A DNA stretch of 64,000 nt from an uncultured Glaciecola sp. Lineage in GTDB: Bacteria; Pseudomonadota; Gammaproteobacteria; Enterobacterales; Alteromonadaceae. The notes beneath the pieces were generated by a model. The model did no database searches. It had not been told where the DNA came from and saw only the letters and a list, made by a program, of their open reading frames with translations. This document shows, one piece after another, positions 1-64,000 of the stretch (its first letter is position 1; every line of letters starts with the position of its first letter). The DNA lies in contig NZ_CALJHY010000007.1 in NCBI RefSeq assembly GCF_937770335.1, positions 434,001 to 498,000 of the forward strand, read 5' to 3'. Made by a program: the position numbers and the translations under genes.

Positions 1-54
1 TTAATTTTTTCTTGTGTTAATATTACAACTATTATTTATCAGTACAGAATTGGT

Positions 55-615
55 ATGAATCAACAGATTATCGTTAATATTTTAGGTGCCGACAAATTAG
101 GCATTTTAAGTGAGATAAGCGCATGTGTGCATGACAAATGCTGCAATATTCTCGACAGTCGCCATGTTATTTACGGAAAGGACTTTTCGTTATCAATGAT
201 TGTTGAAGGCACACAATCGGCTATTACAAAGCTAGAATTACAGATGGGTAGTTTATGCATGCAGCATGATCTCCTCTCAATGATAAAACGCACAAGCGGT
301 CACGCTAAACAAAATTTAGAGCAACTTATTAATTTAGAGTTTTCTGGGCAAGATGCGAAAGGTATCATTAAACAGGTCACCGGATTTATTGCCCAACGAC
401 AAGTATCTGTTAGTGCATTTAGGCAAAAAACATTTATTGATAAAACCACTAATGTCGAGAACGTTAGGTGTAAAATGGTGCTCAGCGCTACCAAAGAATT
501 AAACTTAGTTAATTTTGATGAAGAAATAAAACAACTCATGTGTAAATTAGGCCTATCCGGCAAAGTAACATATAACGAAATTAAGGAAGAAAATGAACAC
601 ATTGAAAGTTGGTGA
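55..615 (+). CDS. gcvR: Glycine cleavage system transcriptional repressor GcvR
   Basis: A 186-residue protein made of two ACT-type modules, roughly residues 4-75 and 92-165, opening with NILGADKLGIL, typical of the GcvR family. In E. coli GcvR works with GcvA to repress the glycine cleavage operon when glycine is absent; the same role is inferred here. E. coli GcvR is about 190 residues, so the length fits. It lies directly before bcp, as in E. coli, and its last 23 bases overlap the bcp start, so the two are probably cotranscribed. The ribosome binding site before the ATG at 55 is weak. No promoter can be placed in the 54 bases that are visible upstream. Confidence 0.88.
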   Translation: MNQQIIVNILGADKLGILSEISACVHDKCCNILDSRHVIYGKDFSLSMIVEGTQSAITKLELQMGSLCMQHDLLSMIKRTSGHAKQNLEQLINLEFSGQDAKGIIKQVTGFIAQRQVSVSAFRQKTFIDKTTNVENVRCKMVLSATKELNLVNFDEEIKQLMCKLGLSGKVTYNEIKEENEHIESW

Positions 616-1054
616 TAAAGCACCGCAATTCACCCTAAAAAATCAATCTGATGACGCGGTATCTTTAGCCGATCATGCAGGTAAGAAAGTACTAGTTTAT
701 TTTTATCCTAAAGCAATGACCCCTGGTTGCACTATTCAAGCTCAGGGCTTGCGAGATATAAAGAGTGATTTAGACAAACACAATGTTGTTGTCCTTGGTA
801 TTAGCCCTGACGCTGTAAAACGTTTACCTAAATTCATTGAAAAGGAGTCATTGAACTTCACTCTATTGAGTGATGAGGATCATGCCGTAGCTGATGCTTT
901 TGGAGTATGGGGTTTGAAGAAGTTCATGGGTAAAGAATATGACGGTATACATCGGTTGAGCTTTCTCATAGATGAAAGTGGTGTTGTTAGTCACGTGCTT
1001 GATAAGTTTAAAACAAAAGAACATCATCAGGTTGTGTTAGATTCTTTGGCTTAA
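593..1054 (+). CDS. bcp: Thioredoxin-dependent thiol peroxidase Bcp (1-Cys form)
   Basis: Peroxiredoxin of 153 residues, the usual Bcp length, that reduces hydroperoxides in the cytoplasm. The peroxidatic site is AMTPGCT with Cys46. In E. coli Bcp a resolving cysteine follows five residues later; here that place is Gln51, and Cys46 is the only cysteine in the protein. It is therefore predicted to be a 1-Cys enzyme regenerated directly by an external thiol. The start ATG lies inside the end of gcvR, with the Shine-Dalgarno AAGGAAGA just before it. A strong terminator follows the stop. Family assignment is sure; the change in mechanism is inferred. Confidence 0.93.
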   Translation: MNTLKVGDKAPQFTLKNQSDDAVSLADHAGKKVLVYFYPKAMTPGCTIQAQGLRDIKSDLDKHNVVVLGISPDAVKRLPKFIEKESLNFTLLSDEDHAVADAFGVWGLKKFMGKEYDGIHRLSFLIDESGVVSHVLDKFKTKEHHQVVLDSLA

Positions 1055-1064
1055 CATTTCTAGC

Positions 1065-1096
1065 AAAAAAAAGACGGTCATTGACCGTCTTTTTTC
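1065..1096. terminator. Bidirectional terminator between bcp and perM
   Basis: Perfect 8-bp stem GACGGTCA / TGACCGTC with a single unpaired T at the centre, so a few inner pairs must open in RNA. It is flanked by an A-run on the left and a T-run on the right, so it can stop transcription from both convergent genes. Confidence 0.9.
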
Positions 1097-1102
1097 ATTC
1101 TA

Positions 1103-2188
1103 TTATTTAAGCTCGTTTGGCTCGGGCTCCAGTTCAACCTGAGTCGGTGATGACCAAGCCGTTATTACTGCTTTTACTAGTGTTGCTAGAGGAATTGCAA
1201 AGAATACGCCCCAAAAGCCCCACATTCCACCAAATACTAATACCGCGATAATAATATACAGAGGATGCAGACTAACTGCCTCAGAGAACAATACTGGCAC
1301 AATAAGATTGCCATCCAATGCTTGAATAATTGCATATACTAACATTAAATACCAAAATTCAGGCGTCACGCCAAATTGAAATAAGGCAACAATTGCGACG
1401 GGTATCGTTACCACTGCAGCGCCTATGTAAGGGATTAATACGGAGAATCCAACGAGCACGCCGAGCAACAAAGAATAGCGCAAATCCATAAATGTAAATG
1501 CCGCAGAGGTTACTCCACCGACAATCAGAATTTCAATGACTTTACCTCTAATGTAATTGGCTATCTGCAAATTCATCTCCTCACCAACCTGACTAATTAA
1601 ACGGCGCTCGTTAGGTAGAATCTTTGAAATACTGTTAAGAAATAATTCCTTGTCCTTCAACATGAAAAACACCATTAACGGCACTAATATCATATATATT
1701 AGTAACGCGGCTATGTTACCGATTGAACTCACGGAAATACTAATCACTTGTTGACCGATTCCAACCATTCGCTGATTTACGCTTGCCATTGCATTTTTAA
1801 TATAATCAACTTCAATCAGATCAGGATACTTGCGTGGTAAACTCGCGAGCCAAGTTTGCGCTGAATCCCATATTAAAGGCAGCTCCTGGACAAGATTAAT
1901 GCTCTGTTTACTAATAATAGGAACTAAACCAACTAACATTAAAATACTGATAAGAATAAATATAATGAGCGTAATAGAAGTAGCCAGGGTTCTATTAATA
2001 CCGCGCCTATTTAGGTGCGTCACAGGCCAGTCCAATAAATAGGCGATAATAGCAGACACAATGACAGGTAATAAAATTCCGCCCCACACAAGCAAAATAA
2101 CGGCAGTGACGATTATTAACATTAATAACATCATTGCGTTAGGGTCTGAAAACTTGCGTTTATACCAACGATCAAAAACGCCAAACAT
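1103..2188 (-). CDS. perM: PerM-like AI-2E family inner-membrane transporter
   Basis: 361-residue polytopic protein of the AI-2E transporter (PerM/YfgO) superfamily. It has two N-terminal hydrophobic hairpins (about residues 18-65 and 68-90), a hydrophilic middle, and C-terminal segments with GVLVGFSVLIPYIGA and the glycine-rich GGMWGFWGVFFAIPLA end that is characteristic of the family. Transported substrate is not known for PerM. The gene is divergent from bepA with a 156-bp gap, the same neighbour as in E. coli (perM-bepA). It converges on bcp at a shared terminator. Family assignment is confident; function beyond permease-like is not. Confidence 0.87.
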   Translation of the reverse strand: MFGVFDRWYKRKFSDPNAMMLLMLIIVTAVILLVWGGILLPVIVSAIIAYLLDWPVTHLNRRGINRTLATSITLIIFILISILMLVGLVPIISKQSINLVQELPLIWDSAQTWLASLPRKYPDLIEVDYIKNAMASVNQRMVGIGQQVISISVSSIGNIAALLIYMILVPLMVFFMLKDKELFLNSISKILPNERRLISQVGEEMNLQIANYIRGKVIEILIVGGVTSAAFTFMDLRYSLLLGVLVGFSVLIPYIGAAVVTIPVAIVALFQFGVTPEFWYLMLVYAIIQALDGNLIVPVLFSEAVSLHPLYIIIAVLVFGGMWGFWGVFFAIPLATLVKAVITAWSSPTQVELEPEPNELK

Positions 2189-2344
2189 ACAGGGTATCTA
2201 TCCTTCTTTTTGATTTATTGTTCATTTCCAATTATGGTAAACCTAGTTTTAACTTAAAACCAGACAAAGTGAAACTATCTTGTGCAATTACGGTCTATTT
2301 ATCGTATCTAATGATTATTACACTAAGGGCAATTAAAACGACAT

Positions 2345-3805
2345 ATGAGTATGAATCTAAAAAAGAAAGTATTTGTCGCCTTCATTTGCTTTCTAATACC
2401 AATTATAGGCAATACTCAATCTATTGATATCAACAAAAATAAATTACCCGAGATTGGAGTCGTCGCTTCTGACACACTGACACTTGATAAAGAAGTATTG
2501 ATTGGCAAGGCTATAATGCGTCAATTAAGAGGTCAAGCACCTATAATTCATGATCCAGTTATTAATGAATATATTCAGGGTTTAGGCAACAGATTGGTTA
2601 TTGAAGCTGATAATGCGAAGTTCCCCTTCTCCTTTTTTATGATCAACAACTCAACGATTAATGCGTTTGCATTTTTTGGCGGTCACATTGGCATTCATTC
2701 AGGCTTAATAACCCAAGCTGGTTCAGAAAGTGAACTTGCCTCAGTATTCGCGCATGAGGTTGCCCACGTAACACAGCGACATCTCGCACGTGCTAGTCAA
2801 GCACAAAAAAGAAGTGCACCACTCCAGATAGCAACACTTATAGGTGGCATTTTGCTAGCGATGGCTGACCCCGAAGCCGGTGTAGCCGCCATTAGTGCCG
2901 GAAATGCGGGCGCGGCACAAAGCAGAATAAACTACACCAGAAATATGGAACAAGAAGCGGACAATATCGGTATCACCATGTTAGCCAGAGCAGGTTTTGA
3001 TCCCGCTGGAGCACCGGCATTCTTCTCGAAATTAGCACAGCAATCGCGTGGACAAAGTAATCAATTGGAGTTTTTACGGACTCACCCAGTCCCAGAAAAT
3101 CGCATTTCTGAAACCAGAGCTCGAGCGGCAACATACGGAACTCGCAATGTTCCCGAAAGCTTGAATTTTCACTTAATTAAGTCGCGAATAATTGCACGAT
3201 ACGAGAATAATCCGCTGCGCAACATTAATTATTTTGGTTATGAGGTACAAGAAAATAAATATGTATTCCGGGAAGCCGCTTTGTATGGTTTGGCCTTATC
3301 TTATTTTGAAAGCGAACAGTATGCATCTGCATCACAAATTCTCACTGATCTGCTAGCCAAAGACAAAGAAAATTTATTCTACTTAGATGTAATGACTGAT
3401 GTGTTGATTGCTCAAAACAAACCCAAAGATGCAGTAGAAATGCTGTCACCACTGTGGCGGTTCAAACCACAAAATAAAGTGCTTGCCCTAAACTTGGCAA
3501 ACGCCATGATAAAAGCGGAACAGTATCCAGAGGCAATACAAATATTGAGAGATGTATTACTTGTTCATCCTGAGCATTTCCTGTCTTATTCGTTGCTGAT
3601 TGAGGCCTATATTGCGACAGGACAAAAGAGACAGATGTACAGAGCTAGCGCAGAACGTTTTGGATTATTACTCGCCTATCCTAAAGCTATTGACGAACTT
3701 CAGTTTGCATATAATGAAACTGGTATGGATTTCTTAGAAAAACAGAGAATAAAAGCAAGAATTGAGCAATTCCGAAATGAGATCGCGACTTTGGAGCGAC
3801 TTTAG
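2345..3805 (+). CDS. bepA: Beta-barrel assembly-enhancing M48 protease BepA
   Basis: Periplasmic chaperone/protease of 486 residues that helps LptD and other outer-membrane proteins mature. Residues 1-25 form a Sec signal peptide. The zinc site is HEVAH at 137-141 with third ligand Glu204 in MEQEAD, matching E. coli H136/H140/E201, and the regulatory His of HPVPENR is His247. The C-terminal third is a TPR array. Two start codons lie six bases apart (2345 and 2351); either yields a working signal peptide. The gene converges on the thioredoxin-like gene, the two 3' ends overlapping by four bases. Confidence 0.93.
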   Translation: MSMNLKKKVFVAFICFLIPIIGNTQSIDINKNKLPEIGVVASDTLTLDKEVLIGKAIMRQLRGQAPIIHDPVINEYIQGLGNRLVIEADNAKFPFSFFMINNSTINAFAFFGGHIGIHSGLITQAGSESELASVFAHEVAHVTQRHLARASQAQKRSAPLQIATLIGGILLAMADPEAGVAAISAGNAGAAQSRINYTRNMEQEADNIGITMLARAGFDPAGAPAFFSKLAQQSRGQSNQLEFLRTHPVPENRISETRARAATYGTRNVPESLNFHLIKSRIIARYENNPLRNINYFGYEVQENKYVFREAALYGLALSYFESEQYASASQILTDLLAKDKENLFYLDVMTDVLIAQNKPKDAVEMLSPLWRFKPQNKVLALNLANAMIKAEQYPEAIQILRDVLLVHPEHFLSYSLLIEAYIATGQKRQMYRASAERFGLLLAYPKAIDELQFAYNETGMDFLEKQRIKARIEQFRNEIATLERL

Positions 3806-4269
3806 TTACCACTAATTGCTTCACTCAAACTCTGACTATTTTGTTCGCCTAACAGTTGGCCGGCAACTGTGCCATCAGGTCTAATTAGATAAGTTGCAGG
3901 TAAATATTTGGGTGTTTCGAAGGGTAAAGCTATTTCAACATTATTGATAAGCGGAAACGTAATATTATATTTTTCAGCAAGTAGAGTCAGCTCATGGTCT
4001 TGCATTGCATCGTAGCTTATGCCGAACAGAACTGCGTTTTGTTTACTATCCGTTAATTTTTTGAACTTGTTAAGTTCAGGGATTTCTCGCAGACAAGGAG
4101 CACACCACTCAGCGAAATAATTAATGATAATCCACTTACCTTGTAATTCTTTAAATTGGTAAGTTGAACCATCGACAGTAGTAAAGTCGTACCTATTGTT
4201 TAGCTGATATGCAATACCTAACGAAAGAGAGATGATTCCAACAACCAAATATAATAGAACTTTTTTCAC
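3802..4269 (-). CDS. TlpA/ResA-like membrane-anchored thioredoxin
   Basis: 155-residue thioredoxin-fold protein with one N-terminal membrane anchor (about residues 3-21) and the redox site WCAPC at Cys56/Cys59, followed by LREIPEL as in TlpA/ResA proteins. A cis-proline is present in YLPATYLI. It should face the periplasm and reduce or isomerise disulfides, for example in cytochrome c maturation or for an envelope client; the partner cannot be told. It ends tail to tail with bepA and is divergent from arsC. The same position in E. coli has no such gene, so it is an insertion into an otherwise conserved order. Confidence 0.82.
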   Translation of the reverse strand: MKKVLLYLVVGIISLSLGIAYQLNNRYDFTTVDGSTYQFKELQGKWIIINYFAEWCAPCLREIPELNKFKKLTDSKQNAVLFGISYDAMQDHELTLLAEKYNITFPLINNVEIALPFETPKYLPATYLIRPDGTVAGQLLGEQNSQSLSEAISGN

Positions 4270-4339
4270 TCTTCACTCCGTGTTTAACTCGAACTGGTTA
4301 AGATAATATTGAGTCAGTAACACTGCTCATAAGAATTCG

Positions 4340-4359
4340 TAGTATATAGTAATATACTA
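4340..4359. promoter_or_regulatory. Operator-like inverted repeat upstream of arsC
   Basis: Perfect 8-bp arms TAGTATAT / ATATACTA around a 4-bp centre, lying 33 bp before the arsC start in the divergent region with the tlpA-like gene. It looks like a dimeric repressor site; the regulator is not known. Confidence 0.4.
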
Positions 4360-4392
4360 AATGCTAATTAAAAACTAAAAGAGATAATAACG

Positions 4393-4749
4393 ATGGCTAA
4401 GTACGTTTACTATCACAACCCTAGGTGCAGTAAAAGCAGACAGGGATTAGCTTTCTTAACAGAAAGCAATATCGAAGTAGACATCATAGAGTACCTGAAG
4501 GTTCCCTTAAAGCTGAATGAAATTTCAGACCTTTTTGCGGCCTTGGGCTTCGATAACGCGATTGATATGGTTAGAATCAAGGAACAAGAATTTGTGGAGT
4601 CAGGGCTGAGTAACGCATCGTCGAATAGCGAAATCATTGATGCAATCAAGGCATATCCAAAGTTAATGGAGCGCCCGATCCTTACTAATGGTAAGAATGC
4701 AGCTATCGGTCGCCCATTAGAGAACATACAAAAATTAATTGGGCTTTAA
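4393..4749 (+). CDS. arsC: ArsC-family reductase (YfgD-like)
   Basis: 118-residue glutaredoxin-like arsenate reductase family protein. The N-terminal site NPRCSKSR carries Cys12, the position that attacks arsenate in ArsC, and the C-terminal ERPILTNG plus GRP arginines that bind the oxyanion are present. The match is to the chromosomal YfgD lineage that sits beside bepA in E. coli, rather than to plasmid ars operons; there is no arsR or arsB here. Real arsenate reduction is possible but not shown. Likely first gene of arsC-wrbA-DUF2069-lipoprotein, with gaps of 28, 1 and -8 bases. Confidence 0.88.
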   Translation: MAKYVYYHNPRCSKSRQGLAFLTESNIEVDIIEYLKVPLKLNEISDLFAALGFDNAIDMVRIKEQEFVESGLSNASSNSEIIDAIKAYPKLMERPILTNGKNAAIGRPLENIQKLIGL

Positions 4750-4777
4750 CTCAAGTTAAATAAGGAAAACGTAAACA

Positions 4778-5389
4778 ATGAACAACGCATTATGCCAGGT
4801 GCTCGTGTTGTATTACAGCAAACACGGACTAACCAAAAGATTAGCTGACGCGATAGTAACAGGCCTTGAATCTGAAGGTGTAGAGGCCTTATTGAGAACA
4901 GTACCCGACGTAAGCAATAATATTGATGGCAAAGCGGCTGCAGTTCCTAAAAGTGGTGCTCCTTATGTCACGCTCGAGGAATTGGCTAGCTGTGATGGAT
5001 TGGCACTTGGCAGTCCAACTCACTTCGGCAATATGTCTGGCGCAATGAAATTCTTTTGGGATAGCACCTCCGGCTTGTGGTTAAAAGGAAGCTTGATTAA
5101 TAAGCCGGCCTGCACGTTTACATCCAGTTCAAGTTTACATGGTGGTCAAGAGACAACACTAATTAGTATGATGATGCCTTTAATCCACCATGGCATGGTT
5201 TATATTGGTGTTCCTTACTCCGTTGCTGAGTTGCATAAGACGACTTCCGGTGGAACGCCTTATGGCGCGTCTGCAGTAGCTTTACCAAACAAATCAAAAC
5301 TAAGCCATGAAGAGCAAGAAATAGCTATTTTCCAAGGAAAGCGCCTTGCCGTTATAGCCAAAAAGTTAAAAAATAATTCAGGAAACTAA
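4778..5389 (+). CDS. wrbA: NAD(P)H:quinone oxidoreductase WrbA (type IV)
   Basis: 203-residue flavodoxin-like protein with the FMN phosphate loop YYSKHGLTKRLA near the N-terminus and the WrbA signatures LGSPTHFGNMSGAMKFF and TSSSSLHGGQETT. WrbA is a tetrameric cytoplasmic enzyme that reduces quinones by two electrons and avoids semiquinones. Length is normal (E. coli 198). It sits 28 bp after arsC with the site AAGGAAAA before the ATG and one base before DUF2069, so it is almost surely cotranscribed with both. Together with Bcp and the TlpA-like protein it makes this a redox-rich stretch. Confidence 0.92.
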   Translation: MNNALCQVLVLYYSKHGLTKRLADAIVTGLESEGVEALLRTVPDVSNNIDGKAAAVPKSGAPYVTLEELASCDGLALGSPTHFGNMSGAMKFFWDSTSGLWLKGSLINKPACTFTSSSSLHGGQETTLISMMMPLIHHGMVYIGVPYSVAELHKTTSGGTPYGASAVALPNKSKLSHEEQEIAIFQGKRLAVIAKKLKNNSGN

Positions 5390-5390
5390 T

Positions 5391-5843
5391 ATGAGCGATA
5401 CGAAAATAAACATTTCAATGTCAGACCGTGTTAAAAAACTGAGGTACCTCGCCTTATACTCTCATCTAGGTTTATTAGGCTGGATGATTGTCTGGTATTT
5501 TTTTCTACCGATGACCGCGGATTACTCAATTACGTTTAAAATTCTTATCTACATTATGCCTTTATTGCTGCCGTTGCCCGGCATAATAAAAGGAAAACCT
5601 TATACTCACGCTTGGGCTAGTTTTATTGTACTGTTTTACTTCTTACATGCAATCACGGTCATATATGCTGAACCCAGTCAAATACTCTATGCTAGTATCG
5701 AGTTAGTCCTCGCGATTGGTATGTTTGCCGGATGTAGTAGTTTCGCTCGATTACGTGGACAAGAGCTAGGGACCGGTTTACCAAAATTGAAATCTGTAAT
5801 GGATGACGAAAAAAAACTGTACGAAGGGAAGTCTGATGAATAA
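5391..5843 (+). CDS. DUF2069 inner-membrane protein
   Basis: 150 residues with four predicted membrane segments (about 21-42, 47-65, 73-93 and 99-117), matching the DUF2069 family found next to wrbA in marine gammaproteobacteria. Function unknown. The start follows the wrbA stop by one base and is preceded by GGAAA. The last eight bases overlap the lipoprotein gene, so translation of the two is likely coupled. Confidence 0.78.
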   Translation: MSDTKINISMSDRVKKLRYLALYSHLGLLGWMIVWYFFLPMTADYSITFKILIYIMPLLLPLPGIIKGKPYTHAWASFIVLFYFLHAITVIYAEPSQILYASIELVLAIGMFAGCSSFARLRGQELGTGLPKLKSVMDDEKKLYEGKSDE

Positions 5844-7800
5844 GCAATTTTTTATTAGTAAAAGTAAATCTACTTTAGTTACTGTTTTTTGTTGCTCTTT
5901 TTATTTGACCGCATGTAACGGTTCCTCAAATGATGGTCGACCGAGCGGACGCGGAGAATTACCACCGCCAGTTATTACTGAAAGTATCGGTTCTATAGAA
6001 CCGATCGCTGTGTTTGAAAATATCAAGCTTTATGGCGATAGCGAATTTATCACTAATGGCTCATATGGTTTTGCGCTTACCACTAACGATAATAGTCAGA
6101 TAACGGCTGTTAGTTGGCAACAACTGAGCGGCCCCAGATTAACTTTGCTAGCAAGTAGTTCTCAAACTATCGGTTTCGATGCATTAGAAGCTGGTGAGTA
6201 TGTTTTGCAGGCGGATGTCACTACCAATAATACAAACCGACAAATTAGGTATGATTTTTCAGTACAACAAAGCCAGGCAACCGTCGCTAATTTAAGGCTT
6301 GATCATAGTGTCAGTGAAAGAGCTAAAGTGTCTCTTCGAGTTGATTCATTCAATAACGATATAAGCACCGCTAGCGTAATATGGAAACAGGTAGCAGGTC
6401 CGGCTGTTTTAGATTTTCAAAGTCAAGAAAATAGAGCGTTTTTCAACGCCCCCGCTGTCGATGGCGATCAGATTGTTCAATTTGAAACTTCAGTTAATTT
6501 TTCAGATGGTAGCAGCGCAATTGATACCAGCATCATAACTATCAATGACACACAAATAATTGACGATGCTTATTTTCCAAATAGTAATATTATTACGAGT
6601 GAGGATGTATTCTCTTTTAACCAAGACTCGCCGTTTAAAAGTGCGCTTGAGTCTTGCATTTACACGAATACGCTAAATCGGACTTGTACGTTTGGTACCC
6701 TACCAATTATTGGTCAAGAATGGTTTAACCCGACCATTGACAATATTCTTGACCGAACCTTAGTTTCCCATGATTGGATGGGGCAACGCTTTAGACAATA
6801 CCTTTTTGAATCTGCAGCAGGTCCGGACATGCTAAAGCTGTTGCGAGGGGTAACAGCGGTGGTCATCTCTTATGATGTGCGTCCCTCCTTTTATTGGGCT
6901 GCCACAGGAGCCATTTATTTAGATGCTCGCAACTTTTGGGTAACACCACAAGAAAGAGACACGTTGAATGAAGTACCCGATTTTAGAAGTGGATTTGGTG
7001 GCGATTTACGCTTCAGAGTACTGTGGCGTTATATTAAAGACAATGCACCTTACATGCCGGGGCAAAACTTCTCCTCGGCAGCCCGAGAAATGAGAACATT
7101 CGATGTGTTGGAAGCGGATATATCTTGGTTGATGTACCATGAATTAGGTCATGCAAATGACTTTTTTCCTTCCGATGTTTGGGCTGACTTATCGAGCACT
7201 GATGACCCTCTCAGTTTCTTCAGAAATAACGGCACAAACTCAGACATAATGATTAGTAATTTCCCGTTAAGCTCTTCTCAAATGAAGGGTTTGGCGCAAG
7301 TTAGTTTCTCAGGCGAGACGGCTAATACAACTCAAGGGAGCTACTTTGCCAGCGATATAGAGTCATTCTTCACTCCCGATATAGCCTCATCTTATTATTC
7401 ATACTTAAATGAGAGAGAAGACTTTGCAACATTATTTGAACGTTTCATGATGCAGTATCGCTTGGGGGCTTCTGCCGATCTCGGGATAGTTGATACGCAA
7501 AGTAATCCCGATTTTTTAGTAACATGGGGGCAAAGAGACCGCTTCAATCACTCAACTATTCAAGCAAGAACCCGATTTACTGTCGCTAACATTATGCCTG
7601 AACTCGGTAACATAGGGGCATTACAATCTGAGCTGCCTGACCCCATACAGTTGCGCCAAAACGTGAGTTGGTTTAGTAATATCGATTTGCGTGAAGGTCT
7701 AGAAAGTCAACACTCGATTAAAGTCCCCTATCGATTCGAAAGAACGTCGGCTATTGATGAAATGAATTTACATATCGGAAGACCAGCGTTACCAAACTAG
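5836..7800 (+). CDS. Predicted lipoprotein with HELGH zinc-metalloprotease signature
   Basis: I do not recognise the family. The 654-residue product starts at ATG 5836, not at an earlier in-frame ATG, because this gives a clean lipoprotein signal ending LTAC with lipidated Cys27. A low-complexity linker is followed by two Ig/PKD-like modules, each with a W-Q-Q/W-K-Q...GP motif (about residues 80-155 and 160-240). A larger C-terminal domain contains HELGH at 435-439 and, about 90 residues later, EDFATLFE at 528-535. This is the spacing and style of the third ligand in zincin metallopeptidases. It is most likely an outer-membrane or periplasmic zinc protease. It overlaps DUF2069 by eight bases, which is unusual for a secreted enzyme and suggests coupled expression. 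Confidence 0.7.
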   Translation: MNKQFFISKSKSTLVTVFCCSFYLTACNGSSNDGRPSGRGELPPPVITESIGSIEPIAVFENIKLYGDSEFITNGSYGFALTTNDNSQITAVSWQQLSGPRLTLLASSSQTIGFDALEAGEYVLQADVTTNNTNRQIRYDFSVQQSQATVANLRLDHSVSERAKVSLRVDSFNNDISTASVIWKQVAGPAVLDFQSQENRAFFNAPAVDGDQIVQFETSVNFSDGSSAIDTSIITINDTQIIDDAYFPNSNIITSEDVFSFNQDSPFKSALESCIYTNTLNRTCTFGTLPIIGQEWFNPTIDNILDRTLVSHDWMGQRFRQYLFESAAGPDMLKLLRGVTAVVISYDVRPSFYWAATGAIYLDARNFWVTPQERDTLNEVPDFRSGFGGDLRFRVLWRYIKDNAPYMPGQNFSSAAREMRTFDVLEADISWLMYHELGHANDFFPSDVWADLSSTDDPLSFFRNNGTNSDIMISNFPLSSSQMKGLAQVSFSGETANTTQGSYFASDIESFFTPDIASSYYSYLNEREDFATLFERFMMQYRLGASADLGIVDTQSNPDFLVTWGQRDRFNHSTIQARTRFTVANIMPELGNIGALQSELPDPIQLRQNVSWFSNIDLREGLESQHSIKVPYRFERTSAIDEMNLHIGRPALPN

Positions 7801-7806
7801 GGAAAA

Positions 7807-8508
7807 CTACAGGTCAAGAGCTTGTTTAATAAAGGGGATCGTAAGCTTACGCTTCGCTTGTAACGACTTTTTGTCTAGTTCATCAACGATTAGCATGAGG
7901 TTGCTTAGCTCTCGGTCAACCCGGGTTAACAAAAAGTTTATGCATTCTTCGCTTGCTTCTAACCCCCTGTGCTCTATCCGAAATTGAATGATATGGCACA
8001 GTGACTCATCTGAATGTGATGCCAGCTGTAAGACAGCACCCCAGGTAAGCCTTGAAACTAAATCGGGTAATTGAAAACCGACAACTAACGGAGACGCACG
8101 TGCCGACATAATAATTCGAGGTTGATGATTTCGCTCTAAAACCTGATTAATTAAGTCAAATATGGTTCTTTCCCACGCCGTGTTTCCCGCTACTTCATGT
8201 AAATTATCAATACAGATCACATCATAATCGACAATATCACCGATAATTTCTGTCGGCATTTCCTTCAATTCGCGCATATTAAGATAGACAGTTTGTAGCC
8301 CATTCAAAGTAGCTTGATGGCAACAAGCAAATAATAAATGAGACTTACCCACTCCAGAGGAACCAAATAGATAACACAGGGATTTATTATTTTCGTTATC
8401 TCGATGACAAAAATTCTTCATATAAGAAGCAGCAAATTCATTGTCAGCTTCAAGAAAAGAATCGAACGTTTCATCATCCGGCAGTGAGACCGGTAAACTT
8501 AATTGCAA
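7807..8508 (-). CDS. hda: DnaA inactivator Hda
   Basis: AAA+ protein of 233 residues, the same length as E. coli Hda, that with the DNA-loaded clamp triggers ATP hydrolysis by DnaA and prevents re-initiation. The clamp-binding motif QLSLPV occupies residues 2-7. Walker A is GSSGVGKS at 49-56, Walker B is VICIDNLHEV, and the sensor region MSARASP follows. The C-terminal DNA-binding domain of DnaA is absent, as expected. It follows the DUF2066 gene by two bases on the same strand. It converges on the lipoprotein gene with only six bases between the stops and no obvious terminator. Confidence 0.95.
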   Translation of the reverse strand: MQLSLPVSLPDDETFDSFLEADNEFAASYMKNFCHRDNENNKSLCYLFGSSGVGKSHLLFACCHQATLNGLQTVYLNMRELKEMPTEIIGDIVDYDVICIDNLHEVAGNTAWERTIFDLINQVLERNHQPRIIMSARASPLVVGFQLPDLVSRLTWGAVLQLASHSDESLCHIIQFRIEHRGLEASEECINFLLTRVDRELSNLMLIVDELDKKSLQAKRKLTIPFIKQALDL

Positions 8509-8510
8509 CC

Positions 8511-9581
8511 TTAATTACCTCGCCATTCATAATCAATAACAACGGCAGAATCTGGGCGCTGGTATTCTGGTTCCTTGAGGTATTGTTCAAGCTTCAAAAT
8601 TGTTTTTAAACGCTGTAAAGGTACATTGGATGCCAATGTAAAACTCGCCACATCTTTCGATTGCGCGCTTAAATCTGCGCTTTGGGTTACCGCTAATGAT
8701 GACAAAATTTCTAATACTTTTGTGTATTTTACGAGCGTGTCTACATTAGCAATATTCAAGGTAACCGAAAAGATTTGACCCGTTTCACTAGTTTCAACAG
8801 AATATAAAGTCGCTAGGTACGTAGCATACTCATTTACAAATTGGGCAATTAAGGTGGCGATGTCATCCCCCACTATTTCATTTGTTTCAATAGTTTGACC
8901 GTTAGTTACAAAATAGGAGAGTTGCAACTTGGCTTGTGCGCTGAAATCGTCGAAAACCATGCCAACTCTGGCACCGACAACATAATTCGTTCCATAACGA
9001 ATCGACTTATTATAGATAGATGACGAGAACAGCCCCCAAACATCAAGCACAGTGATATTCATTGAATCCGTTAAATCACCAATTGGCATGATTAACTCAA
9101 CCCCTCTGTCATAAGTCACTTGATCTATGATTTCTAGGTATTTACTGCTGCTTGACTGAGTGACAAGTGATTTCGTTTTACTAACATCATCTTCAATGGC
9201 TAACCAGAGTAAGCCAGATGGTCTTCGTTTCCCCCAAACATTAAGATTTTCTGCTCGTAATAACGCTACAATCTTTTGTTCATTGAATTCGGCTTGATAT
9301 AAAAGTTTATCACCGTTTTGAATAAACGTGCTTGCAACCAAATATTGTTCAAAATTTGTTGCTGAACGCTTTAATTGAAGATTTTCGAGCACAGCAACGT
9401 CACCACTTAGCTTGACGACAACTTGCTGAAATGCACGTTTACCCGCTTTCTTTTGCGTAAAATTTGACTGATCCGTTACAATGATTTGCCCTTTATTCAA
9501 GTGTTCAATGGGCGCACTGTGGGTGTGCATCGAAATAATCGAGCACAAAGTCAGCCCGAAGATGGAAAACAATTTTTTCAA
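8511..9581 (-). CDS. DUF2066 periplasmic protein
   Basis: Member of the DUF2066 family that commonly precedes hda or purM in gammaproteobacteria; function unknown. I choose a TTG start at 9581 because it is preceded by AAGGA ten bases upstream and gives a clean signal peptide (KKLFSIFGLTLCSIIS, ending near HSA), for 356 residues. The longer ATG start at 9641 would put 20 polar residues before the signal and has no visible ribosome site. It is divergent from purM and in a probable operon with hda. Confidence 0.75.
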   Translation of the reverse strand: MKKLFSIFGLTLCSIISMHTHSAPIEHLNKGQIIVTDQSNFTQKKAGKRAFQQVVVKLSGDVAVLENLQLKRSATNFEQYLVASTFIQNGDKLLYQAEFNEQKIVALLRAENLNVWGKRRPSGLLWLAIEDDVSKTKSLVTQSSSSKYLEIIDQVTYDRGVELIMPIGDLTDSMNITVLDVWGLFSSSIYNKSIRYGTNYVVGARVGMVFDDFSAQAKLQLSYFVTNGQTIETNEIVGDDIATLIAQFVNEYATYLATLYSVETSETGQIFSVTLNIANVDTLVKYTKVLEILSSLAVTQSADLSAQSKDVASFTLASNVPLQRLKTILKLEQYLKEPEYQRPDSAVVIDYEWRGN

Positions 9582-9728
9582 AACTAGTAAATCCTTATAG
9601 CGTTCTGACGCTATTGTCAGATATTTCACACTTTTTTGCATCCGATATTTATTCTTAGTCGTTTTTTGATACCCTTTCAGTCATTGAACTGTTAAAATTC
9701 TGTCTTCAACATTTTCAGAGGAAAGCGC

Positions 9729-10772
9729 GTGACTGAGCAAACTAAATCCCTAAGCTATAAAGATGCCGGTGTCGATATTGATGCAGGGAATCAATTGGTT
9801 GAAAGAATCAAATCTGTAAGCAAAAAAACACACCGTCCAGAAGTCAAAGGCGGTTTAGGTGGTTTTGGTGCTTTATGCTCAATCCCAACAAAATATAAGC
9901 ACCCTCTGTTAGTTTCAGGCACCGATGGTGTCGGCACGAAACTGCGCTTAGCAATGGATCAAAACAAACATGATGGTATCGGTATTGATCTCGTCGCGAT
10001 GTGCGTTAATGATTTGATTGTTCAAGGCGCTGAGCCTCTGTTTTTCTTAGATTATTATGCAACGGGTAAATTAGACATTGATACCGCCGCAACGGTCGTT
10101 ACTGGTATAGGCGAAGGTTGCCAATTAGCCGGCTGTGCTTTGATTGGTGGTGAAACCGCTGAAATGCCAGGAATGTATGACGGCGAAGATTACGACGTTG
10201 CGGGGTTTTGCGTAGGTGTGGTTGAAGCCGAAAAAGTTATCGATGGTTCCAAAGTTGCTCCCGGCAATAAATTAATCGCGTTAGCTTCATCAGGGCCGCA
10301 TTCCAATGGCTATTCATTAATTCGTAAAATTATTGAAGTCAGTGGAATCGATTTAAGTAGTGATTTAGATGGCAAAACGGTCAGCGAGCATTTGCTTGAG
10401 CCAACACGAATTTACGTGAAGTCTGTTTTGGCTATTTTAGAAACATATAATGTTAACGCAATATCGCACATAACAGGTGGTGGATTTTGGGAAAACATAC
10501 CCAGAGTACTCCCCTCGGATATGCAGGCAGTGGTTGATGGCAAGAGTTGGCAGTGGCCTAGCATCTTCACGCTTTTACAGCAAAAAGGAAACGTCACAAC
10601 TCACGAAATGTATCGCACATTTAACTGTGGTGTCGGCATGATACTAGCTGTTGAATCCGAAGATGCTAAAAGTATAACAAAAGCCTTCAACGATTTAGGC
10701 GAAAATGCTTGGGTTATTGGGGAAATTGAAGCACTTGGAGAAGCTCAAGAACAAGTGGTAATCAACTCATAA
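9729..10772 (+). CDS. purM: Phosphoribosylformylglycinamidine cyclo-ligase PurM
   Basis: 347-residue AIR synthetase, fifth step of purine synthesis, cytoplasmic. The N-terminus [18 protein letters not shown] and the ATP/substrate motifs GTDGVGTKL and [11 protein letters not shown] are those of PurM. The start is GTG at 9729 with GAGGAAAG before it. It overlaps purN by one base (TAATG), the same pair as in E. coli. No recognisable PurR box was found upstream. Confidence 0.97.
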
Positions 10773-11422
10773 TGGCTAGCATTAAAAAGCGTATCGTTAT
10801 CGTCGCATCTGGCAGTGGTTCGAATGCGCAGGCGATCATCGATGCGTGTGCGAAGGAGACGGTTAATGGCTCAGTTGTAAAATTAATATCAAATGTACCA
10901 AACGCTGAAGCGCTAACTAGAGCGGCACAGTCAAATATACCATCCAATTGTATTGACCATAAAATTTTTTCCGATAGAGATTCTTTTGATGTAGCATTAG
11001 CAGAAGAAATTGACGCAGTACAACCGGATATTATCGTACTTGCAGGGTTTATGCGTATCCTTAGTGACGAATTTGTTGCAAAGTATTTGGGCAAGTTATT
11101 GAACATTCATCCATCTTTGTTGCCCAAGTACACTGGTATGAGAACGTACCAACGTGCACTAGACAACGAAGACCACGAGCATGGGACATCTGTGCACTTC
11201 GTAACTCCCGAACTGGATGGCGGGCCTGTTATTCTGCAAGCGAAGGTTCCTGTGTTCGAAGATGACACCGTTGATGAACTCGCTTCACGTGTGAAAGTGC
11301 AAGAACACAAAATTTACCCACTAGTGGTTAATTGGTTATGTAATGACAGAATCGCGCTAATCGATATGAAAGCGTTTTTTGATGGACAAGAACTACCGGA
11401 GTGCGGATATGCGAGTGACTAA
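10772..11422 (+). CDS. purN: Phosphoribosylglycinamide formyltransferase PurN
   Basis: 216-residue folate-dependent GAR transformylase, third step of purine synthesis. The glycine-rich VASGSGSNAQAI binds the substrate phosphate. The catalytic triad is Asn111 and His113 in NIHPSLLPKYTG plus Asp149 in LDGGPV. The start shares its first base with the purM stop. The end overlaps the DUF3108 gene by 14 bases, so the three form one transcript. Confidence 0.97.
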   Translation: MASIKKRIVIVASGSGSNAQAIIDACAKETVNGSVVKLISNVPNAEALTRAAQSNIPSNCIDHKIFSDRDSFDVALAEEIDAVQPDIIVLAGFMRILSDEFVAKYLGKLLNIHPSLLPKYTGMRTYQRALDNEDHEHGTSVHFVTPELDGGPVILQAKVPVFEDDTVDELASRVKVQEHKIYPLVVNWLCNDRIALIDMKAFFDGQELPECGYASD

Positions 11423-12122
11423 AATGTTGAAGGTAATTAGCGTTATTTTGTTTGCACTAGCTTGCAAGGTTAGTTTAGCAGAAGATGCGAGTGAATTGCC
11501 TTCTCCCTTTGTCGCTCAGTATGACGCTTTTCGTCATGACAGAAACATAGGCACGGCTGAACTTAGTTTAAAACCAATAAGCGCTGAACTATACGAACTC
11601 AAATACTCCTCTAAAGTATCCCGCTTCTTTCTTTCTGACAAGCGTTACGAAACTACTGTTTTTTCGTTTATCGATGGCAAAATTACACCAATCACCTACG
11701 ATTTTAAACGTAAAGGGACAGGTCCAAATAAGTCGTTAAACGCCAAGTTCGATGCTAAATCGCAAACGATTATTCTTAGCGAACATGAAAATCTCACGTG
11801 GGAAGGCGAATTTGACAACCAATTGTTTCGCATCGATATATCAAGGCAGTTAGCCCTTAATAGAACACAATTCGAATATAAATTTCTTAATTATCGCGGC
11901 CAAAAGCGCGACTATAAAATTGAAGTCGTTAAAAAAGAAATTTTAACACTTCCTTACGGCAACATAGAAGCAGTAAAAGTAAGAGTTAATCGCGATAGTA
12001 GCAAAAGACAAACCTATGCTTGGTTTGCACCTTCCCTTGATTATGTCCTAGTCCGCCTTCAGCAATTTAAAGATGATGAAGAGCAAGGTGATATTCGTTT
12101 AAATACATACCAAAAATTTTAG
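11409..12122 (+). CDS. DUF3108 exported protein
   Basis: 237-residue periplasmic protein of the DUF3108 family, with signal peptide MLKVISVILFALACKVSLAE inside its first 27 residues. The family usually follows purN in Shewanella- and Alteromonas-like genomes; its function is not known. I choose ATG 11409 because GGAG lies about eight bases before it; ATG 11424 is the alternative and would still retain the signal peptide. No clear terminator follows. Confidence 0.78.
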   Translation: MRVTKMLKVISVILFALACKVSLAEDASELPSPFVAQYDAFRHDRNIGTAELSLKPISAELYELKYSSKVSRFFLSDKRYETTVFSFIDGKITPITYDFKRKGTGPNKSLNAKFDAKSQTIILSEHENLTWEGEFDNQLFRIDISRQLALNRTQFEYKFLNYRGQKRDYKIEVVKKEILTLPYGNIEAVKVRVNRDSSKRQTYAWFAPSLDYVLVRLQQFKDDEEQGDIRLNTYQKF

Positions 12123-12183
12123 TTCCTTTTTGCTGTATACTACGTAGAAGTGATTGAGGATAGTAGCCCTCTTTTACACTAAA

Positions 12184-12210
12184 TTACTTGATCTTTAACT
12201 AATCAAGTAA
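12184..12210. promoter_or_regulatory. 9-bp inverted repeat in the fadE leader
   Basis: Perfect arms TTACTTGAT / ATCAAGTAA separated by nine bases, 12 bp before the FadR-type operator. There is no T-run, so it is more likely a protein site or mRNA hairpin than a terminator. Confidence 0.4.
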
Positions 12211-12222
12211 TAACGTTAGCAG

Positions 12223-12237
12223 TCTGGTCAGACCTGC
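12223..12237. promoter_or_regulatory. FadR-type operator before fadE
   Basis: TCTGGTCAGACCTG contains the FadR core GGTC-A-GACC, close to the E. coli fad operators. It touches the fadE Shine-Dalgarno AGGAG, so a bound repressor would block promoter clearance. Acyl-CoA would relieve repression. Confidence 0.72.
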
Positions 12238-12247
12238 AGGAGCATAC

Positions 12248-14728
12248 ATGAACGAATTATTGTGGTTATTTATAGTATTAAGCATTTATGGCGTTACAGC
12301 CTATAAACAAACATCTGCACAAACAACCCTCATTGCAATTAGCGTTGCGATGGTAATCGGTACCGTAGCCGGCACTATTGGAGTTATTGGCTGGGTTGCG
12401 TTTGCGATAGTCGTTATTCCCCTCGCCTATGCGCCGTTTCGCAAAGGTTACATTACAACAAAATTACTAGCCTTTTATAAAAGTGTCATGCCTGAAATGT
12501 CGACAACGGAACAAGAAGCAATTGATGCTGGTACTGTTTGGTGGGACGGCGATATTTTTAGTGGTAAACCAGATTGGCAGAAATTTCACGCCATCTCCCA
12601 GCCGAGACTTACTGCCCAAGAGCAAGCATTTATAAACGGTCCATGTGAAGTGGTAAGTCGGATGGCTGATGAATGGCAGATCAATCATGTCGACGCAGAT
12701 ATGTCAGATGAAATTTGGCAATACCTGAAAGATAATAAATTTTTCGCCATGATCATTAAAAAAGAATACGGTGGCTTAGCCTTTTCTGCTTACGCGCAGT
12801 CAAGAGTTTTGCAAAAGCTTGCCGGCGTTAGTGCTGTATTATCCAGTACCGTTGGTGTACCAAACTCGCTTGGCCCCGGTGAATTACTGCAACATTACGG
12901 CACCAAAGAGCAACAAGATTATTATTTGCCTCGCTTAGCTGTAGGTGATGAAATCCCGTGTTTTGCTCTCACCGGCCCAGAAGCTGGCTCCGATGCCGGT
13001 TCGATACCAGATTACGGCATCGTTTGCAAAGATGAGTTTGAAGGTAAAGAAGTGTTAGGAATGCGCCTGACTTTCTCAAAACGTTATATAACACTGGCCC
13101 CCGTCGCTACGGTTATAGGTCTAGCGTTTAAACTGCAAGACCCAGATGGATTACTTGGAGATATTAAAGACTTAGGTATCACCTGTGCTTTAATTCCCAG
13201 AGATACAGAAGGCTTGGATTGCGGTCGTCGTCATTTTCCATTAAATGTACCGTTTCATAATGGCCCTGTTCGCGGAGAAAATATTTTTGTCCCACTGAGT
13301 TACATCATTGGTGGACAAAGCATGGCCGGGAAAGGTTGGCGTATGTTGATGGAATGTTTGTCAGTTGGACGTTGCATTACGTTACCATCATCGGCTGCTG
13401 GCGGCGCAAAATCACTTGCTTTAGCTACCGGCGCTTATTCTCGAATTCGTCGCCAATTTCGCATGCCTATAGGGCAAATGGAAGGTGTTGAAGAAATGTT
13501 AGGCCGCATTGGTGGAAATGCGTACCTCATGGACGCTGTTACTTCCTTATCAACCGCTGGTGTAGATTTAGGTCATAAGCCATCCGTTATTTCTGCTATT
13601 TGTAAGTACCACTTGACTGAAAGAATGCGTCAAGTCGTGAATGACTCTATGGACGTCCATGGAGGCAAAGGTATCTGCTTAGGTCCGAACAACTATTTAG
13701 GTAGAGCATATCAAGGTGTGCCAATATCTATAACGGTTGAAGGTGCAAATATCCTCACTAGAAACATGATGATTTTTGGTCAAGGCGCAATGCGCTGCCA
13801 CCCTTATGTATTAAAAGAAATTTATGCGTCGCAAATGGAAGACCCTAAAGAACAGCTGGAAGCGTTTGATGACGCTGTGTTCGGTCATATTCGTTTTGCT
13901 GTTAGCAACACATTCCGTTCAATTTGGTTTAGTCTAACTGGTGGACGGTTGAGCTCAGCACCATTTAGAGACGAAACCGCAAAATACTACAAAAGTATGC
14001 AAGGCTATAGTGCGAACTTGGCCTTACTGACTGATGTTTCAATGGGCGTTTTAGGCGGTTCACTGAAAAGAAGAGAACGTTTATCGGCTCGTCTAGGTGA
14101 TATTTTAAGCTACTTATATCTTGGTTCAGCTGTAATGAAGCGTTTCGACGAACAAGGTCGTAATCATGACGATCTTCCTTTCGTGCACTGGGCAATGCAA
14201 GATTGTTTATCTAAGTTAGAAGAAGCCCTTGATAACTTCTTGAAAAATTTCCCTAACCCAGTTGTTGGCGCATCAATGCGCTTATTGGTTCTGCCATTTG
14301 GAAAGCGTTATAGCCCTCCTTCAGATGTCCTTGAGCACAAAATTGCACATATTCTGCAGCATCCAAATGCAACCAGAGACAGACTAGGCCATGGCCAATA
14401 TCTAACTCAGGAAGAAGGTAATTTACTTGGTGATTTAGAAAAGACGCTAATTAATATCGTTAAATGTGAGCCCATTTTCGACAAAATATGTAAGAAATTA
14501 GGCGAAAAATTACCGATGACCAATCTTGATAGCCTTGCCGAGCGAGCGTTGAAGGAAGGCATTATTAACGACAAAGAAGCTGATTTAATGAAAGAAGCGG
14601 AAGCTGGCAGACTGAGGGCAATTAATGTCGATGATTTCGACAACCAAGAATTGTTGATGTCGACAAGCAAGAAAGTGCATAAGCCTGCATCTAAACGTAA
14701 GACAACTAAGCCAACCGAAACGGTCTAA
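12248..14728 (+). CDS. fadE: Acyl-CoA dehydrogenase FadE
   Basis: 826-residue long-form acyl-CoA dehydrogenase of the FadE type (E. coli 814), catalysing the first, FAD-dependent step of fatty acid beta-oxidation. It has an N-terminal pair of membrane segments (about 3-18 and 25-62), then the dehydrogenase core with [14 protein letters not shown], the substrate/FAD region and [10 protein letters not shown], and a FadE-specific C-terminal extension. It is alone in its unit: a FadR-like operator lies directly upstream and a strong terminator follows. The residues after about 800 are lysine/threonine rich and probably disordered. Confidence 0.95.
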
Positions 14729-14746
14729 TTCGCTGGTTAGTGATAG

Positions 14747-14779
14747 AAAGGACTTCAGCGTATCTGAGGTCCTTTTTTT
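14747..14779. terminator. Terminator between fadE and add
   Basis: Hairpin AAAGGACTTCAG / CTGAGGTCCTTT with one G-U pair and a five-base loop, followed by a T-run and preceded by A residues. It serves fadE on the plus strand and may also end add. Confidence 0.88.
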
Positions 14780-15740
14780 ATACTTTAAAAAACTGTTGAT
14801 TGTGACCATTTAATTGAATTTGCTTAATCTGTTTTAGAGTCAAGCTAAGGGTATTACTAGCAATACAATATTCGTGTTTAATGTCGATATCCGATATGCC
14901 AGGGTCATCAGTATTTAAACTGACTGATAATCCGCATTCCAAAAAATATTTTATCGGGTGGTTTTTGATGTCAACCCACGCACCAGTTTGATAGTTAGAT
15001 GTTAAGCAACTCTCAATACCAATGTCGTGTTTAAGCATAAAGTCGATTAATTTTCGATCTTGCGCCACTGTAACACCATGTCCTATTCTTTGTGCACCTA
15101 GTAAATTAATGGCATCCCATACACTTTGAGGTCCTGCAGCTTCACCCGCATGCACAGTAACTTGTAAGCCTGCATTTCTAGCTAGTTTAAAGTGATCGAC
15201 AAACATATTGGCTGGGAAGTTAACCTCGTCTCCCGCTAAATCAAGTCCGATAATATGATCTGAATATGCCAAAATAGCAGCGAGCTCAAGGTGGCAAGCT
15301 TCGATGCCAAAAGTTCGGCTAAGGATACCAATTAACTGATATTGTGTCTTATGAGCCGCATTACCAGCTTTAACACCCTCAACAACTGCGTCGACAACCG
15401 CATGTAGCGGCAGATTGAATGCTTTAGCCATAAAGAAAGGTGAAAACCGCAATTCAGCATAATCGATACCTTCCATTTTTGCCATAACCACATTTTCATA
15501 CGCTACTTTATAACAAGCTTCGGGCGTCGCTAAAACAGATACGCCATAATCTAGCTTTTGTAAAAAAGAGAGCAAGTCGCTAGTTTTATCCTGAATAACC
15601 ACATGTTTAGCTAATTCAGATTCGGAGGTAACGGGTAATTCAATAGAATGCTCATGAGCGAGTTGCCAAATGAGCTTAGGGGGTATATTGCCATCTACAT
15701 GACGATGCAAATCGACCAAGGGTAAGTTTTTATCGTACAT
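14778..15740 (-). CDS. add: Adenosine deaminase
   Basis: 320-residue zinc amidohydrolase converting adenosine to inosine in purine salvage. Metal ligands HRH at 12-14 (LHRHVDG), the VHAGE motif with the catalytic glutamate, IGHGV, and the final metal/base motif NTDDPGIS are all present. The related adenine deaminases share these motifs, but length and the SLTLKQIKQI end fit adenosine deaminase. It is alone, on the opposite strand from fadE. Confidence 0.9.
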   Translation of the reverse strand: MYDKNLPLVDLHRHVDGNIPPKLIWQLAHEHSIELPVTSESELAKHVVIQDKTSDLLSFLQKLDYGVSVLATPEACYKVAYENVVMAKMEGIDYAELRFSPFFMAKAFNLPLHAVVDAVVEGVKAGNAAHKTQYQLIGILSRTFGIEACHLELAAILAYSDHIIGLDLAGDEVNFPANMFVDHFKLARNAGLQVTVHAGEAAGPQSVWDAINLLGAQRIGHGVTVAQDRKLIDFMLKHDIGIESCLTSNYQTGAWVDIKNHPIKYFLECGLSVSLNTDDPGISDIDIKHEYCIASNTLSLTLKQIKQIQLNGHNQQFFKV

Positions 15741-15792
15741 TTATTACCCTTAAATAATCTGTTATTAAAAAATATTTATATTGTGAACCAGA

Positions 15793-16449
15793 TTAATCAA
15801 ATTTGAGTTTCTCTACAGCCAGAACTATCTGTGTTCTTGTTTTGACTTCTAGCTTCTTAAAAATAACGCCTATGTGCGCCTTGACTGTTGCTTCGGTGAC
15901 GTAAAGTTTGCTAGCTATTTGTTTGTTCATTAAGCCATCTTTTACCAATTTGACAACTTGAAATTGTTTTGGCGTCAGTTCTTTTAATTTCACAGAAATG
16001 TCTTTGGAGGCATCATCAACTTCCAATATTGCATTAGCCATTCCATCTGGCAACCATTTTTCGCCTCTTAAAATAGCCAGTAAAGCATCTTTGATCATCG
16101 GCGTTGCTGTCGTTTTTGGAATAAAACCATCCGCACCAAACGCCATGACCTGTGAAACTGTTTGCACCGAGTCACTCGCAGAAAGCACCACAACAGGAAT
16201 GTTTGGAAAGACTTCTTTTATACGGAGCAAACCATAGAAATTATCACACCCCGGCATATTCAGGTCTAAAATGATAATGGATATTTTGCGGTTTTTACGT
16301 AAAACATCGATAGTCGTGTCCAGAGACTCTGACTCTAAAAAGGTCACATCCGTAAAACAACTTGATAACGCGCCTCTCAAAGCCTCCCGAAACAGGGGGT
16401 GGTCATCAGCAATCAAAAACTTGTACATCTGCAGACTCAACTTATTCAT
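15793..16449 (-). CDS. LuxR/NarL-type response regulator without nearby kinase
   Basis: 218 residues: receiver domain (about 9-125) with acidic pocket ADDHPLF and phospho-acceptor Asp62 in ILDLNMPG, then a LuxR-type helix-turn-helix (about 150-215) with ELTPKQFQVVKLVKDGLMNK. A shorter start at 16428 (MYKFLIADDH) is equally likely. No histidine kinase is in the window. Similar regulators in marine gammaproteobacteria control acetate/acyl-CoA metabolism, but no target is apparent here. A 16-bp perfect palindrome lies just upstream. Confidence 0.85.
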   Translation of the reverse strand: MNKLSLQMYKFLIADDHPLFREALRGALSSCFTDVTFLESESLDTTIDVLRKNRKISIIILDLNMPGCDNFYGLLRIKEVFPNIPVVVLSASDSVQTVSQVMAFGADGFIPKTTATPMIKDALLAILRGEKWLPDGMANAILEVDDASKDISVKLKELTPKQFQVVKLVKDGLMNKQIASKLYVTEATVKAHIGVIFKKLEVKTRTQIVLAVEKLKFD

Positions 16450-16466
16450 TTACTTAATTAATTAGT

Positions 16467-16482
16467 GCTATTAATTAATAGC
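16467..16482. promoter_or_regulatory. 16-bp perfect palindrome upstream of the response regulator
   Basis: GCTATTAATTAATAGC, 18 bp before the response-regulator start in the divergent region with cmoA. It is a candidate autoregulatory site for the NarL-type protein or another dimeric regulator. Confidence 0.35.
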
Positions 16483-16610
16483 TCTCTTTTATATACTTCG
16501 GCATTAACAACATATACCTTAGCCTAATATAACACTTCTTGTCTATCTAATGGTTTATCTAATGGTATTCATTTTTAAATAGTTATTTCACATAAAAGTT
16601 TTAAATATAA

Positions 16611-17360
16611 ATGTCAGAGTACGAAAAAAAAATACCGTCCGATACTATCTATCAGAAACAGCAAAATAAAGTGGATGATTTTAGCTTCAACAGACAAGTA
16701 GTCGATGTTTTTCCAGACATGATTGAAAGGTCAATACCCGGCTATGCCAACATTATAGACGGGGTGGGCAGACTAGCGGCTAAATTTACTGTTGCTAAGT
16801 TCAATGTTTACGATTTAGGCTGCTCGCTTGGCGCTGTTAGCTTATCAATTGCCAAGCATAATCAACAACATGAGATACAAATCATTGGCATTGATAATAG
16901 TCCTGCAATGGTTGAACGTTGCCAACGTCATGTTGATTCATACACTTATACTACCCCTATCAATATTAAAGAAGCCGATATAGTCGACTTCGAGATAAAC
17001 AATGCATCAGTCATTGTGATGAACTTTACATTGCAATTTATTGAGCCTGGGCTCAGAAATAAGTTAATGTCAAAGTTATTTGATGCACTTATTCCCGGTG
17101 GCATTCTCATTTTATCCGAAAAAATAAAACTAGGTAATGAAGTAATGGATTCTGCCATAATCGAGTTGCATCATGATTTTAAGCGTGAAAATGGGTACAG
17201 TAATTTAGAGATAAGTCAGAAACGCACCGCACTTGAGAATGTAATGATTCTTGACGAGTATTCGCTGCACGAAAAAAGGCTATTAAAAACGGGCTTTGAT
17301 GCGGTTAGTATTTGGTATCAACAGTTTAACTTCGTTTCATTTTTTGCGATTAAAGGATAG
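16611..17360 (+). CDS. cmoA: Carboxy-S-adenosyl-L-methionine synthase CmoA
   Basis: 249-residue Rossmann-fold enzyme that makes carboxy-SAM from SAM and prephenate for the cmo5U34 modification of tRNA wobble positions. Characteristic stretches are DVFPDMIERSIPGYANII, the SAM loop VYDLGCSLGAVSLS, IGIDNSPAMVERC and the MNFTLQFIEPGLR block. All align with E. coli CmoA. cmoB follows after four bases, giving the conserved cmoAB pair. The first 25 residues are polar and poorly conserved. Confidence 0.95.
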   Translation: MSEYEKKIPSDTIYQKQQNKVDDFSFNRQVVDVFPDMIERSIPGYANIIDGVGRLAAKFTVAKFNVYDLGCSLGAVSLSIAKHNQQHEIQIIGIDNSPAMVERCQRHVDSYTYTTPINIKEADIVDFEINNASVIVMNFTLQFIEPGLRNKLMSKLFDALIPGGILILSEKIKLGNEVMDSAIIELHHDFKRENGYSNLEISQKRTALENVMILDEYSLHEKRLLKTGFDAVSIWYQQFNFVSFFAIKG

Positions 17361-17364
17361 TAAT

Positions 17365-18333
17365 ATGAATTGGAAATCTGCTTTGTATTCGGATTTAGTC
17401 GGTACCAATTTAGAAAGCTGGATTGCGACTCTGATTCCTCAAATCGAAAACTGGGAAACACATGCAAATCATGGCGATACTAAAAAATGGCAAAAGCAAT
17501 TACAACAACTTCCTGTAATTACGCCCAACGACATTGATTTAAAAACGCAAGTTTCTTTCACCCAAGACGGCAGTCTTGGTAACGCGCAACTAGCGCACAT
17601 CGAATCCGTGTTAAAGCAATTTATGCCGTGGCGAAAAGGTCCATTTCACCTCTTCGGTATCGACATTGATACTGAGTGGCAATCGGATTGGAAATGGGAC
17701 CGAGTTTTACCTCATATTGCACCATTAGCGAACAAAAAAGTGCTCGATGTAGGGTGTGGTAGCGGATATCACTTATTCAGAATGCTAGGTGAAGATGCTA
17801 AGTTAGTTATCGGTATTGACCCGACAGCGCTTTTTTTCTATCAGTTTCAGATTTTCAAAAAGTACTTACCAGAGCATAGCATTCATTATATACCGCTAGG
17901 CATCGAAGACATGCCCGAGTTAAATGTTTTTGACACCGTGTTCTCTATGGGTGTGTTATATCACCGTCGTGATCCTATTGAATTTTTATATCAGTTGAAG
18001 AATCAACTAGCTAGTGGTGGTCAATTGGTTCTTGAAACGATCGTTATCGACGGCGATGAGACGTCGGTTCTAATGCCGGGCGAACGTTACGCGCAAATGC
18101 GCAACGTCTGGTTTTTGCCAAGCTGTGAGGCATTGATGCAATGGCTTTCACGTGTCGGCTTTGTCAATATTCAAAAGGTCGATGAAAACATAACATCCAT
18201 CGAAGAACAAAGAGCAACCCAATGGATGACAAATCATTCATTAGTCGATTTTTTAGACCCCAATGATCCCACCCTTACAGTTGAAGGTTACCCTGCCCCA
18301 AAACGAGCCGTTTTTGTTGCTACAAAAAAATAG
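17365..18333 (+). CDS. cmoB: tRNA U34 carboxymethyltransferase CmoB
   Basis: 322-residue enzyme that transfers the carboxymethyl group from carboxy-SAM to 5-hydroxyuridine in tRNA. ATG 17365 is chosen because AAAGGATAG precedes it and the product then starts MNWKSAL; a longer frame would overlap cmoA by 65 bases. The SAM motif KVLDVGCGSGYHLFRMLG, IGIDPTALFFYQF and SMGVLYHRRDP are family signatures. End of the cmoAB operon. Confidence 0.95.
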   Translation: MNWKSALYSDLVGTNLESWIATLIPQIENWETHANHGDTKKWQKQLQQLPVITPNDIDLKTQVSFTQDGSLGNAQLAHIESVLKQFMPWRKGPFHLFGIDIDTEWQSDWKWDRVLPHIAPLANKKVLDVGCGSGYHLFRMLGEDAKLVIGIDPTALFFYQFQIFKKYLPEHSIHYIPLGIEDMPELNVFDTVFSMGVLYHRRDPIEFLYQLKNQLASGGQLVLETIVIDGDETSVLMPGERYAQMRNVWFLPSCEALMQWLSRVGFVNIQKVDENITSIEEQRATQWMTNHSLVDFLDPNDPTLTVEGYPAPKRAVFVATKK

Positions 18334-18435
18334 CGATTAGTAAGCTAGAAAGTACCTTTATTGAATTGCAGCGCTCCTTTGTTGGCATAGTCTTTGAATA
18401 GTATTTGAGTACATTAACACTCATTTTCGTCATGT

Positions 18436-18457
18436 ATATGGCCATCATATGGCTATC
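18436..18457. repeat. Two tandem 11-bp direct repeats upstream of the glucosylglycerate operon
   Basis: Adjacent copies of ATATGGCYATC, one helical turn apart, lying 77-98 bp before glyK in a 200-bp gap. The phasing suits a transcription factor that binds one face of the DNA. I could not assign a convincing -35/-10 pair here. Confidence 0.45.
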
Positions 18458-18533
18458 ACGATAATATTTGACTGGAATACTGATTGTTTAGTTTCACTGC
18501 GATGCGATGTACTCATTGCTATAAAGGGCTTTA

Positions 18534-19442
18534 ATGCAACAACTAACAACATTGATTGAACAATACATTATTAAAGAGAAGCTCCCCAAAGCCTATCTTG
18601 ATGTTGCACTAAAGTGGTTCAAGCCACTGTGCGATTCAATTCAATTGCACCATAATAAATCAAACAAGTTAGGGCTCAGCAGCAATAGTCCTTACTTTAT
18701 AGGTGTTAATGGTTGTCAGGGTTCTGGTAAGTCAACATTGAGTGGTTTAATGAGTCACTTATTTACAACGTATTATGAAAAAAAATCTATCGTTCTGTCA
18801 TTGGACGACTTTTATTATATGAAAGCAGAACGCATGAACTTGTCTCAAACAGTACATCCTTTGTTGGCCATGAGAGGAGTACCCGGAACGCATGACACTC
18901 AACTGATGTCTCAGGTATTTCAATCGTTAGCGTTAAATCAAGCTGTAGATATTCCCACTTTCGACAAATCAATCGATGATCGTGCGCCCGTTAGTCAATG
19001 GCAAAAAATCATTTCTCCCGTTGATATCGTTATAATGGAAGGTTGGTGCTGGGGAACGCAAGCGCAAGAAGAGCAAGCCTTAGAAACAGCGGTCAATGAA
19101 CTCGAAGAAAAACACGATGGCGATGGCACTTGGCGCCGCTATGTTAATTCAGCTCTTAAGAATAGTTACACCCCTCTTTACGAATACATGAATACGTGGG
19201 TATTTTTGCAAGCGCCTAGTTTTGATGCTGTGTATGCATGGCGTCTGCAACAGGAAGAAAAGCTGAGACAGCGTGTTGGTAATGTGTCTACTATAATGAG
19301 TGATGAAGATATTCTTATATTTATTCAATATTATCAGAGGTTGACCCAACACACTTTATGTACATTTGGTAATCAGGCTGATTTTATATTCACATTAGAT
19401 AATTCAAGAAACATTACCAAAAGTAGACATAATGCCAAGTGA
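18534..19442 (+). CDS. glyK: Plant-type D-glycerate 3-kinase
   Basis: 302-residue P-loop kinase of the GLYK type. The nucleotide site GVNGCQGSGKST is at 57-68, followed by LSLDDFYYM (Walker B-like) and HPLLAMRGVPGTHD, the substrate region typical of glycerate 3-kinases. It is predicted to phosphorylate D-glycerate to 3-phosphoglycerate. First gene of a four-gene operon; it overlaps the phosphatase by 11 bases. In this setting it would return the glycerate released from glucosylglycerate to the pool used by the synthase. Pantothenate kinase or uridine kinase are excluded by the HPLL...GTHD block. Confidence 0.82.
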   Translation: MQQLTTLIEQYIIKEKLPKAYLDVALKWFKPLCDSIQLHHNKSNKLGLSSNSPYFIGVNGCQGSGKSTLSGLMSHLFTTYYEKKSIVLSLDDFYYMKAERMNLSQTVHPLLAMRGVPGTHDTQLMSQVFQSLALNQAVDIPTFDKSIDDRAPVSQWQKIISPVDIVIMEGWCWGTQAQEEQALETAVNELEEKHDGDGTWRRYVNSALKNSYTPLYEYMNTWVFLQAPSFDAVYAWRLQQEEKLRQRVGNVSTIMSDEDILIFIQYYQRLTQHTLCTFGNQADFIFTLDNSRNITKSRHNAK

Positions 19443-20316
19443 ACTAATTAGTAAATATAAACGACAAGTCCTGATTTTCACCGATTTGGACGGCACACTC
19501 TTAGACCACTATAGCTATGACCATGAAGATGCCAAGGTATGTATGGAGAGACTCTTAGGCCATGGTATTCCGATCATTCCAAATACCAGTAAAACGTTTG
19601 CTGAAGTGTTGCAACTGCGTAAAACCCTAGCATTGAGTGGTCCTTTTATTATCGAAAATGGTGCCGCCATTTTTATTAATAAAGACTGGCTACCAGAAAA
19701 ACCTAAAGGCGCAGTTTGGCAGGATGGTTTCTGGGTGAAATCCTTTAGTTCAAAACGAAATTATTGGTTAGGACTGATCAAAAAAATCACGCCTGAGCAT
19801 GGTCATCTTTTTGAATCATTCGCAAATATGTCACTTCAACGAATTGTAGAGTTAACCGGACTGACAGAAGAAGATGCCCTACTCTCATCGCAACGCCAAT
19901 TCGGTGAACCTTTGTTTTGGAAAGGGAGTGATGAGCAATTGCGAAGCTTTATTATCATATTACATCGCTTAGGAGCCCATCCCGTAAGTGGTGGACGATT
20001 TTTACATATTGGTGGCAATTGTAACAAAGGTGTCGCGCTAACTTGGTTGCTTAAGGAATACCAGCGTCAACATAAGGGAGTAACAATAAGCACCATTGCT
20101 TTGGGTGATGGAAAAAACGACGTTTCAATGCTGGAAGTTGCAGATACGGCTGTGCGTATAGCTTCTCCCGTGCATGAGCCTCCTCAGTTAGAAAGAAAAC
20201 TAAAATTATATACTAGCAATAAAATGGGTCCAAAAGGTTGGGCTGAAGTACTTGATCACCTCATTCCTGAATCAGTATTTTTGAATCCAACCCAGCAACC
20301 TAATAAAACAATTTAA
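19432..20316 (+). CDS. Glucosyl/mannosyl-3-phosphoglycerate phosphatase (HAD-IIB)
   Basis: 294-residue HAD-superfamily phosphatase of the mannosyl-3-phosphoglycerate phosphatase (MPGP/YedP) family. Motif I is FTDLDGTLLDH (Asp18, Asp20); the later motif GDGKNDVSMLEVAD binds magnesium; IENGAAIFI and SGGRFLHIGG are typical of the family. Lying before a GT81 synthase, it should dephosphorylate glucosyl-3-phosphoglycerate to glucosylglycerate. Sugar specificity cannot be read from the sequence alone. It starts inside glyK and ends ten bases before gpgS. Confidence 0.82.
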   Translation: MPSELISKYKRQVLIFTDLDGTLLDHYSYDHEDAKVCMERLLGHGIPIIPNTSKTFAEVLQLRKTLALSGPFIIENGAAIFINKDWLPEKPKGAVWQDGFWVKSFSSKRNYWLGLIKKITPEHGHLFESFANMSLQRIVELTGLTEEDALLSSQRQFGEPLFWKGSDEQLRSFIIILHRLGAHPVSGGRFLHIGGNCNKGVALTWLLKEYQRQHKGVTISTIALGDGKNDVSMLEVADTAVRIASPVHEPPQLERKLKLYTSNKMGPKGWAEVLDHLIPESVFLNPTQQPNKTI

Positions 20317-20326
20317 GGAGCTACAT

Positions 20327-21556
20327 GTGGCTGATTTTTATCAAAATGGTATAGTAACTACGCTACACAATTTAGAAGATCGTTCAATTGAAGATCTAGA
20401 GGCCGAGTTAAGTGAGTTCTCGAAAAAACGCCCCTTAGGCTTAATTCTTCCTTCATTATTTTCTGAGTTAGAAGGAACCGCACTGCCAGCCACCATCGAG
20501 CACATAAAAAAAGTGCCATACCTTTCTGAAATAGTAATCGGTCTTGATCGTGCTAACCTAGATGAATACAAACATGCACTCACGTTTTTCTCGACGTTGC
20601 CTCAACACCATCGAATCTTATGGAATGACGGTCCACGACTAAAGGCACTCGATGCGGAATTACAAGCACTTGGTTTGGCGCCAAAAGAGTTAGGAAAAGG
20701 TAGAAATGTTTGGTATTGCATGGGCTATATACTGGCATCAGGCAAAGTTGAGAGTGTGGCATTGCATGATTGTGATATTTTGACATATGAACGCTCTTTG
20801 CTCGCCAGACTTATTTATCCCGTAGCAAATCCGCAATTCAACTATGAGTTTTGTAAAGGGTTTTACGCACGAGTTGCCAACGGTAAAATAAATGGTCGTG
20901 TTTCACGATTATTGGTGACTCCCCTTTTGAGAGCCCTAAAAATGACATTAGGTCCAAATGACTATTTAGACTTTATGGATAGCTTCCGCTATCCATTGGC
21001 TGGAGAGTTTTCTTTTAGAAGAGATGTTCTTAATGATATTAGAATTCCAAGCGACTGGGGCTTAGAAATCGGTGTTTTATCCGAAATGCATAGAAATTAT
21101 TCACATAATAGGCTGTGCCAAGCTGATATCGCAAAAACATATGACCATAAACATCAAGATCTGTCACTGGACAATGAACAAGGTGGCTTATCTAAAATGT
21201 CGATAGACATTACGAAAGCCTTATTCAGAAAATTGGCGACACAAGGAACAACCTTCAATACGGAAACATTCAGAACCATAAAAGCAACGTACTTTAGAAT
21301 TGCATTGGATTTTATTGAAACATATCACAATGATGCTGTGATGAATGGCTTGAAATTAGATATTCACAACGAAGAAAAGGCCGTTGAAATGTTTGCTCAC
21401 AACATCATGAAAGCAGGACAAAGCTTTTTAGAGAACCCGATGGAAACGCCATTCATACCTAGTTGGAACCGTGTAGTTAGTGCAAAGCCAGATGTGTTGG
21501 AGTGTCTAAAGAAAGCAGTTGAGGAAGACTTCCAAGAATTTAGTAAGGGACAATAA
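20327..21556 (+). CDS. gpgS: Glucosyl-3-phosphoglycerate synthase (GT81)
   Basis: 409-residue GT-A glycosyltransferase that joins glucose from an NDP-glucose to 3-phosphoglycerate. The metal motif is HDCDILTY (Asp148-Cys-Asp150) and GKGRNVWY is the phosphoglycerate/nucleotide region; [12 protein letters not shown] and [11 protein letters not shown] are family signatures. The start is GTG 20327, six bases after AAGGAG. An ATG two bases earlier is out of frame and leads to a stop after nine codons. Third gene of the operon, one base before the phosphorylase. Confidence 0.85.
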
Positions 21557-21557
21557 T

Positions 21558-23342
21558 ATGACAGACCATTTCCTTCAATTTTCCGCGAAAGTAAAACACC
21601 ATTTGGAAGTGGTCTATAAAGACATACTAACCCCATCTGAAATAGAGTTACTTGTACCCAAATTGCAGACGAGTATCGGTGTTATTAGCGCTGATGATTG
21701 TCATTATCCAACACCTCATAAGAATCGTTGGGACGAGTCAGACATCATTATGATTACGTATGGCGATAGTGTTGTTGAGAACACAGAAGGTTCTGAATTC
21801 GGTTTTAGTCAAAAGCCATTAAAAACACTCCGACGTTTTATTAATGAATACTGTGACTCAATTATTAGTCATGTGCATATATTGCCATATTTCCCATATA
21901 GCTCAGATGATGGTTTTTCTATCATTGATTACTCCGTCGTTAGTCAAAGCTTAGGCGATTGGGATGATATTGAAGCCATTTCGAAAGAATATGGGCTAAT
22001 GACTGACATTGTTATTAATCACTGCTCAGCACGAAGTAAGTGGTTTGAAAACTTTAGCCAGCAAGATGGTATTGGCAGCGACTATTTTTTTACAGCATCA
22101 CCCGACGACGATCTGAGTATGGTTGTACGACCAAGAACATCAGACCTTTTGAAATCAGTTGATACCCCCAATGGCACAAAGCATGTATGGTGCACGTTTA
22201 GCCATGACCAGGTGGATTTTGATTTTAGAAACCCAAATGTATTCATTGCCTTCATTGACATTATTCGCCTATATTTAGACAAAGGAACCACAGTTTTTCG
22301 TTTAGATGCAATCGCATTTTTATGGAAAGTACCTGGTAGCCAAAGTATAAATTTAGTAGAAACACACGAAGTAGTTCGTCTATTAAGAACGCTGATCGAG
22401 CATACGGCGCCAGATACCATAATCATTACCGAGACTAACATTCCGAATAGAGAAAACCTGACTTATTTCGGTAATGCTAACGAAGCTCACGCTATTTATA
22501 ACTTCTCATTACCCCCACTGCTTATAAATACCCTTGTAACAGGTGATTGTAGTTATTTAAAAAGTTGGATGATGAGCATGCCGCCTGCTCAAAACGGGAC
22601 GACCTACTTCAATTTCATAGCATCTCATGATGGTGTTGGCTTGCGACCTGCTGAAGGCCTGTTGGATGATCAAGAAATTACGGAGCTTGCCAATTGTATG
22701 CAAAATTTTGGTGGTAAGGTTTCTTGGAGAAAAACAGAAAATGGGCAACAAAAACCCTATGAAATGAATATTGCTCTAATCGATGCTCTTAAAGGAACGA
22801 CCAAAGGACCCGATCAATACCAACTGCAGCGTTTTATTTGCGCACATGCAATCATGCTTGGGCTAGAGGGTATTCCAGGTATTTATATTCATTCGTTGCT
22901 AGGTACACCAAATGATGATGATAAAGTCAAAAATACAGGTCAAAATCGAGGTATTAACCGTCATCGTTGGGATTTTGGCAAGCTAGTTGATGCGTTGAAC
23001 ACCACGCAAAGCACACATGCCAAAATACTATCTGGCTTATCTATGCTAATTAGAATTAGACGTTCGCAGCCTGCATTTCACCCAAATGCAACTCAGTTCA
23101 CGTTACAGTTAGGCAAAGCAATCTTTGGTTATTGGAGGCAAAGTATAGACCGAAAACAAAGTATCTTTTGTTTGTCAAACATTACCGATGAGATACAAGA
23201 AGTGAGATTGTCAGATATTAATCTTATTGAAAACAATTTATGGTATGACTTAGTAGCCGCAGCATCAATAAACCCGGCAACTGACCAGTTCTTGCTTGCT
23301 CCTTACCAAACTATGTGGATTTCAAATAAAGCCACAGGTTAA
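21558..23342 (+). CDS. GH13_18 phosphorylase, probable glucosylglycerate phosphorylase
   Basis: 594-residue (alpha/beta)8-barrel enzyme of the sucrose phosphorylase subfamily. The nucleophile is Asp250 (FRLDAIAF), the acid/base Glu292 (ITETNIP) and the stabiliser Asp358 (SHDGVGLRP). The SHDG-GLRPAEG loop occurs in sucrose 6'-phosphate and glucosylglycerate phosphorylases rather than in classical sucrose phosphorylase. Next to gpgS and a glycerate kinase, phosphorolysis of glucosylglycerate to glucose 1-phosphate and glycerate is the best reading. ATG 21558 follows AAGGGAC and the gpgS stop by one base. A weak hairpin without T-run overlaps the stop codon. Confidence 0.8.
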
Positions 23343-23397
23343 CGCCTGCGGCTTCGTATTTACCAAAAAAAAATTCATCAAAACAACGATATATTGC

Positions 23398-24192
23398 CTA
23401 CTCGTAGGTTCTGTCTCGTTTCAATTCAATTGTATCTATATAACCATGCCAGCTAGCATAGCCAATAATTGGCATGATAACTAAAAACGCAAAGAAAAAG
23501 GTAACAAAACCTATAAACACTGATAGACAGATAATGGATGCCCAAAAGAACATTGCTCTTTTATTTAACCATACCGCATTCATGCTGGTGAGTACCGCGG
23601 TCGCTAAATCAACCCGGCGTTCCAACAATATTGGTTGCGTAAATGCCGTTATAAAGAAGACCAGAACGGTCAATACTGCACCTACTATGGTGCCAATAAT
23701 CAAGAACGTAGCAAGACTCGCTAAGGTGTATGCTTCATTTTCTGGATAAAATGCATGAATTAGCGATGCAATTCGTAACCAAAAAATCATCAAAAACATC
23801 AGTAATAGAGCAAAGCCCCATTCATTCACCGCATTTCTGGACATTGCTTTAAGAGAATGACGAAAAGAAGGATTATTTTTTTTCTCAAATTGCCATGCAA
23901 CGTCATATAGCCCAGCGGCTAAAAAGGGTCCCATTAACATGAAACAAACCATTGCTGGAAATATGATCATGTACCAACCTGTCGAATCGATTAGATAATA
24001 AATAAACCAAGGTATGACAGTAAAGATAGCGCCATAAGTAAAGCTTATAAGGGGTGCTCTTTTAAAATCATTGACGGCCAGAGTTAGCCACTTTATTGGA
24101 TCAAACACGTCTAACTTTTTACAAGGTATAACGCGAGCGATACCACTGTCCTTGATCCCTTCTTCTGGCGTTTCGTCGAACTGCTGAGACAT
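23398..24192 (-). CDS. DUF2189 integral membrane protein
   Basis: 264 residues with about six hydrophobic segments (near 53-68, 73-92, 125-148, 155-180, 213-230 and 232-250). It has the DUF2189 pattern: KKLDVFDPIKWLTLA before the first segment, and GPFLAAGLYDVAWQFEK in the first loop. Function is unknown; members are often cytochrome c oxidase-associated by annotation only. It is transcribed toward the glucosylglycerate operon and lies alone. Confidence 0.78.
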   Translation of the reverse strand: MSQQFDETPEEGIKDSGIARVIPCKKLDVFDPIKWLTLAVNDFKRAPLISFTYGAIFTVIPWFIYYLIDSTGWYMIIFPAMVCFMLMGPFLAAGLYDVAWQFEKKNNPSFRHSLKAMSRNAVNEWGFALLLMFLMIFWLRIASLIHAFYPENEAYTLASLATFLIIGTIVGAVLTVLVFFITAFTQPILLERRVDLATAVLTSMNAVWLNKRAMFFWASIICLSVFIGFVTFFFAFLVIMPIIGYASWHGYIDTIELKRDRTYE

Positions 24193-24316
24193 AACATCTC
24201 CTATTAGGCGTAAATAATTAACTCATTGTGGAGTATAAGTTTTTTTGGATACTAAACATAAAGTTTAATAGCTACGCCTCATACTAATCCAGAAATTGAA
24301 TAAGTTCAAAAATTAC

Positions 24317-24853
24317 TCACGGAAAATTAATATTAGCTTCGTGCCAATTGATATTGGTTAAAAAAAGTGCAGAAAGTGCCTCATTTAGTTGACTAAAGCT
24401 AGTAATTTTAGGTTTTTCGCTTGCACCTGTTAGCATTTCTAGTACAAACCGATGACAGTTATTATTAATTACATGATATTCACGCAACTGGTAAAGATTA
24501 TCAATGCACCTTTGCGCAACGTCTTGTGCAGCTAAAGGTATAAAATTGTCATTACAAGCGACATATATTTTTTCGCCACTTCTATGCTGCAAAAATCGTG
24601 CAGGAGAAATTGAACGGATTAAACCGCGTCCGCTTAACTCATAAATATTGCCGTTTACCCAAACACCTGTATGGTCAAAAATGCCATAAATAGAACAGGT
24701 AACGATAGCGCCATTTTTCGGAACGACACGCTTGGACGATTCACCCGGTAATTTGCACACGATATTTGTGCGTTTTAAATAGGCATCGTTTGCCCGATTT
24801 GAGGCGTACAATCCTACACAAGCAGCACCTAACCACAACAATGGAGCAGGCAT
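24317..24853 (-). CDS. LRAT/NlpC-P60-like membrane-anchored protein
   Basis: 178-residue protein starting at ATG 24853, chosen because GGAGG lies five bases upstream. One hydrophobic N-terminal segment (about 3-17) is followed by a domain resembling lecithin:retinol acyltransferase-like thiol hydrolases. It has a His in FDHTGVWVNGNIYEL and a candidate nucleophile Cys in NNNCHRFVLEMLTG, comparable to NCEHF in that superfamily. Such proteins act on lipid acyl or peptide bonds; substrate unknown. The C-terminal 40 residues look unstructured. A non-catalytic role cannot be excluded. Confidence 0.5.
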   Translation of the reverse strand: MPAPLLWLGAACVGLYASNRANDAYLKRTNIVCKLPGESSKRVVPKNGAIVTCSIYGIFDHTGVWVNGNIYELSGRGLIRSISPARFLQHRSGEKIYVACNDNFIPLAAQDVAQRCIDNLYQLREYHVINNNCHRFVLEMLTGASEKPKITSFSQLNEALSALFLTNINWHEANINFP

Positions 24854-25023
24854 AAAAACCTCCGAAATAGTAACCACATTATGAGCGTCACTTTATATTA
24901 CGTTAATAGTTGATAATTTAAGCAATAAAAATGTGACAAAACTTGTCATCCCCCCTTAACAGGAGGTTCTACCTGTATTACTCTTAGCATCAATCTACTA
25001 TTTAGTCTTGAGACCAATAATTA

Positions 25024-26238
25024 ATGTCCAAAATTAATCGCTCTAATAAATTAGCTAATGTCTACTACGATATTCGCGGGCCAGTATTAGAACAAGCAAA
25101 CAAAATGGAAGAAGCCGGAGAGCGGATCTTAAAGCTAAACATAGGTAACCCCGCTCCTTTTGGATTTGAAGCACCTGATGACATTCTCAAAGACGTTATC
25201 TATCAGTTACCCAGCGCTCAGGGCTATACAGATTCGCAGGGAATATACAGTGCAAGGGTTGCTGTAATGCAGTATTACCAACAAATGGGTATAACGAATA
25301 TTCAAGTTAAGGATATTTACTTGGGTAATGGGGTGAGCGAATTGATAATGCTGTCAATGCAGGCGCTCCTCAATAGTGGTGACGAAGTATTGTTACCTGC
25401 ACCCGATTATCCCCTTTGGACAGCCGCTGTAAATTTATCATCGGGCACAGCGGTGCATTATCGTTGTGACGAACAGGCGGATTGGTTTCCTGATCTTGCT
25501 GACATAGAGTCAAAAATAACCAAAAACACAAAAGCCATTGTATTAATTAATCCAAATAACCCAACCGGGGCGGTCTATAGTGAAGCGTTACTAAATCAAA
25601 TTGCTAATTTAGCGCGCAAGCATGGAATAATCATATTTAGTGATGAAATTTACGACAAAATATTGTATGACAATGCAAAGCATACATGCATTGCTGCCCT
25701 TGCCCCTGATTTATTCTGTGTCACTTTTAGTGGCTTAAGTAAAAACTACCGTGTTGCCGGTTTCAGAGCAGGATGGATGTTAGTCAGTGGTGATAAGCAA
25801 TCAGCAAAAAGCTATATAGAAGGCCTTACCATTCTATCTTCAATGCGCATGTGCGCTAATGTGCCTTGCCAACATGCGATTCAGACCGCATTAGGTGGCT
25901 ATCAAAGTATCAACGACTTGGTCTCCGGTGATGGCCGCCTGTTATCACAACGAAACTTAGCATTCGAAGGCCTCAATGATATTGACGGTATTTCTTGTGT
26001 TAAACCAATGGGCGCTATGTATTGTTTTGCTCGTGTCGACGCCAAAAAGTTTACTATTTCGAGTGATGTCAATATGGTACTCGACCTACTCAATAAAGAG
26101 AAAATATTGTTAGTTCATGGCAGTGCATTTAACCTGCAAGAAGGATGCTATTTTAGATTAGTCTTTTTACCTCATAGAGAACAGTTATCACCGGCTCTCT
26201 CGCAAATGAAACGCTTTTTTAATAGTTACAAACAGTAA
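25024..26238 (+). CDS. alaA: Glutamate-pyruvate aminotransferase AlaA
   Basis: 404-residue fold-type I PLP enzyme making alanine from pyruvate and glutamate. The N-terminus NKLANVYYDIRGPVLEQA and NIGNPAPFGFEAP are specific to AlaA (YfbQ). NPNNPTGAVYS binds substrate and PLP, and Lys240 in SGLSKNYRVAGFR is the Schiff-base lysine. It stands next to yfbR, as in E. coli, with 115 bases between. Confidence 0.93.
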   Translation: MSKINRSNKLANVYYDIRGPVLEQANKMEEAGERILKLNIGNPAPFGFEAPDDILKDVIYQLPSAQGYTDSQGIYSARVAVMQYYQQMGITNIQVKDIYLGNGVSELIMLSMQALLNSGDEVLLPAPDYPLWTAAVNLSSGTAVHYRCDEQADWFPDLADIESKITKNTKAIVLINPNNPTGAVYSEALLNQIANLARKHGIIIFSDEIYDKILYDNAKHTCIAALAPDLFCVTFSGLSKNYRVAGFRAGWMLVSGDKQSAKSYIEGLTILSSMRMCANVPCQHAIQTALGGYQSINDLVSGDGRLLSQRNLAFEGLNDIDGISCVKPMGAMYCFARVDAKKFTISSDVNMVLDLLNKEKILLVHGSAFNLQEGCYFRLVFLPHREQLSPALSQMKRFFNSYKQ

Positions 26239-26353
26239 CGTTAACGAATTATTATCGTAAATAAGAACTAATAATTGTTTAAAGAGATGCATTACATGCA
26301 GTTAATAATAAGCAGCAATCATCGCGCGCAGTGCGACAAGGAAATACAAATAA

Positions 26354-26944
26354 ATGAATAGTGCTTTTTTAGCATGGATATTACGTATGCCCCTAATAAA
26401 ACGTTGGGCATTAATGCATGCAGTTAAAAATGAAAATGTTGCAGAACATAGTCATCAAGTCGCCGTTATTGCTCATCTTCTTGCTGTTATCAGAAATACA
26501 TATTTTCAAGGTACGCTGAATGCAGAAAAAGCAGCCACCATTGCGTTGTACCACGAAGTATCTGAAACCAAATTGCAGGATATTAATCATGTCACAAAGT
26601 ATCATAATCCTGATTTGACTCGTGAATTCAAAAAAATTGAAGAAATGGCGGAATTGGAATGTCTGAAAACTTTACCGCTTGAACTGCAGCCTATTTTTAA
26701 GCCTTTGCTCGTGCAGAAGGAAGTTGATCCCGAATATAAAAAGTTGGTGAAGGCTGCCGACCTTATATCTGCGTATTTAAAAGCGTGTGATGAACTGCAG
26801 TTTCAAAATTCAGAATTCTCGCATGTAAAAATAAGACTAGAAAAAATGCTTACTGAATATAAGAACACAATGCCAGAAGTTGACTATTTTCTATCCATAT
26901 TTCAGGAAAAGTGTTTTGTTAGTGTCGATCAACTTGCTGAATAG
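26354..26944 (+). CDS. yfbR: 5'-deoxynucleotidase YfbR with altered HD motif
   Basis: 196-residue HD-superfamily enzyme that in E. coli dephosphorylates deoxyribonucleoside 5'-monophosphates. It keeps the RW pair near 17-18, His32 (AEHS), His67, Glu71, Asp76 and Asp136 (AADL). However, the HD dyad reads His67-Glu68 (YHEVSE) in place of E. coli His68-Asp69, and the following GDLPTPVKY is replaced by QDINHVTKY. The fold is clear; activity or metal preference may differ. It lies between alaA and dgt and has its own ribosome site GGAAA. Confidence 0.85.
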   Translation: MNSAFLAWILRMPLIKRWALMHAVKNENVAEHSHQVAVIAHLLAVIRNTYFQGTLNAEKAATIALYHEVSETKLQDINHVTKYHNPDLTREFKKIEEMAELECLKTLPLELQPIFKPLLVQKEVDPEYKKLVKAADLISAYLKACDELQFQNSEFSHVKIRLEKMLTEYKNTMPEVDYFLSIFQEKCFVSVDQLAE

Positions 26945-26989
26945 TTAAAGAATTATACTTACCCACCATATTAAAAACGTAGGAGCAAT

Positions 26990-28324
26990 ATGCCGCATAG
27001 CATCGAATGGACAGAGCGAAGACTAACGCGACTAGAGAAGCGCGATGGAGATCATCGCAACGCTTATCAACGAGATAAAGCTCGTATTATGCATTCGGCT
27101 GCATTCCGACGTCTACAAGCCAAAACCCAAGTACTTGGTATCGGCATTAGCGACTTTTATAGAACACGGTTAACACACTCACTTGAAGCCGCACAAATAG
27201 GCACTGGTATCGCCGCTCAATTAGCACAAAAACAACCTGAGCTGTCAGTAAAGTTAGGAATTGACGAGCATCTAATTGAAAGTTTATGTCTCGCGCATGA
27301 CATTGGGCACCCTCCTTTCGGACACGGTGGTGAAATCGCGCTGCACTATATGATGCATGAACATGGTGGATTTGAGGGCAACGGCCAAACTTTTCGTATT
27401 CTTACAAAATTAGAGACATATAGTCCTTCTGATGGAATGAATTTAGCACGACGTTCGCTATTGGGATTAATTAAATATCCTAACTATATAGATGTATTAA
27501 CTAATCACTCGATGAAAACCGACAAACCTAGATCACATCGTTTGGTGAAGTCGAAGCAATGGCACCCGCCTAAAGGATTGTACTCATGTGACCAAAAGGC
27601 GTTTAATTGGGTCATTGCTCCTTTAAGTGAACAAGACCAGAAACGCTTTGGTGAGTTTTTAATTGGCGATAATCAGCACTCTAAAACACGCTATAAGTCT
27701 ATTGACTGTTCGATAATGGAGTTAGCGGATGATATCGCTTACGCAATTCATGATCTCGAGGATGCTATTGTCATGTCAATGGTAACGCGTAACAGCTTTG
27801 AGGCGGAGATCGTAGTACCTCTCAAAACCCTTGAAATCCCCTGGTTATCTAGTGAAATCGACATTTTAACTGATCATCTTTTTAGCGATGCTGCCTATGA
27901 AAGGAAAAATGCTATTGGTGCCTTGGTCAATTGCTTTATTACGGCTATTAGTATACAAAAACAAGATTTATTTGAGTCAGACCTCATCGATTTTAACGCC
28001 TGTTTTGCAAAAAACTATCAAATTGCGCTCGGTTTATTCAAGTCGTTTGTGTTTAATTATGTCATTCGTAAACCCGAACTTCAGCTTTTAGAGTATAAAG
28101 GCCAACAGATAGTAATGTCGTTGTTTGAAGCATTCAGCTCTGAGCCTGAAAGATTACTCCCGACTAACACTGCAAAGCGTTGGGTAGAAGCTGACTCTGA
28201 CAACTCAAAGCATAGAGTACTAGCTGATTACATTTCAGGGATGACCGATGAGTATGCAACTAGGTTGTATAATCATCTGTTTTTGCCAAAATCAAATGCT
28301 GTTTTAGATTCATTAACGCCTTAG
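26990..28324 (+). CDS. dgt: dGTP triphosphohydrolase-like protein
   Basis: 444-residue HD-domain dNTPase that splits dGTP (and perhaps other dNTPs) into nucleoside and triphosphate. N-terminal RDKARIMHSAAFRRLQAKTQ and the metal residues His63 (LTHSLE) and His103-Asp104 in CLAHDIGHPPFGHGGE are canonical. It is shorter than E. coli Dgt (505), within the range of the Dgt-like group. Starts 45 bases after yfbR, so two dNTP-catabolic HD enzymes are probably coexpressed. Confidence 0.9.
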   Translation: MPHSIEWTERRLTRLEKRDGDHRNAYQRDKARIMHSAAFRRLQAKTQVLGIGISDFYRTRLTHSLEAAQIGTGIAAQLAQKQPELSVKLGIDEHLIESLCLAHDIGHPPFGHGGEIALHYMMHEHGGFEGNGQTFRILTKLETYSPSDGMNLARRSLLGLIKYPNYIDVLTNHSMKTDKPRSHRLVKSKQWHPPKGLYSCDQKAFNWVIAPLSEQDQKRFGEFLIGDNQHSKTRYKSIDCSIMELADDIAYAIHDLEDAIVMSMVTRNSFEAEIVVPLKTLEIPWLSSEIDILTDHLFSDAAYERKNAIGALVNCFITAISIQKQDLFESDLIDFNACFAKNYQIALGLFKSFVFNYVIRKPELQLLEYKGQQIVMSLFEAFSSEPERLLPTNTAKRWVEADSDNSKHRVLADYISGMTDEYATRLYNHLFLPKSNAVLDSLTP

Positions 28325-28389
28325 CTGAAATATAAGCTGTTAAAGCAAGGTCATGTAATGCAAGTAGTCAGTGTAAACAGGAAAACATC

Positions 28390-29403
28390 ATGCTTTTTAA
28401 ATTTCGCAATTCAAATTCATTAACAGAAAACCAAGTGACTGATGAAGCTGTCTATAAGCAACGCAGAGACATTTTAAAGAAGTTAGGTTACTTCGGCGCT
28501 GGCTCACTGCTTGCAGCGTCTACTAAGGCTACTGCCGGTCCGTTTGATTGGTTTAGTGATGGTGATAAAGCTAAATTTGCTACGTCTGCGCTTAATTTTT
28601 CTAAAATACAAACTGACGCATCCTCTGATGTGCTTACCCCGATGGACAAAGCAACTAGTTACAATAACTTTTACGAATTTGGTACAGGAAAAGACGACCC
28701 TATAAATAACGCACAGTCGTTAAATGTAGAGCCCTGGTCATTATCGATTGAAGGTCTTGTCGAAAAACCTATTACCCTTAGTTACGATGATCTCTTTTCT
28801 TCTTTTGATTTAGAAGAACGAATTTACAGGCTGCGATGTGTGGAAGCGTGGTCGATGGTCATTCCATGGGTCGGATTTTCATTAGCTAATATCATTAAGA
28901 AAGCACAACCTTTGAGTAGTGCAAAATATGTCTCATTTCAAACCTTGTATGATCCTAAGCAAATGCCTGGACAACGCAGTCGATTCACTGGCGGTGGCGT
29001 AGACTATCCATATGTAGAAGGTTTGAGACTTGATGAAGCAATGCAACCATTAACGATGTTAAGTGTAGGAATGTACGGTAAAACATTACCACCTCAAAAT
29101 GGTGCGCCAATTAGGTTGGTAGTACCTTGGAAGTACGGTTTCAAAAGCATCAAATCGATCGTTAAAATTGTGCTTACAGACAAACAACCACCCACTACAT
29201 GGCAAAACCTCGCACCTGATGAATACGGTTTTTACGCAAACGTAAATCCTCGAGTGGATCACCCTAGGTGGTCGCAAGGGAGAGAACGCCGAATTACAGA
29301 CGGCGGATTATTAGCTCAAAACAGAATAGACACCCTGCCATTTAATGGTTATGACGAAGTCGCTCCTTTATACAAATCCATGGACTTACGCAAATTCTAT
29401 TAA
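28390..29403 (+). CDS. msrP: Periplasmic methionine-sulfoxide reductase MsrP
   Basis: 337-residue molybdopterin enzyme that repairs oxidised methionine in periplasmic proteins. A Tat signal is present, [10 protein letters not shown] at about 24-33 followed by a hydrophobic stretch ending near ATAGP. The molybdenum-ligand Cys150 lies in [15 protein letters not shown]. Length equals E. coli MsrP (334). It is followed immediately by msrQ with no gap. Confidence 0.95.
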
Positions 29404-30021
29404 ATGTTAAAAATAAATAAACCCATACGGGTTAACCCAACATTTATGCAAGTGATACGCCTACTCGGTCATGGTTTTCTGGTTATGTGGTTAGCCATGG
29501 TTTTTTATCAAGGATTTACTGACCAGCTCGGCGGCGATCCAGTGCAATCGTTACTCGACTTCACTGGCATTGGCGCACTCAATTTGCTGGTTATCAGCTT
29601 GATAGTCAGTCCGCTTGCCATGCATCTCAAGTTTGCCCAATTGCTCCCGTTCAGGCGCCCTATTGGATTATACTCTGCACTGTATGCATTGAGCCATTTT
29701 TACGTGTTCATCGCATTTGAATTACAGTTTGAGTTGAAGCTAATTGTCTCCGAAATTATCGAACGACCTTATATAACCGTCGGCTTTGTCACTTTACTAA
29801 TCTTAATTGCATTGTCAATTACATCCATAAATGCAATTAAAAAGTGGATGGGCGCTAAATGGTTTACGTTACATAGCTTAGCTTACGTAGCAGTCATTCT
29901 GGCTGGGCTGCACTACCTTTGGCTAGTTAAATCGGCTTGGTATGAACCAGCGATATATATACTCTTTTCGGCCTTCTTATCAATATTAAGACGAACTAAA
30001 ATTAAAAAAATCTTCAAATAA
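29404..30021 (+). CDS. msrQ: Heme-binding membrane subunit MsrQ
   Basis: 205-residue inner-membrane b-type cytochrome that passes quinone electrons to MsrP. Six hydrophobic helices are visible, with heme-ligand candidate histidines in RLLGHGF, YALSHFYVF, TLHSLAY and AGLHYLW, as in the ferric reductase-like family. The start codon follows the msrP stop directly. End of a two-gene operon. Confidence 0.93.
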   Translation: MLKINKPIRVNPTFMQVIRLLGHGFLVMWLAMVFYQGFTDQLGGDPVQSLLDFTGIGALNLLVISLIVSPLAMHLKFAQLLPFRRPIGLYSALYALSHFYVFIAFELQFELKLIVSEIIERPYITVGFVTLLILIALSITSINAIKKWMGAKWFTLHSLAYVAVILAGLHYLWLVKSAWYEPAIYILFSAFLSILRRTKIKKIFK

Positions 30022-30026
30022 CACTT

Positions 30027-30067
30027 GCATGTTTATTTATACAGTACTACTGTACGTATACACATAG
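30027..30067. promoter_or_regulatory. Two divergent LexA-like boxes
   Basis: Two adjacent sites, each CTGTA plus the remaining bases of a CTG-N10-CAT pattern: one on the minus strand (30029-30044) and one on the plus strand (30050-30065). The consensus ends CAG, so each deviates by one base in the right half. They lie 30-68 bp before the SulA-like gene. Confidence 0.5.
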
Positions 30068-30094
30068 TGGATAAACAGACAGCAGGTAATTTAT

Positions 30095-30538
30095 ATGCAA
30101 ACTCAATCTTATAGTAATCAGGCAGCCGGAAACTCGTCATTAACGAATTCCTCATTGGTGGACTCTCGTTTCATTAATCCAACTGACCAAGATAACTTAC
30201 TGGGTGTCTCGTTCACTAGCCATTCAGCGTTTCAATTGCAAAAGTCGAACATTAGAAAAAGTCGCTGGGTAGCACATGTGTCAAGTAAAACCAAATTAGC
30301 AGCGCCGCATAAATTAGCCCTTAATATTAAACCAACACATACATCTTCGGCATTCGATATCCTTGAACGTTTATTATTTTCAAAGACTTGTGCTGTTATT
30401 TATACTGATGAGGTGCTTCCTCTATATAAGGTAAAAATGCTTAAAAATATGGCCATGTTCAGCGGTACAGAAGTAATTTTTATTGCTGACAAATTTGAAT
30501 TTAACTCAATGCAATCAGCTGATTTAGAAAAAGCGTAG
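30095..30538 (+). CDS. SulA-like SOS cell-division inhibitor candidate
   Basis: 147 residues, soluble. The N-terminal 60 residues are polar and repetitive in Ser/Asn/Gln. The rest has the SulA pattern: a tryptophan-led strand (SRWVAHVSSKTKLAAP), a hydrophobic strand, then FDILERLLFSKTCAVIYTDE and a C-terminal strand TEVIFIAD. This mirrors the RecA-like fold by which SulA binds FtsZ. LexA-like boxes upstream support an SOS role. Similarity is weak by eye; another small LexA-regulated protein is possible. Confidence 0.5.
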   Translation: MQTQSYSNQAAGNSSLTNSSLVDSRFINPTDQDNLLGVSFTSHSAFQLQKSNIRKSRWVAHVSSKTKLAAPHKLALNIKPTHTSSAFDILERLLFSKTCAVIYTDEVLPLYKVKMLKNMAMFSGTEVIFIADKFEFNSMQSADLEKA

Positions 30539-30619
30539 TCCGCTTATTCCATTGAAAGTAGCAAAGGTTGATTACCTCAAGCCGGATTTTGCGTAAGTGA
30601 ACGCCCTATTATATCAGTG

Positions 30620-30649
30620 GATCACTAACTAATTTATAATTTAGTGATC
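30620..30649. repeat. Inverted repeat between two convergent genes
   Basis: Arms GATCACTAA / TTAGTGATC with a 12-base AT-rich centre. There is no T-run on either side, so a terminator role is weak. Both arms carry a GATC site. Confidence 0.4.
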
Positions 30650-30681
30650 AATAATTTAAATTTTGAAGTCGCTACCGCTTA

Positions 30682-31455
30682 CTAAGCGTTGACGACGAGT
30701 TCTACCCAATCATTTTCAATGTCAGACAAACACCGCAATTGTGGTGAACCTTTTAAATTCAAATAATCAACTGACAATGGGGTAAAAATGACAACACAAA
30801 AATGGTCGCTGATATCAAAAGCGCTCTCAGCATTGCTACTTTTTTCGCTGTTGTTGATTTGTGACTCGCTATTAGTCACTTTTGTCTGAGTAGCTTGGCT
30901 TGCCGCATTCCCTCCTCTTAAGCCATCTGGGTTAAGAGAATTTATATCCTTTATACCTGCCAATCCATCGCTGTCATAATTTTTGTCATCATCTGCTTTA
31001 ATATCAAAAGGTGCTCTAGGTGAAGGCCCAAAAAACTGTTCCTGTGCTCCTCTAGACAAATTAGTCCACTGCTGACGCAAGTACGTCTCGGAAAAAACCA
31101 CTGACTCTCTATTTGCGTGTTCATTACGCGCGTCTTTTAGTATTTCGTTACTAACCAAAGAAACGTGTCCAGCAATACGATATTGCTCTCTTGAACCTGA
31201 AAAATACCAACATATTTCAAACTTTTTTGGCGTATTTAATTGCCAATCTGACACTTTGTCACTGCGGATGTCTGTGACTGAAACTAAATTTAAAGATTCA
31301 AGTACAAAACCTCTGAATACCATCGTCCTGTTCTTAGGTAATCCGTCCTTAGAAACGCTAGCGACTTGAAAATATTTTGATTGAGCTTGACTGCGATTAA
31401 CATGCAAACTTCTTACAAGACGTTGCCGCCAGGCCGGGAATTTGAAATCAACCAT
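30682..31455 (-). CDS. Pyridoxamine 5'-phosphate oxidase-like FMN protein
   Basis: 257-residue member of the Alr4036/PNPOx-like split-barrel family. FQVASVSKDGLPKNRTMVFRGF and DIRSDKVSDWQLNTPKKFEICWYF are the FMN-binding strands; REQYRIAGHV and RQQWTNLSRGAQEQFFGPSPR follow. Between the barrel and the last strand (about residues 155-212) lies a 55-60 residue polar insert rich in Asn, Ser, Asp and Gln, which looks disordered. True pyridoxamine phosphate oxidase activity is not implied. It overlaps tatD by eight bases and ends that operon. Confidence 0.75.
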   Translation of the reverse strand: MVDFKFPAWRQRLVRSLHVNRSQAQSKYFQVASVSKDGLPKNRTMVFRGFVLESLNLVSVTDIRSDKVSDWQLNTPKKFEICWYFSGSREQYRIAGHVSLVSNEILKDARNEHANRESVVFSETYLRQQWTNLSRGAQEQFFGPSPRAPFDIKADDDKNYDSDGLAGIKDINSLNPDGLRGGNAASQATQTKVTNSESQINNSEKSSNAESAFDISDHFCVVIFTPLSVDYLNLKGSPQLRCLSDIENDWVELVVNA

Positions 31456-32227
31456 TCGGTTTAGCTACCATCGAAAATAATTTATAAAAATTAGCCGTTG
31501 TTGCTGCAGCTAATTCTGTAACTGATATACCACGTAACTCGGCAATAAAATAAGCAACATCAACCACATTTGCAGGTTCATTTTCCTTCCCTCTGTGAGG
31601 AACTGGCGCTAACCAAGGACTGTCAGTTTCAATAAGTAATCGCTCAAGCGGTATCTGTTTAACGGTTTCTTGTAGCTCTTCAGCAGAGGCAAATGTAACG
31701 ATGCCTGATATGCTGATATAGAACCCCATTTCTATCGCTTCTTTCGCCATTTCTAATGATTCAGTGAAGCAATGTAGAACGCCTATAGTTGACGGTTCTC
31801 TGTGTTTTTTTAGCAGATCAATAGTGTCTTTATGTGCATTTCTAGTATGAATAATCAGTGGCTTTTGAACCACATTAGCCGCTTTTATATGATCAACAAA
31901 AGACTGTTTTTGTATGTCTTGAGTTTCTGGACTATAAAAGTAATCTAATCCTGTTTCTCCGACAGCAACAACGTCATCCTGTTTAACACTAGCTAGCAAT
32001 TCATCATAGCTACAAACGTCTTCGTTATGCAAAGGATGCACACCACAAGACATTGAAACGTTATCAAACTTTGATACTTTTGCCTTCATATCGTTAAATT
32101 CTTTGACAGATACGGCTACACAAAGCATGTGCTCTACTTTTCGTTTCTTAGCTGCAGCAACGGTTTCGACGAGTTCATCATCGTTCTTTTTTAATCTATC
32201 TAGGTGACAGTGTGAATCTACAAACAA
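31448..32227 (-). CDS. ycfH: TatD-family metal-dependent hydrolase YcfH
   Basis: 259-residue TIM-barrel DNase/hydrolase. Metal sites DSHCHLDRL, GETGLDYF, HTRNAH, HCFTE and ETDSPWLAPVPHRG are all in place. The start is TTG 32227, supported by GGAG seven bases upstream; no ATG is near. E. coli has the same gene after holB. Cellular substrate is uncertain; TatD enzymes are 3'-5' exonucleases in vitro. Confidence 0.9.
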   Translation of the reverse strand: MFVDSHCHLDRLKKNDDELVETVAAAKKRKVEHMLCVAVSVKEFNDMKAKVSKFDNVSMSCGVHPLHNEDVCSYDELLASVKQDDVVAVGETGLDYFYSPETQDIQKQSFVDHIKAANVVQKPLIIHTRNAHKDTIDLLKKHREPSTIGVLHCFTESLEMAKEAIEMGFYISISGIVTFASAEELQETVKQIPLERLLIETDSPWLAPVPHRGKENEPANVVDVAYFIAELRGISVTELAAATTANFYKLFSMVAKPNG

Positions 32228-32299
32228 AGAGGCTCTCCAGTTGAGAAGTTTAATTTATGAGCTAGTGAACCTAAATTCGATAATTGATATCGGCTAAGG

Positions 32300-33280
32300 C
32301 TAACTAAATGATGCTACTTTTATACTGCGTAGTTGAGCAAACAATGAGGTCAATATTAACGATTTATTGAGACCCGGATGACTCATGCACTTTGAAGCAA
32401 TTAAGCAGGCTTGGTAGTTTGCATAGGCTAATTCATTTTGATTGCTTCTATATACTTCTATCCAATGTTGCGCCAGCCATTTTGTCACTTTAGGGGCATC
32501 GGCCTGCCATTTTAATGCTGCCCGGTTGGCTGTATCACTACCGTCTATTATGCGTTCAAGCGTTGCGGTGAAATCATCAAAACCAATACTATCGGCGTCT
32601 TCTAAATCATTTTTATAAGTAATCGGAGATGAACCATGCGCCAATAGCGCAGCTTTACTCGGTTTTGTTATTTGCAGCATAGCCAACCAATCGCAGCTTT
32701 GTTGGTAGCTTGGGAGCGCAATAATTTGCTTCTCACAACGACTCAGTATAGTTGCTAGCAATCGTTGAGAATCGTTGGTTGTCATCAGCAAATACGTATT
32801 CAGGGTGGGCTCTTCGAGTGTTTTTAACAACGCATTGCTAGCCGATTCAGACATCAGTTCAACCTGCGGTATAATTACAACCTTATTCCCACTGAGTTGC
32901 GCGGTTTGGGTTACTTTTCCAATCGTTTGCCTAATTGAATCAATGCCAATTTGCGACTTTTCAGTGGTAATAACATGCAAATCTGGATGTGATCCCGCAT
33001 TGATTAATAAACAAGATTTACAGGTACCACAAGCATCTAGTAAAACTCTATCAGATTGTTCACCTGACTCTTTTAACCCAAACAGTCCATCACTTTGAGT
33101 ATCATCTAAACGGTTTATTGATAGCGCGACTGACTTACATAAAAGCGCTTTTGCCATTTCATGACAAAGCTGTGTTTTGCCTGCATCAGCTACTCCCGTA
33201 AACAGTAAGCCATGATGTAACTTTGCCGCTTTGTAACGAGTAACTAGGTTATTAAAAGTAGTTTCTAACCACGGATACAT
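32300..33280 (-). CDS. holB: DNA polymerase III delta-prime subunit HolB
   Basis: 326-residue clamp-loader subunit. It has the AAA+ fold with a modified P-loop GVADAGKTQL, the zinc module CGTCKSC...GSHPD, and SNALLKTLEEP with the SRC motif (LSRCEKQI) that supplies the arginine finger. Its start overlaps the tmk stop by one base. It is followed by a 72-bp gap before ycfH. Confidence 0.92.
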   Translation of the reverse strand: MYPWLETTFNNLVTRYKAAKLHHGLLFTGVADAGKTQLCHEMAKALLCKSVALSINRLDDTQSDGLFGLKESGEQSDRVLLDACGTCKSCLLINAGSHPDLHVITTEKSQIGIDSIRQTIGKVTQTAQLSGNKVVIIPQVELMSESASNALLKTLEEPTLNTYLLMTTNDSQRLLATILSRCEKQIIALPSYQQSCDWLAMLQITKPSKAALLAHGSSPITYKNDLEDADSIGFDDFTATLERIIDGSDTANRAALKWQADAPKVTKWLAQHWIEVYRSNQNELAYANYQACLIASKCMSHPGLNKSLILTSLFAQLRSIKVASFS

Positions 33281-33963
33281 TATATTTCCCTGACGTCTTT
33301 AACCGTATTATCTGTTTCGGTACTGATGTTATTGACTAGCAGATAATTTGTGTACCAATCTTGAAGGGCTATTGTTACATTTGAATGCACATCAGACATA
33401 GTTTGCATCGCATTTATTTCAATCGCCTTACTAGATGCACTAACTAATGCCTTGTAAGTTTTTCGCGCATTTTCAAAAAATGTTAAACCTGATAATTCGA
33501 TTCGATCGAGCTCGCCTCGTCCCCTCGCTCTAGCAAGTCCCACACTTGGTTCAACGTCTAAATAAAGAACAAGATCTGGTTCAAAATCACCTAAAGTCAT
33601 TTTGCGTAATGAGCTCAATACGCTTAAGTCTATGCCTCTCCCACCACCTTGATAGGCAACAGAAGACATATCATGGCGGTCACCAATGACCCACTTGTTT
33701 GCCGACATGGCAGGTTTGATTTTATTCTCTACCAATTGACTGCGCGCAGCGTACATTAATAATAACTCAGTCTCTTGAGTGACAACTTCGTCCCACGTTT
33801 GTTTAACACATTCTCTTATTGCCTCAGCCATAGGTGTGCCGCCAGGTTCGCGGGTACACTCAACCTCATGGCCTTTTGCAACTAAGAACGCGCAGATTAA
33901 TTCTATCACTGAGCTTTTACCAGCACCTTCTAACCCTTCGACAACGATAAATGATGGGGCCAT
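33280..33963 (-). CDS. tmk: Thymidylate kinase
   Basis: 227-residue dTMP kinase. P-loop GLEGAGKSS at 10-18, the DR-like GDRHDMSSVAYQGGGRG block and lid RARGRGELDRIE identify it. Both ends overlap neighbours by one base (TAATG), giving tight coupling in pabC-mltG-tmk-holB. The C-terminal 20 residues extend beyond most family members. Confidence 0.95.
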   Translation of the reverse strand: MAPSFIVVEGLEGAGKSSVIELICAFLVAKGHEVECTREPGGTPMAEAIRECVKQTWDEVVTQETELLLMYAARSQLVENKIKPAMSANKWVIGDRHDMSSVAYQGGGRGIDLSVLSSLRKMTLGDFEPDLVLYLDVEPSVGLARARGRGELDRIELSGLTFFENARKTYKALVSASSKAIEINAMQTMSDVHSNVTIALQDWYTNYLLVNNISTETDNTVKDVREI

Positions 33964-35030
33964 TATTTTCCTTTATTCAATTGATATTGGCGAACTGCAG
34001 CATTGTGCTCTGCTAAGGTTTCAGAGAATTGATGAGTTCCGTCACCCTTCGCTACAAAGTAAATTGCCTGTGTTACATCTGGTTTAGCCGCTGCTTTTAT
34101 AGAAGCTGGTCCAGCCATCGCTATCGGCGTAATTGGCAAGCCTTTAATTACGTAAGTATTGTAAGGCGTTTTTTGTCTTAAGTGCTTTCTTGTTAAATTA
34201 CCATCAAAGCTGGTACCAATGCCATAAATCACCGTGGGGTCAGTTTGCAAACGCATATTGCCCTTTAATCTATTATCAAACACACCCGATATTACCCCTC
34301 GCTCACTTTCAACAGCGGTTTCTTTCTCAATAATCGAGGCCATAATTAACATCTCATACGGCGAATCATATGTGGTATCAGTATATCGGTCTTGCCACTC
34401 CTCATTGATGACTATCTGCATATTTTCATAAGCACGCTTAATAATATAAGAAGCATTTGTTTTATAATCAAAAAAATAGGTGTTAGCTAATAAACAGCCT
34501 TCCAGAGAATGGTACTGATTATGACAGAACAAAGTAGCGAAGTTCGTAGAACTATCTTCATTTTTATAAGGTATGCCAACAATTTCCTCGTACAACTTAT
34601 TCGTGTCATCTACGTCATAATTAATTGCGTCGTTGTTTGCTAATAACTCTAACCATTGAATTAATGTTAGCCCTTCGATTAATGCAATCGAAAACTGCTT
34701 TACCGTACCTTCCGAAATAGCATTAAAGATACTTTCAATACTTGCACCAGCGGAAAACTCATAATACCCTTTTTTTACCACACTATATTCTGGATGCAGT
34801 TTTAACCATAACTTAGCAAATAGCGGATTTCTAAAAACGCCTTTAGCTTCTAACTTATTAAGTACTGATGTGCCTGAATCTCCCGCCTTTAATTGAATCG
34901 TTAAAATGGCACCATCTTGATTTTTGTATGTATTTTCAATACCGTAATGATCAATGTTTTGGTAAAAATAGAATATACCTACAAACGCAGTTACTAGTAA
35001 AATAGTGGCAACAAAAGCTAACTTTTTCAT
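33963..35030 (-). CDS. mltG: Endolytic murein transglycosylase MltG
   Basis: 355-residue inner-membrane enzyme that cuts nascent glycan strands. A single N-terminal anchor (about 4-23) precedes a LysM-like module and the YceG catalytic domain. The active-site glutamate lies in ASIIEKETAVESERG, followed by FDNRLKGNMRLQTDPTVIYG and NTYVIKGLPITPIAMPG-like sequence. Its first four bases overlap the end of pabC. Confidence 0.95.
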   Translation of the reverse strand: MKKLAFVATILLVTAFVGIFYFYQNIDHYGIENTYKNQDGAILTIQLKAGDSGTSVLNKLEAKGVFRNPLFAKLWLKLHPEYSVVKKGYYEFSAGASIESIFNAISEGTVKQFSIALIEGLTLIQWLELLANNDAINYDVDDTNKLYEEIVGIPYKNEDSSTNFATLFCHNQYHSLEGCLLANTYFFDYKTNASYIIKRAYENMQIVINEEWQDRYTDTTYDSPYEMLIMASIIEKETAVESERGVISGVFDNRLKGNMRLQTDPTVIYGIGTSFDGNLTRKHLRQKTPYNTYVIKGLPITPIAMAGPASIKAAAKPDVTQAIYFVAKGDGTHQFSETLAEHNAAVRQYQLNKGK

Positions 35031-35896
35031 CCTTGCTCCATCGCTATTTCCTGTATCATTTTTTGAGCCAAAAGCTGACTAGGTTGCGTGTTAAATTTAA
35101 GAAGACGACCCTCAATATTGATGCCCAAAACAGGCACTATATGCGTAACAGCGTTGCAGCTAAAAACAGACTGTGCAGTAGCTAATGCTAAAACATTCAT
35201 CTCACAAACTACGCAATGAATCTGATTACGTTGCATATAATCCAATATAAATTGTCGCATAACTCCATTAACACCAGACTTTGCTAAACAGGGAGTATGC
35301 CATTGACCATCAATACAATAAAACAAATTGGACGAGGTTAACTCAATCATAATACCTTTGGCGTTGGTTAATATTAAGTCGTCAACCCCGTGTTGATCCG
35401 ATAGTTCAATTTTAGCCATCACTTGCTCTAATCGATTTAAATGTTTAATACCCGATAATACGGGTTGTTCCGCGAGTGTCATTTTAGCCAGCCCAATTAC
35501 TATGCTCTTACCTACTTCTGGAAGATAACTCTGTGCACTGGGCACAAACACCGGATAACTGTGTAACGATGGCGCATACCCACGGTCACTATCTCCCCTC
35601 GCAATTAGCAATTTAACTATCTGCCATTCTGTTTCGTTGCTGTTTTTATTTATGTCGTAATTATCTAAAGCAAAATTAGTAATCAGCTGTTTTAGATCGC
35701 TAACTGATAAAGACACATCTTTATTTAAAATGCGTAACTTTTTTGCGTCCGTGAGCAACCGTATAATGTGCCTATCAAGCAATTCAACACGACCTTTTTT
35801 ACTAAGCATTGTGCTAAAACAACCATCACCGTAGTTTAAGGCGCGATTTTTCAGCGAGGGTGTCTCAGTTATCACAAAATTTGATAGGTTTGTCAT
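35027..35896 (-). CDS. pabC: Aminodeoxychorismate lyase PabC
   Basis: PLP fold-type IV enzyme (289 residues) making p-aminobenzoate for folate. NYGDGCFSTM and GIKHLNRLEQVMAKIE, which carries the PLP lysine, together with LTNAKGIMIELTSSNLF are typical. I prefer ATG 35896; a TTG at 35914 would add six residues. Neither has a clear ribosome site. It is separated from fabF by a terminator, so it likely starts its own transcript. Confidence 0.9.
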   Translation of the reverse strand: MTNLSNFVITETPSLKNRALNYGDGCFSTMLSKKGRVELLDRHIIRLLTDAKKLRILNKDVSLSVSDLKQLITNFALDNYDINKNSNETEWQIVKLLIARGDSDRGYAPSLHSYPVFVPSAQSYLPEVGKSIVIGLAKMTLAEQPVLSGIKHLNRLEQVMAKIELSDQHGVDDLILTNAKGIMIELTSSNLFYCIDGQWHTPCLAKSGVNGVMRQFILDYMQRNQIHCVVCEMNVLALATAQSVFSCNAVTHIVPVLGINIEGRLLKFNTQPSQLLAQKMIQEIAMEQG

Positions 35897-35956
35897 ATTG
35901 TGACAGTAATCCAAAATAATTTAGTCAACATCATTTACCGTGCAACAGCAAATACA

Positions 35957-35982
35957 AAAAAGCCACGATACCGTGGCTTTTA
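35957..35982 (-). terminator. Terminator after fabF
   Basis: Stem AGCCACG / CGTGGCT, four-base loop, with A and T flanks; on the minus strand it ends in a run of six T. It lies 56 bp after the fabF stop and before pabC, splitting the block. Confidence 0.87.
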
Positions 35983-36037
35983 ATCATAACAAATTGTGGT
36001 CATTTTTAACTAGCTTTTCATCAAAATGAGCTATAAT

Positions 36038-37282
36038 TTATACAGTCCATTTTTTAAACAGCAAAGAACCGTTGGTTCCACCAAAGCCAAATGAATTGCA
36101 CAGTGCGTACTCAGAATCAAATTCGGCCGCTTTATGTGCAACAAAATCCAAATCACAACCCTCACTCGGATTATCTAAGTTAATCGTTGGTGGAGCGATT
36201 GAATCGCGTAAAGCTAATATTGTAAAGATAGCCTCTACAGAACCAGCAGCACCAAGCAAATGACCCGTCATTGATTTAGTGGAGCTGACTTTCACGCTTT
36301 TTGCTGCATCACCAAAGATACTTTTAACTGCACTAACTTCAGCGACATCTCCGGCAGGCGTTGAAGTGCCGTGAGCGTTAATGTAGCCAACTTGCTGAGC
36401 TTCAACATGCGCGTCTTTGAGTGCATTCTTCATTGCGGAAGCAGCACCCTCGCCAGTCTCAGGAGGCGATGTCATGTGATATGCGTCACCGCTCATACCA
36501 AAACCAACAAGCTCGGCATAAATTTTCGCGCCCCGGGCTTTCGCATGTTCATATTCTTCTAGCATAATAACGCCAGCGCCTTCACCCATTACAAATCCAT
36601 CTCTGTCTTTGTCCCAAGGGCGACTCGCTTGCTGCTGATTATCGTTATTTGTCGACAATGCTCTAGCTGCACCAAAACCGGCCATAGCCAGTGGTGTTAT
36701 TGCTGCTTCGGCACCCCCAGCTAGCATACCGTCAGCATCCCCATATGCGATTATTCTTGCAGCTATACCAATGTTATGAACACCTGTAGTGCAGGCTGTC
36801 ACAACATTTAAATTTGGACCTTTCAAACCTTCCATAATCGAAATAAAGCCTGAAATCATGTTTGTAATTGTTGATGGAACAAAAAATGGAGATACTCTTC
36901 TAGGGCCACTATTTAATAGCTTACTGTGATTTTCTTCGATTAACTCTAAACCGCCAATACCAGAACCAATGGCAACACCAATTCGTTCTGGATCTACTTT
37001 TTCGATATCAATCTGTGCATCACGCAGAGCTTGAATGCCAGCAGCAATACCAAATTGAATGAAACGATCCATTTTTTTGGTTTCTTTCTTCGCAATATAA
37101 TCTTCAGGATTAAAGCCTTTTACTTCTCCTGCAAATCGAGTTGAAAACGCTGTTGCATCAAATCGAGTGATGTCAGCAATACCACTTTTCCCTGCTAAGA
37201 TGTTGTTCCAAGTAGTATCAACATCGTTACCAAGCGGGGTTAGCATTCCTATACCGGTTACCACTACACGACGTTTAGTCAT
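36038..37282 (-). CDS. fabF: Beta-ketoacyl-ACP synthase II FabF
   Basis: 414-residue elongating condensing enzyme. The Cys-His-His triad is in [17 protein letters not shown] and [17 protein letters not shown] 37282 ([10 protein letters not shown]) is chosen because GGAG stands six bases before it; an earlier in-frame ATG would overlap the ribosome site. It follows acpP with a partial terminator between, as in other gammaproteobacteria. Confidence 0.97.
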
Positions 37283-37317
37283 GATAGTCTCCATACTTTT
37301 TTATAAGACTCAGAAAT

Positions 37318-37347
37318 AAAAAAACGGCCCATAAAGAGCCGTTTTTC
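37318..37347 (-). terminator. Terminator or attenuator between acpP and fabF
   Basis: Stem ACGGC / GCCGT extended by A-T pairs, nine-base loop, followed on the minus strand by seven T. It probably lets only part of the acpP transcripts reach fabF. Confidence 0.8.
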
Positions 37348-37358
37348 TAAAGATTCAA

Positions 37359-37598
37359 TTACGCGTCTTTATTAGCGTTGATGTAATCAATAGCTGATTG
37401 AACAGTCGTTATCTTCTCTGCTTCTTCATCAGGGATTTCAGTGTCAAATTCTTCTTCTAAAGCCATTACTAGCTCAACAGTATCTAAAGAGTCTGCACCT
37501 AAATCATCAACAAAAGAGGCTTCAGATTTTACTTCGTCTTCTTTTACACCCAATTGTTCAATAATGATTTTTCTTACGCGTTCTTCAATGTTCGTCAT
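37359..37598 (-). CDS. acpP: Acyl carrier protein
   Basis: 79-residue acidic carrier with the phosphopantetheine serine in [18 protein letters not shown]. Central to fatty acid, lipid A and lipoate synthesis. It has a 190-bp upstream gap after fabG with room for its own promoter. That gap also holds a short hairpin GTGGT / ACCAC at 37692-37704. Confidence 0.98.
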
Positions 37599-37788
37599 AA
37601 TTTTATGTTCCCTTTACGTGCCTTATAAAAATTTCGATGGTAGTTTATTTGCCTACCTAGCTGCTTGCAAGACATTCCCGCAATAATCTCTGTGGTCGAA
37701 CCACGATTTTACTACAGAGCCAGTTTCTAAAACAGTCTCTTTTTTTGTTATTTTACTTATATTTGCAATTAAAACAACACATAAGCAG

Positions 37789-38526
37789 CTATGACATGTA
37801 CATGCCACCATTTACATGAATAGTTTCGCCTGTAATATAGCCTGCCTCATCACTGACCAAAAATCCAACTGTTGCAGCAATTTCTTTGGGCAAGCCCAGT
37901 CGATTTGCTGGGATATCTTTAAAAATAGCTTCTTTTTGGTCGTCTGTTAAATTCTTCGTCATGTCTGTATCGATAAAACCAGGCGACACAACGTTAACCG
38001 TAATACCACGAGACGCAATTTCTCTTGCCATCGATTTGCTGAACCCTATAACCGCTGCTTTAGCTGCTGCATAGTTAGCTTGACCCGCATTACCAGTTGA
38101 ACCTACAACCGAACCAATATTAACGATTCGACCGTGTCTTTTTTTCATCATACCGCGTAGTACTGCTTTCGAGAGCTTAAATACAGATGTTAAATTGGTT
38201 TGAATAATATCGTCCCATTCCGCATCTTTCATACGCATCAACAGATTGTCGCGCGTAATACCCGCATTATTAACAAGAATATCGATAGCACCAAATTCTT
38301 CATTGATTTTCGATAGTAAGTCAGTCATAGATGCGTTATCGGTCACATTAAGTACCATTCCAGTTCCATTTGCAGACAAATACTCTGAAATCGCAGTAGC
38401 TCCATTATCACTAGTTGCCGTGCCTATAACAGTCGCCCCCATTGAAACTAAATGCTCTGCAATTGCTTTTCCTATGCCTCTACTTGCACCGGTTACTAAG
38501 GCTATCTTTCCATTTAAACTAGACAT
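37789..38526 (-). CDS. fabG: 3-oxoacyl-ACP reductase FabG
   Basis: 245-residue short-chain dehydrogenase. NADPH motif TGASRGIGKAIA, NNAGITRDNLLMRMK, and catalytic Ser, Tyr and Lys in GSVVGSTGNAGQANYAAAK are canonical. The C-terminus GETIHVNGGMYMS is that of FabG. It lies 22 bases after fabD. Confidence 0.97.
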   Translation of the reverse strand: MSSLNGKIALVTGASRGIGKAIAEHLVSMGATVIGTATSDNGATAISEYLSANGTGMVLNVTDNASMTDLLSKINEEFGAIDILVNNAGITRDNLLMRMKDAEWDDIIQTNLTSVFKLSKAVLRGMMKKRHGRIVNIGSVVGSTGNAGQANYAAAKAAVIGFSKSMAREIASRGITVNVVSPGFIDTDMTKNLTDDQKEAIFKDIPANRLGLPKEIAATVGFLVSDEAGYITGETIHVNGGMYMS

Positions 38527-38548
38527 TATTTACTTTTCCACTAAAACG

Positions 38549-39466
38549 TTATAAGTCGCTTGGTTGACTAAAAGAAGACAACACTAAGCTTTTATTAATT
38601 CTTTTATTTAGACCTGTGAGAACCTTACCTGGACCAACTTCAATAATATCGGTTACGCCTTGATCACTCAAATATAAAACTGACTCTGTCCAGCGAACAG
38701 GTAAGTAAAGCTGTCGTAAAAGCGCATTTTTAATTTCATCTGCCTCATGCTCAATGTTAACGTCAACGTTATTAACTACCCTTATTAATGGTTTATTCAA
38801 CGTAATATCATTGAGTAGCTCAGCTAGTTTCTCTGCAGCAGGAATCATTAGCGCGCAATGAGATGGCACACTGACAGCAAGTGGAAGCGCTCTTTTTGCT
38901 CCAGCCTCTTTACACAAGGTGCTTGCCGTTACAACTGCATCGGATTGGCCCGCAATAACAACTTGGCCAGGAGAATTAAAGTTCACAGCAGAAACAACTT
39001 GCCCTGTTTGACTTGCAACTTGCTCGCAAATTTCAATTATACGACTATCGGCTAAACCAATTATAGCGTACATAGCGCCACTGATTCCAGTCACTGCCTG
39101 TTGCATAAACTCTCCACGAGCGCGCACAAGTTTGACCGCATCTGGTAATGAAAAAACGCCGGCACATGTCAATGCTGAATACTCCCCCAAACTATGCCCC
39201 GCTAAAAACGCGGGTGAAATATCTCTTTCAGAAGTAAGCACTTTGTAGGCAGCAACACTCGCAGTTAACAATGCTGGCTGTGTAACGTGGGTTTGATTTA
39301 GTTGTGTTGCGTCATCGTCTTGAATAACTTTCCACAAATCGTAACCCAATGCTGTTGATGCTTCAGCGAACGTGTCTGTTACTACAGAGAACTGTTCAGC
39401 TAATTCGTTTAGCATTCCAACACTTTGTGAACCCTGTCCTGGGAATACACATGCTGTTTTACTCAT
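38549..39466 (-). CDS. fabD: Malonyl-CoA:ACP transacylase FabD
   Basis: 305-residue alpha/beta hydrolase-like enzyme loading malonyl groups on ACP. FPGQGSQSVGM, nucleophile elbow GHSLGEYSAL and His in VPSHCALM are present. It is separated from fabH by 159 bp that contain a promoter-like pair, so it may be transcribed independently of fabH. Confidence 0.96.
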   Translation of the reverse strand: MSKTACVFPGQGSQSVGMLNELAEQFSVVTDTFAEASTALGYDLWKVIQDDDATQLNQTHVTQPALLTASVAAYKVLTSERDISPAFLAGHSLGEYSALTCAGVFSLPDAVKLVRARGEFMQQAVTGISGAMYAIIGLADSRIIEICEQVASQTGQVVSAVNFNSPGQVVIAGQSDAVVTASTLCKEAGAKRALPLAVSVPSHCALMIPAAEKLAELLNDITLNKPLIRVVNNVDVNIEHEADEIKNALLRQLYLPVRWTESVLYLSDQGVTDIIEVGPGKVLTGLNKRINKSLVLSSFSQPSDL

Positions 39467-39510
39467 TTGACCATCCTACTTATCATATTTTCTTAATTAA
39501 CCGTGGATCT

Positions 39511-39538
39511 ATTATCCAGACGGTTAGCGCAAATTCAA
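39511..39538 (-). promoter_or_regulatory. Promoter candidate for fabD-fabG
   Basis: On the minus strand TTGAAT, 16 bases, GATAAT (five of six matches at -10). It sits about 45 bp before fabD in the 159-bp gap after fabH. Confidence 0.4.
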
Positions 39539-39625
39539 TGTTGCTAATTCAGTAGCATACATAAGCTGGTGCTGGTTAACAGCAGTTAATTGAGGCTACT
39601 AATTTATTAGTTCTTATTTTTTATT

Positions 39626-40585
39626 CTAATACTTAACCAACGCCGAAGCCCACGCGAAACCACCACCAAAAGCTTCGAGTAGCAAGTATTGCCCGCGCTG
39701 TATACGACCGTCTCGAATTGCCGTATCTAATGCTGTGGGAACGGTTGCCGCTGATGTGTTGCCATACTTCTCAAGCGTCATTACGACTTGATCAAGCGAC
39801 ATATCTAATTTTTTTGCAGTGGCTTTAATAATTCTAAAATTAGCCTGATGTGGCACTAACCAATCAATATCTGATTTTTCAAGATTATTAGCTTCGAGTG
39901 TTTCAATTACGACTTGGCTCAACTTCCTTACCGCAACTTTAAACACTTCATTACCCTTCATTTCGCCCCAATTTTCATGCACCGATTGTTCATCACCGCG
40001 CGTTGGGTTGCCAATACGTAACAAATCACCGTGTGAGCCTGCCGCATTAATATGGGTGGAGAGGATCCCAGGCTCTTCGCTGGCTTCTATAATAGTAGCA
40101 CCGGCACCGTCGCCAAACAAAATCACCATAGACCGATCTGCTGGGTCAATCAGGCGACTCAAGCAATCTGTGCCGATAACTAGAATTCGTTTTGCCATCC
40201 CACTTTTTATATATTGGTCAGCAACGCTCAATGCATAACAATAGCCCGCACAGGCTGCTGCAATATCAAAAGCTGGAATATTGTCTATTTCAAGAATTTT
40301 TTGAATTTCGCAAGCGGTACTAGGCAGTGCGTAACGGCCACTAGTCGTTGCACAAACGATCATATCGAGATCACTTGCTTTAATTCCTGCTGCTTCAAGC
40401 GCTTTTATTGAAGCTTCGGCTCCCATTGTCGCCGCGGTTTCGTGCTCGCCAATTATCCGTCGTTCTTTTATTCCCGTACGATCTATAATCCACTCATCAG
40501 AAGTATCAACCATTTTTTCCAAATCTGCGTTTGAACGCACATCCGTCGGATAATAACTACCCGTTCCTATAAATCGTGAATACAT
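39626..40585 (-). CDS. fabH: Beta-ketoacyl-ACP synthase III FabH
   Basis: 319-residue initiating condensing enzyme. Catalytic Cys in [10 protein letters not shown], His in VPHQANFRI and Asn in EKYGNTSAA are seen; the C-terminus [15 protein letters not shown] is typical. ATG 40585 has GGAG nine bases upstream, inside the end of plsX; a TTG one codon earlier is less likely. Confidence 0.97.
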
Positions 40586-40588
40586 CAA

Positions 40589-41611
40589 TTAATGCTCCAT
40601 CAAGACTGATTCTATTTTTGTTTTTATTTTGTCTGGAACTGCATTTTCTGCCTCGTCGTAAGCCTGTTTTATTGCGTAATAGCAAGCTTCAGCCGAAGCG
40701 TTTCCGTGACTTTTAACAACAATTCCGCGCAATCCTATCAGACTGGCGCCGTTATACTGGTCGGGGTTGATGCGTTGATAGAATTTTTTTAACAGTGGCA
40801 GAGCTAATCTGCTCAATAATCGTGCAAAAAATGTTTCTGTTGTTGCTAGTTTTATTTCATTGATCACAAATTTCGCAATACCTTCACTCGATTTAAGTGC
40901 AATATTACCTGTAAAACCATCAGTAACGACAACATCAGCGTCACCAGAAAAAATTTGGTCACCTTCTACATAGCCGATATAGTTAATGCTTGGACAGTCT
41001 CGCAGCAATTGGTCTGCATGCTTTACTAGCGTATTTCCTTTTATGTCTTCTTGACCCACATTTAATAGAGCGACTTTCGGTTGCTGAATATGCGAACATT
41101 GTTCGGCTAGAACAGACCCCATTACTGCATATTGAAATAATCCTTCTGCATCACAGTTAACCGATGCACCGAGATCAAGAAGGAGTACTTTTTTACCTTG
41201 CCCTTTAGGTAACCATGAAATAAGTGCTGGCCGCGATATCCCTGGTAAAGTTTTGAGAACATAATAAGCCATTGCCATTAGTGCCCCAGTATTGCCAGAA
41301 CTAACACATGCCTGTACATCACCCGATTTAACTAAATCAATGGCTTTTCGCATTGACGAACGTTTTTTTTTGCGTAGCGCTGTGGTCGGCTTGTCGCTCA
41401 TGGTGACAACTTCATCACAATCAATAAAATCTATGCGGGAGCGAGTTTTGACATCTAAGTCATCTTCGAATTGAGAATATGCGGGAGAATGACCGCAAAT
41501 AGTAAGGTGTATATTAGGGAGTTGTTGAAGCGCGTTTTGTGCAGCGGACAAAAGAACATGGGGGCCGTGATCGCCCCCCATGATATCTAATGCAATTTTT
41601 ACGTTAGACAA
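40589..41611 (-). CDS. plsX: Phosphate acyltransferase PlsX
   Basis: 340-residue enzyme forming acyl-phosphate from acyl-ACP for phospholipid synthesis. DIMGGDHGP at the N-terminus, SSGNTGALMA, LDLGASVNCDAE, VVTDGFTGNIALKSSEG and GASLIGLRGIVVKSHG identify it. It lies between rpmF and fabH with short gaps, as in most bacteria. Confidence 0.96.
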   Translation of the reverse strand: MSNVKIALDIMGGDHGPHVLLSAAQNALQQLPNIHLTICGHSPAYSQFEDDLDVKTRSRIDFIDCDEVVTMSDKPTTALRKKKRSSMRKAIDLVKSGDVQACVSSGNTGALMAMAYYVLKTLPGISRPALISWLPKGQGKKVLLLDLGASVNCDAEGLFQYAVMGSVLAEQCSHIQQPKVALLNVGQEDIKGNTLVKHADQLLRDCPSINYIGYVEGDQIFSGDADVVVTDGFTGNIALKSSEGIAKFVINEIKLATTETFFARLLSRLALPLLKKFYQRINPDQYNGASLIGLRGIVVKSHGNASAEACYYAIKQAYDEAENAVPDKIKTKIESVLMEH

Positions 41612-41625
41612 AAGTTATAGCCGAA

Positions 41626-41796
41626 TTAAACAGCAATAACTTTTTTGCCTCTGTAGAAACCGTCTGCCGTCACATGGTGACGACGATGAGTTTCACCAGA
41701 CGTTGAATCAACTGATAAAGTTGCGCCTGTTAATGCATCGTGTGAACGACGCGTGCCGCGTCGTGCACGTGTCTTTTTATTCTTCTGTACAGCCAT
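41626..41796 (-). CDS. rpmF: 50S ribosomal protein L32
   Basis: 56-residue basic protein, [20 protein letters not shown] at the start and [19 protein letters not shown] at the end. It is in the fixed yceD-rpmF-plsX order, 11 bases after yceD. Like the E. coli protein it has no cysteine zinc ribbon. Confidence 0.97.
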
Positions 41797-41807
41797 AGGT
41801 TAAACTC

Positions 41808-42329
41808 CTAGTCTCGCTTAAGTTCTTTTAAAACCGCAAATGGGTTTTTACGCTCTTGTTCCGGTTCGATTATTCCGAATGTCATATCATCAGGTCCTAC
41901 GCTGCAATTTTCTTCTGCATGAAGTGCAACAATAGGTAGTGACAAAATCAACTCGTCTTCAATTAACTGAAGTAAATCGATCTCTCCATGGTCATTGACC
42001 TCTACTGGATCAAAAGCTTCTGGTAACTCTTCCTCTGTGTTAGCGCCCTGCACGGGACTAAAACAAAATTCAACGTTAATTGAATGAGAAAATTCATGGT
42101 TACATCTCTGGCAAAGCAATGTCGCTTGTGTTTTCGCTGTCCCTTGGAAGTAAGTAAGACTCTGCGCGTCTTTTAAAAACTTAATATCCACGGAAACAAG
42201 GTCATCACAAGAAATTACAGACCCGACCAATCTCTCCATTAAAGAGGTAGAATAAACGCCAACGTAGGTTGAACGCTTCATCGCACTTTTCAGTGGATCT
42301 ATTAATCGGGGTAGTTTGACTTTATCCAT
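41808..42329 (-). CDS. yceD: YceD family 23S rRNA accumulation protein
   Basis: 173-residue DUF177 protein, needed in E. coli for 23S rRNA accumulation. KLPRLIDPLKSA, a CQRC pair near the middle and an acidic second half ending ERKNPFAVLKELK are typical. First gene of the rpmF-plsX-fab transcript; divergent from maf. Confidence 0.92.
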   Translation of the reverse strand: MDKVKLPRLIDPLKSAMKRSTYVGVYSTSLMERLVGSVISCDDLVSVDIKFLKDAQSLTYFQGTAKTQATLLCQRCNHEFSHSINVEFCFSPVQGANTEEELPEAFDPVEVNDHGEIDLLQLIEDELILSLPIVALHAEENCSVGPDDMTFGIIEPEQERKNPFAVLKELKRD

Positions 42330-42446
42330 AGCGCGCGCATTCTAAAGGTTTACCGGCAGTGAGTCAAAGTTTTTAGGCGAATGAAACAAAATATAGCTAG
42401 AATACCCATCAGTCTTTCAATTATTTAAGAATTACACAACGTGCTC

Positions 42447-43067
42447 ATGTTTAAATACGATTTAATACTCGCATCATCTTCTCCTTACCGCAAACAACAA
42501 CTCGCGAAATTAGGCCGCCGCTTTACTACTCAGTCTCCTGATATCGATGAGTCACGACTGCATGGTGAAACACCGTCGGCACTAGTGGAGCGACTCAGCT
42601 ATGAGAAGGCACTAGCAATTCAAAAGTCCCACCCCGAATCAATTATTATCGGTTCCGATCAAGTTGCCTATATAAAGGAAGAGGAAACCAACAGGGGCTT
42701 GTCTGCGATTAATGTGCTGACAAAACCTCAAAGTGTCATTAATGCAATACATCAATTATCAGCTTGTTCTGGCAAATCAGTTCGATTTGTCACTGGCTTA
42801 TGCTGCATTTCGCCAAAGCACGCCCCTCAAATTATTTCAGAGCACGTTGATGTAAAGTTTAGGCAGCTAAGCCAGCGTGAAATAGAAAACTATATCAACA
42901 TTGAACAACCGCTAGACTGTGCAGGAAGTTTTAAAGCAGAGGGGCTAGGCATTACGTTGTTTGATAAAGTTGAATCGACTGATCCAAACACGCTTATAGG
43001 GCTACCATTAATAGCATTAAATAAAATGCTGATTAATATTGGTTATAATATTTTGTTAGCGCAATAA
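42447..43067 (+). CDS. yceF: Maf-like nucleoside triphosphate pyrophosphatase YceF
   Basis: 206-residue Maf protein of the YceF group (m7GTP pyrophosphatase in E. coli). ILASSSPYRKQQLAKLG, DIDES and IIGSDQVAY are active-site segments; CAGSFKAEGLG follows. ATG 42447 is preferred to a GTG two codons upstream; neither has a strong ribosome site. It is divergent from yceD, as in E. coli. Confidence 0.9.
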   Translation: MFKYDLILASSSPYRKQQLAKLGRRFTTQSPDIDESRLHGETPSALVERLSYEKALAIQKSHPESIIIGSDQVAYIKEEETNRGLSAINVLTKPQSVINAIHQLSACSGKSVRFVTGLCCISPKHAPQIISEHVDVKFRQLSQREIENYINIEQPLDCAGSFKAEGLGITLFDKVESTDPNTLIGLPLIALNKMLINIGYNILLAQ

Positions 43068-43114
43068 CAAAGAACCACTTAAGGTGATTGGTAAACAATG
43101 CCATACCTGCTTTA

Positions 43115-43750
43115 CTAAACATATATTTTCATCATATCTAAGCTATCAATGATGCTCAGTGGTTTATGTTTTAATAATTCAACCTTGTCATGCACTCCAT
43201 AAGAAACGCCTACTCTGGGCATACCAATATTTTCCGCCATTTGCATGTCATAAATAGTGTCACCGACCATCAATGCTTGTTCCGGCTCAATATTCCATTC
43301 TTTGATTATTTGCAACAACATATCCGAACTTGGTTTGGATTCTGCTTCATCTGCACAACGGGATAACTCGAAGAAGCGTTTGGTGTCGGTTTTTGCCCAA
43401 GCTCTTTCCAAACCCCGGCGTGCTTTACCCGTGGCAACGGCTAATCTGGCGCTCTTCTTAAGATACACTAAGGTTTCCGTGGCTTTGCTAAACAACGGAC
43501 ACGCAGTCTGATCTTGAGCAAGAAACTCACTTTTATAATGAGCGACTATTTCATCCGCCTTAGTATCATTAATTGAAAATAACTGTTTAATCGCTGGGTG
43601 CAGGCTTATACCAATAATATGTTCAACCTGCGCAGCCGTGGGAATATCAACTTGCCCTAATTGCGCTGCTTTCTGCATACATGAAACAATTTTAGCTGCA
43701 GAATCCATCACTGTGCCGTCCCAGTCAAAAATGATGTATTCAAATTTCAT
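43115..43750 (-). CDS. HAD-IA family phosphatase
   Basis: 211-residue HAD hydrolase resembling phosphoglycolate phosphatases. Motif I is FDWDGTVMDS, a lysine lies in ATGKARRGL, and the final motif is MVGDTIYDMQMAENIG. The alpha-helical cap is between motifs I and II. Substrate unknown. It overlaps rluC by 11 bases; this rluC-HAD pair is common in marine gammaproteobacteria but absent in E. coli. Confidence 0.82.
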   Translation of the reverse strand: MKFEYIIFDWDGTVMDSAAKIVSCMQKAAQLGQVDIPTAAQVEHIIGISLHPAIKQLFSINDTKADEIVAHYKSEFLAQDQTACPLFSKATETLVYLKKSARLAVATGKARRGLERAWAKTDTKRFFELSRCADEAESKPSSDMLLQIIKEWNIEPEQALMVGDTIYDMQMAENIGMPRVGVSYGVHDKVELLKHKPLSIIDSLDMMKIYV

Positions 43751-44687
43751 TGCTTTGCTTCTCTATTAATTTACGTAATGCACTGTCATAGTCTGCTTCG
43801 AACCTAACGCGTTCTTGGCTGACAGGATGCCTAAAGGACAAACTTTTTGCGTGCAAAAATAGTCGGTTAAATTTTAACTTTTTGAGATGCGCATCAAATT
43901 CGTCATCGCCATATTTGCTGTCCATCGCAATCGGGTGCCCCGCATGTAAACAATGCACACGAATTTGGTGCGTTCTTCCCGTTACGGGACTTGCTTCAAT
44001 TAGCGTAGACCGTGCATAACTTGTCAATATTCTGTATCGCGTTTCAGAAGGTTTTCCCTGATCGGATACTGAGACCAGTCTTTCCCCACTTTTGAGTACG
44101 TTCTTTTGTAATGGCGCAATAATCTTAAAACAATCCGCAGGCCACTCTCCAGCTACAAGCGCGTGGTAGCGTTTATCAACTTGCCTATTACGTAATTGTT
44201 CGTGCAAGTCCCTTAATGCTGAGCGTTTTTTTGCAATTAATAAACATCCCGAAGTGTCTCTATCCAAGCGATGAACTAATTCCAAGAACTGATGTTGTGG
44301 GCGTAAGGCCCGCAAGCCCTCAATGACACCAAAGTTAAGTCCACTACCGCCGTGCACTGCAAGGCCCGAGGGCTTATTAAATACAATGATGCGGTCGTCT
44401 TCAAAAATAATGTGACTTTCCAATGTAGAAACTCGGTTCAAGTTTACATTGACTTGCTCTTTTACTGTTGTGCGAACTGGAGGAACGCGCACAACATCAC
44501 CTATCATCAATTTATACTCCGGCTTAACTCTTTTTTTATTTACTCTGACCTCACCTTTTCTGACGATCCTGTAAATCATGCTCTTCGGAACGCCTTTAAG
44601 CTTGCTGGTCAGGAAATTATCTATACGCTGAAACTGATTGTCTTCATCAATTTCAATCGTTTGTACATTATTATATTCTTCATTCAT
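43740..44687 (-). CDS. rluC: 23S rRNA pseudouridine synthase RluC
   Basis: About 315 residues; modifies U955, U2504 and U2580 in E. coli 23S rRNA. An S4 domain (QRIDNFLTSKLKGVP) is followed by the RluA-type catalytic domain with Asp in HRLDRDTSGC and VTGRTHQIRVHC. ATG 44687 is used; a GTG at 44705 would add six residues. It is divergent from rne. Confidence 0.93.
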   Translation of the reverse strand: MNEEYNNVQTIEIDEDNQFQRIDNFLTSKLKGVPKSMIYRIVRKGEVRVNKKRVKPEYKLMIGDVVRVPPVRTTVKEQVNVNLNRVSTLESHIIFEDDRIIVFNKPSGLAVHGGSGLNFGVIEGLRALRPQHQFLELVHRLDRDTSGCLLIAKKRSALRDLHEQLRNRQVDKRYHALVAGEWPADCFKIIAPLQKNVLKSGERLVSVSDQGKPSETRYRILTSYARSTLIEASPVTGRTHQIRVHCLHAGHPIAMDSKYGDDEFDAHLKKLKFNRLFLHAKSLSFRHPVSQERVRFEADYDSALRKLIEKQSNEI

Positions 44688-44769
44688 TCGATCATTATAT
44701 CGCACCTTTAGATTGAATACGCCTGCAAATCACTGTTTTTCTAGTTTTTTTAAAGGCTAGTTTAGTTAC

Positions 44770-44798
44770 TTGACACTTGTTTATCCGCGCAATATAAG
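44770..44798 (+). promoter_or_regulatory. Sigma-70 promoter of rne
   Basis: TTGACA, exactly 17 bases, TATAAG: a near-consensus promoter pointing at rne. The expected start site is near 44805. Confidence 0.75.
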
Positions 44799-44844
44799 CA
44801 ATACTGCGACTCGGTGCGACAGTATCCATCTATTACTAACAATA

Positions 44845-44865
44845 CAACGGGTCAATGACCTGTTG
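44845..44865 (+). ncRNA. Palindromic hairpin element in the rne leader
   Basis: Ten paired bases per arm (one G-U) around a single central A; in RNA the innermost pairs must open to form the loop. It is about 40 nt after the predicted transcript start. Candidate cis-acting element for RNase E autoregulation. Confidence 0.4.
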
Positions 44866-45296
44866 CAAAATAGAGAAACTGTCAAGTCAGCACCCCATAC
44901 CAAAATGAGTATTCGCGGGCGCTACGACACCAATTACCAACATTCAATTTAATAAAATGAATGTGCGCCTTGATAAAGAGTGCTGAGAACGACATGCACT
45001 GCATTCAAAAACAAATGCAACAAGGTTAAATTATAAACAGGTAAATAGACTGTTGAACAGATTTGAATTAACGCTAGTGAGGTAAGCTCATTAGTTTAAA
45101 AGATTGTAAAGGACGCCCTAAAGCAAAAGGGTTGTTGGATTTTTACACAATTAAAGTTTATAAATATTATAATAAACCATAACTTGTAAATTCCGATATC
45201 GCATCAAAGGACAATTTAACTCAGCCGTGAGGCTCAGTAACACAGTTAATTCAAAACTGTATCTACTAGGACTATTCCTATACTGAGTTAGATACA

Positions 45297-48200
45297 ATGA
45301 AAAGAATGTTAATAAATGCAACTCAATCTGAAGAGTTGCGTGTTGCCCTTGTAGACGGACAGAAACTCTACGATTTAGATATTGAAAGCCCTGGTCATGA
45401 ACAGAAGAAAGCAAACATCTACAAAGGCACAATCACACGTGTTGAGCCGAGCTTAGAAGCTGCATTTGTAGATTATGGTGCGGACCGCCACGGTTTCCTC
45501 CCATTAAAAGAAATTGCAAAAACTTACTTCCCCCCTGGTTACAAGCTTGAAGGCCGCCCAAACATTAAAGATGTTGTTAGAGAAGGCACGCAAGTTATTG
45601 TTCAAGTTGATAAAGAAGAACGAGGCCAAAAAGGGGCTGCGTTAACAACCTTTATATCTCTTGCAGGCAGCTATTTGGTGTTAATGCCTAACAACCCGCG
45701 AGCTGGCGGTATTTCACGAAGAATTGAAGGTGATGAAAGAACCGATCTTAAACAAGCATTAGGTAAATTAGAATTGCCTGACAGCATGGGTCTTATTGTG
45801 CGTACTGCCGGGGTTGGCAAATCGTATGAAGAACTACAATGGGACTTGGGTGTTTTAGTTAATCATTGGACAAACATTATGAAGGCGTCAGAGTCGAAAC
45901 CTGCTCCCTTCTTAATTCATCAAGAAAGTAATGTCATCGTTCGTGCTATTCGAGACTATTTACGCAGAGATATCGGCGAAATACTTATCGATAATCCCGC
46001 TGTTTTTGAAAAAGCATTGGCGCACATTGAGTTAGTTCGCCCTGATTTTGTTACCCGCGTTAAATTATACGAAGGCGACGTTCCTTTATTCAGTCACTAC
46101 CAAATTGAAAGTCAAATTGAATCCGCGTTTCAACGTGAAGTTCGATTACCTTCTGGTGGCTCTATAGTGATCGACCCGACCGAAGCATTAACTTCTATTG
46201 ATATCAACTCAGCGCGATCGACTAAAGGCGGTGATATCGAAGAAACTGCATTTAATACGAACTTAGAAGCCGCTGATGAAATTGCCAGACAATTACGTTT
46301 GCGTGACTTAGGTGGTTTGGTTGTGATCGACTTTATCGATATGACACCAGTTAAGCATCAACGTGAAGTTGAAAATAGAATGAAAGACGCTGTCAAACCT
46401 GACAGAGCTCGAATCCAGCTTGGCCGTATATCTCGTTTTGGTTTACTCGAAATGTCTCGTCAACGTTTACGTCCCTCGCTTGGTGAATCAGCCTATCACG
46501 TATGCCCTCGTTGCAGCGGTCATGGCACAGTTCGCGGAACAGAGTCGCTAGCGCTGTCTGTTTTACGTATTATCGAAGAAGAAAGTATTAAAGATAATAC
46601 TGGTCAAATTGAAGCTCAATTACCAATCAACGTGGCGACTTATCTGTTAAATGAAAAGAGACGTGCATTACGCAGTGTTGAAAAGCGTCATAACGTCGAA
46701 TTATTGATTATTCCAAATCCTAACTTCGAAACACCACATTATGAAATTGTGCGTCGTCGTCCGGATGATAAAGTTGATGATATCAGCTATAATATTGAGT
46801 TGTCACAGGTACCACAAACCGCTGCAGACACAACGGCTCCTAAAGTAGTTGTGCGCGAAGAACCTGCAATATCAGGTATGTCAGCCCCTGAACAAGCGTC
46901 TCCAGCACCTGTCCCTACTGCAAAAGTAGAACGTGTTGAGCCATCTGTCGTTACTAAAGCGCTTGCTTGGTTTAAATCACTCTTTGAAGAAGAAGAGAAG
47001 CAACCTGAGGTTACGCCTCCGCGTCGCAATAACAATAATAATAGAAATAGAAACCAGAATAAGCGTAATAGAAACAATCCTCGAGGAACTCGTCAAGAGA
47101 GCTCTGGCCAAGAGCAGACTCGCACATCTGTTGCAACAGAAGCTGAATCTTCGCCTGAACGTCAAGACAAGCCACAAGGTGAACGTCCGAATAATCGTAA
47201 GCGTCGTAACAATAATGATCGTCCTGATCAGCAAAAGAGCGACCAACGGAAACCGGCGTCTGAAAAACTAGTCGAAAAGCAGGTTGTAAAGCAAGATGAA
47301 AGTGTTGAAGTAGCATCGGATAAAGCGACACCTAAGCCGGTGAAGAAGAGAGCACCAGCCGAGCGAAGAAAACGCAGAGACACTAAAAATAGTATACGTG
47401 TTAATGAAGATTCTGATGCGCCAGCGCCAGGTAATCACGCTGAAGAGTCACCAGTCAGCAGAATAGACGATTCTGAGCAAAGTGACTATGAAGACCAACC
47501 TAAAGTCCAACCAGCAGTTGCAGAGGAAAACCTGCCAGTAGCAGTTGCTGACGATGTTGAACAAAACACAACAGAGGCTAGCAACGCAGACTCAGTAACA
47601 TCTGAAGACAACAACGCGTCCAAAGGTGAGACAGACACACCTCGAGGTAGAGGACGACGCTCACCAAGACATGTTAGAGCTGCGGGACAACGTCGCAAAA
47701 AAGATAAAGACGAAAAGAGTGCTGATGGCGATGATGATGCAAATTCTGTGCAAGATGAATTGCAATTTGATGAACCAGAAACAAGCAGTGCTAAGCAGCA
47801 CGACGATACTGCAAACGCAGAAATAACTGCGCCGACAGTATCTGCTGAACTGGTGCAAAAAGAAATTGAGGTTGATGCTAACGCAACGTCTTCAGAACCG
47901 GCTACCGAAGCGATTCCTGCCGTTTCTCCCGAAAATAAAACAGAAGCGATAGAGGACAACGTCAAAGTTGAAACACCAGCAGCCGCAAGTAAAAGTGAAG
48001 AAACACCTGTAGCACCCGCTTCTACGCCAGCTCCTGTTAAAGCTGAGGCTCCTGTTATAGCTGAGGCTCCCGTTATAGCTGAGGCTCCTGTTATAGCTGA
48101 TGCTCCTGTTAAAGCTGAAGCTCCTGTTAAAGCTGAAGCACCTGTTAAAGCTGAAGCTCCTATTAAAGCTGAAGCTCCTGTTAAAGCTAAAGCTCCTGTT

Positions 48201-48488
48201 AAAGCTGAAGCTCCTATCAAAGCTGAAGCTCCTGTTAAAGCTGAAGCTCCTGTTAAAGAAAAAATGGAGCCAACTGCTTATACTCCTTACGTTAGAGTGG
48301 CGGTTAAATCAGCTTCTCACCCTATGGCCACACCAGCGAAAGTTGATATGCCAACGGAACCAGAAATCGTTAAAGCTATTTCTGATGATGTTAGAGGTAA
48401 TTTTGAGCTTGGTGGTAAATCGGCGGTTGTTGCGAATTCAAAGTCGCAAGCGAGTTCGCCGATGAAGAGTACCACTTCTGGGTCGTAA
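45297..48488 (+). CDS. rne: Ribonuclease E
   Basis: 1063-residue endonuclease and degradosome scaffold. The N-terminal half has the S1 domain (about 35-125), the 5'-sensor, DNase I-like domain with Asp302 and Asp345, and the Zn-link CPRCSGHG (Cys403, Cys406). After about residue 515 it becomes disordered: an Asn/Arg-rich RNA-binding tract near 575-605 and 620-640, further basic and acidic blocks, then 13 tandem copies of a six-residue APVKAE-like unit (912-989). The last 75 residues are conserved in style with other marine RNase E tails. Long leader upstream, strong terminator downstream. Confidence 0.96.
48030..48263 (+). repeat. 13 tandem 18-bp repeats inside rne
   Basis: In-frame 18-base units (consensus GCTCCTGTTAAAGCTGAA) encode APVKAE with variants [18 protein letters not shown] and APVKEK. 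The copies are nearly identical, so copy number may vary between strains and assemblies may collapse it. Confidence 0.93.
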
Positions 48489-48509
48489 CATTTAATTGAT
48501 GCAGATACC

Positions 48510-48542
48510 AAAAAGCAGAATCCTTTGATTCTGCTTTTTTTT
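48510..48542 (+). terminator. rne terminator
   Basis: Stem AAGCAGAATC / GATTCTGCTT with a four-base loop, followed by a run of eight T. Confidence 0.92.
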
Positions 48543-48674
48543 ACTTTGAATAAAAGAATAAATCCAGTGAGTGGGCATATTACCATCAGCAAATTACCCA
48601 GCCGAAAACCAATCGACTCGAGATTTTACAGGTCTACAAACATAAGTATTTAACGTTCACGAAGATATAGATAG

Positions 48675-48890
48675 CTATTCCGCCCTAAGTGCTTCGATAG
48701 GCGGTAAATGAGAAGCTTGATAAGCGGGTAATGCTTCGGCTATTAAACCGACTAAAATAGATACGCCAAGTCCCAAAGAAACCTACCAGTAAATTACGCA
48801 ATAATAATGAGGACTTAGTTGGCTTTGGTAAAGCAGTGACAAAGGAGAACTCCATGGATATTGATAAATACTTTATCCATATACCGAGCA
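48675..48890 (-). pseudogene. Relic of an ABC-transporter permease C-terminus (MacB/FtsX type)
   Basis: On the minus strand the last 36 codons read GVSILVGLIAEALPAYQASH then LPPIEALRAE and a stop, the classical end of a MacB/FtsX-family permease (PA..AS/A.L.P.EALR). Upstream an in-frame stop appears, but a second frame continues ALPKPTKSSLLLRNLLV; a single-base frameshift near 48785 joins them. No start, no upstream domains and no ATPase gene are nearby, so only about 70 codons of decayed gene remain. The rest of 48543-48975 shows nothing recognisable. Confidence 0.65.
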
Positions 48891-48975
48891 TCACCTGATT
48901 GTCACTGGTTCTTTAATTACACTATGCGTCAATGGGATCGCGCATCTATACCTAATACTTAACTGATAATTTCAG

Positions 48976-49530
48976 TTACCAGACCAGGTCATCAGGAATT
49001 TCATAATCCGCATACCAATCGTTGTCTTCGGTCGTCCCTTTATCTTCTTCCACCTCGGTCGCTTGGTATATGACTGACTCCGGGACCCGCTCTTTAATTT
49101 TGTCTGCAACAGGAGTTGGCACAAGCTCGTATACATCAGCTTCACAACTAACAACTGACAATCTTCCCTGCGTAACAAGTTTATGCATATTTTTATCAAC
49201 ATACATACGCTTCACTACGTTATTATCTGTAAAGTTCAACACAAGATCTCCCTTACGACGAGGTTGTGCGTTTACTTTGATTAAGTTAATAACTTGCGCA
49301 ATAATTTCTTTACGTAGCCTTTCATCACGTTGTTTTTGGCTAAGTAAACGGTCTTTTTCCTGCTTTGCTGCTAGCGCTGCAGCTGCGGCTATTTTTACAT
49401 CGCTCTCTATTTCTTGGTTATTGCGCTGCTTTGCTTTGACCTGCTTATGTTTTTCCTGCTTGATTTTTTTTGCTTTCTTTTTGTCAGCCAAACCTGCTTT
49501 GAGCAATTGCTCTTGTAACGATAATGCCAT
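48976..49530 (-). CDS. DUF2058 (YaiL-like) nucleoprotein
   Basis: 184-residue basic, coiled-coil-rich protein. MALSLQEQLLKAGLADKKKAKKI-like start, a long Lys/Gln/Ala helix to about residue 75, then a compact domain with FTDNNVVKRMYVD and ending in an acidic tail. It matches the DUF2058 family, annotated as polynucleotide-associated; function unproven. It follows topA by nine bases, so it is likely cotranscribed with it. Confidence 0.82.
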   Translation of the reverse strand: MALSLQEQLLKAGLADKKKAKKIKQEKHKQVKAKQRNNQEIESDVKIAAAAALAAKQEKDRLLSQKQRDERLRKEIIAQVINLIKVNAQPRRKGDLVLNFTDNNVVKRMYVDKNMHKLVTQGRLSVVSCEADVYELVPTPVADKIKERVPESVIYQATEVEEDKGTTEDNDWYADYEIPDDLVW

Positions 49531-49539
49531 TTCTATTCT

Positions 49540-52182
49540 CTATTTCTTAGCTTTCTTACGTTTGTCGTCAGCAACCCATTTACCATTTTCATACCATGCA
49601 GACCAACCAGTTGCCTTACTCTTATCGTCCTCTGACATCACATATTGTTGTTTGGTTTTGCGGCTAAATCGAATAATCGTAGGATTTTTATCGGGGTCAG
49701 CTTTTGGTGCATCCGCTAAATAATAAAATTTCGGGGAAATTCTTTCTCTGAAACGTGCGAGCTCTTCAACTCGTGGAGCTCTTGTTTCACGCGATTTAGG
49801 GAACGTGTGCGCTGCTAAGAAAATGCCTGCTGCGCCATCTCTTAATACAAAATGAGCGTCTGATTTTTCACATTCTAATTCTGGTAAAAATACAGGGTCT
49901 TCTTTTGGTGGTGCAGCTTCTCCACTGCGTAATAATTTGCGTGTATTTTTACATTCTTCGCCAGTACAACCAAAATATTTGCCAAAGCGGCCACTTTTGA
50001 GCTCCATATTACCGCCGCACTTATCGCACTCAATAATAGGTCCATCGTAACCTTTTATTTTAAACGTACCTTGCTCAACAAAAACACCATCACAACTAGG
50101 TGCATTGCCGCATACATGTAACTTTCGTTTTTCGTCGACCAAGTAACTATCCATTGCAGTACCGCAGATGTCGCATCTACGTTTGGCACGCAATACTTCA
50201 GTCTCTAACTCTTCTTCATCGTCAACCTTAATCACCTCATCTCCAGGCGTAAGGTTCATCGTATTAGTACACTTTTCTTTCGGTGGTAAATTGTAGCCTG
50301 AACAACCTAAGAACACGCCAGTACTGGCTGTTCGTATATTCATTTGGCGCGAACATTTGCCGCACTCGATGTCAACCGGCACAGCTTCGTTGAGCTTCAT
50401 CCCGCCATCTTCTACTGGCTTTTCTGCACTCTCTAATTGCTCCGAAAATTCAGAATAAAAATCATCTAAAACATGCTTCCATTTCGTTTCACCATGAGCA
50501 ATGTCATCGAGTCGCTGCTCCATCTTAGCGGTAAAATCAAAACTAATGAGATCCGAGAAATTTTCGACTAATCGGTCGTTAACGATTTCACCCATCTTTT
50601 CTGCGTAAAAGCGTTTGCTGTCTAATTTTACGTAACCACGGTCCTGAATAGTAGAAATAATACTCGCATACGTTGATGGACGACCAATGCCTCTTTTCTC
50701 TAGCTCCCTAACCAACGATGCTTCATTAAATCGGGCGATCGGTTTGGTAAAGTGTTGTTTCGGATCTAATTCATTTAATTTGAGCTTGTCACCTTGCTTC
50801 ACATTAGGCAGCAAGAGTTCATTCTCGCCCTTGCGTTTTATTTGCGGTTGAACAACAGTCCATCCATCAAATAATAACACTCTGCCCTTCGCTGTTAGTT
50901 CATATCCATTGGCTTCAACACGAATGGTCGTAGCATCATATTTGGCCGGTGTCATTTGGCATGCAACGAATTGCCGCCAGATGAGCTCATACAGACGCTG
51001 AGCGTCTCTTTCGACTTCATTGAGTGAATCTGCCTTGATAGCCACGTTCGACGGCCTGATGGCTTCATGCGCCTCTTGAGCGCCATCCTTGCTTCCGTAA
51101 ACAAGTGGATCGCTCGGTAAATACTGATCACCAAAGTTTTTCTGAATATATAGACGACACCCTTCCACTGCATCTTTGCTTAGATTAGTAGAGTCGGTTC
51201 TCATGTAAGTGATATGCCCAGCTTCGTATAAGCGCTGAGCCATCGTCATGGTTTTCTTCACGCCATAACCAAGTCTCGTACTCGCAGCCTGTTGCAGTGT
51301 TGAAGTAATAAAAGGTGCCGAGGGTCGGCTTTGAGTCGGTTTAGATTCGCGACTAGCAACAGTATATTCAGTCGACTCTAAGGCGCTGACTGCAACATCA
51401 GCTTGTTCTTTATTAACCGGTTTAAATGCTGCGCCGTTGTATTTCGCAACTAACATATTCAATGCTTGTTTTGACTGCGTACTTAAATCCGCATGAATAT
51501 CCCAGAATTCCTCTGGTACAAAAACTTTAATTTCTCGTTCACGCTCTACAACAAGACGCACGGCAACCGACTGCACTCGACCTGCGGATAAACCACGAGC
51601 AACTTTTTTCCAAAGCAAAGGGGACACCATAAAACCAACAACACGATCCAGAAATCGCCGCGCTTGCTGCGCATTCACTCTATTTATATTCACGATGCCG
51701 GGGGCAGAAAAAGCTTCTTGAATCGCGTTTTTGGTGATTTCATTAAATACAACGCGTTGAAATGTTTTTCCTTTGCTATCGAGTAGCTCTTGGAGATGCC
51801 ATGCAATGGCTTCCCCTTCTCTATCCAAATCGGTTGCGAGATAGATAGTGTCAGCATCTTTTGCTAGTTTTTTTAGTTCCGCGACAACTTTTTCTTTGCC
51901 CTGCAAAATTTGATAATGCGCCATCCAATTTTGTTTTGGATCGACGCCCATACGATCGACCAGCTTCTGATATTCGAAATCTTTTAAATATGCGGCTTTC
52001 TTTTTGTCAGTCCATTGATTTAGTTCTTTCGCTGGTTTTTTGGGCTCAACTCTCCCTAATGCCTTAGTTGGAAGATCCCGAACGTGCCCAACACTCGATT
52101 TAACAATAAAATCTTTACCTAGATATTTATTTATTGTTTTCGCTTTGGCCGGTGACTCTACTATTACCAGTGATTTACCCAT
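49540..52182 (-). CDS. topA: DNA topoisomerase I
   Basis: 880-residue type IA topoisomerase that relaxes negative supercoils. The Toprim domain includes [19 protein letters not shown] and [13 protein letters not shown]; the catalytic Tyr326 is in [12 protein letters not shown]. Three C4 zinc ribbons follow (about 610-750: CGKC, CDIC, CDKC), then a C-terminal basic region without cysteines. Length is close to E. coli (865). The promoter probably lies in the 313-bp gap shared with astB. Confidence 0.97.
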
Positions 52183-52495
52183 TTATGGAAAGAACCTTAT
52201 GAAATACAGTGATTTATTTATAAAAAGCGTCTAACGCGATTAACAATGTTATTAGTTTCCTTTTTAACATATATCTACAAAGTGAATAGAAAACAAGTTG
52301 TTCCACATATTTATATTTTCTAAATGACTAAACTCATTGTTTTTTATGACTTTTTCATATTTATAAATTGGCATGTTAAATAAATTGCGTATACTTCCTC
52401 CGCAACTAGCTCAGCTAACACTATCCTTTATCTACTTATAATCAGTGAAACCAACTGACTAAAGCATGTAAAAGGCAACTATTGGAGATGCATAA
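52183..52495. other. Divergent topA-astB intergenic region
   Basis: 313 AT-rich bases with no gene. For topA on the minus strand a TTGTTA-N18-TATAAA pair is visible at 52217-52246. The astB promoter candidate is at 52368. No ArgR box could be recognised. Confidence 0.5.
52368..52395 (+). promoter_or_regulatory. Promoter candidate for astB
   Basis: TTGGCA, 16 bases, TATACT, giving a leader of about 95 nt. Confidence 0.55.
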
Positions 52496-53833
52496 ATGAA
52501 GCAATTTGAAGCTAACTTTGACGGTCTAGTCGGCCCTACTCACAACTATGCGGGCTTATCTTTCGGCAATGTTGCATCGAAAAGTAATGCTAACGCAGTC
52601 AGTAACCCCAAACAAGCTGCATTGCAAGGTCTCCAAAAGATGAAAGCGCTCGCAGATATGGGCATGGTGCAAGGCATTCTCGCGCCTCAAGAACGACCTG
52701 ACATATATGCACTTCGCAGACTCGGATTTAGTGGTAGTGATGCGAACGTAATGCAACAAGCATATAAGCAAGCTCCACATATCTTTTTAGCCTGCTGTTC
52801 TGCTTCTAGTATGTGGACGGCGAATGCCGCAACAGTATCTCCTAGTGGTGATACTGCAGATGCTAAAATACACTTTACACCCGCTAATTTAACGAACAAA
52901 TATCATCGTTCATTAGAGCCACAAATTACCGGTAATATATTAAAATCGACATTTGCTGATCCAGACTATTTCGCACATCATCATCACTTGCCAGAGAATG
53001 AACATTTCGGTGATGAAGGAGCAGCCAATCATACCCGCTTCTGTCACGAATATGGTGGTAACGGTGTCGAACTATTCGTATTTGGTCGCTATGCTTTTGA
53101 TGAATCAAAACCAGCACCACAAAAATATCCAGCTCGACATACTTATGAAGCATGTGAAGCTGTTGTGCGACTACATGGTTTAAGCGAAAAAAATGTCGTA
53201 TTTGCGCAGCAAAATCCGGATGTTATCGATGCCGGCGTTTTTCATAATGACGTGATCGCTGTAGGTAACCAAAATGTGTTATTTTATCACCAGCATGCTT
53301 TTTTAAATACGCAAAAAATGAAGGACGAAATACTTCGAAAATTCGGTTCAGACGATTTTCATTTTATTGAAGTTCCAGACAACGAAGTATCTATTGCTGA
53401 TGCTGTTAAAACTTATTTATTTAACACCCAAGTTATTCGTTTGCCAAATGGCAATATGGCTATTATCGCTCCCAAAGAATGTGAAAAAAATTCTGCGGTA
53501 TCGGCCTACTTAACCAAACTCGTTACATTAAATACGCCAATACAAGAAGTACATTATTTCGATGTTAAGCAAAGCATGCAAAACGGCGGTGGACCGGCTT
53601 GTTTGAGACTTCGAGTTGCAATGACCGAGATCGAAAAGAGCAAAGTAAACCCACAGACTTTCATTAATGATAGTAGCTATAACGCTCTGTGTGCATGGGT
53701 TAACAAGCACTATCGTGACGAATTGCATGTTGCTGACTTAATAGACCCTCAGTTGTTAATAGAATCACGCACAGCACTTGATGAGCTTACCCAAATATTA
53801 GGTTATGGGAGTGTTTATCAATTCCAAAGTTAA
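52496..53833 (+). CDS. astB: N-succinylarginine dihydrolase AstB
   Basis: 445-residue pentein-fold enzyme, second step of the arginine succinyltransferase pathway, giving succinylornithine, ammonia and CO2. The start [18 protein letters not shown], the central [10 protein letters not shown] with the catalytic Glu/His region and the nucleophile Cys369 in [11 protein letters not shown] are all AstB. Length equals E. coli (447). No astA, astC, astD or astE is adjacent. Ribosome site TTGGAGATG lies before the ATG; a terminator follows. Confidence 0.95.
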
Positions 53834-53837
53834 TATA

Positions 53838-53868
53838 TAAAAAAAACCGCTAAATTTAGCGGGCTTTT
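53838..53868 (+). terminator. astB terminator
   Basis: 16-bp perfect palindrome CCGCTAAATTTAGCGG preceded by an A-run and followed by GGCTTTTA-like sequence. In RNA the central AT pairs open as loop. Confidence 0.75.
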
Positions 53869-54002
53869 ACTATTTTAATTACACTATTGTGTGCTTGCTA
53901 CTAGATTAACAAGTCACAAAAACAAAATATGTTTAGCTTTCACTCAAGAGTTGGTACTCTTTGGGTATACAGACATATAACGAAAATAAAAAAGGTCTAT
54001 TA

Positions 54003-55328
54003 ATGTCCAACGACAACACAAAACGAAGTTTAACCACTAGGATTTTTATCGGCATGTGTGCCGGAGTCCTAATAGGTGTTCTCTTGCAGGTTTCAAACTA
54101 TCTTTTAGGGGACCTTGATTTCAATATATTCTCAATGACCTTTTCTACTTATGGATTTTTCGTAGATGGAATATTTCACGCCGGTGGAAAGATTTTTGTC
54201 AACGCATTAAAAATGCTCGTGGTGCCCTTAGTTTTTGTATCTTTAATATGTGGAACGAGCAGTTTGAGCGACCCTTCAAAACTAGGGCGTTTGGGTGGTA
54301 AGTCAATTGCCCTGTATATGTTCACGACATTTATCGCGGTTATCTTCGCAATGACGTCGGCTTTGATTTTTAAACCAGGTGAAGGATTTAATCCAGCAAC
54401 GCCAACAGGGGATTTTGTAGCAACAGAGTCTCCTGGCTTTGTTCAAGTCATCATTGACATGGTGCCTAGCAATCCAATTAGCGCGATGGCAGAAGGACAA
54501 ATGATACCGATTATTGTGTTCGCCATTTTATTTGGTATTTCGATGACATACGCTGGCGAAGCAGGTAAGCGAATAACGGGCTTCTTTAACGACCTCAACG
54601 AAGTCATCATGAAAATTGTTACCATCGTAATGAATTTTGCTCCGTATGGTGTTTTCTGTTTGTTAGCAAAACTAGCGGCAACAGTCGATTCAGGAGCCAT
54701 ACTAGCGATCTTTAGTTACTTTATGAACGTCCTTGTCGTTTTAATATTGCACGCCGTGATTGTTTATCCTCTATTACTTAAATTAACGACGGGTCTGAAT
54801 CCTGCTATCCTATTATTTAAAATGCGAGAAGTCGCAATGTTTGCATTTAGCTCAGCAAGCAGCAGCGCAACGCTGCCATTAACCATGGCTACGGCCAGAC
54901 AAAAACTAGGCGTCAGCCGCTCAGTTTCGTCCTTTACTCTGCCTCTGGGCGCGACAATCAATATGGACGGCACGGCAATTATGCAAGGTGTGGCTACCGT
55001 GTTTATTGCACAAGTCTATAACGTTGACCTATCTACGGTTGATTTGCTGATGGTTGTAATGACAGCGACCCTAGCCTCAGTTGGAACTGCTGGTGTGCCA
55101 GGCGTTGGACTGATATTGCTAGCCTTGGTATTACAGCAGGTTAATTTACCGGTTGAAGGTATTGCTTTAATCATCGGTATTGACCGTTTACTTGACATGA
55201 CTCGCACTGTTGTAAACGTGACTGGTGATTGCACAATATCAACGATTGTTGCCAAAACAGAGGGTGAGTTAGATGAAGGTATTTATAACGACAAAACACT
55301 TGCTAGCCAAAAGAGTGTAATAGACTAA
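54003..55328 (+). CDS. Dicarboxylate/amino acid:cation symporter (DAACS)
   Basis: 441-residue inner-membrane transporter of the GltP/DctA family. Eight hydrophobic helices, the serine-rich hairpin SSASSSATLPLT, the NMDGTA motif (residues about 320-325) and the second hairpin AGVPGVGLILLAL are present. Substrate could be glutamate, aspartate or a C4 dicarboxylate. ATG 54003 is chosen because AAGG precedes it; an upstream frame start adds 14 polar residues. Alone between two terminators. Confidence 0.9.
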   Translation: MSNDNTKRSLTTRIFIGMCAGVLIGVLLQVSNYLLGDLDFNIFSMTFSTYGFFVDGIFHAGGKIFVNALKMLVVPLVFVSLICGTSSLSDPSKLGRLGGKSIALYMFTTFIAVIFAMTSALIFKPGEGFNPATPTGDFVATESPGFVQVIIDMVPSNPISAMAEGQMIPIIVFAILFGISMTYAGEAGKRITGFFNDLNEVIMKIVTIVMNFAPYGVFCLLAKLAATVDSGAILAIFSYFMNVLVVLILHAVIVYPLLLKLTTGLNPAILLFKMREVAMFAFSSASSSATLPLTMATARQKLGVSRSVSSFTLPLGATINMDGTAIMQGVATVFIAQVYNVDLSTVDLLMVVMTATLASVGTAGVPGVGLILLALVLQQVNLPVEGIALIIGIDRLLDMTRTVVNVTGDCTISTIVAKTEGELDEGIYNDKTLASQKSVID

Positions 55329-55345
55329 TTTAAGATAGGTAAATC

Positions 55346-55375
55346 AAAGGCCTGCATATATGCAGGCCTTTTTTA
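55346..55375. terminator. Bidirectional terminator between symporter and lol permease
   Basis: Perfect stem AAAGGCCTGCATA / TATGCAGGCCTTT followed by a T-run on the plus strand. The lol permease stop is at its right edge, so on the minus strand the same hairpin acts just after that stop. Confidence 0.9.
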
Positions 55376-56599
55376 TTGCAATTCGCTAGCAGGTTGTATA
55401 TTTGCAGCCTTTGATGCGGGATAAAGAGTCGCAAGAATACAGAGGCCAACAGCCACGAAATAGGTGGTAACAACGTCGATAACCTGTAAATCAGAAGGTA
55501 AGTAATTAATGAAGTAAATACCATCTGCTAGCAATGTAAAACCAAATAATGCTTCAATAGTATCCGTAATTTGATTTAGGTAGACTGCCGTTGCCACTCC
55601 TAAAACTGTACCAATGCTCGCTCCATATATTCCGTTTATCATTCCTTTAATTACAAAAATTGAACGTATAAAGCTATCCTGAGCGCCCATTGTTTTCAAC
55701 ATCGCAATTTCGCTTGTCTTCTCTTTTACTGACATCACTAATGATGAAACGATATTAAAACAAGCAACACAGATAACCAAAGTTAGCGTTATATATACTA
55801 CTGTTCTGACTAGCTGTATATCCTGATATAAATGGCCATTAGTCCGTGTCCAGTCCGACATATAAACAGCTTGATTAAATACATCACCGTATTCTCTTAT
55901 CAGCTGTCGCCCAGCAAACGGGTCTGCTAGTTGAAACTCGATATGGGTTGCACCCAGTTTCACATTCAATGCAACTGATAGTGTTTGCCTTTTCATAACG
56001 CCAATGAAATCGTCTGCTTCTCCGCCTAATGAAATTTCACCTAATAGCGTTAACCAAAGTACTTTGGGGGCCGCGAAGGATAAGTCTTGAGCTGCAGAAG
56101 GAAGCAGCAATTGCACTTTATCACCTATTTTCAAACCAAGTTTTTCAACCACTCCCTTCCCGAGAAATACCCCATTCTCGTTTTCAACAAATGCTCCGAC
56201 AGGCACCTTAATCGCTGGTTTACTTTGCAGGTAACTATCGTCAATCCCCTGCATTTCGACCGACTTCATTTTGCTTCCATTTTGCAGCAGACCTGAAGCT
56301 TTGGTGTAGGCATATACATTGACGACACGCGGATCAGCGGCAGCTTTTGCTCTTGTATCATCGTCTAAATAAACACCATCAGGGCTAGCTGCAATAAATT
56401 CAGCATGAGGAATATAAGACAACAATGTATTGCGCAGCTCCTTTTCGAAGCCATTCATAACCGAAAGTAATAAAATTAAAACGAAACAGCCCAAACCAAT
56501 ACCTGCGGTTGACGAAGCTGAAACGAAAGAAATAAAACCACTTTGTTGTTTACTTTGCCTAAACTTATTGGCAAATATCCATGCTAACGACAAGCTCAT
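55373..56599 (-). CDS. Lipoprotein-releasing permease (LolC/LolE/LolF family)
   Basis: 408-residue permease that extracts outer-membrane lipoproteins from the inner membrane together with LolD. One N-terminal helix (about 23-47), a periplasmic domain to about 265, and three C-terminal helices with TSEIAMLKTMGAQDSFIRSIF form the MacB-like topology. ATG 56599 is chosen because it follows the lolD stop by one base with AAAAGGA in front; the open frame extends 27 codons upstream into lolD. Only this one permease gene accompanies lolD, as in LolDF-type systems. Confidence 0.88.
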   Translation of the reverse strand: MSLSLAWIFANKFRQSKQQSGFISFVSASSTAGIGLGCFVLILLLSVMNGFEKELRNTLLSYIPHAEFIAASPDGVYLDDDTRAKAAADPRVVNVYAYTKASGLLQNGSKMKSVEMQGIDDSYLQSKPAIKVPVGAFVENENGVFLGKGVVEKLGLKIGDKVQLLLPSAAQDLSFAAPKVLWLTLLGEISLGGEADDFIGVMKRQTLSVALNVKLGATHIEFQLADPFAGRQLIREYGDVFNQAVYMSDWTRTNGHLYQDIQLVRTVVYITLTLVICVACFNIVSSLVMSVKEKTSEIAMLKTMGAQDSFIRSIFVIKGMINGIYGASIGTVLGVATAVYLNQITDTIEALFGFTLLADGIYFINYLPSDLQVIDVVTTYFVAVGLCILATLYPASKAANIQPASELQ

Positions 56600-56600
56600 A

Positions 56601-57290
56601 TTAGTCCTTTTCCAACATCCGTAATTGTCCATTTTCAAGGTACATAATTCTGTCCATTTTATTTGCCAACTGCACATCATGTGTCACTAGTAGAAATGAG
56701 GTCTTGAATTCTTTGTTGATATCGCTGATTAACTCATAGATAGAAGCGCTATTTTTTTCATCTAAATTACCCGTTGGTTCATCAGCAAAAATCATAGCGG
56801 GATTGTTAATTAAGGCTCTGGCAATAGCTACCCGTTGTCTTTCACCTCCTGATAATTGGTACGGACGATGCTTTTCTCTGTCCTGCAACCCTACTCTTTC
56901 GAGTAAATCTGTCGCCTTTTTTAATGCCTTTTGATGATTATCGCCTTTAATAAATAGCGGCATAGCAACGTTCTCTGCCGCATTAAATTCTGGCAACAAA
57001 TGGTGAAACTGATAGACAAAACCAAGTTCAGCATTGCGAAACATCGCCTGCTGCTTTTTTGATTTTTTAAAAAGACTTTGATTGTTATAAAATACATCGC
57101 CCGAATCGGGGCTATCTAAAGTTCCTAGTATATGTAGCAATGTGCTCTTACCAGAACCTGAAGCACCCAAAATAGCGACCTTTTCGCCCGTCGAAATCGA
57201 AAAATTGACATTATTGAGTATCTGGAGAGTGTTGCTAGCATCTGAATATTGTTTACAAATATTTTCGCACTTGAATAGAGGAGAGGGCAT
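56601..57290 (-). CDS. lolD: Lipoprotein-releasing ATPase LolD
   Basis: 229-residue ABC ATPase. Walker [13 protein letters not shown]-loop [13 protein letters not shown], signature [15 protein letters not shown] and Walker [13 protein letters not shown] are intact; the FHHLLPEF and FxAxENV region is typical of LolD. ATG 57290 is used, one codon after a TTG. It heads a two-gene operon; the start is 110 bp from the tRNA-Asp cluster. Confidence 0.94.
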
Positions 57291-57399
57291 CAATTAAAAC
57301 TGGATTATAAATACGTGGTAATAGTTTACATACTTCTGGGAGGGCTACAAGTTTAGAGTGGATTTTTACGGGGGGGGTTCTTAAAGAATTCAACATAAA

Positions 57400-57476
57400 T
57401 GGCGGAGTGGACGGGACTCGAACCCGCGACCCCCGGCGTGACAGGCCGGTATTCTAACCAACTGAACTACCACTCC
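57400..57476 (-). tRNA. tRNA-Asp(GUC), copy 3 in transcription order
   Basis: 77 nt including encoded CCA. Acceptor GGAGTGG / CCACTCC, anticodon stem-loop CCTGTCACG with GUC, T-loop GGTTCGAGTCC. Sequence is identical to the two copies upstream. Confidence 0.97.
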
Positions 57477-57511
57477 GCAGTGGTATGTATTTAGCTATGC
57501 TTTATGACGAA

Positions 57512-57588
57512 TGGCGGAGTGGACGGGACTCGAACCCGCGACCCCCGGCGTGACAGGCCGGTATTCTAACCAACTGAACTACCACTCC
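57512..57588 (-). tRNA. tRNA-Asp(GUC), copy 2
   Basis: Same 77-nt sequence as its neighbours, separated from copy 3 by 35 bases and from copy 1 by 26. The spacers differ, apart from short shared bits (TTTATGACG / CGTCATAAA). Confidence 0.97.
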
Positions 57589-57614
57589 GCAAAATGCGTC
57601 ATAAAACTTGTAAT

Positions 57615-57691
57615 TGGCGGAGTGGACGGGACTCGAACCCGCGACCCCCGGCGTGACAGGCCGGTATTCTAACCAACTGAACTACCACTCC
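57615..57691 (-). tRNA. tRNA-Asp(GUC), copy 1, promoter-proximal
   Basis: First of three identical tRNA-Asp genes behind a stable-RNA promoter. No rRNA genes are in the window. Confidence 0.97.
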
Positions 57692-57757
57692 GCTTTTACA
57701 AGCTAAAACAATGAGTTACGGAAATAGACCTCAGCCCGTCCCTACATTGCGGCGCAG

Positions 57758-57786
57758 ATAATACGGTTTCAACAGGAGGTAGTCAA
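57758..57786 (-). promoter_or_regulatory. Stable-RNA promoter of the tRNA-Asp cluster
   Basis: On the minus strand TTGACT, 17 bases, TATTAT, then a GC-rich discriminator CTGCGCCGC, as expected for stringently controlled tRNA promoters. The start would be near 57750. Confidence 0.7.
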
Positions 57787-57864
57787 CTGCTTTTTTAAAA
57801 TGATTGTTTGCATGACGAAAAAACAAGCAAATTGGCGTTTTAACGGCTTCTAATGACCAAAACT

Positions 57865-59322
57865 TTAACCTGCTCTGGATTTCATCTTTGCTTTTATGAC
57901 TATTTTAAGTTTATCGAATAACTCAGAGCACGCCAGTTTGCATCTCAACATAATATGGTCATTTGGATACTTGCGCATATTCAGCACTAAGAATATGCCA
58001 ATCCCCCCAAATACGAATATAAATAAATTTATCGCAATAATGAAACTAATGGTGTCAGTGGACGTCCATGAAACTTTAGGCGGTATCATTACAATTGGCG
58101 GAGTAAACGGCATACTAGCGTTATTTTGACCCAAATCTGGCTCGGGCTCAGGAGGTGCTGTAGTAAAAAACGTATGCTCTGGCACATTAATAATCACTTC
58201 CCTACCATCGTTTGTTGTCGCGAAAGCAGTAAGCTTAATACGATAGATACCGAAACCGTCGTTTTTTACCTTAATTAATTTTACTAAATCATTAGTCTCG
58301 GTCATGGTTATCTTATCAATTTCGCCATTTGGATGTGTCACGTTGCCATCCAGTAACAGTGAATCGAGTTTTATATGATCGCTGTCCGTGTCGACGCTAA
58401 TAAGGTGTTCGGCTTCATTTGTTTCGTCCACTTCTATATTAATAATAATAGGATTTGGATGTAATATAACCGTTTCGTTAATTTGCTCTCGATTATACAT
58501 TGGTGTTCTTATGCCAAAAGTGGGACGCCACTCGCCGCTAGGGATACTGAGGTTGAACTGCCCAGTGAAAACGCCATCGGCAGCAACTTCGTCAAGTCCT
58601 TCACCATTGTCTTGGAAGCGAGCAATCGTTCGTGAACCCAATCCAAAGTTTTCATAATTTGGATTATTATTACTGACAAAATCGATAGTTAAACTGACAA
58701 CGTCCCTAAATGGCGAAAAGTCCACTTGTTTACCATCGTTCTTGAGGACTGCCGTTTGCTTTATGATTTCACCTGAATAGATATTACTAGGAATAGGCTC
58801 TGCTGCTAAGACAATATCAGCAATGATCATAACTTTGCTACCGGCAAGCACTTGGCCAACCGCTTGCCATGGACCAGGCATCGGTTTCTTTATCATAATC
58901 ATGTCGTAAGTTTCAGTCTCGAACCAGCGTACATTCGTATCTTTTTCGTCATTTTCTATAAATAGTTTAGAACCGTCAGGTCGCACAAGCACAATCGGTG
59001 CAGAGCCACGATCTCTGAAAAACACCATCGTAACTTCATCAACGTCACTGTCGACTCGAAACCGATTATTTAAAAAAAGAACGCTGTTTTGGAAATCAGT
59101 CCCAATCGTAACTATCGCAGGACTATCCCTTTTAGGTTTGGTTTTTTCTAGTTCGGGACTTTGTAGTAAAAGATCACGTTCAGGGAGTCTATTTTCTTGC
59201 GCCTTACCTTCGGCTGAAAACAGGCACAAAAACACCATCAGTAAGATCGCGTAAACGTCGTGATGTAAAATACTATTGTATTGGTTGGCTGCGCCAGACC
59301 ACTTCTTGAGATTGTTTTTCAA
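57865..59322 (-). CDS. TIGR03503 family membrane-anchored protein
   Basis: 485-residue protein of the TIGR03503 family found beside dnaQ in Alteromonadales and vibrios; function unknown. The N-terminal hydrophobic segment (about 25-41, ending EGKAQ) should be cleaved or anchored; a large beta-rich periplasmic part follows with Ig-like sections and a Pro-rich linker; a C-terminal helix (about 428-450) anchors it with a short basic cytoplasmic tail. The start is TTG 59322, 50 bases inside dnaQ; the only later Met (residue 29) would leave half a signal. Confidence 0.8.
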   Translation of the reverse strand: MKNNLKKWSGAANQYNSILHHDVYAILLMVFLCLFSAEGKAQENRLPERDLLLQSPELEKTKPKRDSPAIVTIGTDFQNSVLFLNNRFRVDSDVDEVTMVFFRDRGSAPIVLVRPDGSKLFIENDEKDTNVRWFETETYDMIMIKKPMPGPWQAVGQVLAGSKVMIIADIVLAAEPIPSNIYSGEIIKQTAVLKNDGKQVDFSPFRDVVSLTIDFVSNNNPNYENFGLGSRTIARFQDNGEGLDEVAADGVFTGQFNLSIPSGEWRPTFGIRTPMYNREQINETVILHPNPIIINIEVDETNEAEHLISVDTDSDHIKLDSLLLDGNVTHPNGEIDKITMTETNDLVKLIKVKNDGFGIYRIKLTAFATTNDGREVIINVPEHTFFTTAPPEPEPDLGQNNASMPFTPPIVMIPPKVSWTSTDTISFIIAINLFIFVFGGIGIFLVLNMRKYPNDHIMLRCKLACSELFDKLKIVIKAKMKSRAG

Positions 59323-59986
59323 TTTTGTCTAAGTATGCCTCGTGATTACTTAGTTCATCGGCAGAAGCCTTAACAACCTTTAAGACCCCTTCTAAATTAA
59401 CTGCTCTTGGTGCATTTTTATTCTTAGGATCAGCCCCTTCTGACTCATGCGCCCAACTCATTGCAGTTTGGCCACCAGTCATCCATAAATAAACTTCTGC
59501 GAGGATTTCGCTGTCTAACAAAGCCCCGTGATGAGTACGATGTGTGTTATCTACACCATACACTTTGCATAGTGCGTTTAGGTTATTTTTTTGACCTGGG
59601 CGCATTCCTCTGGCTAGTGCCAAGGTATCTAATACAGTACAAATTTCACTAGTGTACTTGATAGAACTATTATTCAGCGCGAACTCATTATCCATAAAAC
59701 CAATATCGAATGGCGCATTATGAATAACTAATTCGGCACCTTTTATAAAATCGATGAATTCCTGAGCAATTTGTTTAAATGCGGGTTTATCTTTTAAAAA
59801 CTCATTTGTAATACCATGCACAGCTATCGCTTCTTCTTCGATGTCACGATGGGGATTAATATAGACATGGTAGGTATTTCCAGTCAGTTTTCGATTTACC
59901 ATTTCAACACAACCAATCTCAATGATTCGATGACCCTCTTTGGGATTGATACCCGTGGTTTCTGTATCTAAAACTATTTGGCGCAT
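59273..59986 (-). CDS. dnaQ: DNA polymerase III epsilon subunit (proofreading exonuclease)
   Basis: 237-residue DEDDh 3'-5' exonuclease. Exo[10 protein letters not shown] (Asp7, Glu9), Exo[15 protein letters not shown] and Exo[19 protein letters not shown] are present. The C-terminal tail for binding the alpha subunit overlaps the TIGR03503 start. Divergent from rnhA, the same arrangement as E. coli. Confidence 0.95.
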
Positions 59987-60064
59987 ACAAAACTTCTTTT
60001 AATTATCATGCTGGCTAGTATACTTCGCCACACTTACACCAGACAATCAGAATTCAGTATAAAA

Positions 60065-60535
60065 ATGAAAAAACTTACCATTTACACCGATGGATCCTGC
60101 TTGGGCAATCCTGGACCCGGAGGTTACGGCGCCTTATTGATATTTAAAGAACACAAAAAGAGATTATCTAAAGGATTTAAGCTAACAACGAATAATCGAA
60201 TGGAGTTACTTGCACCGATAGCTGCATTCAATAGTTTGACAGAAACCTGTACTATCGATTTGTACACCGATAGCCAATATGTAAAAAATGGCATTAGCCA
60301 GTGGATCCATAATTGGAAGAAAAATGGCTGGCGAACAAAAGACAGAAAAGCAGTCAAAAATGCGGACCTATGGCAACAGCTTGACGACGCGGTAAATAAA
60401 CACGAAGTGAATTGGCATTGGGTCAAAGCGCATTCGGGTCAACCTGAAAACGAAGAAGTAGATGATTTGGCTCGCGAAGCCGCTTCATCAATAGGTTTAG
60501 TGACCGATCACGAATATGAAAAAGGTATCGAATGA
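60065..60535 (+). CDS. rnhA: Ribonuclease HI
   Basis: 156 residues, the same as E. coli RNase HI (155). It removes RNA from RNA-DNA hybrids. Active-site residues lie in [31 protein letters not shown] and [14 protein letters not shown] 60065 is chosen because earlier in-frame ATGs add an unrelated 29-residue extension that overlaps dnaQ. Ends ATGA with rlmI. Confidence 0.96.
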
Positions 60536-61713
60536 CATCCATTACATTAAAAATAGAACGTGAAAAGTCAATGTTGCGTCGCCATCCGTGGATTTTCGAA
60601 GGCGCAATAGAGAAAACAGAAGGTGTCATTCGCTCCGGCGATACCGTTGACATTTTAGCAAACGATGGCACTTGGCTAGCTAAAGCTGCATATTCCCCTG
60701 AATCGCAAATTCGCGCAAGGGTATGGTCTTTTACAAAATCAGAAGTTATTGATAATGCCTTTTTTAAGCGCAAAATTGAACAAGCATTGGCCAGAAAACA
60801 AGAGATTTTAAAGAAACATGACACCAACGCATTTCGTCTTATCGCTGCTGAGGCAGACGGTTTACCGGGTATTACGATTGATGTTTATGTTAACGTCGTC
60901 GTTGTACAGTTGTTAAGCGCTGGTGCTGAAAAACATCGAAGTAAAATTTTATGGGCCATATTACAATTGTTTCCAGATGCCATAGTGCACGAAAGAAGCG
61001 ATGTTGATGTTCGTAAAAAAGAGGGATTAACACCCTTAGTACAAACACTTCATGGTGAACTTCCTGATACAGTTATCATTGAAGAAAACGGCGTTAAAAT
61101 TTGTGTCGATTTAATTAACGGACATAAGACTGGTTTTTATTTAGACCAACGAGAAAATAGACGCATTGCGGCCTCATATTGTAATGGCAAAACAGTACTT
61201 AATTGTTTCAGTTTCACAGGCACATTCGGTTTATATGCACTGGCGGCTGGCGCAACTCAAATTATTAACGTTGACGCATCCGAATCAGCATTAACCCTCA
61301 GCGCCAAAAACGTCTCTATTAACGGCTTAGATGAAAGTAAAGTAACGCATTTAAAACGTGATGTATTTGAGCTTCTTAGAGAGTATAAAGAATCAGGAAC
61401 GAAGTTTGACGTTATCGTTCTTGACCCGCCAAAGTTTGTTAGCAGCAAACACAATCTGAGTAAGGCATCTCGCGGTTATAAAGACATAAACCGATTGGCG
61501 TTGTCACTGCTCAACGAAAACGGTACTTTATTAACATTTAGTTGTTCTGGCTTGATGCCGCAAGACTTGTTCCAAAAAATCGTTGCTGATGCAGCATTAG
61601 ATGCTCAGCGTGATGTGTTCTTCGTGCAAAGACTAGCTCAAAGCGAAGACCACCCTGTTAGTGGTAATTTTCCGGAAGGATATTATCTGAAAGGATTAGT
61701 CTGCAAAGTATAG
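60532..61713 (+). CDS. rlmI: 23S rRNA (cytosine1962-C5)-methyltransferase RlmI
   Basis: 393-residue SAM methyltransferase. An N-terminal PUA domain (about 3-80, [20 protein letters not shown]) is followed by a linker and a Rossmann domain with [30 protein letters not shown] and the catalytic Cys in LTFSCSGLM. It overlaps rnhA by four bases, so the two are translationally coupled. No standard terminator follows. Confidence 0.93.
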
Positions 61714-61727
61714 TTTTGATATCGGTA

Positions 61728-61795
61728 AAGTAACGAAGCTTTCGCCATATTCATGATAAATATGGCGCAATAGTTGCGCAAATAGCTGGTTACTT
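61728..61795. other. Nested inverted-repeat element between rlmI and pilZ gene
   Basis: An outer pair AAGTAAC (61728-61734) / GTTACTT (61789-61795) encloses stem CGCCATAT / ATATGGCG (61743-61750, 61760-61767) and a second stem GCGCAA / TTGCGC (61765-61779) which overlaps the first by three bases. The two inner stems cannot fully coexist. No T-run. Confidence 0.5.
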
Positions 61796-61851
61796 CGCAA
61801 AATTGCAGTAAGCAAGCCTATGTGCACATCCGAATAAGCGTTTAACGCGGA

Positions 61852-62154
61852 TTAAGTCATTTCACTAATTTGTACGCCCAACAAGCAGCTACTTTCAGTT
61901 TCTGAGGTGCAACGTATAACTTTAGCTTTTGCCATAATTGATGGAATTTGATCGCTGTTGGAATCAATAGATACACCAAGCAACGTGCCAATCTCTATAG
62001 TTGGTTGATCTATTTCAAGTGACATTCCAGTCGCACTTATATCCTTGCAGATCGCTTGCATTGTTCGTTGTGCAGGGTCACCTAACAATGCGAGCTCGCA
62101 CGGCGAATTGACCATCATCCTATAAAAATTACGCTTGTCATTATAGCCTGTCAT
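61852..62154 (-). CDS. PilZ-domain protein
   Basis: 100-residue single-domain PilZ protein. The cyclic-di-GMP motif RxxxR is RNFYR at 8-12, and the second motif DISATGMSL fits (D/N)xSxxG. With both motifs present it should bind c-di-GMP. No partner domain and no pilus or flagellar genes nearby; it converges on rlmI and follows nothing on its own strand except hrpA upstream by 78 bp. Confidence 0.85.
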   Translation of the reverse strand: MTGYNDKRNFYRMMVNSPCELALLGDPAQRTMQAICKDISATGMSLEIDQPTIEIGTLLGVSIDSNSDQIPSIMAKAKVIRCTSETESSCLLGVQISEMT

Positions 62155-62232
62155 TTTTCCCTCCGGACTTTATATCTATAGCAACGATACATACATTTAT
62201 ATTGTGCTGGAGATAATATGTCAACTAATAGA

Positions 62233-64000
62233 CTAAAATTCACCCAAACGATTAGTGATACGCTTTAACGAAATTGGCATGCTAGTGCCAAGCTGTTGTG
62301 CGAATAAGGACACTTTAAATTCCTCAATCATCCATTTCACTTCGTCTACTGGCGTTGTATCAACTCCACTTTTTTGCAGTTTAACAATAGCTTCTTCATA
62401 CTTGGCTACTGCTTTGTCTACATCTAACTGATTGCGTCTATCTCGGTTTGTATCTATTTTTAGCTTATCAAATCGTTGACTCAATGCCAGTACATATCGA
62501 TTCCAATCGTCGAGTTTTTCGTAGCCAAAATCATAAACAAAGCCCTTATATACCAGCAAGTTAAGTTGGCTCTTTATAGCGCCAATATTAGTTAGTATAT
62601 TAAGTGGAATATTACCTTTGCACTGTTTTTGAATTCCGTGTGCAACCGTTAGTCCTTTTTCAATTTTCTGTGCTATTTGCAGAGCCAAATCATTAATATT
62701 TTCGCGTACAATTTCGCACGCCTTTTCAAAGTCAGCTTTGTCTCTTATTTGCTGCGCCCTTTCTTTCTCAAACTCTCTGACTAGGTGATCGATTGATGCC
62801 AAAATAATATCATCAATTAAAATATTAATTTGCCCAAAGGAGTTAAAATATAAACTGAGCTTTGCTTTGTTTGGTAGTTTTTGTTGCAAGTATTTTAGCG
62901 GTGAAGGTACTGTATTTTTAATTAATTGATACACACCGAGGCGGTGCGAATATTCGGCTTCGCGCTGATTATCAAAAAGCACAATATCTACTTTACCAGA
63001 TTTTTTAACCAACGCTGGATAAGCTTTAATTTGGAAACCAGCATGTTTCTGCTCAAATGCACTGGGTAGACTTTCAAAGTCCCACGTCTCTAAGTTTTGA
63101 CGCTCAAGTTCAGGTGTAGCAACCGACTCTAGCGTCTCTTTGACCTTACCTCTCAACGAATCTTGAACGTGCGCCAAGTGCTTTCCTTGACTCAATACAG
63201 TTCCTTTATCATCTACAACCACAAAATTGAACTGCAGATGATTAGGTAAATGCGCATCGGCAAAGTCGTCTGCGGTTATAGGAACGCCCGCTATTCTATG
63301 CAACTTTGTTGCAACCGCATGCCTAATAGTCTGAAAATCACCATTTTTATCTAGTGGTTGTATTTCAGATAAACAAGCATTCGCAAAGTCAGGAGCGGGC
63401 ACAAAATTTCGTCTCAATTTTTTTGGTAACGAGCGAATAAGCGATACAATCAACTCATGTTGAAATCCAGGCACCAACCAATCAAAACCTATATCACTGA
63501 GTTGGTTAAGAATAGGTAAAGGAACTTCAAGATTAACACCGTCATTCTCAGCATTTGGCTCGAAAATGTAAGTTAGTGGCAGGCGCAAATTGCCTTGTTT
63601 CCACTCATCAGGAAAATCAATCTTATTGATACCTGAAGCGTCTTTTTTAAGAAGTGCTTGAATGGAGAAATCGAGCAAATCTGGTGTTTTTTTGGTCGCA
63701 ACTTGCCACCATTTTTTGAACTGTGCGTCATTGCAAACGTCAGCTGGTAATTTCTCGTTATAGAAATCACATAAATCATCCTCATCAATCAACAAGTCTC
63801 GGCGCCGAGATTTATGCTCTAAAGTCTCTACCTCTTCTATTAATTTCTGATTTTTGCGTAAAAAAGCATAATTTAATACGCTCTGACCATTAACTAAAGC
63901 CTCACGAATAAATATATCTCGGCAAACAACAGGGTCAATTTGTGAATAATTTACCAAGCGTTTGGACACTATTGGTAACCCAAATAAATTAATATTTACA
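62233..64000 (-). CDS. hrpA: ATP-dependent RNA helicase HrpA, C-terminal part
   Basis: The frame is open to the window edge (NLFGLPIVSKR is still coding before the first in-frame GTG), so this is the last 589 codons of a gene of about 1300 that continues beyond 64000. It holds the HrpA-specific region after the helicase core: PVVCRDIFIREALVNG, ETLEHKSRRRDLLIDED and the DUF3418 C-terminal domain ending SMPISLKRITNRLGEF. HrpA is a DEAH helicase acting on stalled ribosomes or mRNA. The motor motifs are not in the window. Confidence 0.93.
   Translation of the reverse strand, partial: VNINLFGLPIVSKRLVNYSQIDPVVCRDIFIREALVNGQSVLNYAFLRKNQKLIEEVETLEHKSRRRDLLIDEDDLCDFYNEKLPADVCNDAQFKKWWQVATKKTPDLLDFSIQALLKKDASGINKIDFPDEWKQGNLRLPLTYIFEPNAENDGVNLEVPLPILNQLSDIGFDWLVPGFQHELIVSLIRSLPKKLRRNFVPAPDFANACLSEIQPLDKNGDFQTIRHAVATKLHRIAGVPITADDFADAHLPNHLQFNFVVVDDKGTVLSQGKHLAHVQDSLRGKVKETLESVATPELERQNLETWDFESLPSAFEQKHAGFQIKAYPALVKKSGKVDIVLFDNQREAEYSHRLGVYQLIKNTVPSPLKYLQQKLPNKAKLSLYFNSFGQINILIDDIILASIDHLVREFEKERAQQIRDKADFEKACEIVRENINDLALQIAQKIEKGLTVAHGIQKQCKGNIPLNILTNIGAIKSQLNLLVYKGFVYDFGYEKLDDWNRYVLALSQRFDKLKIDTNRDRRNQLDVDKAVAKYEEAIVKLQKSGVDTTPVDEVKWMIEEFKVSLFAQQLGTSMPISLKRITNRLGEF

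Follow-up and report, generated by a model that had tools for sequence, protein, structure and literature searches.

A cluster of four genes in DNA of an uncultured Glaciecola sp. raises the question of whether a single operon can both make the osmolyte glucosylglycerate (GG) and recycle it. The breakdown of GG in the cell has been little tested, and a conserved operon with both arms in cultivable Alteromonas-type bacteria offers a tractable place to test it. An earlier note, made from the sequence of the window (the whole stretch of 64,000 nucleotides that was analysed), had assigned the genes to a glucosyl-3-phosphoglycerate synthase (GpgS), a phosphatase (GpgP), a GH13_18 phosphorylase and a glycerate 3-kinase of the plant type (GLYK), and had proposed a synthesis pathway joined to phosphorolytic recycling. 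The four assignments are supported by family models, by signature residues, by a gene order that is kept in relatives and by the co-occurrence of glycerate kinases, and this pathway is the best reading. We conclude that the locus, from a marine bacterium of Glaciecola type, is very probably an operon for the synthesis and salvage of GG.

In the proposed pathway, GpgS would attach the glucose of NDP-glucose to 3-phosphoglycerate. Removal of phosphate from the resulting glucosyl-3-phosphoglycerate by the phosphatase would give GG, a compatible solute. Once GG is no longer needed, the glucosylglycerate phosphorylase (GGaP) would use phosphate to cleave it, yielding glucose 1-phosphate and D-glycerate; GLYK would then spend one ATP to turn D-glycerate back into 3-phosphoglycerate, and glucose 1-phosphate could re-enter metabolism via GalU or phosphoglucomutase. 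Such an operon would presumably act on the substrates named, run GGaP towards breakdown in the cell, be read as a single transcript and respond to osmotic or nitrogen control; control of the osmolyte pool by phosphate and ATP status, also raised in the earlier note, is speculation.

Organization of the locus

The description of four tightly packed genes was borne out by the open reading frames, their coordinates and their family matches: the open reading frame list of the window contains a same-strand (+) set with outer coordinates 18534-23342 (Table 1). The GLYK and phosphatase genes overlap by 11 nt, and a 10-nt gap separates the phosphatase gene from that of GpgS. The GH13_18 open reading frame as listed begins with a TTG at 21519, within the preceding glucosyltransferase gene. 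The ATG at 21558 is the likelier start; it sits 1 nt past the glucosyltransferase stop, and the protein that begins there aligns with its four closest relatives from residue 1.

Table 1. Genes of the locus and its flanks (positions are those of the window)
Feature	Position	Strand	Basis
GLYK-type D-glycerate 3-kinase, 302 aa	18534-19442	+	Pfam, PDB sequence matches
Predicted glucosyl-3-phosphoglycerate phosphatase, HAD-IIB, MpgP/GpgP family, 294 aa	19432-20316	+	NCBIfam, PDB
Putative glucosyl-3-phosphoglycerate synthase, GpgS type, 409 aa, GTG start	20327-21556	+	NF040724, PDB, context
Predicted glucosylglycerate phosphorylase (GGaP), GH13_18, 594 aa, ATG start	21558-23342	+	TETN and loop A Glu
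cmoA, cmoB	upstream of the four genes		
DUF2189 gene	downstream of the four genes	- (opposite)	

The tight packing suggests that the four genes are carried by one transcript. A consensus scan of positions 18250-23500 returned 16 promoter-like sites, versus 16.0 in shuffled sequences, and with a total thus not above shuffles it placed none on the + strand before 18534. Six terminator-like sites were found in the same region, versus 3.7 expected (sd 2.0), none of them on the + strand after 23342. Aligned with two relatives, the upstream region agreed partially with one (L041) and little with the other (L042), and we claim no motif there. Elsewhere in the window, three tandem tRNA-Asp (gtc) genes occupy 57400-57691 (- strand), and a small protein encoded at 24317-24877 (-) weakly resembles LRAT and PPPDE peptidases, scoring under both Pfam cut-offs.

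Conservation of the gene order

A survey of gene co-occurrence, which the earlier note had proposed as a check, was conducted on two sets. The first comprised 60 genomes, own genome included, of which 34 contain GpgS and 26 do not. In 29 of the 34 GpgS genomes, a single contig carries the genes on one strand, with small gaps between them, in the order GLYK-GpgP-GpgS-GGaP. The exceptions were G043 and G045, which are without GLYK at the locus, G052, where gpgS-gpgP is present without GGaP and GLYK, G051, with GGaP on a separate contig, and G054, with a convergent GGaP gene. The second set was obtained by a scan of genome contigs and consists of named loci, the best 80 of at least 582 confirmed relatives, and is thus biased to close relatives. 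All four genes stood in order on one strand in 65 of these 80 loci, including loci from Alteromonas, Paraglaciecola, Colwellia, Thalassotalea, Pseudoalteromonas, Methylophaga and Halieaceae, and the last three genes without GLYK in the other 15. The counts from the two sets are not independent, as some genomes are shared (e.g. L092 is G045, and L041 is G008). We conclude that marine Gammaproteobacteria commonly have the four genes in this order. The closest match of GpgS among the same best 80 of at least 582 relatives was that of Glaciecola sp. 33A (96%), own or very near genomes being possibly excluded.

In two relatives (G043 and G051), the GGaP gene adjoins galU divergently, with GalU over the TIGR01099 cut-off, an arrangement that fits the return of glucose 1-phosphate to UDP-glucose. 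The galU-GGaP sites are L023:4417-7373 and L027:7324-10401, and GGaP there does not stand beside gpgS on the same strand. In another relative, with a single-contig genome, the gpgS match is split into two overlapping pieces (G003:C1:1931545-1932767), which suggests a frameshift near residue 60.

Glycerate kinase and the direction of the proposed cycle

In searches with family models and against PDB sequences, all four proteins matched their families well above chance. The kinase scored 33.4 bits against the Pfam PRK model (cut-off 22), and its best PDB sequence matches were yeast 1odf, D-glycerate 3-kinase 6ckg (1.9e-21) and GLYK 7xpc (7.6e-20), with which it was aligned at the P-loop, DDF and G(T/S)HD stretches. 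Uridine kinases in the PDB followed far behind, at 2e-7 or worse, and eight NCBIfam kinase models matched, all far under cut-off. By these matches GLYK is a closer relative of the protein than are the kinases of uridine or pantothenate, and its family predicts 3-phosphoglycerate, rather than 2-phosphoglycerate, as the product.

The distribution of other glycerate kinases was then compared with that of operon GLYK. A GarK-type kinase (PF02595) was present in 3/3 GpgS genomes without GLYK (G043, G045 and G052) and in 0/31 with GLYK at the locus (Fisher 1.7e-4, kinship ignored). Among the 15 named loci without GLYK (from the best 80 of at least 582 relatives), 14 had searchable genomes, one of them (L092) being the genome of G045, and all 14 contained a glycerate kinase at another site: seven had the GarK type, six had GLYK and two had the MOFRL type (PF05161), G069 having both GarK and GLYK. 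No PF02595 match was found in 15 named genomes with operon GLYK, controls picked from the 65 complete loci of the same best 80 of at least 582 and lying mostly outside Alteromonadaceae. Inspection by eye of the open reading frame lists of the 15 GLYK-less loci, conducted without models, revealed no other kinase gene beside gpgP.

When any of the three glycerate kinase families was counted (GLYK at E 3.8e-35 or better), a kinase was present in 34/34 genomes with GpgS versus 14/26 without (Fisher 7e-6, kinship and genome size ignored), a contrast weakened by small or incomplete genomes in the latter set (one of 0.3 Mb). GLYK was also present in 6/26 relatives without GpgS and is therefore not tied to the GG pathway alone; in three of these six, no GG genes were seen by eye beside the orphan GLYK. 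The absence of GLYK from the locus in 15/80 of the named set and in 3/34 relatives counts against the GG reading, as does the genome (G052) that has gpgS-gpgP with neither GGaP nor GLYK. Overall, the pattern supports a dependence of the pathway on a glycerate kinase, a place that GLYK would fill here; PF02595 and PF05161 had no matches in the own genome.

High cellular phosphate usually favours phosphorolysis. Together with the complete GpgS-GpgP route alongside and with the absence of a glycerate transporter from within the four genes, this makes it improbable that GGaP is mainly synthetic, forming GG from glucose 1-phosphate and imported glycerate while GLYK competes for glycerate as a carbon source. 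Such a role would suit the position of GLYK, which in the own genome is the sole representative found of the three kinase families, and also the properties of GGaP, reported to be reversible and to have a D-glycerate KM of 1-5 mM (PMC11009771). We prefer synthesis by GpgS and GpgP, with GGaP acting in salvage.

Fusions of the kinase with the phosphatase

Fusions were surveyed in 95 loci (L022-L036 and L041-L120, the latter being the best 80 of at least 582 relatives). A GLYK open reading frame was present in 76 of the 95, and in 12 of these 76 it was fused with the phosphatase (L050, L053, L095, L096, L099, L100, L102, L104, L109, L110, L029 and L031), giving a product of 577-607 aa with the kinase part first. 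Ten fusions belong to the named loci, again the best 80 of at least 582 (Methylophaga, five; Pseudoalteromonas, three; Glaciecola HTCC2999, two), and two further ones to relatives G036 and G013. The P-loop pattern and two HAD patterns were present in all 12 fusions, and the DDF pattern in 11 of 12. A tree of the GLYK part calls for six changes of the fused state, two of which are forced by strongly supported branches; more than one origin or loss is therefore likely.

The fusions physically link kinase and phosphatase, which counts for the GG reading, and together with the pattern of kinase replacement they lend genetic support to a salvage arm ending in phosphoglycerate. A more far-reaching proposal, which we put forward tentatively and consider rather unlikely, is that a glycerate kinase is an obligate partner of GG cycling in marine Gammaproteobacteria, provided by operon GLYK or by GLYK or unrelated kinases elsewhere, and that in several lineages the GLYK-phosphatase fusion, acting at both ends of the cycle, could determine how large the osmolyte pool is.

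The phosphatase and the glucosyltransferase

The phosphatase scored 221.9 bits against TIGR01486 (cut-off 164.75), placing it in the MpgP/GpgP family, and 357.9 bits against NF001218, slightly short of the cut-off of 362. It matched PDB entries 1xvi, 1wzc and 3ztw and carries the HAD motif TDLDGTLLD near its N terminus. The glucosyltransferase matched the GpgS model NF040724 from end to end at 352.8 bits, about half the cut-off of 700, so that the curated NCBIfam cut-off for GpgS was not reached, and it scored 68.4 bits against NF010496 (cut-off 262). GpgS chains in the PDB matched residues 112-290 weakly (E about 1e-4), and an HDCDI stretch was invariant in 5/5 aligned rows. Because of the score below cut-off, we name the protein GpgS-type, on similarity and context, and consider it a putative GpgS with NDP-glucose as donor and 3-phosphoglycerate as acceptor. 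The weak model score and an NDP-sugar specificity that is unreadable from sequence count against the GG reading, as does the naming of the best phosphatase models for mannosyl-3-phosphoglycerate.

That naming would suit an operon that makes and recycles mannosylglycerate, its glycosyltransferase using GDP-mannose and its phosphatase acting on mannosyl-3-phosphoglycerate, and some GT81 enzymes accept both donors. We nevertheless find mannosylglycerate highly improbable, since the best glycosyltransferase model is GpgS, the phosphorylase bears GGaP signatures and belongs to GH13_18, an alpha-glucosyl type (see below), galU adjoins GGaP in two relatives, and a GT55 mannosylglycerate synthase, MpgS (PF09488), was found in 0/60 genomes, while 1/14 control genomes (Thermus composti) matched. 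Glucosylglycerate thus remains the preferred product.

Specificity of the phosphorylase

According to the cited part of a 2020 review (PMC7178133), a (T/S)ETN motif together with a loop A Glu sets GGaP apart from sucrose phosphorylase, and the same motifs served to name the GGaP of a marine bacterium in which a GT81 is also present (PMC10608839, as cited in part). The GH13_18 enzyme of the locus has TETN at residues 291-294, at beta-strand 5, and Glu402, within YEMN, in place of Gln in loop A. Thirty-six rows were aligned, made up of the query, E. coli YcjM and 34 homologues drawn from the own genome and from relatives; both signatures were present in 35 of these rows, among which the query and L001 are one identical sequence. 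YcjM, annotated as glucosylglycerate phosphorylase in NC_000913, is 38% identical and has both. The sole row without them is an own-genome GH13 paralogue (L037), 29% identical, which has Gln in loop A and carries the YQ loop given for sucrose phosphorylase. Both signatures were also present in 79/79 named loci with an open reading frame of at least 400 aa, among the best 80 of at least 582 relatives; L115, where the locus ends soon after the gene start, was excluded from this count.

The best reading of the GH13_18 enzyme is a predicted GGaP that would phosphorolyse 2-O-glucosylglycerate and not sucrose. A sucrose phosphorylase identity was rejected on the motifs and on the match to the TIGR03852 sucrose phosphorylase model, which at 180.6 bits is a match but falls under the cut-off of 334.4; with the neighbourhood kept across many genera, and with a separate sucrose phosphorylase-like paralogue with a YQ loop in the own genome, there is almost no chance that a sucrose or sucrose-phosphate phosphorylase stands beside gpgS by accident.

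Comparison with known systems

The earlier note had regarded the joined arrangement with GLYK as notable. This did not hold up: similar clusters are in print, as the cited parts of PMC7178133 and PMC11631117 indicate, and the order is common in relatives. According to the former, the 2020 review, gpgS, gpgP or a glycerate kinase gene is often found alongside GGaP genes, and experiments had at that time yet to confirm what GGaP does exactly in metabolism. The neighbourhoods of Franceus, Pinel and Desmet 2017 (AEM 83:e01434-17), as conveyed by the same part of PMC7178133, likewise have a kinase, gpgS or gpgP alongside GGaP, and TETN and the loop A Glu are common to the GGaPs described there and the one studied here. 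Compared with those neighbourhoods, as far as the review conveys them, the present locus has a plant-type GLYK and all four genes contiguous.

The kinase elsewhere in GLYK-less genomes, the absence of GarK with operon GLYK, and the GLYK-phosphatase fusion were not found in the literature searched. Nor did that literature, which lies mostly outside subscription journals, contain papers in which "glycerate kinase" occurs together with "mannosyl-3-phosphoglycerate phosphatase", a weak sign that the link is absent from print.

An operon for GG metabolism, with recycling to glucose 1-phosphate and 3-phosphoglycerate, was described in Prochlorococcus in 2024 (PMC11631117, as cited in part). In strain NATL2A, synthesis and GG recycling genes are co-located, as here, but an adjacent putative transporter gene is present, whereas the four-gene set studied here is without one. 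Persephonella marina shares the gpgS-gpgP pair for GG synthesis, and the cited passage names that pair only (PMC2874817). The ycj locus of E. coli K-12 (L021) encodes the GGaP homologue YcjM with the same signatures; no gpgS, gpgP or glycerate kinase is annotated in the surrounding 22 kb, and the neighbours of YcjM are an ABC transporter and enzymes that oxidise sugars, unlike the gene set studied here. The published kind of GG cluster, in which gpgS, gpgP, GGaP and glycerate kinase genes stand together, is what was found in the window. The four-gene cluster is real, but it is of an already described type that is common in marine relatives; since both this set of enzymes and the clustering of their genes have been published, the locus adds another example of that type.
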